This document shows positions 1-64,000 of a DNA stretch of 64,000 nucleotides, piece by piece; within the stretch, counting starts at the first letter, position 1, and the number at the start of each line of letters is the position of its first letter. The notes below the pieces were generated by a model. It had not been told where the DNA came from, did not search any database, and was given only the letters and a program-made list of their open reading frames with translations. The position numbers and the translations under genes were made by a program. The stretch covers positions 1,984,001-2,048,000 of the forward strand of contig NEEC01000019.1 in NCBI GenBank assembly GCA_002189035.1, read 5' to 3'. The DNA comes from Utricularia gibba (lineage: Eukaryota > Streptophyta > Magnoliopsida > Lamiales > Lentibulariaceae).

Positions 1-1
1 T

Positions 2-2833
2 TTAATTGATTCTCCAGGACACATGGATTTCTGTAGCGAGGTTTCCACTGCTGCACGCGTGAGCGATGGTGCACTGGTTTTGGTGGATGCTGTTGAGGGT
101 GTTCATATCCAGACGCATGCTGTTATGCGTCAAGCGTGGATTGAGAAACTGACCCCTTGTTTAGTATTGAATAAGATTGATAGACTGATTTCCGAGTTAA
201 GATTGACTCCTATGGAAGCTTATAATCGATTATTAAGGATAATCCATGAGGTTAATGGGATAGTGAGTGCCTACAAGTCTGAGAAATACTTATCTGATGT
301 AGATTCAATTCTTTTCGTTACTCCATCCAGTGAAGGTGAAATTAATTACGAGCTCATTGAGGATGATGAGGAGGATACTTTTCAACCTCAAAAAGGAAAT
401 GTGGTCTTTGCTTGTGCCCTAGATGGATGGGGGTTTGGGATATGTGACTTTGCTGATCTTTATGCATCTAAGCTTGGAGCTAGCACAACAGCGTTGCAGA
501 AGGCACTTTGGGGGCCTAGATATTACATCGCAAAGACTAAAACAATTGTTGGCAAGAAAGGAGTTAGCAATATTGCAAAGGCAAAGCCTATGTTCGTGCA
601 ATTTGTTTTGGACCCACTTTGGCAGGTTTTTCATGCTACTTTGGAACCTGATGGTGATAGGGGATTACTTGAAAAACTTATCAAATCCTTTGGTTTATCT
701 GTACCATCTCGTGATCTTCAAAATAAAGATCCAAAAGCTGTACTGCAGGCTGTCCTGAGTCGTTGGCTTCCTTTATCAGATGCAATATTGTCTATGGTTG
801 TCAAGTGCATGCCTGACCCTGTGGCAGCTCAATCTTTCCGCATTCAGAGGTTGCTGCCAAAACAAGATATCGATAAAAATGGGGAAAGCAGTAATATTCT
901 TGATGAAGCCAATTCTACTAGAAAATCTGTTGAGGCTTGTGATTGCAGCCCTTCTGCGCCATGCATTGCATTTGTCTCTAAAATGTTTGCGCTTCCAATA
1001 TCAATGCTTCCTCGTGGAGAGGTTTTGGACACTATGACTGATGATAGCGCATCAGGCGAGTTCTTTCTTGCATTTGCCAGGGTTTTTAGCGGGGTGTTCA
1101 CTAAAGGCCAGAGAGTTTTTGTGCTTTCTTCATTGTATGATCCACTTAAGGTGGGTTCAAATCAGAAGCATATTCAAGAAGCTGAGTTGCAAGGCTTATA
1201 TCTCATGATGGGTCAAGGACTCAAGCCCATTGCTTCTGCAAAGGCAGGCAGCATTGTTGCCATACGAGGTCTTGGGCAGCACATATTGAAGAGCGCCACT
1301 CTTTCGTCGACAGTTAATGCATGGCCTTTCTCAAGCATGGTTTTCCAAGTTTCACCTACACTGAGAGTGGCAATAGAGCCATCTGATCCTGGGGACATTA
1401 GTGCGCTTAGCAAAGGACTGCGGCTCTTAAATCGTGCTGACCCATTTGTGGAGGTCACGGTTTCTGCAAGGGGCGAGCATGTTCTTGCAGCAGCTGGAGA
1501 AGTTCACCTGGAGAGATGCATAAAAGATTTGAAGGAGAGGTTTGCAAAAGTTAGTTTAGAAGTCTCTCCTCCTCTTGTTTCTTACAAAGAGACAATTCAG
1601 GGTGATGCTGCATATCCTTGGGAAAATCACAAGCTGTTAACTTGCACCTCTGACTTCGTGGAAAGGACAACGCCCAATGGGCGAGGTGTTGTTCGTGTGC
1701 AGGTTCTTAAACTTCCCAATCCTCTCACGGAGCTTCTTGATAAAAGTTCTGAATTACTTGGAGAATTAATCAGAGGAAACTCTAAACAGACCGATAAAAT
1801 CCTAGGAACATCAGTAAGCAGTTCAGAGGATGGTAACCTAACTGAGACACTGAAGGAGAAAATGGTCGAGGCAGTGGAAAATGATATTTCAGCTAGAGTA
1901 AATGAGGTCGGAGGTGATAAGATTGAGAAGTATAGAAAGGAGTGGAGTAATATTTTCAGGAGAATATGGGCACTTGGTCCGAGTGAAGTTGGCCCCAATA
2001 TTCTTTTAACTCCTGGAAAGGGAAAAACGTTGGACGGTGCTGCTCTTATTAGTGGCCCCCCTCATGTATCTGAGAAGCTAGGTTTTTGTGATGCCGGTGA
2101 GAGTCAGAGTTCTTCGTCAGAATCATCTGTTACTGAAGAAATGTTGCTGAAAGAAGCCGAGAATCTGGAGAGCAGTGTGCTGTCTGGATTTCAGTTGGCC
2201 ACTTCCTCTGGTCCCTTATGTGATGAACCTATGTGGGGCTTGGCCTTCATTGTGGAAGCCATCATTTCTCCGGTTGATCATCAGCCGTTGACAGATGATG
2301 CTGTTTCCTATCAGCAACCTGATCAGTACGGATTATTTGCTGGCCAGGTTATGACAGCAGTTAAAGAAGCTTGTCGAGCAGCCGTACTCAAAGGCAAACC
2401 TAGACTCGTTGAAGCATGGTACTTCTGTGAACTGAACACCCCCACAGAACATCTGGGATCAATGTACGCTGTCCTGGCTCGAAGAAGGGCTAGAGTTATC
2501 AAAGAAGAGATGCAGGAAGGTTCCTCCCTCTTCACTGTACATGCATATGTTCCGGTTGCAGAGAGTTTTGGCTTTGCGGATGAGCTGAGACGATGGACGT
2601 CCGGAGCATCCAGCGCACTGCTGGTTTTCAGTCACTGGGAAACACTCAACGAGGACCCCTTCTTCGTGCCTAAAACAGAAGAGGAAGTCGAGGAGTATGG
2701 AGATGGCTCCAGCGTGCCCCAGAACATGGCAAGAAAGCTTATCGATGCTGTGAGGAGGCGAAAAGGTCTGCCAGTTGAGGAGAAAGTCGTCCAACATGCG
2801 ACCAAGCAGAGAACATTGGCCCGCAAAGTCTAG
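2..2833 (+). CDS. EFL1: EFL1/Ria1-type elongation factor-like GTPase, 5' end cut by window
   Basis: Translational GTPase of the EF-2 superfamily. By family knowledge EFL1 acts in the cytoplasm with SBDS to release eIF6 from pre-60S ribosomes. The frame is open from base 2 to a TAG at 2831-2833 without introns. It opens inside the G domain: the G3 box DSPGH is at the very start and the G4 box NKID lies near residue 50. Domain II follows, then the domain III signature GEVHLERC, and a C-terminal EF-2-like domain with EHLGSMYAVLARRRARV. A long low-conservation acidic insert (about 1740-2150) splits domain IV, as is typical of EFL1 and unlike EF-2. About 940 residues are visible; the P-loop and roughly the first 85-90 residues lie left of the window. 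EF-2 itself is excluded by the insert and the lack of the diphthamide loop context. Confidence 0.93.
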   Translation, partial: LIDSPGHMDFCSEVSTAARVSDGALVLVDAVEGVHIQTHAVMRQAWIEKLTPCLVLNKIDRLISELRLTPMEAYNRLLRIIHEVNGIVSAYKSEKYLSDVDSILFVTPSSEGEINYELIEDDEEDTFQPQKGNVVFACALDGWGFGICDFADLYASKLGASTTALQKALWGPRYYIAKTKTIVGKKGVSNIAKAKPMFVQFVLDPLWQVFHATLEPDGDRGLLEKLIKSFGLSVPSRDLQNKDPKAVLQAVLSRWLPLSDAILSMVVKCMPDPVAAQSFRIQRLLPKQDIDKNGESSNILDEANSTRKSVEACDCSPSAPCIAFVSKMFALPISMLPRGEVLDTMTDDSASGEFFLAFARVFSGVFTKGQRVFVLSSLYDPLKVGSNQKHIQEAELQGLYLMMGQGLKPIASAKAGSIVAIRGLGQHILKSATLSSTVNAWPFSSMVFQVSPTLRVAIEPSDPGDISALSKGLRLLNRADPFVEVTVSARGEHVLAAAGEVHLERCIKDLKERFAKVSLEVSPPLVSYKETIQGDAAYPWENHKLLTCTSDFVERTTPNGRGVVRVQVLKLPNPLTELLDKSSELLGELIRGNSKQTDKILGTSVSSSEDGNLTETLKEKMVEAVENDISARVNEVGGDKIEKYRKEWSNIFRRIWALGPSEVGPNILLTPGKGKTLDGAALISGPPHVSEKLGFCDAGESQSSSSESSVTEEMLLKEAENLESSVLSGFQLATSSGPLCDEPMWGLAFIVEAIISPVDHQPLTDDAVSYQQPDQYGLFAGQVMTAVKEACRAAVLKGKPRLVEAWYFCELNTPTEHLGSMYAVLARRRARVIKEEMQEGSSLFTVHAYVPVAESFGFADELRRWTSGASSALLVFSHWETLNEDPFFVPKTEEEVEEYGDGSSVPQNMARKLIDAVRRRKGLPVEEKVVQHATKQRTLARKV

Positions 2834-3342
2834 CCAGAAGACCAATTTTGGTATATCATCAAATGGCTCATGATAATTTTTTTTTATAAAAATTAAGTTG
2901 TTTAATTTTTTTATTAAATATAATAATTTTGTACTTTTAAAGTTATTAAATTTCAATTTTTATTTTTTTAAATATTATTTTGAAAAAATATTTCTCAATA
3001 ATTTATATCAAACGGATCAAATATTTCTTTCTAATAAAAAAATAACATGCGGTTGTTTTTTTTGGTCAAATAACGTGGAATTTTTAATTTTTGTATTCCT
3101 CCCTTTTTATATTGCTAAAATGAAAATGCATGCACAAGGTAATATTAATTTATTTAAATATTATTTTTTCGAGTACAACATGGGAGCGTGCAATATTTCT
3201 CCTCTATTTACGTTTCTGATATCTGACGATCGAACCCTAGCTATCCCAAATCAGGCTTACCGTGGCGGGTGATTTTGTTGGAGGAACAGCAGAATCGCGG
3301 AGGCGAGATGGAGTGAGTGATCGGATGAGGTGACAGTTAATT
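2834..3342. other. intergenic, AT-rich
   Basis: About 510 bases between the EFL1 stop and the UBP start. The first 300 bases are T/A runs that presumably hold the EFL1 3' untranslated region. The last 100 bases are more GC-balanced and should be the UBP promoter and leader. I see no further gene. Confidence 0.6.
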
Positions 3343-5720
3343 ATGGGAGCGACGGGTTCGAAGCTGGAGAAGGCATTGGGCGACCAATTTCCTGAGGGCG
3401 AGCGCTACTTTGGACTTGAGAATTTCGGAAACACGTGTTACTGCAACAGCGTTCTTCAGGTTTTCTGGCTTGTTGAGTTATTTTAGTTATGTTGTTGGGG
3501 CCGATTGTGCTCCTGTATTTCCCCTCTACTTGGGCGAATTTATTCATGCGTGACCCTGATCGCCAAAGTCGCGTTTTTTTTTCCCCAAAGCGGGAGTTTA
3601 TGAAGTTCCGTTAAGGTTGTTCTCGGTTGCATGTTTTTCACAATTAATGCTAATGAGTATATGAGTATCATGATAGCGGTACTGTTAGAATGTGTTACCT
3701 GATCGTCATGTTCGTCATATCTTGAACAAACTGCGAGGTTTTTTGTTATTCTGGTACCAAATCGTTTCTGGTATTCTACTACTGATTACTTCTGTAGATG
3801 AGACCATCTTGCCCTGATCTATTTCCACACCTCCCTGAAATTAGCAGTATCCATTTGCTGGTTCTTTTTTGTTTTCCGACACCTAGGATGTGAATCCTTT
3901 TCACTATTTTTTCGTCTTGGATTCAACATTGTTCTTTATTCTAATTGCTTCTTCCTATTTTCATGTACTTATTCCCACAATATCATTGAAATTCTTCTTT
4001 GCAATAATAATTGTTGCTTTTTTAGGCACTCTATTTCTGTGTTCCTTTTCGGGAACAGTTGCTGGAGTACCATTCAACTAACAAAGGTCCTATTGATGCA
4101 GAAGAAAACTTGTTAACATGCCTAGCGGACTTGTTTTTGCAGGTATTTTTTTTTTCAAAGGGTGAAATATATTGATGTGCAGTATACAACTGATTTAGGA
4201 TTCTGGATTATGGATGTGCATTATGCCACTCATTCCGTAAACTGAGTAGTCTGTGGTCGGAGTATATGTGTATGTATTCATGGCTTTTTGTGAACTTTAA
4301 TTGTATGCTTGTTGATGCAGTGTCTCCAATTTGTTTTCCACCTAATATGTTGCTGTTCTCTAAGTTTCAGATTAATTTTTATTCCTAATTTTATTTGTAG
4401 ATTAGTACACAGAAGAAGAAAACTGGTGTTCTTGCTCCAAAACGTTTTGTTCAGCGTCTGAGGAAGCAAAATGAAATTTTTCGCAGTTACATGCACCAGG
4501 TTTTTCCATTGATCTTCCTTAAAAAATATATTTTCGATCCTCATTATGCTTTCGTTATATACACCTATGCTTGTTCTTTGCCCTTAGAGCTCAGTGGTTT
4601 TTATTTCTTTTCAAAGTGTAATGAGTTGAGATGATGTTTTATGTGCAGGATGCTCACGAGTTCTTGAATTATTTGCTGAATGAGCTTGTTGACATCGTGG
4701 AGAAAGAAGCTGGAGCTGCCAAAAGTGATCAAGAAACTTCTCAGAATGGACCAAAAAATGGGGTTTCCAATGGCCATCATAAGGAGCCCCTTATTACCTG
4801 GGTGCACAAAAGTTTCCAGGTGAGTTGAGTTTGGTGGTTATCATTGAATTGGAACCTTTCTGAATTGTCAGTCAGGTGTATCAATGTGTAATTCTATGTT
4901 GGGTAAGGGTGTCTTCTCTGTTGTCTGTTTGTTTTGTTTTTCTTGTGGCAGTGGGATCTTTCTTGAAAATATGTTGTTAAATTGGCTGTCGTTTTTGTCA
5001 TTCACTTCCATATTATGTGACGGCCCAGGGATTATTGACGAATGAAACAAGGTGCTTATGCTGTGAGACAGTGACGGCAAGAGATGAAACGTTTCTTGAC
5101 TTGAGCCTTGATATTGAGCAGAATAGTTCAATTACTAGTTGCCTTAAAAACTTCAGCTCCACCGAAACATTGAATGCTGAGGACAAATTCTTCTGTGATA
5201 AATGCTGCAGGTTAGTCGTGTTTTTTTCTCATAAAGACTGTGACAATCTTTTACCTCTCTTTGCAAAAGACTGAACCCCGCTTTACAGAGAATAAGGATT
5301 GTTTTGCATTGCAGCTTGCAAGAGGCACAAAAAAGAATGAAGATAAAAAGGCCACCCCAGATTCTAGTCATACATCTGAAAAGATTCAAGTACATAGAAC
5401 AGTTGGGACGCTATAAGAAGCTGTCATATCGCGTTGTGTTCCCTCTGGAGCTCAAACTCAGCAACACAGTCGAAGATGCAGATGCTGAGTACTCATTGTT
5501 TGCTGTTGTGGTCCATGTGGGAAGCGGTCCCAACCATGGCCACTATGTAAGTCTTGTAAAGAGCCACAACCATTGGTTGTTTTTTGATGACGAAAACGTC
5601 GAGATGATCGACGAATCAGCCGTCCAAACATTCTTCGGGTCATCCCAAGAGTACTCCAGTAACACAGATCATGGCTACATCTTGCTCTATGAACGGCTCA
5701 TCCCCAGTTCCAGCTCCTGA
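3343..5720 (+). CDS. UBP3/4: Ubiquitin carboxyl-terminal hydrolase, UBP3/UBP4 type (6 exons)
   Basis: Cysteine deubiquitinase of the USP family; the Arabidopsis UBP3/UBP4 pair is nuclear and needed for pollen development (family knowledge). Exons: 3343-3459, 4026-4142, 4401-4499, 4649-4819, 5029-5210, 5315-5720, all with GT/AG borders, giving 363 residues, close to the roughly 365-370 usual for the family. The Cys box FGNTCYCNS places the catalytic Cys at residue 32. [14 protein letters not shown] box, a CxxC/CxxC zinc knuckle pair (CLCCET and FCDKC), and the His box [10 protein letters not shown] near residue 305 follow in order. The N-terminus MGATGSK could be N-myristoylated, which is an inference. 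All key residues are present and no lesion is seen. It lies head-to-tail with the CDKC gene downstream. Confidence 0.95.
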
Positions 5721-6472
5721 TATAGCCACCCCGTTGTCAGCCTATTGGTGAGCATATCTTGCCCCATCCCCTGTACTGCTTTTTTCTTCACGGCCGGTGC
5801 AAGTGCACTTTTTTCATGGGGCTTCTTTCCTTTTACTTTCGGAGCATTCGAGTTGTGTTCCTTGGAGACATTGTATAGTGGAGGATGCTGCTGTAGTGCA
5901 GATTGATCGGCCTCAAATAAAGGAGGAAGATGACCATGATGATGATGATGACAAATAGAGTGCAGATGATTTATAGGATGTGGACTCTGTGTAGACTGTA
6001 GATCAATAAACCTTTTTGCAAACCTTTGAAAAGGTTTTCGCCCCAAGTACTTTGTATGCTAATATTAACAATAAATCTTTTATTTTTATTATAAAAATTC
6101 AGAATATTTTGAGCTAAATGCTAATATTACTAGATGTGAAATAGACAAAATTATATACTTGTCATTTTTTAAGGATAATATTTTTTAAAAAATACGCGTA
6201 ATAGTCAAATGATATAAATTTTATTAATGATTGCATACTTATTTTATTAGTACTAATAATCTCAATATTCTACGAAATACTTATTTTTTAATATAATTAA
6301 TAGTCGGAGTTTCTTTATTTATTCATAGTAATTTGAATTACTATATGTAGGAGCATATGAGGGGGGTGACGCCGTGACGGACAGCGTTGTACGTTAATCC
6401 CTACATCAGAAATTTTCCAGCCGCTGTTTCTCTTTCCGTGCCGGCGAATCTCAAGAACCGCCGAAGGCTGGG
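5721..6472. other. intergenic between UBP and CDKC
   Basis: About 750 bases. A GATGATGAT run near 5935-5950 and a possible polyadenylation-like AATAAA at about 6003 and 6070 fit the UBP 3' untranslated region. The remainder is AT-rich, with a GC-richer leader from about 6360 up to the CDKC ATG. No gene is recognised. Confidence 0.55.
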
Positions 6473-9400
6473 ATGGCGGGAGTTGCGGCAATGAATAACC
6501 AGTTGAATATGGATGAGTGGCCCTCTTGGGGTTCCCGGAGCGTCGAATGCTTTGAAAAGCTAGAGCAGATTGGAGAAGGAACTTATGGGTTAGTTGCAAT
6601 TTGTGTATGATTTGGATGCTTAAATTTGAGATGCCCGCATGACCTTCTGGGTATCGTGGTTACAGGGTTGATTGGGTTTTTTGGCACGTTGTATTTTATT
6701 GAGGGGCAGTTTATTTCTGTATTTTTTGGTGTTGGAATCGTTTCCGATCTGTTCCCTTTTAGATGAGGCAAATTAACGAGCCCTAGGGCTGACTTTGAGC
6801 ATTCAGTGGTTGTGCGTGTTACAGTCAACTGTATTGCGTATGCCGAGTAGGGTTTTATTGGTGTGGTAATTGCAGAAATAATGTAAATTTTGCGGTCAGC
6901 TTGTCGTGTAGTCTGAATGTGTTCTATTTGTATGTGACAAATGTGAAGCATGCCTGAGTAAAATCATTCTGTTGTCTCATTCCACTCATCCCAAGGTAAT
7001 ACTTTAATTGGCTGAGTAGTGGAGAAGTGTAAAATTGGACAGATAGCTATATAGCTTATTCAAACTCTAAAAACAACATCTATGCGAGAGATGGCAGAGG
7101 TATCCCGTGTATGGGTAAATGGTTCTTGTCACATAGTTTGCTTTTGCTGAAGCTAACTTTGGACTCTCTTTCTCGTATTATTCGCTTGAATTATTTGACT
7201 AGTCTATTTTTTCTTCGTGTATCTAATTTTTTTTCATGCTTCATACAGCCAGGTCTACATGGCTAAAGAAAAGGAAACTGGTGATATTGTTGCGCTTAAA
7301 AAGATACGCATGGACAATGAGAAAGAAGGGGTACGTGTTCAGTCCGTTTCATTGGAACGTTTATTCAAATTTTGTCTTAAACGCCGTTGTTTCTTTCTTT
7401 CTTTTTTTTTCTCTTTCCCATTTTTGCAGTTCCCTATTACTGCAATTCGAGAAATCAAGATCTTGAAGAAGTTGCATCATGAAAATGTTATTAAGTTGAA
7501 AGAGATAGTGTCATCTCCTGGTAATTCCTTTTTAATGCAAGTTTTCGGAGAATTATCTTTGTCTATGGTGCTTTGTAATATGATTTTTTATTGCTTTGTA
7601 GGTCGTGAAGATGATGAGAATGGAAAGCCTGGTAATAATTAAACGTTAGTCGTATGATATGACCTCTAAATTGAGCTAAATGCTATGTTGTTATAACTGC
7701 AGACAATAACAAGTACAAGGGTAACATCTACATGGTCTTTGAGTACATGGACCATGACTTAACTGGCCTTGCTGATCGTCCTGGTTTAAGATTTACAGTT
7801 CCTCAGATAAAAGTACACAAATAAGCGAACATTAATGAACTCTAAATTTATGTGCGGAATTATGACCATCGACATTTATCTGCAGTGTTATATGAAGCAG
7901 TTGCTCACCGGTCTTCATTATTGTCATGTGCATCAAGTTCTTCACAGGGATATTAAAGGTTTTGCGTGTACCCATTTTTCTTTCTTTGTTGGTATACTTT
8001 AAGATGTATTAGGTTATATGCAATTGCTCTGCAGGGTCAAATCTTCTGATTGACAATGAGGGGAATCTGAAGCTCGCTGATTTTGGCCTTGCACGCTCTT
8101 TTTCCAATGCTGTAAATGCCAACCTTACAAATCGTGTAATTACGTTGTGGTATAGGTAATATATATGTGTCGTGCTCATGATGAACTTTATTCTTTCTTA
8201 GCTCTAGATTGAGTTTGGTCGAAATTTCACATCCTGTGTTGTTTAGACCTCCAGAGTTGCTTCTAGGTGCCACGAAATATGGCCCTGCTGTTGACATGTG
8301 GTCCGTTGGCTGCATTTTCGCTGAGCTGTTGTATGGGAAACCAATACTACCAGGGAAAACTGAGGTTAGTATCATCTTTATCATCAAGTGGATTAGTGAT
8401 AGCGTCTATAGCATCACGCTAAAGGCTGCGCGATTTCCCTTGTCATTTACTAGAAACTATAAACTTCGTGGCATTGCAATTTGGCATGCGCATTCTTTTC
8501 CTGCCAAAACATTTTGCAGCTCTCCATACTTGATTTTCATGCTCATGTACGTGTGCTTGTATAATCATGCATTTTCCAACGTGGCAGCCAGAACAGTTAA
8601 ACAAAATATTTGAGCTATGTGGTACACCTGATGAGGTTTCTTGGCCTGGTGTCTCCAAGATACCATGGTATCATAAGTTTAAGCCCGCTCATCAGATGAA
8701 AAAGAGAATTCGGGAGGTCTTCAGACAGTTAAGGACACAGAGTATATTGATTACTTGTTGTATGCTCTGCTCGAATTGTTGTTTCATAAAATGCTTATTT
8801 GCAATGCAGCTTTGACCGGCATGCTCTAGATCTGTTGGAAAAAATGTTGGTTCTTGACCCCGCCCAGGTATGTTATTTCTTAAAAACCAACTGCATATTT
8901 ATGTCTCGTTCTGTGGTTTCGATTTTTCTCACGGCGTTCTGTTTGAATGCTTAAAACCAAGTTGATTAGAGCGTTTTTCTGTCTGGGATCTATAGAGGAT
9001 TTCAGCGAAGGATGCCCTGGATGCCGAATATTTCTGGGTCAATCCGTTGCCATGTGATCCAAAAAGGTATGCTAAACATTCAGTGGTTTCCTTGTAATTT
9101 CGTTAAGTTTATGCATCCACAAAGTGAATACTAAGGATTTGGAATTGCCGTCTACTGAGCTAACCTTTTTTCTCAGTTTGCCGAAATATGAATCGTCTCA
9201 TGAGTTCCAGACGAAGAAAAGGCGACAACAGCAAAGACAAAATGAAGAAGCCGCAAAAAGACAGAAGCTGCCACATCCGCAGCAACATGCTCGTTTGCCT
9301 CCTATCCAACAGACTGGTCAGCCGCATCCTCAGAACTGGAATACTTCCGGTCACCAAATGAACAATCCTGCTGCAGGTGGGGTAAGCCATCATCACTATG

Positions 9401-9681
9401 GAAAGCAGCCTCACGGCCCTCCCGGCGGCAATAGCCGATACCCTGCAGGTGGGACTGCTGCTGGTGGTTACTACCAAGATCGTGGAAATTATCCTGGTGG
9501 ACCATATCCACAACCAGTGAGAGGGCCGCCTCCATATCCAGGGAGCAGTGCTCCAAATGCCCACAGAGGTAGTTCAGCCGGATACGGTGCACCTCCGAGC
9601 TACCCGCAGGGAGGACAGTACGGAGGCTCTGGTGGTCGGAATTCGAACCCCCCTGGTGGCAACAGAAACCAGTACGGTTGA
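6473..9681 (+). CDS. CDKC: Cyclin-dependent kinase C (CDK9-like), 12 exons
   Basis: Ser/Thr kinase of the P-TEFb class that, with cyclin T, phosphorylates the RNA polymerase II C-terminal domain in the nucleus (family knowledge). Exons: 6473-6588, 7249-7330, 7430-7520, 7602-7631, 7703-7812, 7886-7958, 8035-8155, 8247-8364, 8588-8727, 8810-8867, 8996-9066, 9177-9681. Together they encode 504 residues, the usual CDKC length. Visible motifs: P-loop IGEGTYG (33-39), the diagnostic PITAIRE helix (68-74), HRDIKGSN, DFGLARS, and the T-loop ending [14 protein letters not shown]. The last exon encodes a tail rich in Gln, Gly, Pro and Tyr, typical of plant CDKC. The PITAIRE sequence separates it from CDKA (PSTAIRE) and CDKB. 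No lesion is seen. Confidence 0.96.
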
Positions 9682-10052
9682 GAGTGGTGGCATGTACGGT
9701 GCAATGGAAGTTCAACCGGCACCAACCCACCTGTGCAACATCAGATAACTCAATCAGATTGCTAGATGACTTGTAAAGGGACGTGGTCGTGCTCGTTAGT
9801 CGTTGTACATTTTTTTAACAGACAGTTTATTCTTCAACAGCAGAAACCAGTTCCATGTCATCATTGCTTCGCATCTCTACGTTGATAATTGAAGACAAAT
9901 GCCCCTAATTTATTAGCTCTCTGGACTCCAGGATATGTGAAAATGAATGACCGTGAAAAAAAAATTCTGTTTTCGAGTTAGATGGGGCTCGACAAGCATC
10001 AATCTTTTACATCCCCAACTTGCTCTTCGTGCGTCTCCAGTTCTCTTTGTGT
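9682..10052. other. convergent 3' intergenic
   Basis: About 370 bases between the stop codons of CDKC (plus) and RABH1 (minus). This must hold both 3' untranslated regions. No other feature is recognised. Confidence 0.6.
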
Positions 10053-11661
<1,609 letters not shown>

Positions 11662-13185
11662 ATGACTGCCGTAACTTTTCCCTTTTTCGCTTCCTCCGTT
11701 CGTTGCTCCGACAGTTCCTTCTCAATTTTCGGATTCACGCCTCACAACTGTGCGCTTGCAGGGGCCAGAATGTGTTCAGTGTCGGCCCCGCCCCTGCCGA
11801 AAAAGCGCACAGGTGTTCGAAGCAAAAGCATTCCTTCCTCCAATTCTGAAGCGGAGGACTTGGTGCGCTCTTTGATGTCGAATTTCACTGATAAGCAGCC
11901 GTTGACGAGTACCCTCAATAAGTACGTAAAGCTTTTGAGGACAGAACACTGTTTCCTGCTGTTTGAGGAGTTGGGGAAGACTGATAAATGGTTTCAATGC
12001 CTCGAGGTCTCATTCCCATCCTCATCTCTGAATCTCTTGCTTGCTTTATTCTTACTTCATTACTGTATTCTTTCCAAAGTTCCCATAGCCAATTTGCCCT
12101 TTTGAAGTCAGGTCTTCAGATGGATGCAAAAGCAAAGGTGGTATATAGCTGATAATGGTGTCTATTCAAAGTTGATTTCTGTCATGGGGAAAAAGGGCAA
12201 AACTCGTATGGCAATGTGGCTCTTCTCTGAGATGCGAAACAGTGGTTGCAGGCCAGATACTTCGGTCTACAATGCACTCATCTCAGCCCATCTTCACTCT
12301 CGTGATAAAGCGAAGGCACTGGACAAGGCTCTCGGTTATTTTGAAAAAATGAAAGGAATGGAGAGACGCCAACCTAATGTTGTAACCTACAACATTCTTC
12401 TGAGAGCTTTTGCACAGGCTAAAAATGTTGAAAAAGTTAACGCACTGTTCAAGGATCTTGATGATAGCATCATCTCCCCTGATATATTCACCTTCAATGG
12501 TGTGATGGATGCTTATGGGAAATCGGGAATGATTAGGGAAATGGAGTTGGTGCTTTCTAAAATGAAAAGCAATCAGATAAAGCCTGATGTTATTACATTC
12601 AATCTTCTGATTGATGCATATGGGAGAAAGCAGGAGTTTGATAAAATGGAGCAGGTTTTCAAGAGTTTGATGCACTCCAAGGAAAAACCTACACTTCCTA
12701 CATTTAACTCCATGATCATCAGCTACGGCAAAGCACGAGCCAGGGAGAAAGCTGAAATGGTTTACCAGAAGATGATCCAGTTGGGCTATAAACCCAGCTT
12801 CATTACTTATGAATCCCTCATCACGGCCTACGGACAATGTGACTGTGTCTCGAAGGCTCGCGAGATTTTCAACCAGATCGCTGAGACCGAGAGAGTGAAG
12901 AGAACTTCAACTTTGAATGCGATGCTGGAAGTGTACTGCATGAATTCTCTCCCCATGGAGGCTCACTTGCTTTTTGAAAGTGCACATGCTTTGAAAACGT
13001 TTCCAGCCGATCTTTCAACTTACAAGATTCTTTACAGAGCTTATACCAAATCCCAGATGAAGGAACTAGTTGATAAGTTACTAGAGCATATGGATAGCAG
13101 CGGAATCATCCCAAATAAAAAGTTTTTCTTGGATACTCTCAGTGTAACAGTACTGGGGTCTTTACCTGCTGAGAAGAGGAGTTGA
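11662..13185 (+). CDS. PPR5: Pentatricopeptide repeat protein, PPR5/EMB2453-like (2 exons)
   Basis: P-class PPR protein predicted to go to the chloroplast. Exon 1 11662-12006 and exon 2 12112-13185 join in frame to 472 residues. The ATG at 11662 is the first in frame after a stop at 11617. The first ~55 residues are rich in Ser, Arg and Ala and low in acids, as in a transit peptide. A conserved start of the PPR array (VFRWMQKQRWYIADNGVYSK) is followed by about eight 35-residue repeats with signatures such as PNVVTYNILLRAF, PDIFTFNGVMDAYGK and PTLPTFNSMI. The closest protein I recognise is the At4g39620/maize PPR5 family, which stabilises and splices chloroplast trnG-UCC. That orthology is from memory. 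Confidence 0.88.
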
Positions 13186-14210
13186 TCAATGGAACAATAT
13201 ATGAGTTCCATACTGTAAGTTTTTCCCGGATTCCCAAATATTGAAAAGTTCTGAGGCGAAAAGAAATGCAGTTTAATCAACTAGAGTCATCTGCTATATG
13301 TCTCATACTGCAAGTTTAATTAACTGCAGTCTCCTAGGTTGTTGCTCTTGGAATTTACTTATACTCGTTGTATATTCGTTCAATCTATTGGATCCTAAAT
13401 TTGTTCATTTTGATCAACTAGAGTCATCTGGTAGGGGCTCATCCAGCATGTGCCACATTGCCCCATCGACTTTGTATCATGGAATCTCATGAGGCCATTG
13501 TCACATAGCCTCCACTAAACCTCATGGCATGGTTGCCACATGATACATGATCCTTATACCCTCATGGGGCATCTCTTCATCGGGCAGGTATTATTTTATG
13601 TTGATTTTGGACCGCAGCAACAATTTTATTTCATAATGTAGATGACAAGGGACTATCAATTTAATTGTTTGATTAAAAAAATACCAAATCTTTTTGTTAA
13701 CTCTATTATTTAAATCCCTCCCTCTTTTTTTTTTAATTTCATGAAAACGAACTGTTGAAATTATTAAGATATGAAGATAAATATATTATTAATTTACTAG
13801 CCATGTGAACATCATAATGAATTAGGTTGGTTGGGGACTTCATATATTATCATCAATTTCCTATAATTAATTGCCCACCTTATGCCCTTCTCTGTGCTTT
13901 TTAAAATTAATCCTTAATTTAAATAAATAATTATGTGATTAGGGCAGACGAGTCCATTTCCGGAATTTTAATTATGCGATTTAATTTATGTTCAACAATT
14001 GTTTAATGAAAACAGAGATTGGATACGAGATAAGCGTTTATTTTAATAATAAAAAATAGGATGTCCATTTAATACATAATTTTTGAATTAAATTTGCAGG
14101 AGATCAATAGGGTTTTGGTCTGAAAGTGGGATTATTGACATTTTTGTCCACGGGGATACATAAATTCATGTATGTACGGATGGCATCTTGTTATTACCGA
14201 AGTAGAAACC
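13186..14210. other. intergenic, AT-rich
   Basis: About 1 kb between the PPR stop and the 3' end of the first RING gene. It includes a TGGCACA/CATGGCA-rich stretch near 13440-13570 and then long A/T runs. No gene, RNA gene or clear repeat could be supported. Confidence 0.55.
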
Positions 14211-14669
14211 TTAGGCGGAGGTGTTGCTAAGAAGGCCGTACCACACGAGACAGAGATCTTCATCGTCGGAGTCTTCATCCTGGCGGCGGCGGCGCTGTTG
14301 GGAGGCCACCTCCTCCGGCAACAAGCTCCGCCGGCAGAGGGGACAGGTGGATGCTTCCCTGAGAAGCCACGTCTCGAGACACGATTTGTGGAACGTGTGC
14401 CTGCACTCCGTTTGCCTCAACGCGTCGCCATCTTCGCACGCAGACAAGCAAACTCCGCACTCCAACGGCTCCCCGCCGACCTCCGCCGCGTAGCTGCATG
14501 AGGGAGCTTTCCAGTCAATGACCTTGAGTAGCTGCACGGTGGCTGTCGACCGCTGCCGCCGGAGATAGTCTCTGACGCCGCCGTAAACGGAGTAGACAAA
14601 TTGGATAAAGAAGACAGAGATATAAAAGACGCCATAATAAGTCAACAAGTGGGATGTAGAAGACGCCAT
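14211..14669 (-). CDS. Membrane-anchored RING-H2 finger protein, copy 1
   Basis: Probable E3 ubiquitin ligase of the ATL/RHA-like type; intronless, 152 residues, ATG at 14667-14669 and TAA at 14211-14213. A hydrophobic segment (about residues 9-30) precedes a basic stretch. The RING-H2 domain spans residues 71-112 with Cys71, Cys74, Cys89, His91, His94, Cys97, Cys109 and Cys112, all in canonical spacing including the conserved Trp before the last Cys pair. A GLD motif typical of true ATLs is absent, so assignment to a named subfamily is open. The tail is acidic. It is a tandem paralogue of the gene at 16336-16788 (same strand, same architecture, RING block nearly identical). Confidence 0.88.
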   Translation of the reverse strand: MASSTSHLLTYYGVFYISVFFIQFVYSVYGGVRDYLRRQRSTATVQLLKVIDWKAPSCSYAAEVGGEPLECGVCLSACEDGDALRQTECRHTFHKSCLETWLLREASTCPLCRRSLLPEEVASQQRRRRQDEDSDDEDLCLVWYGLLSNTSA

Positions 14670-16335
14670 TTCGCAAGCGCAAAGGTCGCGCCCCTGGCTC
14701 CTCTACTTAATGTTGGAATGCTACGAATGGTGTATTCCATTTTAATTTTTTAAATATGGGCTGGCCTACTTGTGTTTTTAATAATAATAATTTTTATATT
14801 CATTAACAAAAATATATCAGGGTGAATAAAATAGTGTTAAATTTAAATTAAAAAAACGAAATCATGGAGTCCAATAATTTAAGCACGATTAGCGACGTCC
14901 TTTTAACATAAATACCTTAATCCTGTTGAAAATATGCATGCTTAACCTAATTAATTAATTATGTTAATAATTATATTAAATATAATCTAATGAAGAAACT
15001 CGCGTGCATACTACGCAAGTGAGCCAGGGTTGGAATATTGGTAGTGGATGTTTAATTAATATATATTCAAATAAACATATATATTTATCATTAAATAAAT
15101 CATTTGACTAAAATTACATATTTTTTGTGAATATATATTTAATAAATTTGATTATAATGAATAGGAAAAAAAACATAGTTGAAAGAGGTGATTTTCAGTG
15201 GTCGAATTATTTAAAAATAGGACATTCGCCTTTTTTTGAAATATTAATATATTGGATTAGATCGTTGACTTATTCCAGAGACGTAGTCAACCCCGGGATG
15301 CCAAGTCTTCGTCGAAGTGTAATGAATGATGCAGTTGGCTGGCTGGGGAAGAAATCAATAGTTATTGACTCTTGCTTCTGGGACTCTGGATTTAGTTACA
15401 AACATTTTCAAGGGTTGTAAAGCGGGAGGGCTGGAACTCGTCCGACCTCATCGGAACTCACCGGAGCGCGACCGGAACCCTCCGCACGGTCGTCGCGGGG
15501 TGGTTGGAATAACCGGATGCCTCTTGCTGCACATAATTCAAACCAAACAGCGACACAGCACAGTGACTGAGTTGATGGCTTTGGCCTCATGCAGACATCA
15601 CTCTTCCCTAATTAAGACAAGGTATCCATGTCGTGGACAGGTAACTTCATCATGATTTGAATTTTGAGGTTCCAGTTTTGAGACTTCAATTCCGAGAAAC
15701 GCTGGGAATCGTACTCCAAACAACCCGTCACAAAAATTTCCCTGGGTTGCTTGCTGCACTCAGGCTTCAAGGTTGCAACCAGATATCGTAATATTGTGCT
15801 GTATGAACGCCCTTTACAGTTCCGTTTCCGACACAGACGCTTGTACAACTATAAAAAGAAACATGTTAAAGAACCTTCAGAGAGAGGAGGTCGTGCGGCT
15901 TTAGGACAACTTGTGTGACCGCTGTCAATGGATCCATGATAATCGACTCCAAGTCACCCAACCACTATTCACATGTGGGCAAAAATAAATGCACAAATGC
16001 TTGAGATTTTTTATAAAATGTTTCTGAACCATAAATACTGCCACCAAACTTTTTTTTAATATAGTGAATAAACAAAGGTTTTTTTTAAATTAAATAAGAT
16101 TTTAATCAATCTACCCATGAATTGAATTTGATTCAAGTGTTTGTCATTCTCTGTAGATGTTTTATTTTTTTTATGACATTCCTATCCAAAAACATCATTA
16201 CTGTTTGTGTTGTTTGGTGTTGGTTGGGTTTCTTGCACTTCTGAAGCTGTGGATCAACGTAATTGCGATACACACCGACGAACACAAACAAAACAAAATG
16301 GTTCTGAAGTGCCCAACACTGGTACAGTTACATAC
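14670..16335. other. intergenic between the two RING-H2 genes
   Basis: About 1.7 kb. 14700-15290 is AT-rich. A GC-richer block at 15410-15640 and a minus-strand open stretch at 15612-15848 have no recognisable similarity. The 5' flank of copy 1 carries no obvious duplicated promoter with copy 2 by eye. Confidence 0.5.
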
Positions 16336-16788
16336 CTATATACTGCAATTGCCAAGAATACCGTACCAATCCTCCTCCTCCTCCTCCTCATCCTCGGAAT
16401 CTCCTTCGAGGCGGCGGAAGCGTCGTTGGACGGCCTCCGGGAGCAAGCTGCCCCGGCAAAGAGGGCAAGTGGATGCATCCATGAGAAGCCAGGCTTCCAG
16501 GCAGGATTTGTGGAACGTGTGGCTGCACACCGTTTTCCTCAACTCATCGCCTTCTTCATACGTCGAGAGGCAAACTCCGCATTCCGCGGGCTCTGCCCCG
16601 AGCTCCGCCGTGTAGCTGCTGGAGGGAGCTCTGTAGTCGATGATTTTCAGTAGCTCTGCAGCGGCTGTCGGCCTCTCCCGCCGGAGCCGGCGATAGATGA
16701 ATGCTATGGATTTGATGAAGAAGACGGCTGCGTATGCCAAGGCTTTGACACTATAGTAAGTCAATAATTGAGTGACAGCACCCGCCAT
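16336..16788 (-). CDS. Membrane-anchored RING-H2 finger protein, copy 2
   Basis: Tandem paralogue of the 14.2-14.7 kb gene. The chosen ATG at 16786-16788 (MAGAVTQLLTYY) aligns with the start of copy 1 (MASSTSHLLTYY). An in-frame ATG eight codons upstream is possible but has no counterpart in copy 1. The product is 150 residues: a hydrophobic segment at about 8-32, a basic Arg-rich linker, then a RING-H2 domain with the same Cys3-His2-Cys3 spacing (CGVC...CSHTFH..C...CPLC), then an acidic tail with a run of Glu encoded by a CTC/TCC-rich repeat at about 16373-16396. All zinc ligands are intact. E3 activity is inferred from the domain. Confidence 0.87.
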   Translation of the reverse strand: MAGAVTQLLTYYSVKALAYAAVFFIKSIAFIYRRLRRERPTAAAELLKIIDYRAPSSSYTAELGAEPAECGVCLSTYEEGDELRKTVCSHTFHKSCLEAWLLMDASTCPLCRGSLLPEAVQRRFRRLEGDSEDEEEEEEDWYGILGNCSI

Positions 16789-17630
16789 TTTTGCACGTAA
16801 AGCATGGCACATGGACGCCCTATTTATAATCCAGCTTCTATCTAATCCCTATTTTAGTAAAAAAAAAAAATCTTACAATTATTTAAATCATGTTTGGTAC
16901 AAGTTTTTTGTTAGATCAAACAATTTAAATTGATATTTAAAAGTGAAATAGTCGAATTTTATATGAAATTACATATCATTACATAATCAGTATAGTTTAA
17001 TTTTTTGTAATGTGATTGTTATTTATTATGTATATGAATTTTCATTTAATTCACTTGACCTTTAATTTCAATATTTTAAATGGCTTTATTAATGAAAAAC
17101 TTAATTAAGGTCTTTTACAATTAAAGCATTTTTTATTAAAAGAAAGGGATAGGTTCTGTTAATTAACTTGGACTGCCTGATATTTTCTTTTTTATTATAT
17201 CTTTCCATCATCACATGTTAATTTCTAAATCTTACTTTTCTTTCCATATTTGAAAAAATAATAATTTAATGATAGGTGATAACTATGATATTTTTTATTT
17301 ACTGTATCCATAATATATACTTTTTGTTGTTGTTACTGAAAAGGTGTTTAACAATATCCAAGTGTATTCAACTACCAAAGGTGGCCTTATTAACTCCCCC
17401 AGGGGACACATCTCCCTCCATAAATGTAACACATGTATGTATAGGGGGCATTCATTAATAAAATCTACATGTTGAATGCGCACAACTAATAATAGTAACA
17501 TTTTTATAGTTGATTTATTGTTTGTGGGTAAAGGCAGGGCCGCCATTGACTGGCCTGGGATGTGCGATGTGGCGAAGAGAAGACTTGGGAGCTGGGAGAT
17601 AGGCTAGGCTAGGATAGGGATAGGGTTGCT
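16789..17630. other. intergenic, AT-rich
   Basis: About 840 bases between the RING copy 2 start and the target-site duplication of the Mutator-like element. Mostly A/T-rich with a GCTAGGCTAGGATAGGGATAGGG stretch near 17601-17625 directly before the element. No gene is recognised. Confidence 0.5.
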
Positions 17631-17639
17631 GTTTTTAGA
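17631..17639. repeat. 9-bp target-site duplication, left
   Basis: GTTTTTAGA directly abuts the left inverted repeat and is found again, identical, at 22744-22752 just outside the right inverted repeat. Nine-bp duplications are the hallmark of Mutator-superfamily insertions. Confidence 0.85.
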
Positions 17640-17701
17640 GGGCTGAGTTGGTGATATACATCTTTTTACAATTTTAGTTTGCAAAATACATCCTTTTGGT
17701 T
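17640..17701. repeat. left terminal inverted repeat of the MULE
   Basis: 62 bases, matching the reverse complement of 22683-22743. The inner 30 bases (AATTTTAGTTTGCAAAATAC and the following CATCCTTTTGGTT) are essentially identical at both ends. The outer 25 bases are diverged. Confidence 0.85.
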
Positions 17702-18132
17702 AATGTTGGGAAAATACATTTTTATGTATTTTTGTTTTTTTTTTTAACTCAGCACCTTTTTTTACCTCAATGAAATGTGGAATTTTGGATTTGTCTGTCC
17801 AATTTTTCAACTGGGTTTCTTGAGATTTGCATTCTCATTTACCGGGTTTGTGTTAATGCGATGAACTAAGTGAGTTAGAGATTGGGGTCCTATGGATCTT
17901 GGGTTTTGATTTTTTTGTCATTCTGATCAATATTGATCTTTGGTATCTCATCACTTTTCCGTATTCTTGATAGAATACGAAAAATACATATTTTTTTTAA
18001 TTTTTGTTTTATTTACAAGTGATAAAAATGAGTGTTTTTATCGATCGAAGGTAAATTATCCATTTGACTCAAAGCCAATATTTGAAAAAATAGATCAAGT
18101 ATTCAACTGCATTTTAGACAATTTTAAAACAT

Positions 18133-21055
18133 CTACTTCTTCTTAAATACACCACTTATTTTATTTCCAATAAGTTTCACAAGGCCCTTCTTCCTCTGGG
18201 TGCTAGTGTTTGTGCCACTCCGACTCTCGAGTTGCGGATGCCTTGGAAGATATGATATCGAATTCCTAGCAGCTATGCCTTGCGGAGCCCAAGGGGGATG
18301 TGATATTGAATCACATGCCGTTGTTGAGGTGGGTTGTATAGCAAGACCCAATTCGAGACCATCATACGACGAATGTCTGAACGAGGAGCCTCCCGGTTTG
18401 TTGTATCCTGTGGACAGTAATGTGCTATCTCGCCTAGAATGTGGTACCTCATTGTAAGAAGGGATCGGATACGCCGAAGACTCTTTGAATGAGGGCGCGT
18501 ATCCATAATCTTGGCTTGGAGGAGGAGGAGTATTCAAATCAATCGAGCTTGGTCCCTTACTTGCATCCTGTTGTCTCCTAGAATGCCTCGATGTACTATT
18601 ATGTGAATCTTCTAGTCCATGTTGTTGCATTGACTGGTTTCGGGTGATGCCAGATGAGGCTTCATTCGGTTTCCGTTGCCTCTCACGTCTAGTTGCTCTC
18701 TGCTCAAAATCTGGTGGCCCCTTGTACCTTGTTGACTGTGTTCGACCGACGGTGACTCGTTTACGTGCTGGGTCAACCAAGAGCTCAAAGGGTGCGGGTT
18801 CCCATTCACTCTCATCTCTTACCGGATTAATGCTACCTCGGTACATATTAACCATTGTGGTTACAAGGTAGTATACCGAGGCTCGAGTCCTTGGATTGAT
18901 ACGAAATTTATGAAGGGCCTGCATGTAATCAATGCATTTAAATCATAGGAAAAATGATATAACAGATATCGTATTATTACCTTTTGTGCATGACGACAAG
19001 GGTAACGGTCTATGTTCCAAATCCCGCAGGCACACTCTCCTTGGATAACACGCACCCTTCGGGATTGAGAAGAGTGCGGAGTCTCCTCTATGATGTCTGC
19101 CACCTGATTCTCAGTATCATACACAATGCATTGTAGGAATGGCAATGCTCTCGCTTCCTCTCGATATGCTTCCTCCACTACTCTCCCAAAAAGTATGCCC
19201 TCTTTATGTCTCTTTATCGCTTGCTGCTCGCTATTTCTCAAAATACTCTCTTCCTTTCTCGAAAGTAACCTGAAATTTTCTTGAATATTATAAAAGATTG
19301 ATAGTATAAAGGCTCAAACATTATTGCATATCATAATACCTTGGCAATTTGGGTTGGAGGTAAGCGTCGAGCTTCCCTCAGGGCACCGTTCAAAGCTTCC
19401 GCATGATTGGTGGTCATTATGGTATACCTGTACATGATGTTTGTAGATAATATAATTTGTGATGTCATATCAAATTCATAATTTTAAAAAATAACCGAAA
19501 AACTACTAACCGATATCCTCCATCATATAGCAATGTCCACTCATCAAATGGAATATCTTCCAAATAAGCATGTGCCTTTGGATAGTGCTCTTTCAAGTGA
19601 TTCCATGCATTTTGAAAATCTACCTCATTCCTAGCATAAGAAACCCTATGCACCATGTTGGACACACCCTTCGATCGTCTTCCAATATGCGTCTGAACAT
19701 TCTTGCGGAGGTGCCAATAACAAAAACGATGCACGCCATAATGGGGAAACCATTCCTTGTAGTTCCTATATGCTGCTAATATGCCTGCGGCACGGTCACT
19801 TATGATACATACTCCTTCTCTATCTCGGACAATATGCATTCCAAGCAATCCTAAAAACCACGTCCAATCCTCCTCACTCTCACTTCTTACGAAGGCGTAA
19901 GCGACAGGGCAAATCTTGTTGCTCCCATCAATGGCAACCGCAACAAGCAGCTTGTAGTCATAGCGACCGTATAAGTGTGTGACGTCGATACATAGCACCG
20001 GACGAGCATAGGCGAAGGCTCGAATCGCAAAACCGAATGCCCAAAAACCCTTCTTAGATAATGTGGGCCCTGGGTATCCTGTGCATCATCACCCCAATTG
20101 ACCACAGTGCCTGAGTTTCTATGACGAACCTCTTCTAGATACCGTGGTAGCTCTATCACAAACTTCTCCCAGGTACTGTAGCAAAGTTTGTATGCACGGA
20201 TCATGCAAGCCCAGGCCTGCCACTTGCTAACCTCATACCCCCACTTGTCTCTGATAATCAACTGCACCCCTTTGATTGTGAGCGTGGCTTTCAAGTATGG
20301 TTTCAATCGAGGCGCAATGAATTTGATTGATAGGTTGGCATGATGACCAGCTCCCAATGAATCAGTCACATCGCAAGTATGTGGCTCCACCAGCATAGTA
20401 ATCCTTCATGTGTTCGTCTTCTTGCTAGGTCCCCCACGCAGCGCAAATGGGCAATTACTACTTCCATTTGCTGCTTGTCGACAAATGACGGAATAATTCT
20501 TTATGTCACTCTTATACACCTTGAACTCTCGTTGTGCCATCGATACATGATATCTCATCACTGCATCCATCAGACTTTGTCTATCATTAAAATGCATACG
20601 CTCACGCAGATGCATCTCCTCTGCCTATTGTGTATCCATAGATGGGATTCGATCATAATAATCTGCAGGGAACCCTCTTCCAAGTCATCAAGAGTTGCAT
20701 CATTGTCATCTACCCCAATAGATGGTGTAGCACCTATGTTTCCGTCATCCAACGCGGCTATTGCCATAGCCACCTCCTCTGGGGTCGGGATAAATTCATC
20801 ATCAGAGTCACTCTCGACAGTATCTGCAATGTAATCAGAAACATCATCACTGTTGTACTCTGGAAATTCCTCATGCTCCTCCATGGGGTCATCGTAAGAG
20901 GCAGCATTTTCATGATGAGGCTCAGATAGTTGAGGATGTGGAAAATCGAACGGGTCAAAATCTTGTTCAATGTAGGACGACGGGAGTAAGTTGTACAAAT
21001 TTTGATAGTATTCTGAATCGAAATATTGTTGATCTTGAATCGGTTGCGGAGCCAT
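18133..21055 (-). pseudogene. MULE transposase (MuDR family), interrupted
   Basis: Transposase reading frame of the element, broken in several places. Starting at about 21055 (MAPQPIQDQQ), it has an acidic N-terminal region, then a MuDR N-terminal domain (20615-20410), then the MULE catalytic domain with LCIDVTHLYG and IISDRAAGI carrying two of the catalytic acids, then NHAEALNGALREARR (about 19340-19430), then a SWIM finger of the form C-x-C-x8-C-x-H (CACGIWNIDRYPCRH, about 19000-19040), then a Ser/Arg-rich tail ending KKGLVKLIGNKISGVFKKK at 18133. Introns are plausible at 19465-19510, 19283-19340 and 18921-18980. Lesions: an in-frame TGA (20406-20408) where a Trp is expected, and a frame change between about 20040 and 20095. 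Confidence 0.85.
20406..20408 (-). other. in-frame nonsense codon in the transposase
   Basis: The minus strand reads ...AAC ACA TGA AGG ATT..., with the same frame open on both sides. The Thr-stop-Arg-Ile context fits an ancestral TGG (Trp) changed to TGA. Confidence 0.75.
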
Positions 21056-22019
21056 TGGCACTGTTATTCATGAAAATAATTAGTAAAATGTATAGTTATC
21101 AAAATTACTTCTCTTCCTATAATGAATTAATAATTTTTTTACTTTAACCTCAATTCTCTTTATTCAAATTAATTTTTACATTTATTTTCTTTTTATTACA
21201 TATTGTTATTAACTTTCTTTTTAATTATTTAAAATATTTATACTTTACATCAATATTTTATTATTGAAATTCTTAAATTATTTTGTAAATTTTATTTTAA
21301 TAATAATTATTTTTCATCAAAATTATTATTTATTTACGAAAATTAATTTCATAAGTGATATTAATAATAAAAATGCTAAAAAATTACTTACGGTTCTATG
21401 CTGAATTAATAATTTTTTTATTTTAATCTCAACTTTTTTATTCAAATTAATTCTCCACTTATTCTTTTTTTATTATAAATAGTTCTTAACTTTTCATTTT
21501 GATTATTTAAAATATTTTATGTTTTTATATCAATACCTTATTACTAAAATTCTTAAATCATTTTTTTAAGTTTATTTTAAATAGTTCTCAGAATTCATGG
21601 GCCAATTAATATTGCCACAACCAAAGATCTTTCTTTATGTGCAAATTAATTTTATAATTGATATTAATTATAAATTAGTTTTTAAACTTAATTATATAAA
21701 AATTTAGTTTATTCATTATTAAATAAAAATAAATACTATCATCAATATTAATATGATGTATGCTAATATAGTGATCACTTAATTATAAATATGATGAATT
21801 GTGTATATTAATAAAATATTATGTAATCACACTCATAATAAGTATCCAAACATTATGCATTACAAAATTAATATTTATATTTAGATTATGCAAAATTTAT
21901 AGTTTTAATGCATGAAAAATAAATATAAATTATATTCTGAAAATATTGTACTTACAGGAATAACTAGAAGAAGCACATTGACTCATGCTATCATCAATAA
22001 TATATAAGTCCACATCATA

Positions 22020-22307
22020 TTATGAGTTGAATGGATTCAAGGCATACCATAGACCGGATTCATCAGAAATTGGGAAGAAGTTGAAGTCGTGAGTGTTGAC
22101 ATCGTAAAATTTGACTTTGATACGAACAATACAAAAATCTACAACTATATTTACCTCACGTTGTAAAATCTCAATAAATCGTTCTAGTGAAATTGTAGGT
22201 TTCACTAGAATCACCTTTACGGGGTCACGATCATATACAATAGAATTGGAGTATTGATCTTTTAAGATATTTCCACCGGAGAATATACGGATTGAAACCT
22301 TTGACAT
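22020..22307 (-). CDS. PB1-like small ORF inside the MULE
   Basis: A 95-codon frame from the ATG at 22305-22307 (MSKVSIRIFSGGNIL) to a TAA at 22020. It has a beta-rich pattern with basic and acidic patches, similar to the PB1-like N-terminal segments that often precede plant MULE transposases. It may be exon 1 of the transposase (a GT lies within CTATGGTATGCC near its end) joined over an AT-rich intron of about 1 kb, but I could not find an in-frame splice to the main frame. Function unknown. Confidence 0.5.
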   Translation of the reverse strand: MSKVSIRIFSGGNILKDQYSNSIVYDRDPVKVILVKPTISLERFIEILQREVNIVVDFCIVRIKVKFYDVNTHDFNFFPISDESGLWYALNPFNS

Positions 22308-22682
22308 GATGATTGTGAGCAGCAGTTTTTTGCAGGAAACTAAACGTAGGATATAGATGTAAGATGAGAGGTGTGGAAATGAAAAAGAATTCAATTTAAA
22401 TAATAAGTAATTGAGACATCATTTAATATTCAATTAATTAAATGCTTTTGAATTAGTCATAGACATGCTACGACCATTCATTTTCAGCAGTTTAATTAAA
22501 TTAAAATGAAACAATAATTTTATATTTAACCACCCATGTGATCTCTTCAAATAATTCATATGGTATAACATTTATAAAAAATAGTTTTGTATAATTGTTA
22601 ATTACATTTATTAAATAAAAATAATATATTAAAGATGTATTTTGTAAACTAAATATACAAAAGTATGTATTTTGCAAACTAA

Positions 22683-22743
22683 AACCAAAAGGATGTATTT
22701 TGCAAACTAAAATCCTGAAGTGATGTATTTTACCAATTTTTTC
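22683..22743. repeat. right terminal inverted repeat of the MULE
   Basis: 61 bases, inverted partner of 17640-17701. It is followed immediately by the second copy of the 9-bp target duplication. Confidence 0.85.
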
Positions 22744-22752
22744 GTTTTTAGA
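22744..22752. repeat. 9-bp target-site duplication, right
   Basis: GTTTTTAGA, identical to 17631-17639. Confidence 0.85.
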
Positions 22753-24023
22753 TGCAGATCGGCAGAGTGTGTGTGTGTGGCAGCGGCAGATCGTTGACGC
22801 CGTCAAGGTGGCCTCCTCCGCCTCGGAGAGTCGGGGCGGCATCTGGGTGGGTATTTAATGCCCGCCCCCAGTGGCTCCCTTCAATTTCTGCGAGAAATTT
22901 TGAAAAATGCATTCAAACAAAAAAAGATTTAAGTGATAAATTGTTAAGGGTGTGCGAGTGTGCGTCGTCTCGTCTCCGGCCTGGCCTAGCCTAGCGTGGC
23001 TCCGCCGTGGAGGGAGGGAGGGAGGGAGCTCGGCTCTATAGTCGGAGTCGATGATTGAATCTCACTCCATCCTCCTGGTAGGTGGTAATTGGTAATCGGT
23101 ATTGGGCTGCCTGCTCCCGGAATTTGACTAGTTCAAAAAAGCCCACCACTTTGTTGTCGTCGTCTTTTTAGATTCAGTTCCATGTCCCCAGGCCAGGGAT
23201 GGGATGTCGCCTGAATAGCAGGAGTGAGTGAGGAGCATACCGACCGACACCATGTCCATCACTTGGCTTGGGTCTGCAATAATAAATTTCATTCTTTATT
23301 TATGTAACATATATTAAATAAGTTTCAAAAAGTTATTGACTTCTAACCAAATAGAGACTGATAGTTCCTAACTAATTTATTATAAGGAATATTTCTGTTA
23401 TTTTTCAAATAAAAATATAATACAAAATTGTTTCTTAAATACTAAATTTCAACTATCGTATTATTTGATATTATTAAAACGATTGTCATAAATCATGCCA
23501 TGCCATCCTTTATTGATTATGAAAAATTAATTTTTTAAGGCAAGTAAATTAAACCATTTTGATTGCAATTGTAAATCACTAATCAATGTTTGTCGATTCT
23601 AATCATTTGGCCTCACCTGTCTGTTTCGCGGCTATGTATTTGTTCCCTCTCTCTCTCTCTCTATTGGATTAAATTGAAAATCTGCAGTCCAAGTTGCGGT
23701 TGGGTGCCCGCCCGGCTTTCGCGATTCAAATTTGCGAGAGCGTCACATGGCGGCTTCCGGGACGGCGGTTTCGATGACCCCCCGAGTAGGCGCAGGTGAA
23801 GTGGCTTCAAGGTTTCAACTTCAAACATTGGCCTATTCTCCACGAATATAGGCCGGGCCCCCTTCAAGGTCGGGGGAGCGATATCTACTGATTTTTTTGT
23901 TTAGATTAAGCTCACCACCGCGCTTATCCCTTTTGATTCCTCGCCAACGACGTGGATTCTTTGTTTCTGATCGGACATCTGGTTGTTTTCTTCCCTTGGG
24001 AGTCGGAAGATTATATTGTGTGT
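22753..24023. other. 5' flank of the 24-kb gene
   Basis: About 1.27 kb. It contains short low-complexity tracts, a GGGA repeat at about 23011-23026 and a CT repeat at about 23648-23662. The last 250 bases are GC-richer and probably hold the promoter and leader of the gene beginning at 24024. No separate gene is recognised. Confidence 0.5.
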
Positions 24024-25278
24024 ATGGCTTACGGGCATCAATCTAGAGAGGCTACTGGATCTAGGTTTATTTTGGGCGATCTCACGAATCAGACCGGTGA
24101 AAGGCGATCTGAGATAATGAAATCTTTTGGTTTTCCTTTGAATGGTGAGAAAGGCCACAAGCGTCTTTGCATTTCACCCGCAGGCAATGGTGGAAGTGGG
24201 TGTAAAAGCAAGGAACCAAATGCCCGTATGGATAAGAATAGTTCTGCATCTTTGGATATCCACAAGAAAAACCTTTGTGTGAATCCAAGTACTCCTGATG
24301 CAAGGGACATTGGTGATGATAGGCTTATCAAGATTTGCACAGAAGCCGTCGGCAAGATAGATTCACTGGAGGAGAATAAAACCACGAGCATGAAAGGTGT
24401 GAATGATAATTGCCCAAGTGTTACGCAAGACAAGAAACAAGTTGACTTTGAAGCCATCGAAGGCCAGTATCACGCTGTTGAGATTGAAAGCCATGATGCT
24501 GATGCTATGTTCTTGAGTCAGTCTGGATCCATAGATTGCACAGTTTTACATGACTCTCAAGAATCTACAGTGATCGGTTCAAATGTGCCGTATGCTAATC
24601 AGAGGAAGGTGCATGAAGGCATCCCTGAAGGCATCAAGTCTTGCTCTTGTTCTTTCTGCTCAAAAGGTAGATTGTGTGTCTGTAACGACTTTGCCATCTT
24701 TATTTAAAAAAAATGTTAGAAACGCAGCCCTTTGCTTTTTCCTTCGCGAGATTTAGTGAATTTAGGTCATCTTCTTGCGATGCAGCTGCATTGATATGGT
24801 TAAATGTGCAGCAGCATGATATCAAGGTTCGGGGCTCAGGTTAGTTGTGGTAATAACACAAAGTTTTTAGGATGAGATATTGACACAATTGAGTTCGTAT
24901 GTATCACTGCAACACTTTGAACGTGTCAGCAATCAAAAAAAGTCAGAGAGAAGCAGATACACTAGCTAGAAGTTTCGGCAACAAGGAGGTTGCAGCGAGA
25001 AACGGTGATCAGAATATCTCGGGGATGGTTGGGCATTTGATGCATCAATGGAAATCCCTCTTTGAACGGACTGCAGATGTACTGGAAAAAGAAAGCAAAG
25101 AGCTTGTAAGTTGTAGCAGCTAGATTCTTCCAAACTGATTCGCACCATTGTTTTTGTAGGCAAGAAACGCATATTGCGCACACAACTTGTTGAAACATTA
25201 AATGGTGCGCATTTATTTGTGCAGGAAGCAAGTTTAGGGCACCTGCGTGAACTGAGAAACAAACTCCCAAAGGGCTAG
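24024..25278 (+). CDS. Conserved plant protein of unknown function (4 exons)
   Basis: Exons 24024-24666, 24786-24839, 24930-25105 and 25225-25278 join in frame to 308 residues ending in TAG. I cannot name the family. The first exon is a hydrophilic, Ser/Asp-rich region without known domain, ending in a Cys cluster (KSCSCSFCSK). The three short exons encode a helical block: an AALIWLNVQQHDIK motif, then AIKKSQREADTLARSFGNKE, then HLMHQWKSLFERTADVLEKE and a final LGHLRELRNK, which together look like a coiled coil. The block resembles uncharacterised plant proteins with a 'IWSDLxxQDxKxRxxALKKS' pattern (from memory). No signal peptide or membrane segment is seen. Every intron is about 90-120 bases with GT/AG ends, which supports a real gene. 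Confidence 0.75.
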
Positions 25279-25780
25279 GAGCTGAATGCTGATCGATGGC
25301 CCTCACTACATGAGGAAAGTACTATGCTTTTGCTGCGCCTTTATGTAGTGTAACTGAAATGTTCACTTGTTCCAATTTGGACGTTTATGCCCTTATGCAC
25401 CTGAATGATCTTGAGGACTACTACAAACACTAGCAATCATTTTTGAGATCGGAAGATGAGAGCCACTGTTCCACATCCTTGCCCACCAAAGTCCTAGGTG
25501 GAGGCGGCGAATAGGAGCATCTGCATCGTTCACAGGCCTGTTTACACTAGGAAGGTTAATTAATCTACTGTTTGTTTTCGTCCTAGTTTTTTTTACTACT
25601 TTGATCCTGCTCTCTTCAGAAAGAAATATAGAACATCTTGTAAGAAGCTTTGCATTTTCAAATGAATGAATACAAGAGCTTGATTATAAGACAAAAAAAA
25701 ACGAGTACTCTCTCGATCAGGATTCAGGAATGAGGAAGAGCCAAGATGCCTCAATGAATGTGAGTTGACGCTTACAGATG
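25279..25780. other. convergent 3' intergenic
   Basis: About 500 bases between the stop of the unknown gene (plus) and the stop of the SCO1-like gene (minus). It should hold both 3' untranslated regions; no other feature is seen. Confidence 0.55.
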
Positions 25781-27798
25781 TTAATTCTGGGAAATATTTA
25801 TTCTGGCCTTCATCATCTCTTTTGCAACTTCCGACACCAAATCACTGGCACTGTATTCAACACCAAGGGATCGTGCTACCTCCATGTTAGGGTTGAGCAA
25901 GTACCTGCTCATTGGAGGAAAAAAATGTCGGTTTTGTATCTGCAGCGCATATCTCATGTTGGGAGAGAAGTCAAGGGTTCAATCAAACTTGAGTGTGTCT
26001 GTGTTATTTGCACTTAAATCGAGTGTAAAAATGCGGGGACTGGACAATGGATGCAAAAGGCTAGAAGCATACATGTTGTGGGAACACTCGACCAGGTAAT
26101 CATCTCCTTCTTCGTCCACTTTTTTAAAGAACACTCTGTATTCCTGCGCCATCTGCCGAACAGACGCAGCCGGCCCAGTAAGTCCAACAATCCTGGAGTC
26201 AAACTCTACATGCCAGCAAGTTACCATATCAAGAATCATTTCAGAAATGAAGAAAAGCAACAGAACAGCTTCTTTGGTGGAAAAACTAGAAGAATTCATG
26301 TCATTGCTTCTTATGCCAAGACTGAGAGGAACTAAATGCAAATCAGTAGGCGTATGTGAGATGAAAAAAGACAGACAGAAAACAATACATTATATAAAAG
26401 AATGGTGAAGAAGAAATTCTTCAAGGAAGTGGGATAATGGACGCAAGCAACCATACTGCAGATGTGATGCAGATTCACAAATTATGATGTTTCTCAAGAA
26501 AATGGAAGTCTCACCACCCAGGTAGGCTTTAAGTTGAGATGGGTTATCTCGCTGAGGATCGATTGTGACAAATATTGGCAGCACCCTGAGTTTCAGCGTT
26601 GATTCTGTTTTTCAATTCAAGGAAAGAATTTCAGTAACAAAATAAAAGAGATGAAAAGAAATCATGAAGCTGGTAAACATGAATGAGACCTAAGGTCTGT
26701 ATAGCACTCGCCATCTTTTGAACTTCCGCGGGACCAACATCAGGGGATGAAGTGTAGCCAAAATACAGAAGGACCCAATTTCCTAAAAGATTCTTCTCAG
26801 TTACAACTTGGCCCTGTGTGTCAATAAGACTGAAGGGGCCACCTATCATCGGCCCTTGAAAAAGGCTGCTTCTTTCGAACTTTTCACCCTTACCTGCACC
26901 ACTTTCAAAGAAGAGAGTAAATAAAATATATGGCAGCAGGGAGGAAACATTTTAACAAACTGGTTTTGGAAAACTACCACAAGTGGTTTACGAATCCCAG
27001 GGAAAACAAAAGACAGCCTCATCCTAAAAGATAAGTTATAACCTTTTGGTATTGCTCTGTTTTCATCGTTGTAGTGCAAGAAAATTAGCAGTCCACTGAT
27101 TCCAGCGATGACAGAACCGGGCTGCAAAGACAAAACTATGGTAAAGATTAAAAAAACAAACAAAAAAACAGATCAAAACATATATAAGAGTCACAATACC
27201 ATACAATAAAAAAAATTCTCCATGGCACAACAGCTGCAGACTGCTCTGGTAATGGATAAGGCGGCTTTCCCTTCTTGCCAGCGGAAGACCCCATGTCAGT
27301 GCAATACCTCTTTGAGCCATCAAACCTGCGAAGAATGATGTTAACAAAGATCCATAGGATGTTACTGTTGAAAAGGGAGGCACACTTGTTGACATATATT
27401 TTGCTGGAAACCAGGATTTTGAGGTGTGATCAACAGGAAAAGAGAAACACAACGAAAGCCCAACTAAATCGACCATCAATTTTCAACACCGTGAAACCAG
27501 AGTCAAAACAAGATATTAGTAAATGGCAGAAGCAAGGATAGAGCAGTGTATATTCTTTCCTTTCCTTCTCCAAAAAAATAACCAGAGGAACACACAAAAG
27601 AAAAGAGAGCAACTTTACTTATAAAAATTGAAAAACCGGTAACAGGAATGAAATCCGAAGGTACTCTCACCCCAAGCATGCACCCAAAAAGTTGAATTTA
27701 CTAGGAAACAAATTGAAAAATCACCGTCTAAGAATCCGAGGGATCGATTGTGAGTTTCTTTGAAAGGAGAGGGCAATCCTCCTTGCCAATAGCGCCAT
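25781..27798 (-). CDS. HCC2: SCO1 homologue 2 (HCC2-type), mitochondrial, 7 exons
   Basis: Thioredoxin-fold protein of the SCO1/SenC family. Coding exons in transcript order: 27725-27798, 27205-27325, 27043-27121, 26690-26893, 26515-26604, 26073-26205, 25781-25904, together 274 residues. The N-terminus is Arg-rich without acids (MALLARRIALSFQRNSQS), a good mitochondrial presequence. A membrane segment follows (SVIAGISGLLIFLHY), then the core (GGPFSL, GNWVLLYFGYTSSPDVGP, LPIFVTIDPQRDNPSQLKAY, FDSRIVGLTG, ECSHNMYLLNP). The CxxxC copper site of SCO1 is replaced by YTSSPDVGP with no Cys, and the distal copper His context is altered. This is the known state of plant HCC2, which is linked to redox or UV-B stress rather than copper delivery (family knowledge). 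Start chosen because upstream ATGs run into stops and this frame alone gives the conserved ILRRFDGSKR junction. Confidence 0.92.
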
Positions 27799-28905
27799 TC
27801 TTCAGGTTCTTCCGCCCCTTCGTCAGTGCAAAGTGTAGTAATTTCCGCATAGTTCTGCCATCTCAAACTCAATTGCCAGCACCAAATAAACTGGAAGGAA
27901 GATATGGGACGTCGAGAAGATGGCGCCCTGCATTCAGCAACCAACGACGCCGCCGTCTAGAAGCTGCTAACGTGCTCCCCAAGCACGCAGGAAGTGTCTG
28001 GTAGGGATATACAAACCCAATTTCCCATTTTCGATTCAAAACAATACCCTAATTTCAAAATTAACGATGACCTGTCCTTACAAAAGTGTGCTTCCTCGGT
28101 AGTATTTAAATAATGATAATAACAAAACCACATACCACATGCACTGCCTCAAGAATCAAATCCATTCTTCAATATAGTTTTAGATTAAATTTAATTATTT
28201 TCATAGTGATTGAATTTGATTTAATAATTTTAATTATATTTTAAAATATTTAAAACGTACCTCAATACACAAATTGTGCAATTTCAATAAATGTATTGAA
28301 TTTCAGTCATTCAATAAGCTAATAAAGATACATTTCAATAATTATAAATCTTAAACACACCTATAATAGGAAAATTTATAAAACTGAAAAAATATGGTAC
28401 TTAACAAATACCAAATCCTGACATGACACATGTGTAATTATTAAGTCTGAATCTAAGGTATTTTGTAAATTTATAACAAAAGCAGTGGAGATAATTGTGG
28501 TGGAAATGGTACTTCAAAAATGCAAACGCCCGGTAGATGCCGTAATTCAAGGATTCTACAAGCAAAACTTGGTAAAAACGCCGGGACTTCAACAAATGAA
28601 GATCCCGCCGGTCGGAGGATATGTTCTAAAAAGGGTGACTTTTGGCCGGATATTGATGAGTCTCCTCCTCAGGGATGTCTTGTCACCATCCTAAGTACAT
28701 AACACAAGAATGTACGATGAACAGTGGAAACCACTCAAAGCTACATAAAACGCAGGCATGACTTTGCACCTGCCGCTAACTGGGGTGGTGTTTGGTCTCC
28801 GGAGAGAACTTGGAGCTGAAATCGAAGCAACTAAACGGAACTTATCTAATCTGTACAACCAACACACTTCCAAACGAAACAGCTAGTTTACTTATACCCA
28901 AAAAT
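27799..28905. other. intergenic with a small unexplained ORF
   Basis: About 1.1 kb between the SCO1-like start and the HSF stop, both minus-strand. 28050-28480 is AT-rich. A GC-richer stretch at 28500-28700 has a plus-strand open frame (28520-28702, ending in FWPDIDESPPQGCLVTIL) that looks somewhat protein-like but is not recognised. The final 200 bases are likely HSF 3' untranslated sequence. Confidence 0.45.
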
Positions 28906-30201
28906 CTATGATCCCAAGGTGCGGAGGCTGGGTGACCAGCAGTTGGTTCCATAGGAACTTCCATATTCATCACCCCACAAGGAATCAAGTTTCATCCCAC
29001 ACTCAGACAACTCATTTGTCAGGTTGTTTGAGTCTGCTGCTGCTGCTGCTGCTGCTGTTTCCTCGTCAAATATCATTCCATCTTCCATGAGCTTCTCCCA
29101 CAACACGAAATTCTCGGAGCAAGAGTCTAAGCTAGTGATCTCTGAGGAATTCTCGGCCTTCTGCTCGTCGGATGTAGAGAAATGCGTGTGTATTTCGGAT
29201 GGGATAGTAGGCAGCTCCTGAGCTCCAGGCCTTTGGTCGTGATCAGGTTCCGTTGGTTCATTCACAAATGAGCTTTCTATCCTTCTCTTCTTTTGAGCTT
29301 TTTCGAAAGAGTGCTGCAAGAATGAGGGGTTTCTCAGGGACTTCATCATGAACTTAAGGGTATGCTTCTGTTTCATTTCCGTGTCCTGAAGACGCTTCGC
29401 AATACCCATCACATAATGCTGCATCGTTTCCTGGTTCTGCTTCAGCTTAAACACTTCTGTCTGTAAAGCAATACGATCCACTCTCAACTTTTCAAGCTCT
29501 ACTTCAACCCCGTATCTCGAGGAATCAAACCATGATTTTGAAGCTCCCTGCTGCATTATAATCGGGGAACTCTGCTTTCGTCTCTTGATATACTTGAGCA
29601 AATTCTTCTTCCCCTGCTGAAAGCCTTCATTCGCAAATTCCCATCTCTCTGAATCAATCTTCCTGAACCTCTGCCATCAAAGAAGCAGCAAAGATTTCAA
29701 CATGAAGGTTTCCAGAAAATCATGATAACCAACTGAAAAACGAACATTACTGAGGCATAAATAAACACACAGATCTTCTTCATCAAACTGATAGTGAAAA
29801 AATTGCAACAGTGATCAGCGCAAGAATCATGCTTGAGAATCCTTGAAAGCAGTAAGGAAGAGGCGTACGTAGGTGTTGAGCTGGCGAACGAAACTGGAGA
29901 AATTGTTGTGCTTGAAGTATTTAGGCAACAAGTCGGAAGAAAACGCGTGGGGATCCCAAACAACGAAGCTCGCCTTCGACGGACTCCACGATATAATCGA
30001 ATTGGTATTGGGATCATCCACCATCTCAAACGTCTTCTTCAGAAACGGCGGTGGCTGCAGCGTCTCATTCTCCTTCAACCCGTCGATCGGAAGCGTCGAC
30101 CACCGCCGCCTCCGCCGCTCGTAGCTCCCACTCCCATCTCCGCCAGCAACACTGTCTTGCTCCTCAAGAAACTCTTGCTTCACAGAGAAGACTCCCGCCA
30201 T
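28906..30201 (-). CDS. HSFA: Class A heat-stress transcription factor (2 exons)
   Basis: Exon 1 29869-30201 and exon 2 28906-29670 give 365 residues. The DNA-binding domain begins [15 protein letters not shown] and continues [16 protein letters not shown] at the exon border, with the single intron at the position conserved in all plant HSFs. The HR-A/B oligomerisation coiled coil (about residues 165-230) has the 21-residue insertion of class A. A basic KKRR signal follows, and a C-terminal acidic aromatic AHA-type activation motif ([10 protein letters not shown]) confirms class A. Features recall subclasses A2/A6/A7; I cannot decide between them. Oddities: exon 2 starts AGG, so the usually invariant Gly after LNTY is Arg, and a CTG repeat at 29034-29057 encodes an eight-Ala tract. 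Nuclear; binds heat-shock elements (family knowledge). Confidence 0.93.
29034..29057. repeat. (CTG)8 coding microsatellite
   Basis: Eight CTG units that encode the poly-Ala tract in the HSF tail on the minus strand. Likely length-polymorphic. Confidence 0.8.
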
Positions 30202-31682
30202 TGGCACTCAAGTTTCCGCGTTGAAGTTGGGCAAAGACAGAGGGGATATGTATAGGGGAAAAAACGTGCGGTGGCTGGGGAACTACGCTGCGCATCTGTG
30301 TGCGCGCCGGCGACGTGGCTGTACATGTGGAGAGAAAAGAGACATGAGAGAGAAGAAAAAAAGGTGATGGCTTACCTAAACCCCAAAGATCAACCGGTAC
30401 TTAGTGGGAAAAGGATAAGGGATGCAATATAATAATAAAACAAATACAAATTATCTCCAGAATAAATGAATTTAAAACAAATAGGATATGCTTTGTTTTC
30501 TTACCCGTTTTCTAGGGATGACACGGCCCAGACGCCTCCACGTGGAGATACAACGACACTAAGAAAAGCGCGCCAACGCCACCTAATTTGCACCCCAAGC
30601 CAACGCTGCTGCAGGGCCACTCTCGGTCTGTGCAGGCTTGATTCCCATTCCCATGCATTGCATCCCAAAACTTCCTACCGGTTTCAAGAGGTGATTTAGT
30701 CCCTCTGCGTCAAGCTTGGTTGAGCAGAGAGTTGTGCTCGGGAGCTCTGTGGAAGTGGAGGGTGCAGCCACTGAGGTCCCTTTTCATTGATTGGTGCTTA
30801 CGAGCATGAAGCAGAGTACCCTAGAATTCAATCATCTGAACAGTTCTTGGCCAAGGAGACAAAATTGGTTCCACTTGGAACCACCCTCTCAGGCATCCCA
30901 CTAGCTGCATATCCTGGGTGATGGTTTTACAACTGGAAGCAGGAGCTTCGCTAGGTCTTGTGGGGAGTTCATTTTGCTTGAGCTTGTGTTTGTCCCCAGG
31001 GGGTAGTTCTTCGCTGCAATCCACTCACTGGGCACAGCACCTTCGGGGGGCAGCCGAAGGGGGCATTGGGGGGAGCCTTCGCTGGAGTTAATCCTACTTT
31101 CGCCATAGCTTCGGTTATTTAACACGGAAACGAACTTGAAATCAGTCTTACGGAACTTTTGAGATGATCCATACAAGATCTTCGACGTTTGTTTTGAGGA
31201 GACAACTCAGAGCTGGCAACTGCTGATGCCAGGAATGGTTTCTGGAAACAAGTCCTATACTCACAAATGATCATTAACCATCCAAAACGTTAACCAAAAG
31301 GGTATCCAGAGAGCTACACAAGACTTGAGAAATACAGGGAAGTTTTACCTGATGCGAAAATAAACAGCTGGCGCCTCCTTTCATGCAAGAGTTGCGAGCA
31401 AAATGGCAATACGCCTTCAAGATCTCACCGAGGATAAAAAAATGAGAATTCTTTTCCTTATCTCGGCACCGTAAATGAATGTATCTAACACATGCCTTCA
31501 AAATGAGTCAATGGTTGAACATCTTAAATTTGGTCAATGGAGCAGTGTCATGAGAGATGTTGCAGTTTTCGCATTGTAAAAACAAGCACGCGGTATCTAA
31601 CACGGCTTAGAGAACCATTACAGGCAACAGAAAATAGATTTTAGCATTGAAAAGTTTCGAAAAACCTCAGAGCATCTTCTTT
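30202..31682. other. HSF 5' flank and unassigned sequence
   Basis: About 1.5 kb. 30202-30540 should contain the HSF leader and promoter. 30560-31500 has GC-balanced sequence with short open frames on the minus strand (for example 30901-31176 and 31274-31501) without recognisable similarity. It may be part of the decayed sequence next door. Confidence 0.4.
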
Positions 31683-32650
31683 TAAGATAATGATGGCTTT
31701 TTGCCTTTGTCTTCACAGCTGGTAACAACTTCAATCTTGACGCCAGATTCCCTGTTCTTTTCTACTCGTTTCATTCTTTCCCTTTTCTAATGAAGAAGGA
31801 AAAAGTGGTATATGAAATAATTAAGTAATTAATTGAGTATAAACGGTTAGCATTTCTTTATGTCTTCAGTTTTTGTTACATGGTCTTATTTTCTACATGC
31901 ATACCTTTTTCCTAGGCTTTTGCTTTAAAGAAGGGAACTATCTTTTCTTTTTTCTCAACTTGCTCTCCTGTGGGGATTTTCACATCAGATTCCAACAGTT
32001 CAGTTGCGGTACGTAGTTAAAATTCACCTCAAAGTCTAAAATTTTCAGTATAACAAAAGGTGGCTGTATAAGAATGTACCTGGTTGCCCAAGATACTATT
32101 ACTCAAGGCAGTCGAAGACAGAAGTTGCTTCTCCGAACTTCACTTCTGAAATTTCCATTCTTACAGCCAACGCCTTCTTGATCATGCAGTAACACATCTT
32201 TTTCATCCTCCATCTCTTGATCATTTCACATACCATTAAAATATTCCACTGAAGCAGGTAACCTTTTTCCAGGCCTCTCCCTTACCAAAGGCAAGTCATC
32301 AAATAATGAATCCATGGTGCTGTCGTATCCCACTATCCCCAGATATTCCACCTTCTTCAATTTCTACATTAGAATTTGGGTGGCTTGAAGATGGTGGTTC
32401 ACTTGAACTGCATATGAGCTTCTCCAGTTCCTTCTCCTACATCCCCAATTCATGCTGAACCCCATTATACATGTTCTCTGTCATATAACCTACTTTTTGA
32501 CGATTTAAAACCATATCTATATCCATACAACGAGAGAAGAACTTCAGAAAATCATCAATAAAAGTGCCAACTCATCCATCCGAATATCAAGAATACTGCA
32601 AACGTTTATTTGGCGCAGCTTCATCAGTATTTCCACTTAGCAAGTGTTAC
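31683..32650 (-). pseudogene. unidentified decayed gene fragment
   Basis: Read on the minus strand, successive stretches look coding but need frame changes and contain stops. 32400-32600 gives a piece with VLNRQKVGYMTENMYNG then HELGM, an in-frame stop, EKELEKLICSSSEPPSSS. About 32240-32320 gives MDSLFDDLPLVRERPGKRL then a stop after NGM. 31930-32010 gives ATELLESDVKIPTGEQVEKK and KIVPFFKAKA. 31683-31790 gives MKRVEKNRESGVKIEVV up to GKKPSLS and a stop. Splice-like GT/AG signals between pieces suggest former exons. I do not recognise the family. It could be a broken copy of a nuclear, charged, helical protein; it lies beside a retrotransposon fragment. Confidence 0.5.
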
Positions 32651-33109
32651 AGCGTAACTATACTCCAACTAATTTTCAAGAAGAGAAGGGTGTTCGAGGA
32701 GATGAAGAGGTAAGGTAGGAGAGGAGATGATACCATTTGTGTGATATCGACTACGCGCAACAAGGAGATAGAACAGAATGGAAAAAAGACATTCATTACA
32801 TAGTCATCGCAAATCATCCAAAAACTACATATTTGTAGAGAATAACCGGTCGTCTACAAAAGTGATATGCTTGAAATCTAATGATGTGATCTACTTGGAG
32901 ATCTAATGATGGCTATACTAGTTACTAACAACTTGATTTAATAATGAGTCCCCACTTTCAATTTTAGAACGTTGCCTATGGTGGCTTTTCATGAATTTCC
33001 TGACTGTTGAGCTAATTCAACTGAATTAACAAGTATATCTCCTCTTTGGTCGGGTTTGTCTTCTTTGCGTTTCTTCGATGTAACTGCACACTGAAAAATC
33101 TATTTTTGT
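32651..33109. other. unassigned spacer
   Basis: About 460 bases between the decayed gene and the retroelement fragment. No LTR, polypurine tract or gene could be identified by eye. Confidence 0.4.
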
Positions 33110-35115
33110 TACATTATCCTGCGGATCGAGAGAGCCTTGACCCCAAGGCTCAAAGTCAGGAAAATGACGTCGAAGCCAAGAAGCATCTTCCCAAGTGGCG
33201 TGTGCTGGGTGCGCATCAGCCCACTAGATAAGTAATTGAAGGCAGGGGAGACAATTGCGAGAAATGAGACGACGATTCAAGATACGAGAGGGGTGAGGAT
33301 GGGTTTTCCGTCATTAGAATACTGGGGTAAGTTAGGAGTGGGGAGAGTTTGGGGCTGATACATTTTTTGAGAAGGGACACATGAAAAACTGGGTGGATTT
33401 TGGAGTCAGCCGGTAAATCTAATCGATATGCAACTGTGCCAATTTTTTCCAGAATGGGATAGGGGCCAAAATAGCGGCAGGAAAGTTTCAGATTTCGGCG
33501 AATGGCAACCGAGGTTTGACGATAGGGTTGGAGCTTCAGATATACTAAGTCACCAGGTTGGAAAAGGCGTTCAGAACGATGTTGATCAGCATAAGTTTTC
33601 ATGCGATTTTGGGCTTGCTGTAAGTTGCCTTTGAGTAACTGGAGCATTTGTAAGCGATATTGAAGGGAGGGGATGGGTTCATTGAGAGAGGAAGGGGGTG
33701 GGGTGCCAGGAAGGTGGGAAGGGGTATACCCATATAGAGCCTCAAAGGGGGTCATTTTCAAGCTGGTGTGATAAGAGGTATTGTACCAATATTCAGCCAT
33801 GGCAAGCCAAGAAGTCCATTTTTTGGGTTGGTGGTGGCATACAGCACGAAGGTATGTCTCCAAACATTGGTTCACCCGTTCAGTCTGCCCATCAGATTGA
33901 GGGTGATATGAAGTAGAGAGGTTTAATTGGATATCAAGGCGCTTACAAAGGAGGGACCAGAAATGACTGGTGAACAGTTTATCTCGATCGGAGATAATAT
34001 TAGTGGGTAGCCCATGGAGTTTATAGATGTTGTCCAGAAAGATCTCGGAGACCATTTCCGCAGAGAATGGGTGAGCTAAGGGGAAAAAGTGTGCATACTT
34101 CATTAAGCGGTCCACCACCACAAAAATCACCGTTTTTCCATGAGAAATAGGTAAACCTTCAATGAAATCCATACTAATCGAACTCCATTGTTTCTCAAGA
34201 ATAGGAAGAGGTTGGAGCAAACCGGGAGATGCTGATCTATCAAAATGAATTTGACGACAGGTCCCACATTCTTGAACCCATTGTTCAATATGTTTATGCA
34301 TATTCTTCCAATAAAAATACCTTTTCAGGCGTTGGTAGGTGGTGTGGGCACCCGAGTGGCCCCCAATGGCAGAAGAGTGAAGGGCCAAGAAAAATTTGCC
34401 TTGAAGGTCTTTATCAGCGCCAATGCACCATCGGCCTTATATTTGAGTAGGTCATTGTGGAGTTGAAATTTGGGAAAAGATGAGGGGTCCGCTAATTTAC
34501 TAATATAAATGTCATGAAGATAAGGATTTTGTTTATAACTGTGTTGTATCTCCAGGAGCCATTCCGGTTGTAAGGAAGAAAGGATAAAGAGATGTGCTGT
34601 GCATGAGAGAGCATCTGCTGCCAAATTCTCACAGCCATGTTTGTAGTGAATGTCAAAATCATATCCAATTAATTTTGACATCCATTTCTGTTGAAAAAGA
34701 GTGCCTAAACCTTGCTCCTTCAAGAATCGCAAGCTTTGATGGTCTGTTTTGACAGTGAAATGGCCGCTCATCAAATAGTGTTTCCAATAAAGAATAGCTT
34801 GTACCACTGTAATTAATTCCTTTTCATATATAGATTTTCCCAAAAATTTGTCACCCAGAGCCTTTGAAAAATAAGCAATAGGATGTCCGTCTTGAGTAAG
34901 AACTGCGCCAATCCCAGGGTCACATGCGTCAGTTTCCACAATAAATGGCTTATGGAAGTTGGGGAGAGATAATACCGGGGCAGAAGAGACCACTTGTTTT
35001 AATAAGTGAAGTGTGTGAGTCACATCATCGTTTCAACCGAAATTATATTTCTTCAATAATTGGGTGAGAGGACGACTAATCAGCCCATAACCATGTATAA
35101 AACGTCTATAATAGC
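33110..35115 (-). mobile_element. truncated Ty3/gypsy retrotransposon pol fragment
   Basis: Read on the minus strand, it starts inside the reverse transcriptase end ([20 protein letters not shown], about 35050-35110). It continues through RNase H (FIVETDACDPGIGAVLTQDG, FTVKTDHQSLRFL), an H2C2 zinc finger ([24 protein letters not shown]), the integrase core ([32 protein letters not shown]) and the C-terminal chromodomain-like end (ATWEDASWLRRHFPDFEPWG, about 33130-33180). Gag, protease and most of the reverse transcriptase are missing, and no LTRs are seen. A stop replaces a Trp at 35033-35035, and there are frame changes near 34360-34390 and 33220-33240. A dead relic. Confidence 0.9.
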
Positions 35116-35658
35116 CAGTTATTATACATAAAATATGAAATATTTTAATTTAAATATGAAATATATATCAATATATTTCATGTTTCTATATTTTTATCCG
35201 TGTATTAACATATTAAAAAACAATAATAAATATAGCATTATTTTGAATTTAAATTGTATAATAAAAAATTAATAAAATTAATAATATTATTTATTCTAGT
35301 ATTCATTTTCTTATCCATTCTTATCTTGTTTATTTATATTATTACAGATACAACCAAATTTTCCACATTATTAAAAAAAGTTTATTACAAAAATTAATAT
35401 GCTAGGAGTTCACGTGGAACACGACTGAATGAGAAATTGTAGTTGCACTCTGGTTCTATTTAAACTAGCGTCGCCATGTTGCACTCATCAATGGCTCCGA
35501 CGCCAGCAATGATGATCCCTCAAAGTACTGTTTTGATATTCAATTCTGGGCTTCCGTGGAGTCCAATTCCCATTGAGCCGCCCAGGCGCTTCATATGATA
35601 TTTCAGATTTTGGATCTGCTTCTGGGTTCATTTGATCAGCTGTCTCTGAGCATCGACT
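35116..35658. other. NPP 5' flank
   Basis: About 540 bases, very AT-rich to 35400, then more balanced. The promoter and leader of the pyrophosphatase gene are expected in the last 200 bases. Nothing else is seen. Confidence 0.5.
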
Positions 35659-37076
35659 ATGGATCCAAAATTCAGGAAAGGTGATTCCCAGTTCATGGTT
35701 TCGTCGTCCTCTGAGCTTTTGCAGCGAAGCTGCAACAACCCATTTTCTAAATGTAAGATTTTTGTCATCTCTCACCTACGATTAATTTTCATTCCGCTGC
35801 TTGTAGCTCTTGCCCTCGCCGTTTTGTTCTTCTCCACTCATCCTGCTGCTTCAAATGTCATGGGTACTTCCAATTATCAATTCGCAAGACCCCTCTCAAA
35901 GCTGAGAAAACCCGTTGTTATACTCATCTCAAGTGATGGTTTTCGATTTGGTTATCAATACAAAACCGATACCCCAAACATCGATGAACTGATTCGAAAC
36001 GGGGTTGAAGCGGATCTGGGGTTGATTCCTTCTTTCCCGACGATTACTTTCCCCAATCATTACACCATCGCTACCGGGTTGTACCCCCATACCATGGAAT
36101 TATCATGAACCGTTTCACTGACCCGGTATCTGGGGACCTCTTCACCATGGCTAATCATGACCCCAAATGGTGGCTTGGTGAACCAGTATGGGAAACAGTA
36201 GTGAAGCTTGGTTTGAAAGCTGCGGTTTACTTTTGGCCCGGTTCTGAGGTCAAGAAAGGTGCTTGGGATTGCCCCAAAACCTTCTGTCCACCTTATAATG
36301 GCTCTGTTCCTTTTGAAGAGAGAGTGGATACTGTTTTGAGCTATTTTGATTTGCCCATTGATGATATCCCTTCTTTCGTTGCTTTATACTTTGAGGATCC
36401 TGATGCTCAAGGACACGAAGTTGGACCAGATGATCCTCGGATCACAGAAGCGGTTGCTAGAATTGATAGAACTATTGGAAGATTGATTGATGGATTAAAA
36501 CAGAGAAGTTTGTTTGAAGATGTTCACATCATTCTTGTTGCTGATCATGGAATGGTGGGAACATGTGATGAAAAGCTCATCTTCCTAGATGATCTAGCTG
36601 AGTGGATTGAAATCCCACCTCAATGGGTTCAATCTTACTCACCCTTGCTAGCAATCACACCAGACTCAAATGTTTCTGCTAAAGATGTGGTGGAGAAGAT
36701 GAACCAGGGATTAGCATCAGCCAGAGTGAAGAATGGGGAGTACTTGAAGGTTTATCTCAAGGAAGATTTACCTCTTCGGCTCCATTACTCAGACAGTTAT
36801 CGAATCCCACCGATTATCGGTTTGCCTGAAGAAGGCTTCACGATTCAGCAAACACCATCGACTGCACAGCAGTGTGGAGGTGCCCATGGGTATGATAACA
36901 AATTTTTCTCAATGAGGGCAATTTTCTTTGCACATGGGCCGAGGTTTCCCAGGGGAAGAAAAGTTCCTTCCTTCGCAAATGTCGAGATATATAATCTGGT
37001 TACCGCCATTCTCAACATCAGCGGAGCTCCGAACAACGGCACGGAGTCTTTCGCGGACGGCATTCTCCTGACTTGA
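35659..37076 (+). pseudogene. Ectonucleotide pyrophosphatase/phosphodiesterase (NPP), 1-bp frameshift
   Basis: Type I phosphodiesterase/nucleotide pyrophosphatase; the family hydrolyses extracellular or luminal nucleotides and nucleotide sugars. Apparently intronless, about 472 residues if the frame were continuous. The N-terminus is cytoplasmic with one membrane anchor (about residues 40-60, LIFIPLLVALALAVLFF). The metal/catalytic sites are present: SSDGF, the nucleophile Thr in SFPTITFPNHYTIATGLYP, DPDAQGHEVGP, VADHGM and GAHGYDN. At 36093/36094 one base (a C) is missing compared with the expected HTHG codons. The first frame stops at 36108 (TGA), while the second frame continues to the TGA at 37074-37076 without further damage. 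Either a recent pseudogene or a consensus error. Confidence 0.88.
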
Positions 37077-38116
37077 AGCCTGAAAATGAGTTTGCAGAAG
37101 GTTCATTTGGATGGGTTTGGACTTGTAACAAAATAACGCCATAGAATTGTAAGGTCATTCCCAATCCTTTCTCTATTAATAAATAATGGTTTTTGGTATA
37201 CTTCCCATTATTCCTGATATATTTAATAAAAAATTGAAATTTATAATGTAGTAGTTTAATTAAAAAACACCATATTGGGTCCAAGATGAATTGTTCATCT
37301 CTATAAATCATTTTAGAATCACCTGTCACATGCATTGATTGGCAATTAAGAGTATCATAGTAAATTGTATACTAACAATTTATTTACAAAGTAACAAGAT
37401 ATCAATGGGGTGGTACATAAGACAAGATTTTTGTATTCACCCATAGGTAAATTTTGAAATGTTCAAACTAGTACACTCCATATGGCAGTGGAACTTATTT
37501 TAGACAGAAAACATAAATTAAACTGGTATACAAACATTATTCATATATTAGGGATATAAAAACTTACATTAGAGTATAAACTTACATAAGTATCAAACGT
37601 CTTTTACCTGGCAATTGTATGATTTGTAGACGATTCATTCTCACTCATGTTTTAACCTGCGCTTAGCTCATCATAATGAAAAACTTGTTCTTTTTCTTTT
37701 AAATTGTGTGGCATAATCCTTACTACAATTCCTTCGTCGAAACTTATTTTATTTCTCATGATGTTATTGTACATATCGATTTTCTGATTTATTTCATCTC
37801 TAAAACCTCTTGATTTTAAGATCAAAGATTATAATCCAATTAATTATCGACATCTCTACATAAAATAAGAAAATTTTGAAGGTAAAAATGTAAGAGAATA
37901 TGGTTTAATGAAAATTTGTCTTTATTTTATATTAAATAATACAAGGTAAGTATATTAATTAAAATAATATTAAAATGTAAATTTATATTTCACGAATTTT
38001 TAGGAAATTCGATATTATGTGATAGGCCCATGGTGGGGAGGTGAATCTATTTTTTAGCAGAAGTTGGAGCATTACTGGTGGTGGTGTACTGGATAACGGC
38101 CGGAGGAAGAAATAAA
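37077..38116. other. intergenic, AT-rich
   Basis: About 1 kb between NPP and TerC genes. AT-rich throughout, with the TerC leader probably in the last 100 bases. No gene or repeat is recognised. Confidence 0.55.
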
Positions 38117-41100
38117 ATGAACTCGGAAACCATGAAAATGGCTTCAATCCTGCATTCCGCATGCATCCAGATCCCTTCTAATCTGAAGGTTTCTACTCTG
38201 AATTCTCGCGTCTTTACCTGCCGCAAGATTGAGCCACGCAGATTTGTTCTTCAATGTAGTCACCACGTTTTCTCTGGCGGTATGCACTAGCTTCCTTTTT
38301 TATTTTTTATTTTTTTGAATTAATGCGAAAAAGGATCACTTCTGAACTCGTTTGAGCCATTCTTATTGATTGCGGGTCACTTTTTGGTTCTATTTAGATG
38401 GGTGTTCTTGCGGAAGGAATTACTGTGATTCGGCGGCTTCGAGGCTAATATTCGGCACCGGGTTCAAAAGGAGATGCGCTATTGTTTATTCTGAGCAAAA
38501 GCAACAAGGTTCAACATCAAGTATGTAGCCTTATTTAATGTTTTTTAATGAATTGCTATCTATGAAGAACAAATCGCCAGTAGCTTATGTACATATTGCA
38601 CTGCAAAGACGGATGTGTGGTGTAAAGTTAGATGTATAATGTAATTTGATTGGTGTGAATGTCAAAAATGATTGCAGGTGAAGCATCTAGATTTGAGCCA
38701 CCAGATGATACCAACGGCAATGAGATTTCATTTTATGATAATTCTAGTGGTACAGCAGGCGAGGTGACGTTGAAGACCGGAGATTTTGCCTCATCATTGA
38801 GGACTGTAGCTTTATGTGTACGTAATTTCTAACCAAAATGGCATCCGTCCGTGCTGACACTAAATCTCTCTTACTCATGAGTTACATAAATTGAAATATG
38901 TTTAGTAAATCTGTTGTAGGTGCTTTCAGCAGTGGTATTTGGTGTTGGTTTGGGTTTCAAAGACGGTGGCAGCAAGTCATCTGAGTTTTTTGCTGGGTAC
39001 GGAGCCATCTTCTATCTGCACAACGTTTTTATTATTCAAGTTCTACAGTAGGAAGTCATACCTCATAAACGCACATTAGCTGTTAAAACTTCTCACATTT
39101 ATTGCTATCATTCTGTTATTGTATTACTAGTGGAACCCGAATTCTCAAACTCTGGACTTCAGTACCAGGACCTATTCCATGATTACTTATTCACCCTGTG
39201 GTGCATTATTTTTTTTTTCTTGATTCATCTGAAAATTCCCAGGTACCTTCTCGAGCAGAGTTTATCAGTTGACAATCTGTTTGTATTTGTCCTAATATTT
39301 AAGTACTTCAAAGTTCCAATGGCTTATCAGGTCTTCATCTTCACTTCTATTTCAACCCCTCCAATCAGTTTTCTTTCTATAATACCTTCTTACTTGCCTT
39401 GCTTTCCTCGAACCAGAACCGTGTGCTGTCTTATGGGATTGCAGGTGCCATAGTCTTTCGATTGACATTGATACTTCTTGGGGCAGCAACAATTCAGGTA
39501 ACTTACGGTTCTTGGTGTGTGTTTTTTTTTTCTTTTTCTTTTTTGTATGTAGTACGTAGGCATTTGGAAGTGCTTCAGTTCAATTTTTGTCTCATAAATC
39601 AGGAAGATTTTTCTGCCAAATCAGAACACGAATCTTCAAAATAGACGATGAGTTTGAACATTAACCTTATATTTCCCACGCCTTAAGCCTAGCTTTCCAC
39701 ATGTATAAACTTGAGATGATGACTTCCATGCTGAGCTGTATCATCAGTTTGATGCTTCATCTCATCAAATTATCCTTCGATAATATTTCAGAAATATGAA
39801 GTGGTGAACCTGTTTCTGGCAGTAATCCTGCTATATTCATCATTCAAGGTATCATTTTGTTCCTGGAAAATGACCAATATTTGCCTCGTATTGTTGGTCT
39901 TATGTTCTTGTTTTAAAATATGCAGCTATTTACTGAAGAAGACGATGATACTGATCTCTCTGAAAATTTCATCGTGAAGACCTGCCAGAAGTTCATCCCA
40001 GTAACTTGTAATGTTCTATCATTTCTGTTAGCATCCATGTCTACCAAAGAATGTTCAGCAATATAGGATGTTCCTGCATAACTTCTTGAAGTATTTACCA
40101 TGCAATGGGATTTTGATATATCTACGTATCAAATTCAACTTTATTTATTGAACGTTAAATAGAATTCAATTAAGATATTGTATGAAAGTATGATTTGATC
40201 ACGACCACATATTCTATTTACTATAAAATTCCTAGGGAATACATTAGAGGAATGTTTCCAATCAAAATACATTGTTCTGAGTCAAATGTCAATTAATCTG
40301 CTCTCTTTGTGCTACTTGTGTTTTCTTCATAGTATTAGGATTGTCCTAAATCTCTTCAGTTCTGGGCACTTTTCATTTTTTGTGACACTTTTTTCTTACA
40401 TTTTCAGCCAAGTATGATGGTGACCGGTTTTTTACTACTCAAGATGGTGTTTGGAAAGTAAGTTCTATATCGTGCACTTGAAGAACTTGACAGTACCTCA
40501 CCCCTCCAAATTTTAAGTGTTTTTTTGGTTGACAGCAATCACTCTTGACAAAAGCAAAAGACCTTTAACTCACATTCTATCTTGAGCATTTCCAGTTCAA
40601 GATCCTTTTGACTCTCTATCTCAGATTTGTCATCATAGGTTTCATTGATACAACGGAAAAATCTACCGAAGAACACGGTTTCATTCTGACTAGCGGATAA
40701 ACTTATGTATGCAGGCAACACCTCTTCTGCTGACAGTTGCGGTTATTGAACTTAGTGATATTGCGTTTGCTGTAGGTATCCTGTTCCCCAACCATATGAG
40801 AGACAGTCTTATTGCGATAGTGCTTCTTCTCTGCCCCAGCAACTGATTTTTCCCAATGAAAACAGGTTGATTCCATACCAGCTGTATTTGGAGTCACACG
40901 AGATCCCTTCATTGTCTTCACATCAAATCTGTTTGCAATATTAGGTACATTCTTCTTATTCTTTGCCCTAGTTGATCAGAGTTCACATTCACGCACATAA
41001 CTACATGGGGATCTACTTACCGTTTGGGTTGTCATGTCTACTCAAGATGAAGTATGATCTGGGCAATGGTATTATGCACTGTTTCTTTCACGTAGGTTTA

Positions 41101-41568
41101 AGGTCATACTACACGCTGATTTCACAAAGCATGGGAGACTTGGATTATTTACAGGTAAGGTTGCATCTGTTCTCATATTTCCAAAACCTAGGGAAGTCCT
41201 ATGGGCCCGAGTTTCAGTAGTTCATCTGCTAAAACCCAAAAAGCAAAATCAAGTTTTGAGATTTATTATTTTCAGTGCAGCCGGTTAGACAGTTAAATGT
41301 TGCAATAATGTGACTACAATTATGGTTTTCCAGCCTGCAATCGGAATCGTCCTGGGATTCATCGGGGTTAAGATGATTCTAGATTTTTCTGGTAAGTTGG
41401 ATCATAGATGGTGACTCAGCTTATGTAGTCTTTCTCAACTGTCTGATTTCAGCCACCATGCTGTGTGATTGTCCAGGTTTCCACATCCCAACTGAAGTGT
41501 CTCTAGGATTAGTAGCCACCACATTGCTTGGTGGCGTTGTGTTGAGTCTCCTCAAGAAATCCTCCTGA
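38117..41568 (+). CDS. TERC: TerC-family thylakoid membrane protein (14 exons)
   Basis: Integral thylakoid protein of the TerC family; Arabidopsis TERC (PDE149, At5g12130) is needed for thylakoid biogenesis and insertion of membrane proteins. Exons: 38117-38279, 38398-38520, 38678-38817, 38920-38996, 39243-39330, 39417-39497, 39792-39848, 39926-40007, 40408-40457, 40715-40771, 40866-40944, 41096-41154, 41334-41391, 41477-41568, giving 401 residues. An N-terminal Ser/Arg/Cys-rich stretch serves as chloroplast transit peptide. The membrane core has the TerC signatures [18 protein letters not shown] and [19 protein letters not shown] with membrane-embedded acids, and further helices up to [13 protein letters not shown]. 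The ATG at 38117 is the first in frame; a second at 38135 is also possible. No lesion is seen. Confidence 0.93.
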
Positions 41569-41894
41569 GGAAACACCCTATTTTCGAGCACTGCCTCAAC
41601 GCGTGGAATGGAGAAGCTATGTTGACGAAATATGGGGTTTTATGTTGTTGGATCTCAACAGAAAGTACATTTTCACTCGTAATGTGTAGTACAAGAACTT
41701 TAGGGAAATCAGTATATTTGTAAAGAACCCGCTTCCGTGTGACATAAATCAAATGAACGCGCCACAGAGCATGATCCAGAAATAGAAACCTTCACTACAT
41801 ATGTCTTGAAGCGTAAGAACGAGTAAGCTTCAGGGTTATATATCACTGTGCGGTAAAAAGAACCTGAAACAAAGTAGAAGATGAGCCTCAGCAC
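41569..41894. other. convergent 3' intergenic
   Basis: About 330 bases between TerC (plus) and PRR (minus) stop codons, presumably 3' untranslated sequence of both. Confidence 0.6.
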
Positions 41895-44800
41895 TCAGAG
41901 TTCGTGATCCCTTGTTCTGTGGGAACTATCTGTTTCTGTTCTGGCAAATTGCCCTCTAACACGAGGCCGCTGCTCTCCTAAATTCCGTCTGTTCTGATAT
42001 TGCACCTGATGAAAGACAGGAGGGATTAAAAACCAATGCAGTGAAATAAGCAACCAACAGAAGCTGTTAGGGATGAGAATCTTCAAATATAGGTAATTAT
42101 GAGACAATTAAAAATTCCCATATCGAGCATATGTCCTTTTCTCTAGTCACTTTTGATGCAAACTGCCAGCTCTAAAACATGTACACAATGTGAAACTGAC
42201 AAACGTTCTCGCCATTCACAATTGTAGAAAAAAATCTCCCTGCACAGTTGTAAAATAATTGCTCGTCTCATAAGCCTCCAGCAGAGGATTCATCATATCA
42301 AATGGCATATAAACTAGTATTAATGATATAAGGTAAGAAGATGCTGGTATATATCCAGGTAACCTGAAAAGTATTGTATCCAATACCTTTTTCTTGAAGA
42401 CCTCTCCTTCCTCTTTTGACGCAGCTTGATCATGGCAGCTGCGCGCTTCAGTTTACTTTCATCATCTCTATTACCACTTACACTGCCGCTCGCATCTCCA
42501 TTTCCACTTTTCCCTGCTTGATCAACACCACTTTCAGCATTATTCCCTGCGGTATGTGTTGCAGGATTGCTTCCACTGGGTCCATTACTGACATGGTTAC
42601 TTCCTGAGTTGCTTTTGTTAAAACTATAGTGCCTATTTTCTACTTCCATTGGTCCGCTCAATGCGTTTGTGGAACCACAAAGTGAGGCATCTACAGTTAA
42701 CTTCAATGAAGATGATTCATGATGGTCAGATGATGGTTGGTCAACCATAAAATGACAGTGCGACGGACTGTAATATTTTGCATTCAGATGCCGAATCTGA
42801 GTCTCATGTTTTGATCCTGAACAAGCATCTGTTGTCTGCACGCCATCAGGAGGACTGGCTTTCTGTTGACTGTATCTGAGTTCATTTTCTAGATGTCTGA
42901 AAGCAGAAGGATTAAAGCCATTAACTGTTGAAGTTCCTTCACAATTATTTTTAGGAAGCTTAGCTGTAGTGGAGCCCATGTCTGCTGTGTTGCTGACTCC
43001 ATTTGAAAATTGTTGAAGAGTACGGTCAGAAGGCTGCAGTTCCTCATTAGACTTCCCTTTCGCAGTATGCATGCTGCTGTCAATTATGGTGCTACTTCCA
43101 GTGATCTCAATGGGAGTCTTGATAGCATTTGCGGATGTATTATACCTGACATTGACAGAGTTAACCAAAATAGGCTGGCCATTTTGGCTAAACTTGAACT
43201 GAGATACGAAAAAGTTTGGATCTTTATAAACCTTGAGAATGCTGATTGCTCTGAGCGGCGCAAGATACAGCGATCTTCTTGGGAACATATCTCTGCATCA
43301 TGAATTCCTCTCAATCTTTTTAAGCTAAGCTCCACACTAGACTCTTTACTACCATCATTTGCACAATGGCTGACGTTGATTCTGTTCGCCACTTCTGTCA
43401 TGGAATCAGCTTTCTTAGCTAAAGAGTTACTTGGTTCTGGCACAGGATCTCCAGATTTGGTATCATCAGTTCTTTGTGCAATCGAGAACAAGTCTTTGTC
43501 ATTCTTCTCCGCATTATCTAAATCAAATCACCCTTAGACCATCTATGGGGAACGGTAACAGTTTAAGGAAAACATTAGCTTAGCACTATACCAGGATGTT
43601 TATGCTGCAGGCCGTCCCTTGCTAAACTAACTTGCACCTTAATGTTGTCGGTATTCTCTGCATTAGATGGAATATCTTGAGCACATGTGCTGTCAGGGCA
43701 CTCAGCAATCTGATCTGTTGGAGATACAGCACGAGAGCTGTCCACTTCCAGAGCTTGCCTTGTCCAAGAACTCTGAAAAATGGATCAATTAAAAGTTCCT
43801 TGAATATAAGATACTGTGAGAACACCCTAGAAGTAGAAGTAGCATTAGACTGAAAATAATAACAGCAATCCCATCATTAAATAATGCAAGAGATTTAAGG
43901 ACAGAAGCCACGAAGGGAATACAACCTGAGTGCCACTCCCATTGTCGCTTCCATCAACAGTGTTTTGTCCGTTACTCCCGTCATTTTCACCATTATCACC
44001 TGATCTCTCACTACTGTTTGACTTCACAAACTTCTGAGCTTGTGTGCCACTTTCACTACCGCTTCCACTAGACTAAAATAACAAAATATAAAAATCAGCA
44101 AGACAGGCCAGCTGAAAAGCTAAAAACAATTGACAACATTGTTTATAAATTAACACGGAGAAAAACTAACACTGTGACACCTCCTCCATACATGCTGCCA
44201 AAGTATCTTAAGCTCATTCTTTCTGATGGGCTTGACCAAGAAGTCAACAGCACCTCTGGAGAGACACTTGAAGACTAAACCCATTGAATCATGCGACGAC
44301 ATCACTGCATGGAGTAGTACCCAAGATTCAAAAAAATGTGACTGCCATTTGGCACACTTAAAAATGGATAAGCTCACTTATCACAGGAGTATTCTTTCGG
44401 GTTTTGTGGCTCATAATCTTGTGTAACAAACCTATGCCTGATAAGATAGGCATTACTACTTCAGTTAAAATAATATCAACATGATTCGACAAATCTTCCA
44501 AAATTTTCCACGCTTGCATTCCATTTGCTGCATTCAGTACTGCATTGAGATTTGAACAAGAATTAGACATACGGGCTTCATAAACAGATACATCTTAAAA
44601 CACTGCCCATCATGAGCATTAATACTTCTTTTAGCCTCTTCTTGGTTTACAAGCTCACAATGCTACACCTTCATCCTACCTGAAATGAAATTTTGCAAAC
44701 ACACAAACCTTCATAATTGCAGTTTCGAAGCAATGCAGTGACAACACAGCGCGTAGAATCATCATTCTCTACCAGCAAAACCCTAATGGATCTCACATTG

Positions 44801-45036
44801 AGAAACTTTTGCCAGAAGGCTAAATTCCCATTACTCATCTGCTGCTGATGATCAACCGGCTTAGTTTCAACAATACCATCAGCATCATCAGCTTCTCCTT
44901 GCTTTTCAATTTGAATCACTGGATCAACCCTTAAATCACTGGCTAGAACAGCGCAATGTCTATCCCTTGAAGCGATGTCTTTTTTACTGTTGTCGTCATC
45001 TGGCGGCTCCTTTTCCTCAATAGCATCAATGTTCAT
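41895..45036 (-). pseudogene. PRR7: Pseudo-response regulator, PRR7/PRR37-like, frameshift in CCT motif
   Basis: Circadian-clock transcriptional repressor family. Coding exons in transcript order: 44709-45036, 44378-44539, 44171-44304, 43926-44072, 43592-43772, 43232-43517, 42387-43145, 41895-42005. The pseudo-receiver domain (VLLVENDDSTR, with Glu in place of the phospho-Asp region, then TEVVMPILSGIGLL and [14 protein letters not shown]) is complete, followed by the PRR7-type Ser/Asn/Gly-rich linker, SSWTRQALEVDS and the SLKRLRG box. The CCT motif is split over the last two exons: AAAMIKLRQKRKER, then VQYQNRRNLGEQRPRVRGQF. One G is missing between 42399 and 42400 inside the expected ERCF codons. 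As written, the spliced frame ends at a TAG nine codons into the last exon, removing half of the CCT. With the frame continuous, the protein would be 702 residues. Confidence 0.9.
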
Positions 45037-46837
45037 TTTAAATGCTCCTGGTAACCAGACCGAAACAACTCAACTGAAGCACGTTCTAACATCATCTGTC
45101 ATCCCCTCATAAACTTAAAGAAATGAAGGCAGTAGCTTACAGTAATTTCTTCCTTTCTCTTGGATTGCATATCTGCATTCTAAATCATTCGTCAGACACC
45201 AGGAAATCCGACAAGAAGCAGTACACCGAAACCATTGTGACTAAATTGACAATGACTCTTCAGTTTCCCGATACTCCCCACCATGCATATGCAAAGGAAC
45301 CAAAAAATCAACCAGAAACTTCCCACAATTTTCTAATATTTACAGACCCAAAGAAAGTCATTTTGACCAACAACAGAACCCACCGTGAATCCAAACATAT
45401 CTACTTGCTATCCATCATCAAAATCAGCCGGGTCTCCTAAACCAGAGGAAATCCAAACGCTTAATTAACCATTCAAAAAGGCCAAAAATAAAAGACCGCA
45501 AAACCTACATTAAAACGCATCAATTTCAAACTCTAGTAAACCAGAAGATACTGCATCAAGAAACCTTGCCTCCAGAAACAAAACAACTACTCCTAATACT
45601 CGTATGACGATTCAAGACAAAAAAAAAAGGATTAAACTGGAATTCGCAAAATTAGCCAAACAAACAATCGATATCTCAATTCGTAGGAAAAAAAAAAGAA
45701 AGAGTGAGAGAGAGAAAAGAAGCAAGATTTAACTGAATCAACGGTAGACGTCCATAGGTATTACACTCCCTGTCAAGATCTAGATAAGGCTCTTCGGATA
45801 AACCTTCTTTCGAGATGGCTGTTCTTCAACTTTTTTCCATTCCTTTTCCAGGAATTTAAGAATTTTACTAGGAATTGTTTTTTTTTCTTTTTTTTTTTCG
45901 AGTGCATCGTCGTCATCTGATGACACGTCAAATTTGAAGGCCCCGATTGATCCACGTCCATGGCATCTGGTGACGTGTGTGAATGGCATGGACGTAATCC
46001 GAAGGATAAATCTCCAGCCCGTTTCCCCGAATGACTAACAGATTCGGAGCCTGAGACCCGCTGCCACGTAGACTCAGGCACGGAAAATATCTTCACGTCT
46101 CACACCGTTATAACAGACGTTATCGTTTTGAATTTTCCAAGGCTATACTTGTCATTAACATGCTACCTTTCAATCACTAAAGACGATAGTGAGCAGGATT
46201 TTATTGGTTGGGTTAACTCAAAAAAATACTTGAATCCAACTCAGATCCAAATAAATTATAAAAGTTGGATCCAAGTCTCTAGAAGCCTTGGATGAGTGTC
46301 CAAGAACACTTGGTATAGCAATAAATGGAAAGTGTTAGACCTGTATACCTGATAAGAAGAAGCATACCCAATAAAGAGCATGCCAGATAAAAGACACCCT
46401 TAATAGGAGTGTTGTGCAGGAATGATTATTCCTTCTAAAATGGATGGGCTACTGCATCCTGTATAAAAAGAATTCAACAAAGTTTAGACTTATTATTATC
46501 TTAGTTAGAAGCATGGATTCATTCCTGTCATCTCATATTGGCATACGGACACCCAAGATAAAGCACAGCATGTCATTCAAATAGTTGCTCATGAAAAATG
46601 GGAGTCTCGTAAATGATTCAGACGCATCTCCAACTTCGGAGAGCAAAGAATATGAAATGTGTTGCCAGCATCATATGCCCGGCAAGGTCTATTTTAACAC
46701 TATAACAAAATTATTTAGGTAAGCATCATCATCAAATCAATGGCCTAGTTTGCTACGTTATTAGCTACCTTTGCTGGGAGAAAATGAAAACTTTCAAGGA
46801 CTTGGAGCATGAAATAAATATGACGTAGAAGGCGGAA
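45037..46837. promoter_or_regulatory. PRR 5' region and intergenic sequence
   Basis: About 1.8 kb between the PRR start (minus) and the stop of the adenylate kinase gene (minus). A pyrimidine-rich stretch on the minus strand at 45690-45720 is leader-like. ACGT-core sites cluster at 45917-46075. An Evening Element lies at 46084-46092. 46130-46830 holds nothing I recognise beyond the adenylate kinase 3' untranslated region. Confidence 0.5.
46084..46092. promoter_or_regulatory. Evening Element (AAAATATCT) upstream of PRR
   Basis: Exact AAAATATCT about 1.05 kb upstream of the PRR ATG. The Evening Element is the binding site of the CCA1/LHY/RVE clock MYB factors, which control PRR genes. A 9-mer in AT-rich DNA can occur by chance, so function is inferred from position. 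Confidence 0.5.
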
Positions 46838-48527
46838 CTATGCTGTGGCAGATTGTTTCTCGTCGTTGTCATTGTCATCAAGGTTTAGAGCTTCCAGGAG
46901 CTTTGGCCAGGACTCTGGTATGCCTCCAGGCAAATGAAATTCTAGCAATTTACATTGCAGCCGGTAATAATCCTCCACAGGCTGACTCTGTCATCAATGT
47001 GGAGAAGAAGAGAAGTCAGATGCATGAGGCTAAAGCTACTAAAAAATACAAGCTACTTGAAAAGTTCATATTCACAAGCCTAGGTAATGATTCATATCAA
47101 TGTAATACCTTTTCGGTGTATATGCTAAGTCTTGCCTTTATGATAGCTTCAGTATCATCGGAACGAGTAGTGAGCTTTGAAGCACATTGAGGAGGAGGAA
47201 GAAGTGGAGCCATGGTTATGCCAGGACTCCCATTTTCACCATCAATATCAATTGATGCCAAATTAAAGTTCTTCCCACACTCACTGCAAATCCTTCTTCC
47301 GAGGCATTTCTCGATTAAAACCCTATCTGGAAGCTTAAGATTTACCACAACATCTATATCAGTCACCTCATCCAGAATTTCCTGCAAAGGAAAAACTTTT
47401 CATCAATGATCCAATTGTGAAGGGCTGAAGGCAGAAGCTGAAAGAGTGGAATTTGAATTCCAAACAATTACAGTTTAGAAGGGTATGCGTGGGTCTAATT
47501 TCTTGCCCAGAAGAAACTCTCTTCATCAACAAGGAACTAAAACAACACAAAAAATGTACTCCAAAAACTAGAAAGCTTCCTTGGTGAAATAAGAATTCAT
47601 CATGAAAGTATTTTAAAAAGAGTTGGCATTGATCTTTGTCCAGAAATGCTTCCTTAGCGAAATAATAAGAATTCATTAAAAGTTCAATAATCCTGTAAAA
47701 ACTTCACTCACAGCTTGTTTAACAGTCCGGGGAAATCCATCAAGAATGAATCCAGATTCACCATTGGATTCTCCTATCTCTAGTCTCTTTGACAGTAACT
47801 TAAATATTATCTCATCAGGCACCAATTTACCTTGATTAACAATCTCTGCAAGCTATAGAAACAACAAATAGTCAGTAATAAGCCTGAAAGAACGGAAAAG
47901 CCATTTACTTTTTAAATAGCTCAGGACATACAAAGAAATAAATATCAGAAAAGCAGTGATGAAAACAAGGCCGATAAACAGCAGGCTAAAAAAACATCCT
48001 ACGAACAGGGGCAGAAACAACCGTTCATTTGGAGAAACCCAAAGCACCAGTCATGCTAATAAGAGAATTAAAAATTTCGGGGATTGTAACACTTCCAACT
48101 TTTCCGGTTCAAAAATTTAAGTCATGTATTCAAACTCACTGAACTAACCAAAAATTTTATCCCAGAATCAAGAGATTCACATTGAAATACTCAATTTGAG
48201 GCACAAGACTCCTAATTAATAAATCGGTGCTCTAAATCCTAACTCTCCCCACATGAAAACTGCGCCTACATGTTCCGCCATAGGTCCGGAAGACGCCAGC
48301 TCCTCGCGAACGAGATCGCCGGTAGCAATATGCGGGACGCCGATTAGAGCTGATAATCTACTTGCGTAGGTTCCCTTTCCAACTCCGGGGCTTCCGAGAA
48401 ACACCCAGTGGACGTTCCTGTTCATCGGATCCACGCCGCGGGAGCAACGCTTAGGAGCACGTAATTCGGTGCACATAGACCTCCCGATGGAAGATGCGGA
48501 TCGGAATAAACGCGCAACCGCCGCCAT
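46838..48527 (-). CDS. Adenylate kinase, organellar (4 exons)
   Basis: Catalyses ATP + AMP to 2 ADP. Exons in transcript order: 48270-48527, 47712-47852, 47109-47381, 46838-46987, together 273 residues. The start at 48527 is the first ATG of the frame. The first ~35 residues are Arg/Ser-rich (AAVARLFRSASSIGRSM), consistent with a chloroplast or mitochondrial presequence. The core shows the P-loop GSPGVGKGTYASRLS, the AMP site ATGDLVREEL, the FILDGFPRT signature, a lid with RRICSECGKNF (one CxxC pair), and the C-terminal LEFHLPGGIPESWPKLLEAL. It best matches the At2g37250-type plant adenylate kinase (from memory). No lesion is seen. Confidence 0.93.
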
Positions 48528-49382
48528 GGATGGTCGTCTATCTGGAACCAGAACCCCGACGCAGCTCGACAAACGAATCGAAAATGCCTCGAGCCTTTTG
48601 GAAGACTTTCCGTTCACGATGAATAATGGGGCGAATTTCGAATCTTCCGCAAAGATTCGAAAATGGATGCGGGTGTGTTAACATCGGGAATTGTTGTATT
48701 TTAATTCCATAAATCCATGTGGTATTTAATTTTATTATTAAATGTTGTGGGAGGGCGAAATGTATGAATCCTCTAGTTTACTAAATTGGGTGTTTGCTTG
48801 AAACATTTAGGGTGCATTTGGTTAGACAGTTTAGGTGAGTTTTAACTTGAATTTTTAATTTTTTTTAAGAAAAATAAAAAATTTCGATCCAATCAAGAAA
48901 CTTGATTCAGCTTCAAGATTTTCTTTTCTTAGTTAAAATTAATAACATGAAATAAAAATTGACTATTTGATATTTTATGATTTTTTTACTTTTCTATTCT
49001 ATTTATTTTTTATGTTAAAATTATATCTATGAATCTATTTTTATTATCATATAATTGGTTTCTTGGTCGAGCAAGTAAAAGATCCTCTTTTTCTCTTTTG
49101 CGGTGTTCTCCGATATTTTCTTGTGTTCTTTTAGTTTCTTCTCCTTATTCCTCCTCCTTTGAGCTTTGTCTCGATAGGTTTCTAGTCTACTATCTTTGTG
49201 TCAAAGTAGGATTTACAAGACTTCAGGAAGGAGCTACAGTGGGCCCACATTACAAAGGTGCTATGACGGGCCTGGGCCTTACTGCTCGGTCAACAAATCA
49301 TGTGATAAGCGAGCCCCAATTACAAATCTCAAGTTTCCAGAGTGGAGAGGCAAAGAGTAGCGCGCCATTGCTGCTCTTGGAA
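48528..49382. promoter_or_regulatory. divergent promoter with site II motifs
   Basis: About 850 bases between two divergent genes (adenylate kinase, minus; coiled-coil protein, plus). 48740-49030 is AT-rich. The palindrome TGGGCCCA at 49240-49247 and TGGGCC at 49273-49278 lie 100-145 bases upstream of the plus-strand ATG and may serve that gene. Confidence 0.45.
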
Positions 49383-50161
49383 ATGGGGAGACCAAAGAGG
49401 AAGCAGCTACTGATAGCTCTTGGGGTAGTAATGCTGATCGGGTTTGTATCTCAGTTTCGTCTCTGGGCAGCGGATTACGTCAACAATTCCAACGACGTTG
49501 AAATGTTGAGGTAATCTAGGGCTCCACGCACTCCCTTTTTTTTTCTCGTGTAGTTTCAGCCTGATCATGCAGAGCAGTCTTCCGGCGGCGGATTTGTGTA
49601 TCGTTTCGGATCGAGTGATGTGTTCCCTGACTTGTGTAGGAAAGAATTTGATCTTGCTCACAGAGAAGCTATGGACGAATCAGCCGATTGGAGACGAAGA
49701 TATGACTCCGAGTTCGAGAAAGCTTCCACGTGTTTGAGGAAATTGGCGGAAGTTAGTTTTCCATTGCAAATGTCTTATTTTAAACTTCCATCATCTCATC
49801 AGCTCATTTGCACCCAAAAACAATGAAAAGTTATTTACTTCCTGGTGGCCATCATTACCAGTTTTCGGTTGTAGCTGTTGAGAAATAAAGAGTGGTTTGA
49901 ATCTCTTTTTCCGCAGTTGAATAAATCGGGTGGAGAAGCAGCATCCACAACCCATGGGGGGAAGATCCAAGTGCTAGAAAAGGTTGCGTTTCCTCTCCAA
50001 ATCTTTTCCTGATTCTAGCACAAAAATGTGAATGTTTTCTAAATTATTGACTTGGGGCCATGTTGGGTTACCAGGAAAATATGCAATTGCTTGAAAAGAT
50101 CGAGATTTTACAACAACAGCTCGAAGGAGAAAGAAGAAAATGCAGCACTCGCAATACTTGA
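49383..50161 (+). CDS. Small membrane-anchored coiled-coil protein (4 exons)
   Basis: Exons 49383-49510, 49640-49751, 49917-49982, 50075-50161 encode 130 residues. The N-terminus is basic then hydrophobic (KRKQLLIALGVVMLIGFVSQF), a signal anchor. The rest is helical and charged (KEFDLAHREAMDESADWRRR, then KIQVLEKENMQLLEKIEILQ), forming a coiled coil. The second exon acceptor at 49638-49639 was chosen because it alone keeps frame and gives the RKEFDLAHREAMDESA block, which I recall from uncharacterised plant proteins. Function unknown; possibly a Golgi or ER type II membrane tether, which is only an inference from architecture. Confidence 0.75.
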
Positions 50162-50518
50162 TGCGGTTCCAGGTGAAGGGAATCTGTTATGTGCTAATGC
50201 ATGAGATCAGTTAGTTGCATCCATACCATTACTGAGTTTATGTTAGAATCATAGAAGCCAATTACGGGACCCGGCCGCACCACGAATTAAATGAGACAAG
50301 AAATATCTAACTGAATGAGACAAGAAATATGAAATCAATATTTTGTCAAAAGTTGGTTTTTAAGTGCATTCTATTCCAATTTCAAACAGCTCGCGCGTGA
50401 TCTGACGCGTTGTTAAGGCAGAGGCCCTACAGAAAAGAGATTACCATTTCCGTACATTTAATCTCATGATGAATCACGCAACGCACCAGGAGTCGGAAAG
50501 TGCCCGAAGAGACCAACT
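50162..50518. other. convergent 3' intergenic
   Basis: About 360 bases between the small coiled-coil gene (plus) and the ARF stop (minus). A short imperfect direct repeat (AATGAGACAAGAAATAT, about 50289 and 50313) is visible; otherwise nothing is recognised. Confidence 0.55.
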
Positions 50519-52715
50519 TTACACTCGGAGGTTGATGTTGTTCCTCGGTGGTTCCGCAAGAATCGTCAGCCGCCGCGCCGATCTCATGAACGTACTGCAT
50601 CAATATAAAGACGGCATGAGTTGACCGGAAAAAAAAACATGCATATCGTACACCAAATGGGAGTGTCCGGAGCTCACCCGAAAGGTTCATCGCCAAGTTT
50701 TCGGATGGCCCCTGTCGCGTCCCTGTAGACAACAAGGTTTGATGTCCTCTGAGCCTCGATGCGGAACAAGTCTTGGAGTTTTGATTGCAGTTCCTCGTAG
50801 CAACCAACAGAAGAAAGATCAACTGTGCGTCCCACATCGTCCGATTCCAGGAAGACTTTGCAGAGGCCATCAGTCTGCCCCTCGCACGGTGAGGGGGACG
50901 CTGAAGCAGAGAGCGCCTGTGCGTTGTTCTGATACAGGGCAAAGCCAGAACCATCGGAGGTATTTCCAAATTTATTATCCGATGAACTGTTGCTGGTTGG
51001 GGTAGGAGAAGCAGCATCATTCAGGCAGCCATGCGAAAGCTTGTTATCAGTAAGAATAGGCTGGCCGAAGAGCACAAACGAGGCTGTGGTTGGGGCAGAA
51101 GGTGACTTTGAATCATCTGATTTTGTGCACTGCTGAGCTGAGTTTCCCATAGACAGTAAACAAGAAATATTTTCATCTCTTCCGTGAATTGGAACAACTG
51201 GATTTAAAGCTTCGGACGAAAGGGGACAAGAGTCTAGCGTCATGAAGCAAGCAGAAGAGATGGCTGAAGGCTGTTTAGGTTGCTGGAAATATGAAGCTGG
51301 AAAACCATACTGAGCGTGCCTGGCTCCCTGCATGCCAGCAGGAGGAGAGCTGATCGGAACACATCCAAATATATTATTCGGCCGGAGAAGATGTTGGCTC
51401 GAAAACGAGGGCATGAAAATTTGTCCACCTAGAGGAAATTCTTGATGGGGCAGCCTGATCTTCTTTCCAGGATGTGAGAATGAAAAGGGAATTCCATGAA
51501 CGTTCGACACTAGCTCCACCAACCAAGGGCTCACTCGTTTCACGTTTTGCAAAAGATCTGGCTCATCCCAGCTCACCTACAATTCAACTAAAGCATCATC
51601 CAACACCTTACACTCAGTTTAAAATTAGAACTTAGATAACGGCTTACCTGAAGAAGCCTCCAAGGAGAATCAGGCCAAAGTATAGGATCGGCAACCTTAA
51701 CCGAAGAAATGGTCCCCATGAACCAACTTATTCTCGAGGAATCCTCCGTTTCAAAAGCCATCTTGAACCTCATACCTGGGGACCAGCATATTTGCAGGGC
51801 AACCTTAACTTGAGATGCTTTTACGCAAAACTCTGGAGTGCTAGCACGAGGATAGTAAATAACTTCAAATGGTTGTCCACTGGCAGCAAGAGTGGCTGCT
51901 TGTACCACATCTTCTGCTTTCACTCTTCCCCTGTTAATCCAACTTTCATCATGTCTGCTAAGCTTACCTTCATCATCCCCAAGAAACGCAGAAATGCCTC
52001 CACATTGCATTCCAGAGTTACCGCAAGCTGAGTTCCACCATGTCGGCATTTCTAATCCACTTCCAATCCCCTTCTTCGCCCGTCGAATTCCAACACAAAG
52101 ATCACCATTCTCAGCTCTCATAAACACAATAGAATCACCTGCAACAAGGCTCTTATGGTTCACAAATGTACTCCATCCTGTTGTCAATAGATGCCTCCTT
52201 GGAGTTCCTCTGTATATATGCCTGAACTTCCATATCTCTCCATGAACATCTTTCGCTATAATCGTCTGCACTGGAGGATCTGCATTGTAATCCAGTCTAG
52301 GAAATATTGTCTCAGCACAGTACCTCGGAACTGAGAATCCTCCACCATTGTTTGCATCAGACTGCGTCAGGGTCTTAGCAAACGATGTGGCTTTATCCTG
52401 ATTTCCAGAGCCACTAACGGTTGCAACCTCATTACCATCAAAGCCTGACTCATTCCCGTTTAACGGAACTAATCTAATCTTCGCAAAAACTTCATCAGTC
52501 TCTCGATCTGCTAAAAACTTCACTGCAGAAACTCTACATGGGATGTAGGCAGGAACTCGAGGACATTTCCTGAAATCAACATAACCAGAAGCATGCTCCG
52601 AGTGGCCCTGTGGGAAATAAAAGACGCTTGAATTCACACACGGCATTTGCACCATGCTTCCAGCACAAGCGTGCCATAACTGAGAGTCTAAACAGTGCTC
52701 TTCCTTAGACTCCAT
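50519..52715 (-). CDS. ARF16: Auxin response factor, ARF10/ARF16 clade (3 exons)
   Basis: Nuclear repressor-type auxin response factor. Exons in transcript order: 51648-52715, 50678-51576, 50519-50594, giving 680 residues. It starts MESKEEHCLDSQLWHACAGS. The B3 DNA-binding domain spans about residues 110-215 (TLTQSDANNGGGFSVPRYCA, HIYRGTPRRHLLTTGWS), and the auxin-response (ARF) domain about 270-356. The middle region is Ser/Pro-rich, and the C-terminal PB1 domain runs from about residue 592 (CKVFLESDDVGRTVDLS) through ARRLTIL near the end. The middle region contains a near-perfect miR160 site, diagnostic of the ARF10/16/17 clade; the presence of a PB1 domain excludes ARF17. ARF10 and ARF16 cannot be separated by eye. 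All domains are intact. Confidence 0.93.
51317..51337 (-). promoter_or_regulatory. miR160 target site in the ARF mRNA
   Basis: The plus strand reads TGCCTGGCTCCCTG-CATGCCA, which equals miR160 (TGCCTGGCTCCCTGTATGCCA) except for one T-to-C change. In the mRNA this gives a single G:U wobble at miRNA position 15. It lies in exon 2 and encodes about Ala-Gly-Met-Gln-Gly-Ala-Arg. miR160 cleavage of ARF10/16/17 is established. Confidence 0.92.
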
Positions 52716-53173
52716 ATAACAGGTCACTGAAACCAATAGGCAAAAATAACCGATGAAGAAAAATCTGGAGTCAAAGGCCTCATTTCACATCTCTGAACTA
52801 TTGAAACAATCAGAACTGCTCAGAAACAACTTCCGATGTGAATATATGACCTCAAATCTGAAGAAGAAATCTCTGATTCATGTGGTTAACTTTTCGCCCA
52901 AAAAAATCAATTCCCGAAAGAAAACGTGGGAAACAAGCGAAAATCTCAATTCCCCGCTCCTCCATTACTGAACAGAGAAAACACACCTCAAACGCCTGAA
53001 ACAGCAAATCTCGCCACGAGACACAAAATCAACAACGAAATCGAAAGGAATAGACTCAGAACAAAACGAAAAGTAAGAAGACTGAGTGAAAACGCGATGG
53101 TTGTGTTGTTTCGCTTCAGCTCTCCCAATCTACCCACAAAAATACTCCCACAACTCACACCCCCTTTACCCCG

Positions 53174-53193
53174 CTCTCTCTCTCTCTCTCTCT
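53174..53193. repeat. (CT)10 microsatellite in the ARF 5' flank
   Basis: Pure CT dinucleotide repeat about 460 bases upstream of the ARF ATG; on the ARF strand it reads GA. Confidence 0.85.
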
Positions 53194-55481
53194 AAGGTTA
53201 CGTAGGTACAGAACACAGCTATAGATGTATGTATACATAAACATATGTCTTATCTACAAAATGCCCATACAAAGAAAGCGTCTTTCATCGAGTCCTTCTC
53301 TTTTCCTTTTCCACCTGACCAGACAGTTTTTTCCCCCTTGCCCTTTTTCGCCCCACTGTAAAAAATCCCACTTTTTTCAAGAGCCTCATCAACACAGCAA
53401 CAAAAACACACCCCCTGCTGCTGCTCTTCGTCTTCTGTAGATCTAAAAGTAGATTCTGATTCCCCCATCTTTCTTCCAGAGCCCCAAAAGACCTACTCCC
53501 CAGTTCCAGAATCCAGAACAAACAACCCACGCAAATTATACTGTAATAGATGGGGTTATTATATTAATACTTTCATTCTGCTGCACAGTTGTCCATTAGG
53601 GCGGGCAGTTTCATTATTTAATGAACTTGGCTGTCCAATCAGCGAGTGAATCCCAAGTCTACTGCTGCTCCCATCCGATGTGAACTGCTTAAACCATGAT
53701 TTAATATAAAAATTATAAATTGGGAATTGAATGGGTTTTGGGCGGCGCTTTCGTCCCAAAAACAACACATAATTATTTTGAGATTCAAGATCAATTTTAT
53801 CATAATTAAAAACATTATAAACTATTTTCATCCGATTTTAAAATATTATAAAATAAATTATATATGATTTTGAAATTAACAAAATGATTAATAAAAGTTA
53901 CATTTTTATTCTTTTATTTAATTCAAATAAACTAAATACTTTATATCATAATTCCGTATATCAAACAATCTCTTAACCATAGTTTACGTAGTCCTGTTGA
54001 CTACTGAGTACAAAATAGAATCTCGACGCCATTTATATCAATAGATTCTCAAAATTACATTCCATTGCCCTGGATTTTTTGTTAAAAAAAAAAGAAGAAA
54101 TAGAAAAGGAATCCATGTTGACTATATAAAATTGTGGTTGGTTACATAAACACAGTCTAAATAGGCGAGTAGTTTACACTCCAGCGCATACATTCGTCAT
54201 AATGGATCCGATCCGTCGTGTTTACTGTTTTCCCAAAAGGACAAAAAAAAGGATAAGGGACCAAGTGTAGATGTTATTTGGGAAAAAGAGGCGGACGGAC
54301 AAAATAGGCATCAGCGAATAATGCAATTTTTTATTCATGGAACCAACAACCCTAACTACCAACCAACGTCCTTTAACTTTCCAATTCCAACATAATTTCT
54401 TACGTGTGTTCCTTCAATAAATCAAGCACACACATGAGGCATCGCATCTGCCCTGTGCCTGAGCCTGAGCCTGTGCCGACGCTTTAAATAACACATTATC
54501 GCTTTGTTTTTTTTTAAGAAGCATACCGAGTGACAGACAACGCTTGCCCTTCACTAACAAAAGTGTTGGTTCATTCGCTTTTCCCGAGTATCGCTTTCCC
54601 TTTTGAAATCCCGCAAACTCGAAGAAAGGCTACTGCCAGCCATTTTTCATAATATTGTCCGAATCCAATAAATGTTTATTTGGTTAGCCACTTCGATTTT
54701 TCAACTCTATTTAGAAAATATATTTTCTTTTTTTACAGTTGTGTAAAACATACATGGCTCAGTGCAGTGCAGTCCCGGAACCGTAAGCCGGTCCCAACAA
54801 CGAACATGTGGCGAGCTCCCAAAAGTGGCATGGCGTTATGCGAGTTCGTGCACAAGTACAAGTCGTAACATCATATGTCTTCTTTTTTCTTTTAAAGACT
54901 CGAGTGTAAGATTCGAAAGACTCTTACACGGAGTATGAGAATAGCACTTCCTTTTTCCCCAAAAAAAAAATGTAATATTGAGGAGGCAGTTGATGGATTG
55001 TTGTATTGCATTGCAGTGCAGAGGCTCATTTATGTTTATGAGGAGAGACGTGGATGGGGGGGGAGTGAGTAAAGAGAGTGATGAGGACCTGAGAAAAGGC
55101 TTGTCTGGACTGGGAATGGAATCTGGAATCTGGGAGAGAGTTGCACTTAACTCAGTAGCCTCGCCTCGCCTCGCGAAACTAAGCCAACCCATCAATCCAT
55201 GCCCACTGCTCCGCGACTAAACGACGATTATCTCCTGCGCTGCGCTGCACTGTACTGCTCTGCACTGCACCCCCCCTGTGCTCCTGCGCTGCGCTGCGCA
55301 GCTCCCAGAATCATTCCATTTTCAAGTCTACAATAACTCACCGCACCGCACTAGATTCCATATTCCAGTATAAAGTTATGCATCAATGAATAGTGAGTGT
55401 ATGTAGAGTAAATTATTTGAGAGTGTGGCGGGTGAGGCTGAGGCTGAGCCCCGACTCCGAGGGATGGAGGCCCACTACAAG

Positions 55482-55512
55482 CGTGTGTATGTGTGTGTGT
55501 GTGTGTGTGTGT
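55482..55512. repeat. (GT)n microsatellite
   Basis: About 31 bases of GT dinucleotides with one TA interruption. Confidence 0.85.
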
Positions 55513-56045
55513 TGCCCCACGACAGCACCTACTCAAGTCGACCCACATCCCGGGGGGCGCCACCCCCTATTACTCTTACTATCCTCCTCGTCCTCGTGCC
55601 ACTGCCCCCGGTTCCTACTGCCTACTACATACGTGTTGTTTTTTTAAAAATCTTTCTTTCTAAAATAGAATATGAGAAACCTTCAAGAGTGACTGACGTC
55701 AGGATTGTTGGATGGAGCGTGGGGATTTGTTTATGTTTATATGGATCAAAACTCTCCTCGTATGAGTATTTTAATTAACTAAATTTTTATACATCAGTTG
55801 AAGCATAATAATACTTTATGCATGTATGTATATAATTATATTTTTAAACTCTCCCACAACCAAAATGAAAAATCAAGAGTATTTTTTGTTTGGGAGTTGG
55901 GACAATCGGAAGGCGTGGGGTGGCAAATAATTCACAGCACGATGACAGAGACAGACAGAGAGACGAGTGGTGAATTAGAAAGAGAATTTTTAGGGGCAGG
56001 GCAGCAATGATGACCATCGCATCGCGTCGCGCTGGTGAATTGGAT

Positions 56046-56077
56046 TTCCTTCCTTCCTTCCTTCCTTCCTTCCTTCC
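56046..56077. repeat. (TTCC)n microsatellite
   Basis: Eight uninterrupted tetranucleotide units. Confidence 0.85.
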
Positions 56078-57507
56078 ACTATACAAAACAGTAGAGTACA
56101 CCAAGTCGAGTCCGCAGGCAGTTTGGCGATAGGGTTGTGGAGGGCACAATCGCGCAAGCACAGGACAGCCCCTGGCTGTGGTTTCCTTTATTTTGAAAAA
56201 AAAAAAAGTAGTGATGCGATGCTGCTGCTGGTGGTGGAAAAGGAAAGGGAGTTTTAGTGGGGGTGAACAGACAGTGAGGTCCAGTTGACCTGCAGCCTGC
56301 AGGAGCAGGGGGCGCTGATCTCTCCTTTCCTCTTCTCTCCTCACAGGAGGAGGAGGAGCAAGACAAAGGAAGGATGTGGCCCTCACCCTCACCCTAGGGC
56401 CTGCGCCTACCACTACTCACCACTGTCTGTGTTGTTGTGTGTGCCGCTGGCGACACCCCCAATTACTCAAATCACCGTTTATTCACCTTCACTTTTTGAC
56501 ATCTCATAAAATTAGAATTTGTCAAATAACTGAGTTTGGTTTATGATTTGCGAAATAACTCACTTTTTTATGAAAATTTACAAAATAAATATCATTTATA
56601 TCGCACTTGAATTCAATTTTCCTTTTTTAAAAATATTTTTCTCAAAAAAAATTAAAATCTTATTCTATCTTTTGTGTGGTAGAAAAATCGGTGTAGTAGA
56701 AGGATTCTTTTTATTTATTTATTGTAAATCGGGTATTTTAAGTGGCTCCGTTTTACCGATTTATGAGATTATGATTAAGATGCTAAAGAAAACATTAAAA
56801 TGAAATTAGGATTTTTACCTTAAAATTACCGCAATGGAAAACCTCGACGTTAGGTGAATTCACTGGAAGAATGGTTTTATCAGGGAGAAGAGAAAAAATT
56901 AAAAAAGGGGCGTAGAGAGAATAGAATATGTTTCCTCTTAGTTGAGTTCCTATTTATAGGAGAGTTTCGATTGATCAATTTTTGAGAATGTTGGCTATTT
57001 TTTACACTTGACATGATAAGTTTGATCTTGGTTTGTTATCATATTGACAGATAACCGGCGCGTATTCTTTGCATACGGGCTACTTTTAAGATTGCCGCTT
57101 ATTGGGGCTTCCGACAAGTCTGTTCGGACTCGGACTCGGGCATCCGCCTCCGGGCTGTTTTTACGAGTTAATCCAGATTTCCCACAGATCCGAGCGGGTC
57201 CACGTATAGTAATCACGACACTACCTTAATTAGTTAATATAAGTGCCAGCCCAAAACGGACAAGATTTAGGAAGGAGGCCCAATTTAGAAGTCTGGGCCC
57301 AGTCCATTAAGCACTCGTTTTAACCGCCAAGTTTGATGATGGCGCGTTCTCCGACAGACTCGGGCACTCGCGCGATTCCACCTGCAGATGTTCAACGCTA
57401 AACTGATCGCCATCCTCAACCTATCCCATCTTGTGTTCGGCATTCTCCTGTTATATGCTTCCTCGAATCCCTCACCAACAACTGCAAACTAGCCCCATTC
57501 TCCACTG

Positions 57508-59590
57508 ATGGCTTTGATGAAGCTTGGCTCCAAAGCCGAAGCTTTTCACCGCGATGGCCAAACATGGTCGCCGGATTTGAGTGTTCTATTGTTTGATTCA
57601 ATTCATCTATAGGTTTGATTCTCACTTCCGGCTCTCTTTATTTTTTTCGCAGGCGCTGCAATTCTGGGCTCTTGAGCGATGTTTCAATTGAAATTGGGGA
57701 AATGTCGTTTCATCTCCATAAGGTGGTGGATGAGTTTCATCAATTCTTGTCTTTCTTTGTTGATGGATCAAACTAGCTTTTAAAATGGCACTGTTTTTTG
57801 TTTTATCAGTTCCCATTGTTATCGAGAAGCGGGCTGTTGGAGAAGATGATCGAAGAATCGACTTTCACGGATGGATCGTCCTGTATTGTTCAATTGAATC
57901 AATTACCAGGGGGCGCTAAAAGTTTCGATCTCATCGCCAAATTCTGTTACGGCGTCAAAATCGAGCTCACTTCAATGAATGTGGTCTGTCTCCGGTGCGC
58001 GGCGGAGTATCTCGAGATGACGGAGGAGTATGGAGAAGGGAACATGATCGTACAAACGGAATCGTTTCTCAAAGAGGTGTTCGAGAATTGGACTGATACA
58101 ATCAAAGCTCTGGAAACATGTGAAGAAGTTCTTCCACATGCTGAGGAGCTCCACATTATATCTAGATGCATAAACTCCCTAGCTATGAAAGCTTGCTCCG
58201 ACCAAAAGCTGTTCAATTGGCCGGTTTCCGGCTCCAACGATGCTGCGCGATCGGAATCTTGGAATGGGATTTCGACTTACTCTAAGACACAGCAGCAACT
58301 AGGCGAGGATTGGTGGTATGAAGATGTCTCGTTCCTCAGTTTGCCTCTCTACAAACGTCTCATTCAGGCTGTGGAATCTTCTGGGATGAAACCAGAGAAT
58401 ATCGCCGGAGCTTTGATATTTTACGCGAAGAAATACATTCCCCAGATGAACAAACAGTCCAGCTTCAAGAATCCAACTTCAGGGTCCACCATTTCTATTC
58501 CGTCTGAAGCTGATCAAGGTGCTCTTCTCGAAGAAATAGTTGGGTTGTTACCTGCCCAAAAAGGTGTAATCCAATCCAGGTTTCTTCTACGGCTACTTAG
58601 GACAGCGATGGCTCTCCAGACAAGCCAAGCATGCAGAGACAACTTGGAAAAGAGAGTTGGTTATCAGATGGACCAGGCTTCTTTGGAAGATCTTCTGGTT
58701 CCCAACATGGGATATTGTGTGGAAACTGTGTACGACATTGATTGTTTTCATAGGATTCTCGAGCATTTCATGTCAATGGAGCAAGAAGGTTCAAGATCTT
58801 CTTCTCCCTGCATCGTGGAAGAGGTTGCTGAAGGAGCTCATTCATTGACATCCCTGACGATGGTCGCAAATTTGGTGGATTCATACCTATCAGAAGTTGC
58901 TGCGGATGTTAATCTCAAGTTTCCGAAGTTCCAGTCCATCGGCGCCACAGTGCCTGACTATGCACGGCCTGTTTCCGATGGGATTTATCGCGCCATTGAC
59001 ATTTACCTCAAGGTACATTTCGAGAATAACAACACCTGAGCCAAATCAATAAATTATCTTTATTGAAAACTTCATCGAGGTGTCCTTTCAATAAATAGGC
59101 CCATCCATGGCTGACGGATGCTGAACGGGAGCAAATCTGCAGAGTGATGAATTTCCAGAAACTGTCGCTAGATGCAACTACCCACGCAGCACAAAACGAG
59201 AGGCTTCCACTGAGGGTGATCGTGCAAGTTCTGTTCTTCGAGCAATTGAAACTTCGAACGTCGATCTCCGGCTGGTTGTTCCTATCCGATAACCCGGAAA
59301 ACTCCCAAATCGCAAATTCCGTGTTGGGGGTGGGTAAGCAAGACGGTAGTGGGGCTGTGGATATGAGGGAACGGGTGAGCGCACTGGAGAAGGAGTGCAG
59401 GAGCATGAAGGAGGAGTTTCAGAAGCTGGAGAAGACGAGGAGGAGCTGGAACATCTTCTGCAGGAGGAACTCAAAGCAATACTTGGATCCAAAATCGACA
59501 AAAAATTGCACTGTACTGCAGGTTCCGCCGCCGCCGCTTCCGTGTTCTCCAGGCGACATGAAATTTTCTGGGAACGCACAAAATAAGTGA
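57508..59590 (+). CDS. NPH3/RPT2-like BTB protein (4 exons)
   Basis: Plant-specific NPH3 family member; such proteins act as CUL3 substrate adaptors or phototropin partners at the plasma membrane. Exons 57508-57566, 57653-57722, 57810-59012, 59099-59590 give 607 residues. The ATG at 57508 gives MALMKLGSKAEAFHRDGQTW, the conserved family start. The BTB domain covers about residues 28-130 (SDVSIEIGEMSFHLHKFPLL, FDLIAKFCYGVKIELTSMNV). The NPH3 domain spans about 205-485 (WWYEDVSFLSLPLYKRLIQA, KPENIAGALIFYAKKYIPQM, GYCVETVYDID) and continues into LPLRVIVQVLFFEQLKLRTS. A coiled coil (residues 520-560) precedes a Pro-rich end (PPPPLPCSP). NPH3 itself is longer; this fits the At5g03250/At1g30440-like branch, from memory. 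Confidence 0.93.
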
Positions 59591-60467
59591 TAACATTTGA
59601 TCCGGGTCGATTTGTTCATCTCCAAATTGATTGGCTATATAATACTATTTTGTAATTGATATCAAAATAGTTGATTTTAAATAATTATTTTTATTTCCTT
59701 AATATATAAAAAATTATAAATATAAAACTAGTGATTTAGTAACCGTATCTTACGTTGTAAAATACAGGAAGAGATATGTTTAAATAAAATAACAATTCTA
59801 ATACTTGGGAGATGCATCCAGCTTCATTGGGCCTCATCGTGGGCACCAAGGTATCCAAATAGTGAGCTGAGCTAGCTTACGTTCTCGTAGGGATGGAGCT
59901 CAGGGCCCACAATCGCAACCTCCTACTCCTACTCTGTGCTGGACCAGCCCATATTCTGCTCCACCAAAAAAGTATAACTTCTACTCAGGGAATCGATCCA
60001 CTTGACAGGCCGGTAAGAGCCCACTGTTAAAATGCAATAAAAAAGCCCACACCCTTTCAGTGCAACACCGTTGGTTTAATCCGCGTGGAGCAGGAGGGTC
60101 ATGTAATGAGTCGCATTCATTACCGCAGTAAACCTGCAAAGCATTGCATATGCGTTGTTACACACAACTGATTTCGATTTCAAGTGTTTTATTTTGAGTC
60201 TAGTAATTTGTCACAAAATTTATAAACATTTGAAATTTTGTTTCAAACAAGTGACCGTTGGAATCCACACGTGGCGACCACGTGTCCCTCCCCATCCCAT
60301 CTACGGATTCTCCAGTATTTGCAGGGACGTCCCTCCAGACCCACAATTTTACATTCTTGCATCCATATCGTTGCCTGTTGCTCCACTCTTTTTCGCATCT
60401 CCATTCTCTCTCCAACCCGGCATTTAGTGCGTCCTCCGTCCTCCGATGGAAGTCTGAAGGAGATAAA
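59591..60467. promoter_or_regulatory. NPH3 3' flank and lectin kinase promoter
   Basis: About 880 bases. 59591-59800 is AT-rich 3' flank. Several GGGCC/GCCCA motifs lie at 59828-60050. A pair of inverted G-boxes lies at 60268-60284, about 190 bases upstream of the kinase ATG. Confidence 0.5.
60268..60284. promoter_or_regulatory. inverted G-box pair (CACGTGG-CGA-CCACGTG)
   Basis: Two perfect CACGTG G-boxes in opposite orientation with a 3-base core, forming a 17-base near-palindrome. G-boxes bind bZIP (ABF/GBF) and bHLH (PIF/MYC) factors. Use by the lectin kinase promoter is inferred from distance. Confidence 0.6.
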
Positions 60468-62629
60468 ATGGGGGGGTCGATTCTTTCCGGCAGGTTGGTC
60501 GTTTGTTTCGTGGTTATTCTCATGTTCGCCCGCAGGGATCCAACAGCGGCGATAGAGTTTGACTTCGGTACACTGACACTGTCCACCTTGAAGCTCATCG
60601 GCGACGCACATTTGAGCAACGGGAGCGTGAGATTGACTCGCGACGTCGGCGTGCCGTACTCCGGCGCCGGCAAGGTCGTATATTCCAAGCCCGTGATTTT
60701 CCGCCGACCTGGTACTCTCTCCAAGGCGAGCTTCTCGACATTCTTCTCGTTTTCAGTAACCAACTTGAATCCATCTTCAATCGGCGGTGGATTAGCCTTC
60801 CTCATCTCGTCGGACGGCGAGTACGTCGGCGACGCTGGCGGGTACATGGGAATAATGAATGCCACTGGGCCCCGAAACGGCGTCGTGGCCGTGGAGTTCG
60901 ATACTCAAATGGATGTCGAATTCAAGGACATAAACGGGAATCATGTGGGTTTGGATCTGGGTTCCATGATTTCTTCTCGAATCGGTGATTTGGACGCCGC
61001 CGGAGTTGATCTGAAAAGCGGGGATCTCGTTAATTCGTGGGTGGATTACTCTGGCTCCACCGGAGAAATCGAGGTCTATGTTTCATATTCGAACTCAAAG
61101 CCTAGAGAACCCATTGTCTCCACTATCGTTGATTTTGATAACCACTTGGACAAAGATTTCACCTATGTAGGTTTCAGTGGATCCACACAGGGTAGCACAG
61201 AAATTCATACAATTCAATGGTGGAGTTTCCGATCGTTTTTCGAAGATGACATCTCGCAGCCTCCTCCGCCGTCTGCTGCCACTGATCAAGCAACAAAGTC
61301 GCACTCCACCTCGCATTCCGCCGCTGCCGAAACCAGCGCAAAGTGTGCTGGCGCGGTGGCTGGAGTAGTTACCGCCGGCGCATTCTTGCTTGGCCTCTGC
61401 GGCGTAGCCTTGGTATGGTTTCACAGAAAGAAATACAAACCGGAGAAGAAACCTGTTACTCTGGCCTCTGAAGTCGTCAAAATGCCGAAAGAATTCAGCT
61501 ACAGAGAGCTGCTGATCGCGACAAAAGGATTCAATTCTTCAAGGATAGTAGGCCACGGCGCATTTGGAACTGTCTACAGAGGAGTTTTACCTGATTCAGG
61601 CGGCCTCGTCGCCGTGAAACGGTGCGGAAACAGTGGTCAGGGGAAAGCAGAATTCCTATCGGAGTTGTCGATAATCGGATCTCTCAGACACAGAAATCTC
61701 GTCAGACTTCAGGGATGGTGTCACGAGAAGCGTGAAAGCTTGCTAGTTTATGATCTTATGACAAATGGCAGTCTGGATAAAGCTCTATTCGAGTCAAGAA
61801 CGCCATTGCCATGGCCGCAGAGGAAGAAAATTTTGCTTGGAGTTGCATCGGCTTTAACATATCTGCACCAAGAATGCGAGAATCAAGTCATCCACCGGGA
61901 TATCAAAACCAGCAACATCATGCTCGATGAAGGGTTCAATGCGAGACTAGGCGATTTCGGATTGGCACGGCAAATCGAGCACGACAAATCCCCAGACGCA
62001 ACGGTTGCCGCCGGCACAATGGGCTATTTGGCCCCGAATACCTAATCAACGGCCGCGCCACCGAGAAAACGGATGTATTCAGCTTTGGCGCGGTGGTTCT
62101 TGAGGTAGCGAGTGGGCGGAGGCCGATCGAGAAGGAAGTGGTGGGCGATGGAAAAGTTGGTGCAACCGCCAATTTAGTGGATTGGGTTTGGAGTTTACAC
62201 AGTGAAGGCCGGGTGATCGCAGCGGCGGATCCACTGCTGGAGAATCAATTCGAGGAAGGAGATATGAGAAGAACATTATCCGTTGGGCTTGCCTGCTCCC
62301 ACCCGGATCCCACTTGTCGGCCGGCGATGAGAACGGTGGTGCAGATCCTGATCGGAGAGGCCGATATTCCTGTTATCCCGAGAACGAAGCCGAGTTTCAG
62401 CTTCACGACATCGGAGCTTCTAGTAAACCTGGAAGACACCATCTCCGACTTGAACGGAATGGTGGCCATGTCGTCGACATCGTCATCGGAGAACAGCTTC
62501 CCTATCCTATCCCTGGGAGGGGGAGGGGAGGGGGTTAAACGCTCATTAAATACAGTAGATTTTGTGTTAATTATTAGTAGGTGTGGTAATTATTGGCTCA
62601 TAACTATTTATTTCATTTGGTATAATTAA
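60468..62629 (+). pseudogene. L-type lectin receptor-like kinase, clade VIII-like, 1-bp frameshift in kinase
   Basis: Plasma-membrane receptor kinase; intronless. A signal peptide (VVCFVVILMFA, cleaved near residue 28) precedes a legume-lectin domain to about residue 265 (IEFDFGTLTL, GGGLAFLISSDG, AVEFDTQMDVEFKDINGNHV). A Ser/Thr/Ala-rich linker and a membrane helix at about 292-317 follow. The kinase domain has GHGAFGTVYRG, AVKRC, HRDIKTSN and DFGLAR. At 62036/62037 one G is missing from the expected CCG-GAA (Pro-Glu of APE), so the first frame ends at a TAA (62043-62045) after about 525 residues. The following frame (YLINGRATEKTDVFSFGAVV, DPLLENQF, HPDPTCRPAM) runs to 62629. The uninterrupted length would be about 720 residues, typical of the clade. 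Whether the lesion is real or a consensus error cannot be told from the sequence. Confidence 0.9.
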
Positions 62630-64000
62630 AATCCTCCCCCTCCTCCTCCTCGTAGGCAGCACATAAATACAGGCCAGCCCGCACAGCACAGGAAGTCAGG
62701 AAGATGATAGATAGACGATGATGTGTTTCTTGTTTTTGGTTTAATCAACCTCATTAAATAGCCTAGGCAGTGCGATAGAGCTGTAGCTCATATGAATGAA
62801 TGAATGAGCTAGTTGTCCGTCCCTCCATTGGTTGCTTCAGAATCACACTCCATGAGTTGAGTCGACTCTCACATGCCCACTCCCTACCTTTGAAAAGGAA
62901 AAGAAACCGCCCCCACCCCCACCCATGTCGTAGGTGTACCGGTTTGCAACATTTTGACTCCATTAGAAAAAAAAAAAAGGGAAGGGTGATGCGATGATAA
63001 CCCCACCCCCATTCCATTCTATAAATTGTGAGAAGAAAAGTAGGTGGCGTTCCCAATCCCAATCCATTCATCACTCATTAATTCTCATGAGACGCCACGC
63101 CACGCCACGCCAGTCCAAATGTCTATCCCCCAACCAACGCACGCGACTTCATCCATTCCATTCCATTCATTGCAGCGTTTCACAAAGTCCCCGCGTTTCC
63201 TTGTCTCTCGCTATTTGTGTTCTGAATCACTACAACCAACTTCAAGAAACACAAAGTGCTATCCTGGGTGGGAAGGCAAGGCAAGGGACCGACCGCCAGT
63301 CGCCACTACTGTTGTGACAAGAATGCCCTTCACCCACCACCATTTTCCATCTTCACATGATCAACTAACCTTTCTTCTTCTGTTCAACTCAACTCATTTC
63401 TTGTCTCCAAAAGTGTTATCCTTTTTCAAGCCTCTCCTTCCTCCAACTCCAAACTTAAACTTTCTCTTGATGGTTGTGCTTCCGCTGCAGGGAACGGCCA
63501 AATAGATATAGAGAGAGCCTCCCTCATAACTGCCTTGGACAAAAAAAATGTGGAATTTTTTTGTTAATATGCGTAAGTCTAAAAAATTTATCAAAATACC
63601 TGTTATTTTTTTCATCTTTTTTCAACATAAATCCATCGTTATACCTGTAATTTTTATTTAAATTTAATTATTTTAATTAAAATACAAATTTAAAACATCA
63701 ATAATTTACTTTTATATATTAATTCATAAACATTTAACTATTATTCTATTTATGTTTTATATTACAATTTTTTTTTCTATTTTTTAATTATTATTCTTTG
63801 TATCATTAAGAGTAATCCATAAAAATAATTTTTGATTAACAATAACTTTGAAGTAAAATAACTTATCTTAATATATAATAAATACATATTTTAGAAACCG
63901 CTCTCTTTAATACCTGCACTCATAATAACTCGATAGATATCAAACAAGGACTACATGCGGATGCTCCAATTGACATACCTATCTTTTTTCAATGTAGAGA
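62630..64000. other. right-end intergenic region
   Basis: About 1.37 kb. 62630-63540 is of mixed composition with CCACC-, CCATTCCATT- and CGCCACGCCACGCCACGCC-type simple repeats (for example 63092-63112). 63540-64000 is strongly AT-rich. No gene, RNA gene or transposon end could be supported. Confidence 0.5.

Follow-up and report, generated by a model that had tools for sequence, protein, structure and literature searches.

The question raised by this locus is whether a plant clock gene has lost half of a DNA-binding motif, or whether its assembled sequence has merely lost a letter. In the window, i.e., the whole stretch of 64,000 nucleotides of Utricularia gibba DNA analysed here, a pseudo-response regulator (PRR) gene on the minus strand is one base short within its CCT motif, which a sequence-only reading took for a 1-bp deletion that, if true, would be agronomically meaningful. 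PRR37/BTC1 variants in sorghum and beet alter photoperiodic flowering. The gene was considered together with its relatives in the genome, other conserved genes and redundant parts of the assembly.

Structure and Identity of the PRR Gene

The locus is best described as an eight-exon PRR3/7-type pseudo-response-regulator gene running from 45036 to 41895 on the minus strand, with GT/AG borders at all seven introns of the model and a frame open throughout apart from 42400/42399. Exon 1 (44709-45036) extends from the start ATG (45036) to the beginning of the pseudo-receiver (...RVLLVENDDSTRCVVTALLRNCNYE), which continues through exon 2 (44378-44539; ANGMQAWKILEDL...ILTEVVMP...TPVI) and ends in exon 3 (44171-44304), the Pfam profile Response_reg matching this N-terminal domain with 77.3 bits over positions 1-107 of 111. 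The model continues with exon 4 (43926-44072), exon 5 (43592-43772), exon 6 (43232-43517; LSLKRLRG ... SAFSR), exon 7 (42387-43145), which encodes the first CCT half (42445-42387) and terminates in phase 2, and exon 8 (41895-42005), where the CCT profile matches the second half (42005-41937), upstream of the stop codon. The change of frame between exons 6 and 7 (43232/43145) was rejected as a lesion, as it corresponds to an ordinary 86-bp intron, and a search for further lesions across the gene model found none.

The receiver reads VDIILTEVVMP, with a Glu at the position expected for the phospho-acceptor Asp of receivers, and as such qualifies as a pseudo-receiver. Together with the split CCT, this bears out the earlier description of a PRR-type clock gene, from which we infer a role in the clock. 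Membership of the PRR3/7 subclade is putatively assigned from motifs, including WRRCHSSSGSGSESG, in which the gene is unlike the remaining PRR genes of the genome, and this gene was the sole one of PRR3/7 type found in the 100 Mb of assembly searched. Compared with PRR7/PRR3/PRR37 proteins (Arabidopsis PRR7, barley Ppd-H1, rice and sorghum PRR37, and soybean GmPRR37), the predicted protein is alike in its N-terminal pseudo-receiver with a changed phospho-acceptor position (LTEV), in its long variable middle and in its C-terminal CCT, which a phase-0 intron interrupts, but as assembled the U. gibba CCT is broken after KER.

The Frame Break in the CCT Motif

Exon 7 ends with the codons CGT CAA AAG AGG AAG GAG AGG TCT TCA AGA AAA AG, immediately before the donor gtattgg, at a cumulative phase of 2, while exon 8 begins at 42005, after tttcatcag, and reads VQYQNRRNLGEQRPRVRGQFARTETDSSHRTRDHEL up to a stop, leaving the second half of the CCT out of frame. 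In all five intron-split PRR relatives of the genome (L012, L013, L055, L056, and L057), the homologous exon ends in phase 0 after ...RCFEKK and the intron sits at the very same position, after the KK codon pair. The sequence-only reading was thus right that a conserved phase-0 intron splits the CCT, and right that the sequence as given is 1 bp short at 42400/42399 on the minus strand (AGGT/CTTC), a shortfall which alone accounts for phase 2 instead of phase 0.

Where the relatives have AGR TGY TTY GAG AAR AAG, exon 7 has AGG TCT TCA AGA AAA AG, the site without any extra base being AGGTCTTC. The proposal that the lost base was the G of the Cys codon goes further than the letters allow, since AGGTCTTCAAG results equally from the loss of G from TGC, T from TCTTTC or C from TCCTTC, so that the identity of the missing base cannot be told. 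Spliced canonically, the product reads KERSSRKRCNIRTDGI, with a stop in the last exon; the eight foreign residues announced earlier are those following the junction (CNIRTDGI), whereas the total from the lesion onwards is 13 (SSRKR plus CNIRTDGI). Reading through the last intron also runs into a stop, and when the assembly was searched for another, allelic copy, none was found, only two PRR5/9-type relatives with 72% identity over 128 bp.

A true deletion could in principle be bypassed by shifted splicing, as an acceptor 17 nt downstream (CAGAACAG followed by A) would restore the frame and yield KERSSRKRRNLGEQRPRVRGQFAR, i.e., a CCT without its VRYxS core. Seven frame-restoring GT/AG pairs were enumerated, among which donor 0 with acceptor +17 would be the least disruptive. 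However, a share of 7 in 70 combinations is expected for any frame, and the canonical acceptor is nearer the branch-point side and is conserved in relatives. Rescue of the frame by other splice sites was rejected, being attainable only via unlikely site pairs, and the bypass itself is very improbable.

Divergence of the CCT

When the frame is bridged by an unknown residue, the CCT reaches 48.7 bits, compared with 70.6 and 71.9 bits for two PRR relatives in the genome, a low value that may stem partly from the unknown residue and partly from a subclade difference. The second half scores about 29.6-29.7 bits, the lowest among the split PRR CCTs of the genome (41.8-44.3 bits for the others), and is nonetheless still recognisable by profile. 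Relative to PRR relatives, the motif (41937-42005 plus 42387-42445) deviates at near-constant positions, namely VQY for VRY, LGE for LAE, and GQFAR for GQFVR. Relaxed constraint is a possible cause of this divergence. It is improbable that the CCT of the only PRR3/7-type gene is under relaxed constraint with its second half truly lost, the morning clock then depending on PRR5/9-type and TOC1-type genes.

The diverged CCT would also fit a decaying duplicate, with the frameshift as one lesion among several. Against this, all eight exons are open with intact splice sites, the receiver domain retains its 77.3 bits, and the gene has no PRR3/7-type counterpart in the 100 Mb searched; such decay is scarcely credible.

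Single-base Frameshifts in Conserved Genes

Two other genes of the window appear to be broken in a similar manner. On the plus strand, a nucleotide pyrophosphatase/phosphodiesterase gene (35650-37073) shows an apparent 1-bp deletion at 36089-36090, in a conserved YPHYHGI stretch, such that positions 1-58 and 57-342 of the profile PF01663 are matched in different frames. On the same strand, an intronless lectin receptor kinase gene (60255-62626) shows an apparent 1-bp deletion in its kinase domain at 62032-62036, the break lying at GGCCCCGAATACC near 62036, with kinase profile positions 2-167 in one frame and 172-255 in another. Both breaks have the appearance of single lost bases. As a side observation made by eye, integrase and reverse-transcriptase-like frames of the Ty3/gypsy type lie on the minus strand at 33219-35032, between a heat-shock-factor-like gene and the pyrophosphatase gene, and MULE-type transposase-like open frames, in several frames, at 18136-20405, also on the minus strand.

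Beyond the window, GRAS genes, which are conserved and mostly without introns, were used as a wider control. Forty loci were aligned to intact relatives of the same genome with a frameshift-aware method, a 1-bp shift being considered strongly supported when at least 10 of 21 residues were identical on each side. Over 15,696 aligned codons (47 kb), 19 strongly supported 1-bp frameshifts, 17 of which are deletions, were found in 12 of the 40 loci, i.e., about one in every 2.5 kb of conserved coding DNA, as opposed to only four in-frame stop codons; such a rarity of nonsense changes relative to frameshifts is unlike true pseudogenes. The picture does not change when L031, possibly a true pseudogene, and L022 and L051, two copies of a single gene, are dropped. 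Introns were rejected as an explanation of the strong cases, as no genomic gap separates the two halves, which either overlap or directly adjoin each other. Three DELLA-like loci (L016, L017, and L018) as well as L015 and L020 are all broken near the RPGGPP motif, at C or G runs, which constitutes a systematic, motif-linked error, and two cytosolic HSP70 genes (L066 and L067) are likewise split by 1-bp shifts in conserved stretches. The assembly as a whole carries an excess of 1-bp indels, from which essential genes are not spared.

Differences between Redundant Contigs

The short contigs C422, C241, and C316 are near-exact duplicates of parts of the long contigs C414, C304, and C412, and correspond to redundant contigs or haplotigs. 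In the redundant pairs compared (L060/L061, L062/L063, and L064/L065; 22.5 kb aligned at an identity of at least 98.9%), 41 gap openings, of which 33 are single-base, were counted against 28 substitutions, and one pair alone exhibits 19 single-base gaps against 5 substitutions in 3.7 kb. Natural variation is rich in substitutions. With gaps outnumbering substitutions, the opposite of natural polymorphism, most of these gaps must be regarded as consensus errors, and an excess of this kind is typical of incompletely polished long reads. According to the literature, unpolished long-read assemblies err most often by short indels, which lead to frameshifts (PMC8081667), and systematic nanopore indels shift reading frames (PMC8011154).

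Many of the clearest errors of this assembly sit in G/C runs, whereas the PRR site lies outside G/C runs and, in this differing from the most typical long-read errors, outside any long homopolymer. Likewise, 17 of the 33 single-base gaps that separate redundant contigs, about half, fall at runs no longer than two bases, and the location of the PRR site is therefore nothing unusual.

Assembly Error or Real Lesion

The rate of 19 shifts per 47 kb corresponds to about 0.85 false frameshifts expected over 2.1 kb of coding sequence, and finding one in the PRR gene is consequently an ordinary outcome. As 1-bp deletions of the same kind occur in many conserved genes and redundant contigs differ mainly by gaps, the PRR lesion is left almost without evidential weight, and the claim that the gene has truly lost half its CCT is not supported. 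The most probable reading, with a probability of about 0.86, is that the missing base is a long-read consensus error in an otherwise ordinary PRR3/7-type gene. A single base would have been dropped in consensus calling, giving exon 7 its apparent phase 2; in the intact gene, both halves of the CCT would be joined across the phase-0 intron into a complete motif, and the protein would work as a clock and flowering-time repressor. We infer that the missing base belongs to the assembly-wide excess of 1-bp indels. This assembly resembles incompletely polished long-read assemblies with frameshift errors (PMC8081667; PMC8011154) in that many genes have lost single bases in conserved coding sequence and gaps predominate over substitutions between redundant copies.

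A true 1-bp deletion, fixed or segregating, that leaves the CCT without its second half is unlikely. The letters as given agree with it, and in view of the unusual divergence of the CCT a real lesion is still given a probability of roughly one in ten; alleles of this kind also exist in soybean, where a nonsense mutation removes the CCT of GmPRR37 (PMC7415786) and premature stops occur in GmPRR3a/b (PMC7999361). It has against it the number of false frameshifts expected at this length, a gene free of any other lesion and a second half of the CCT that can still be recognised. Until reads are checked, no gene loss can be read from a single-base frameshift of this assembly, however well known the gene.

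Significance of CCT Loss in PRR Genes

The statement that CCT loss in PRR37/PRR3 genes alters flowering agrees with the literature, early flowering resulting from it in both soybean GmPRR37 and GmPRR3a/b (PMC7415786; PMC7999361), and both nuclear localisation and DNA binding depend on the CCT (PMC7999361). The U. gibba protein predicted from the assembly likewise is without a complete CCT, but the soybean alleles are genetically confirmed (PMC7415786; PMC7999361) while the U. gibba case is known from one assembly alone. If the lesion were true, the truncated protein would still have its pseudo-receiver but could no longer bind DNA, nor perhaps be imported into the nucleus; as the stop falls in the last exon, nonsense-mediated decay should not affect the transcript, and the outcome would probably be a loss-of-function flowering allele, new but of the kind already known from soybean. 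A literature search combining CCT domain, DNA binding and splicing gave nothing of use. The structures of the CCT regions of CONSTANS and Hd1 align across the whole motif.
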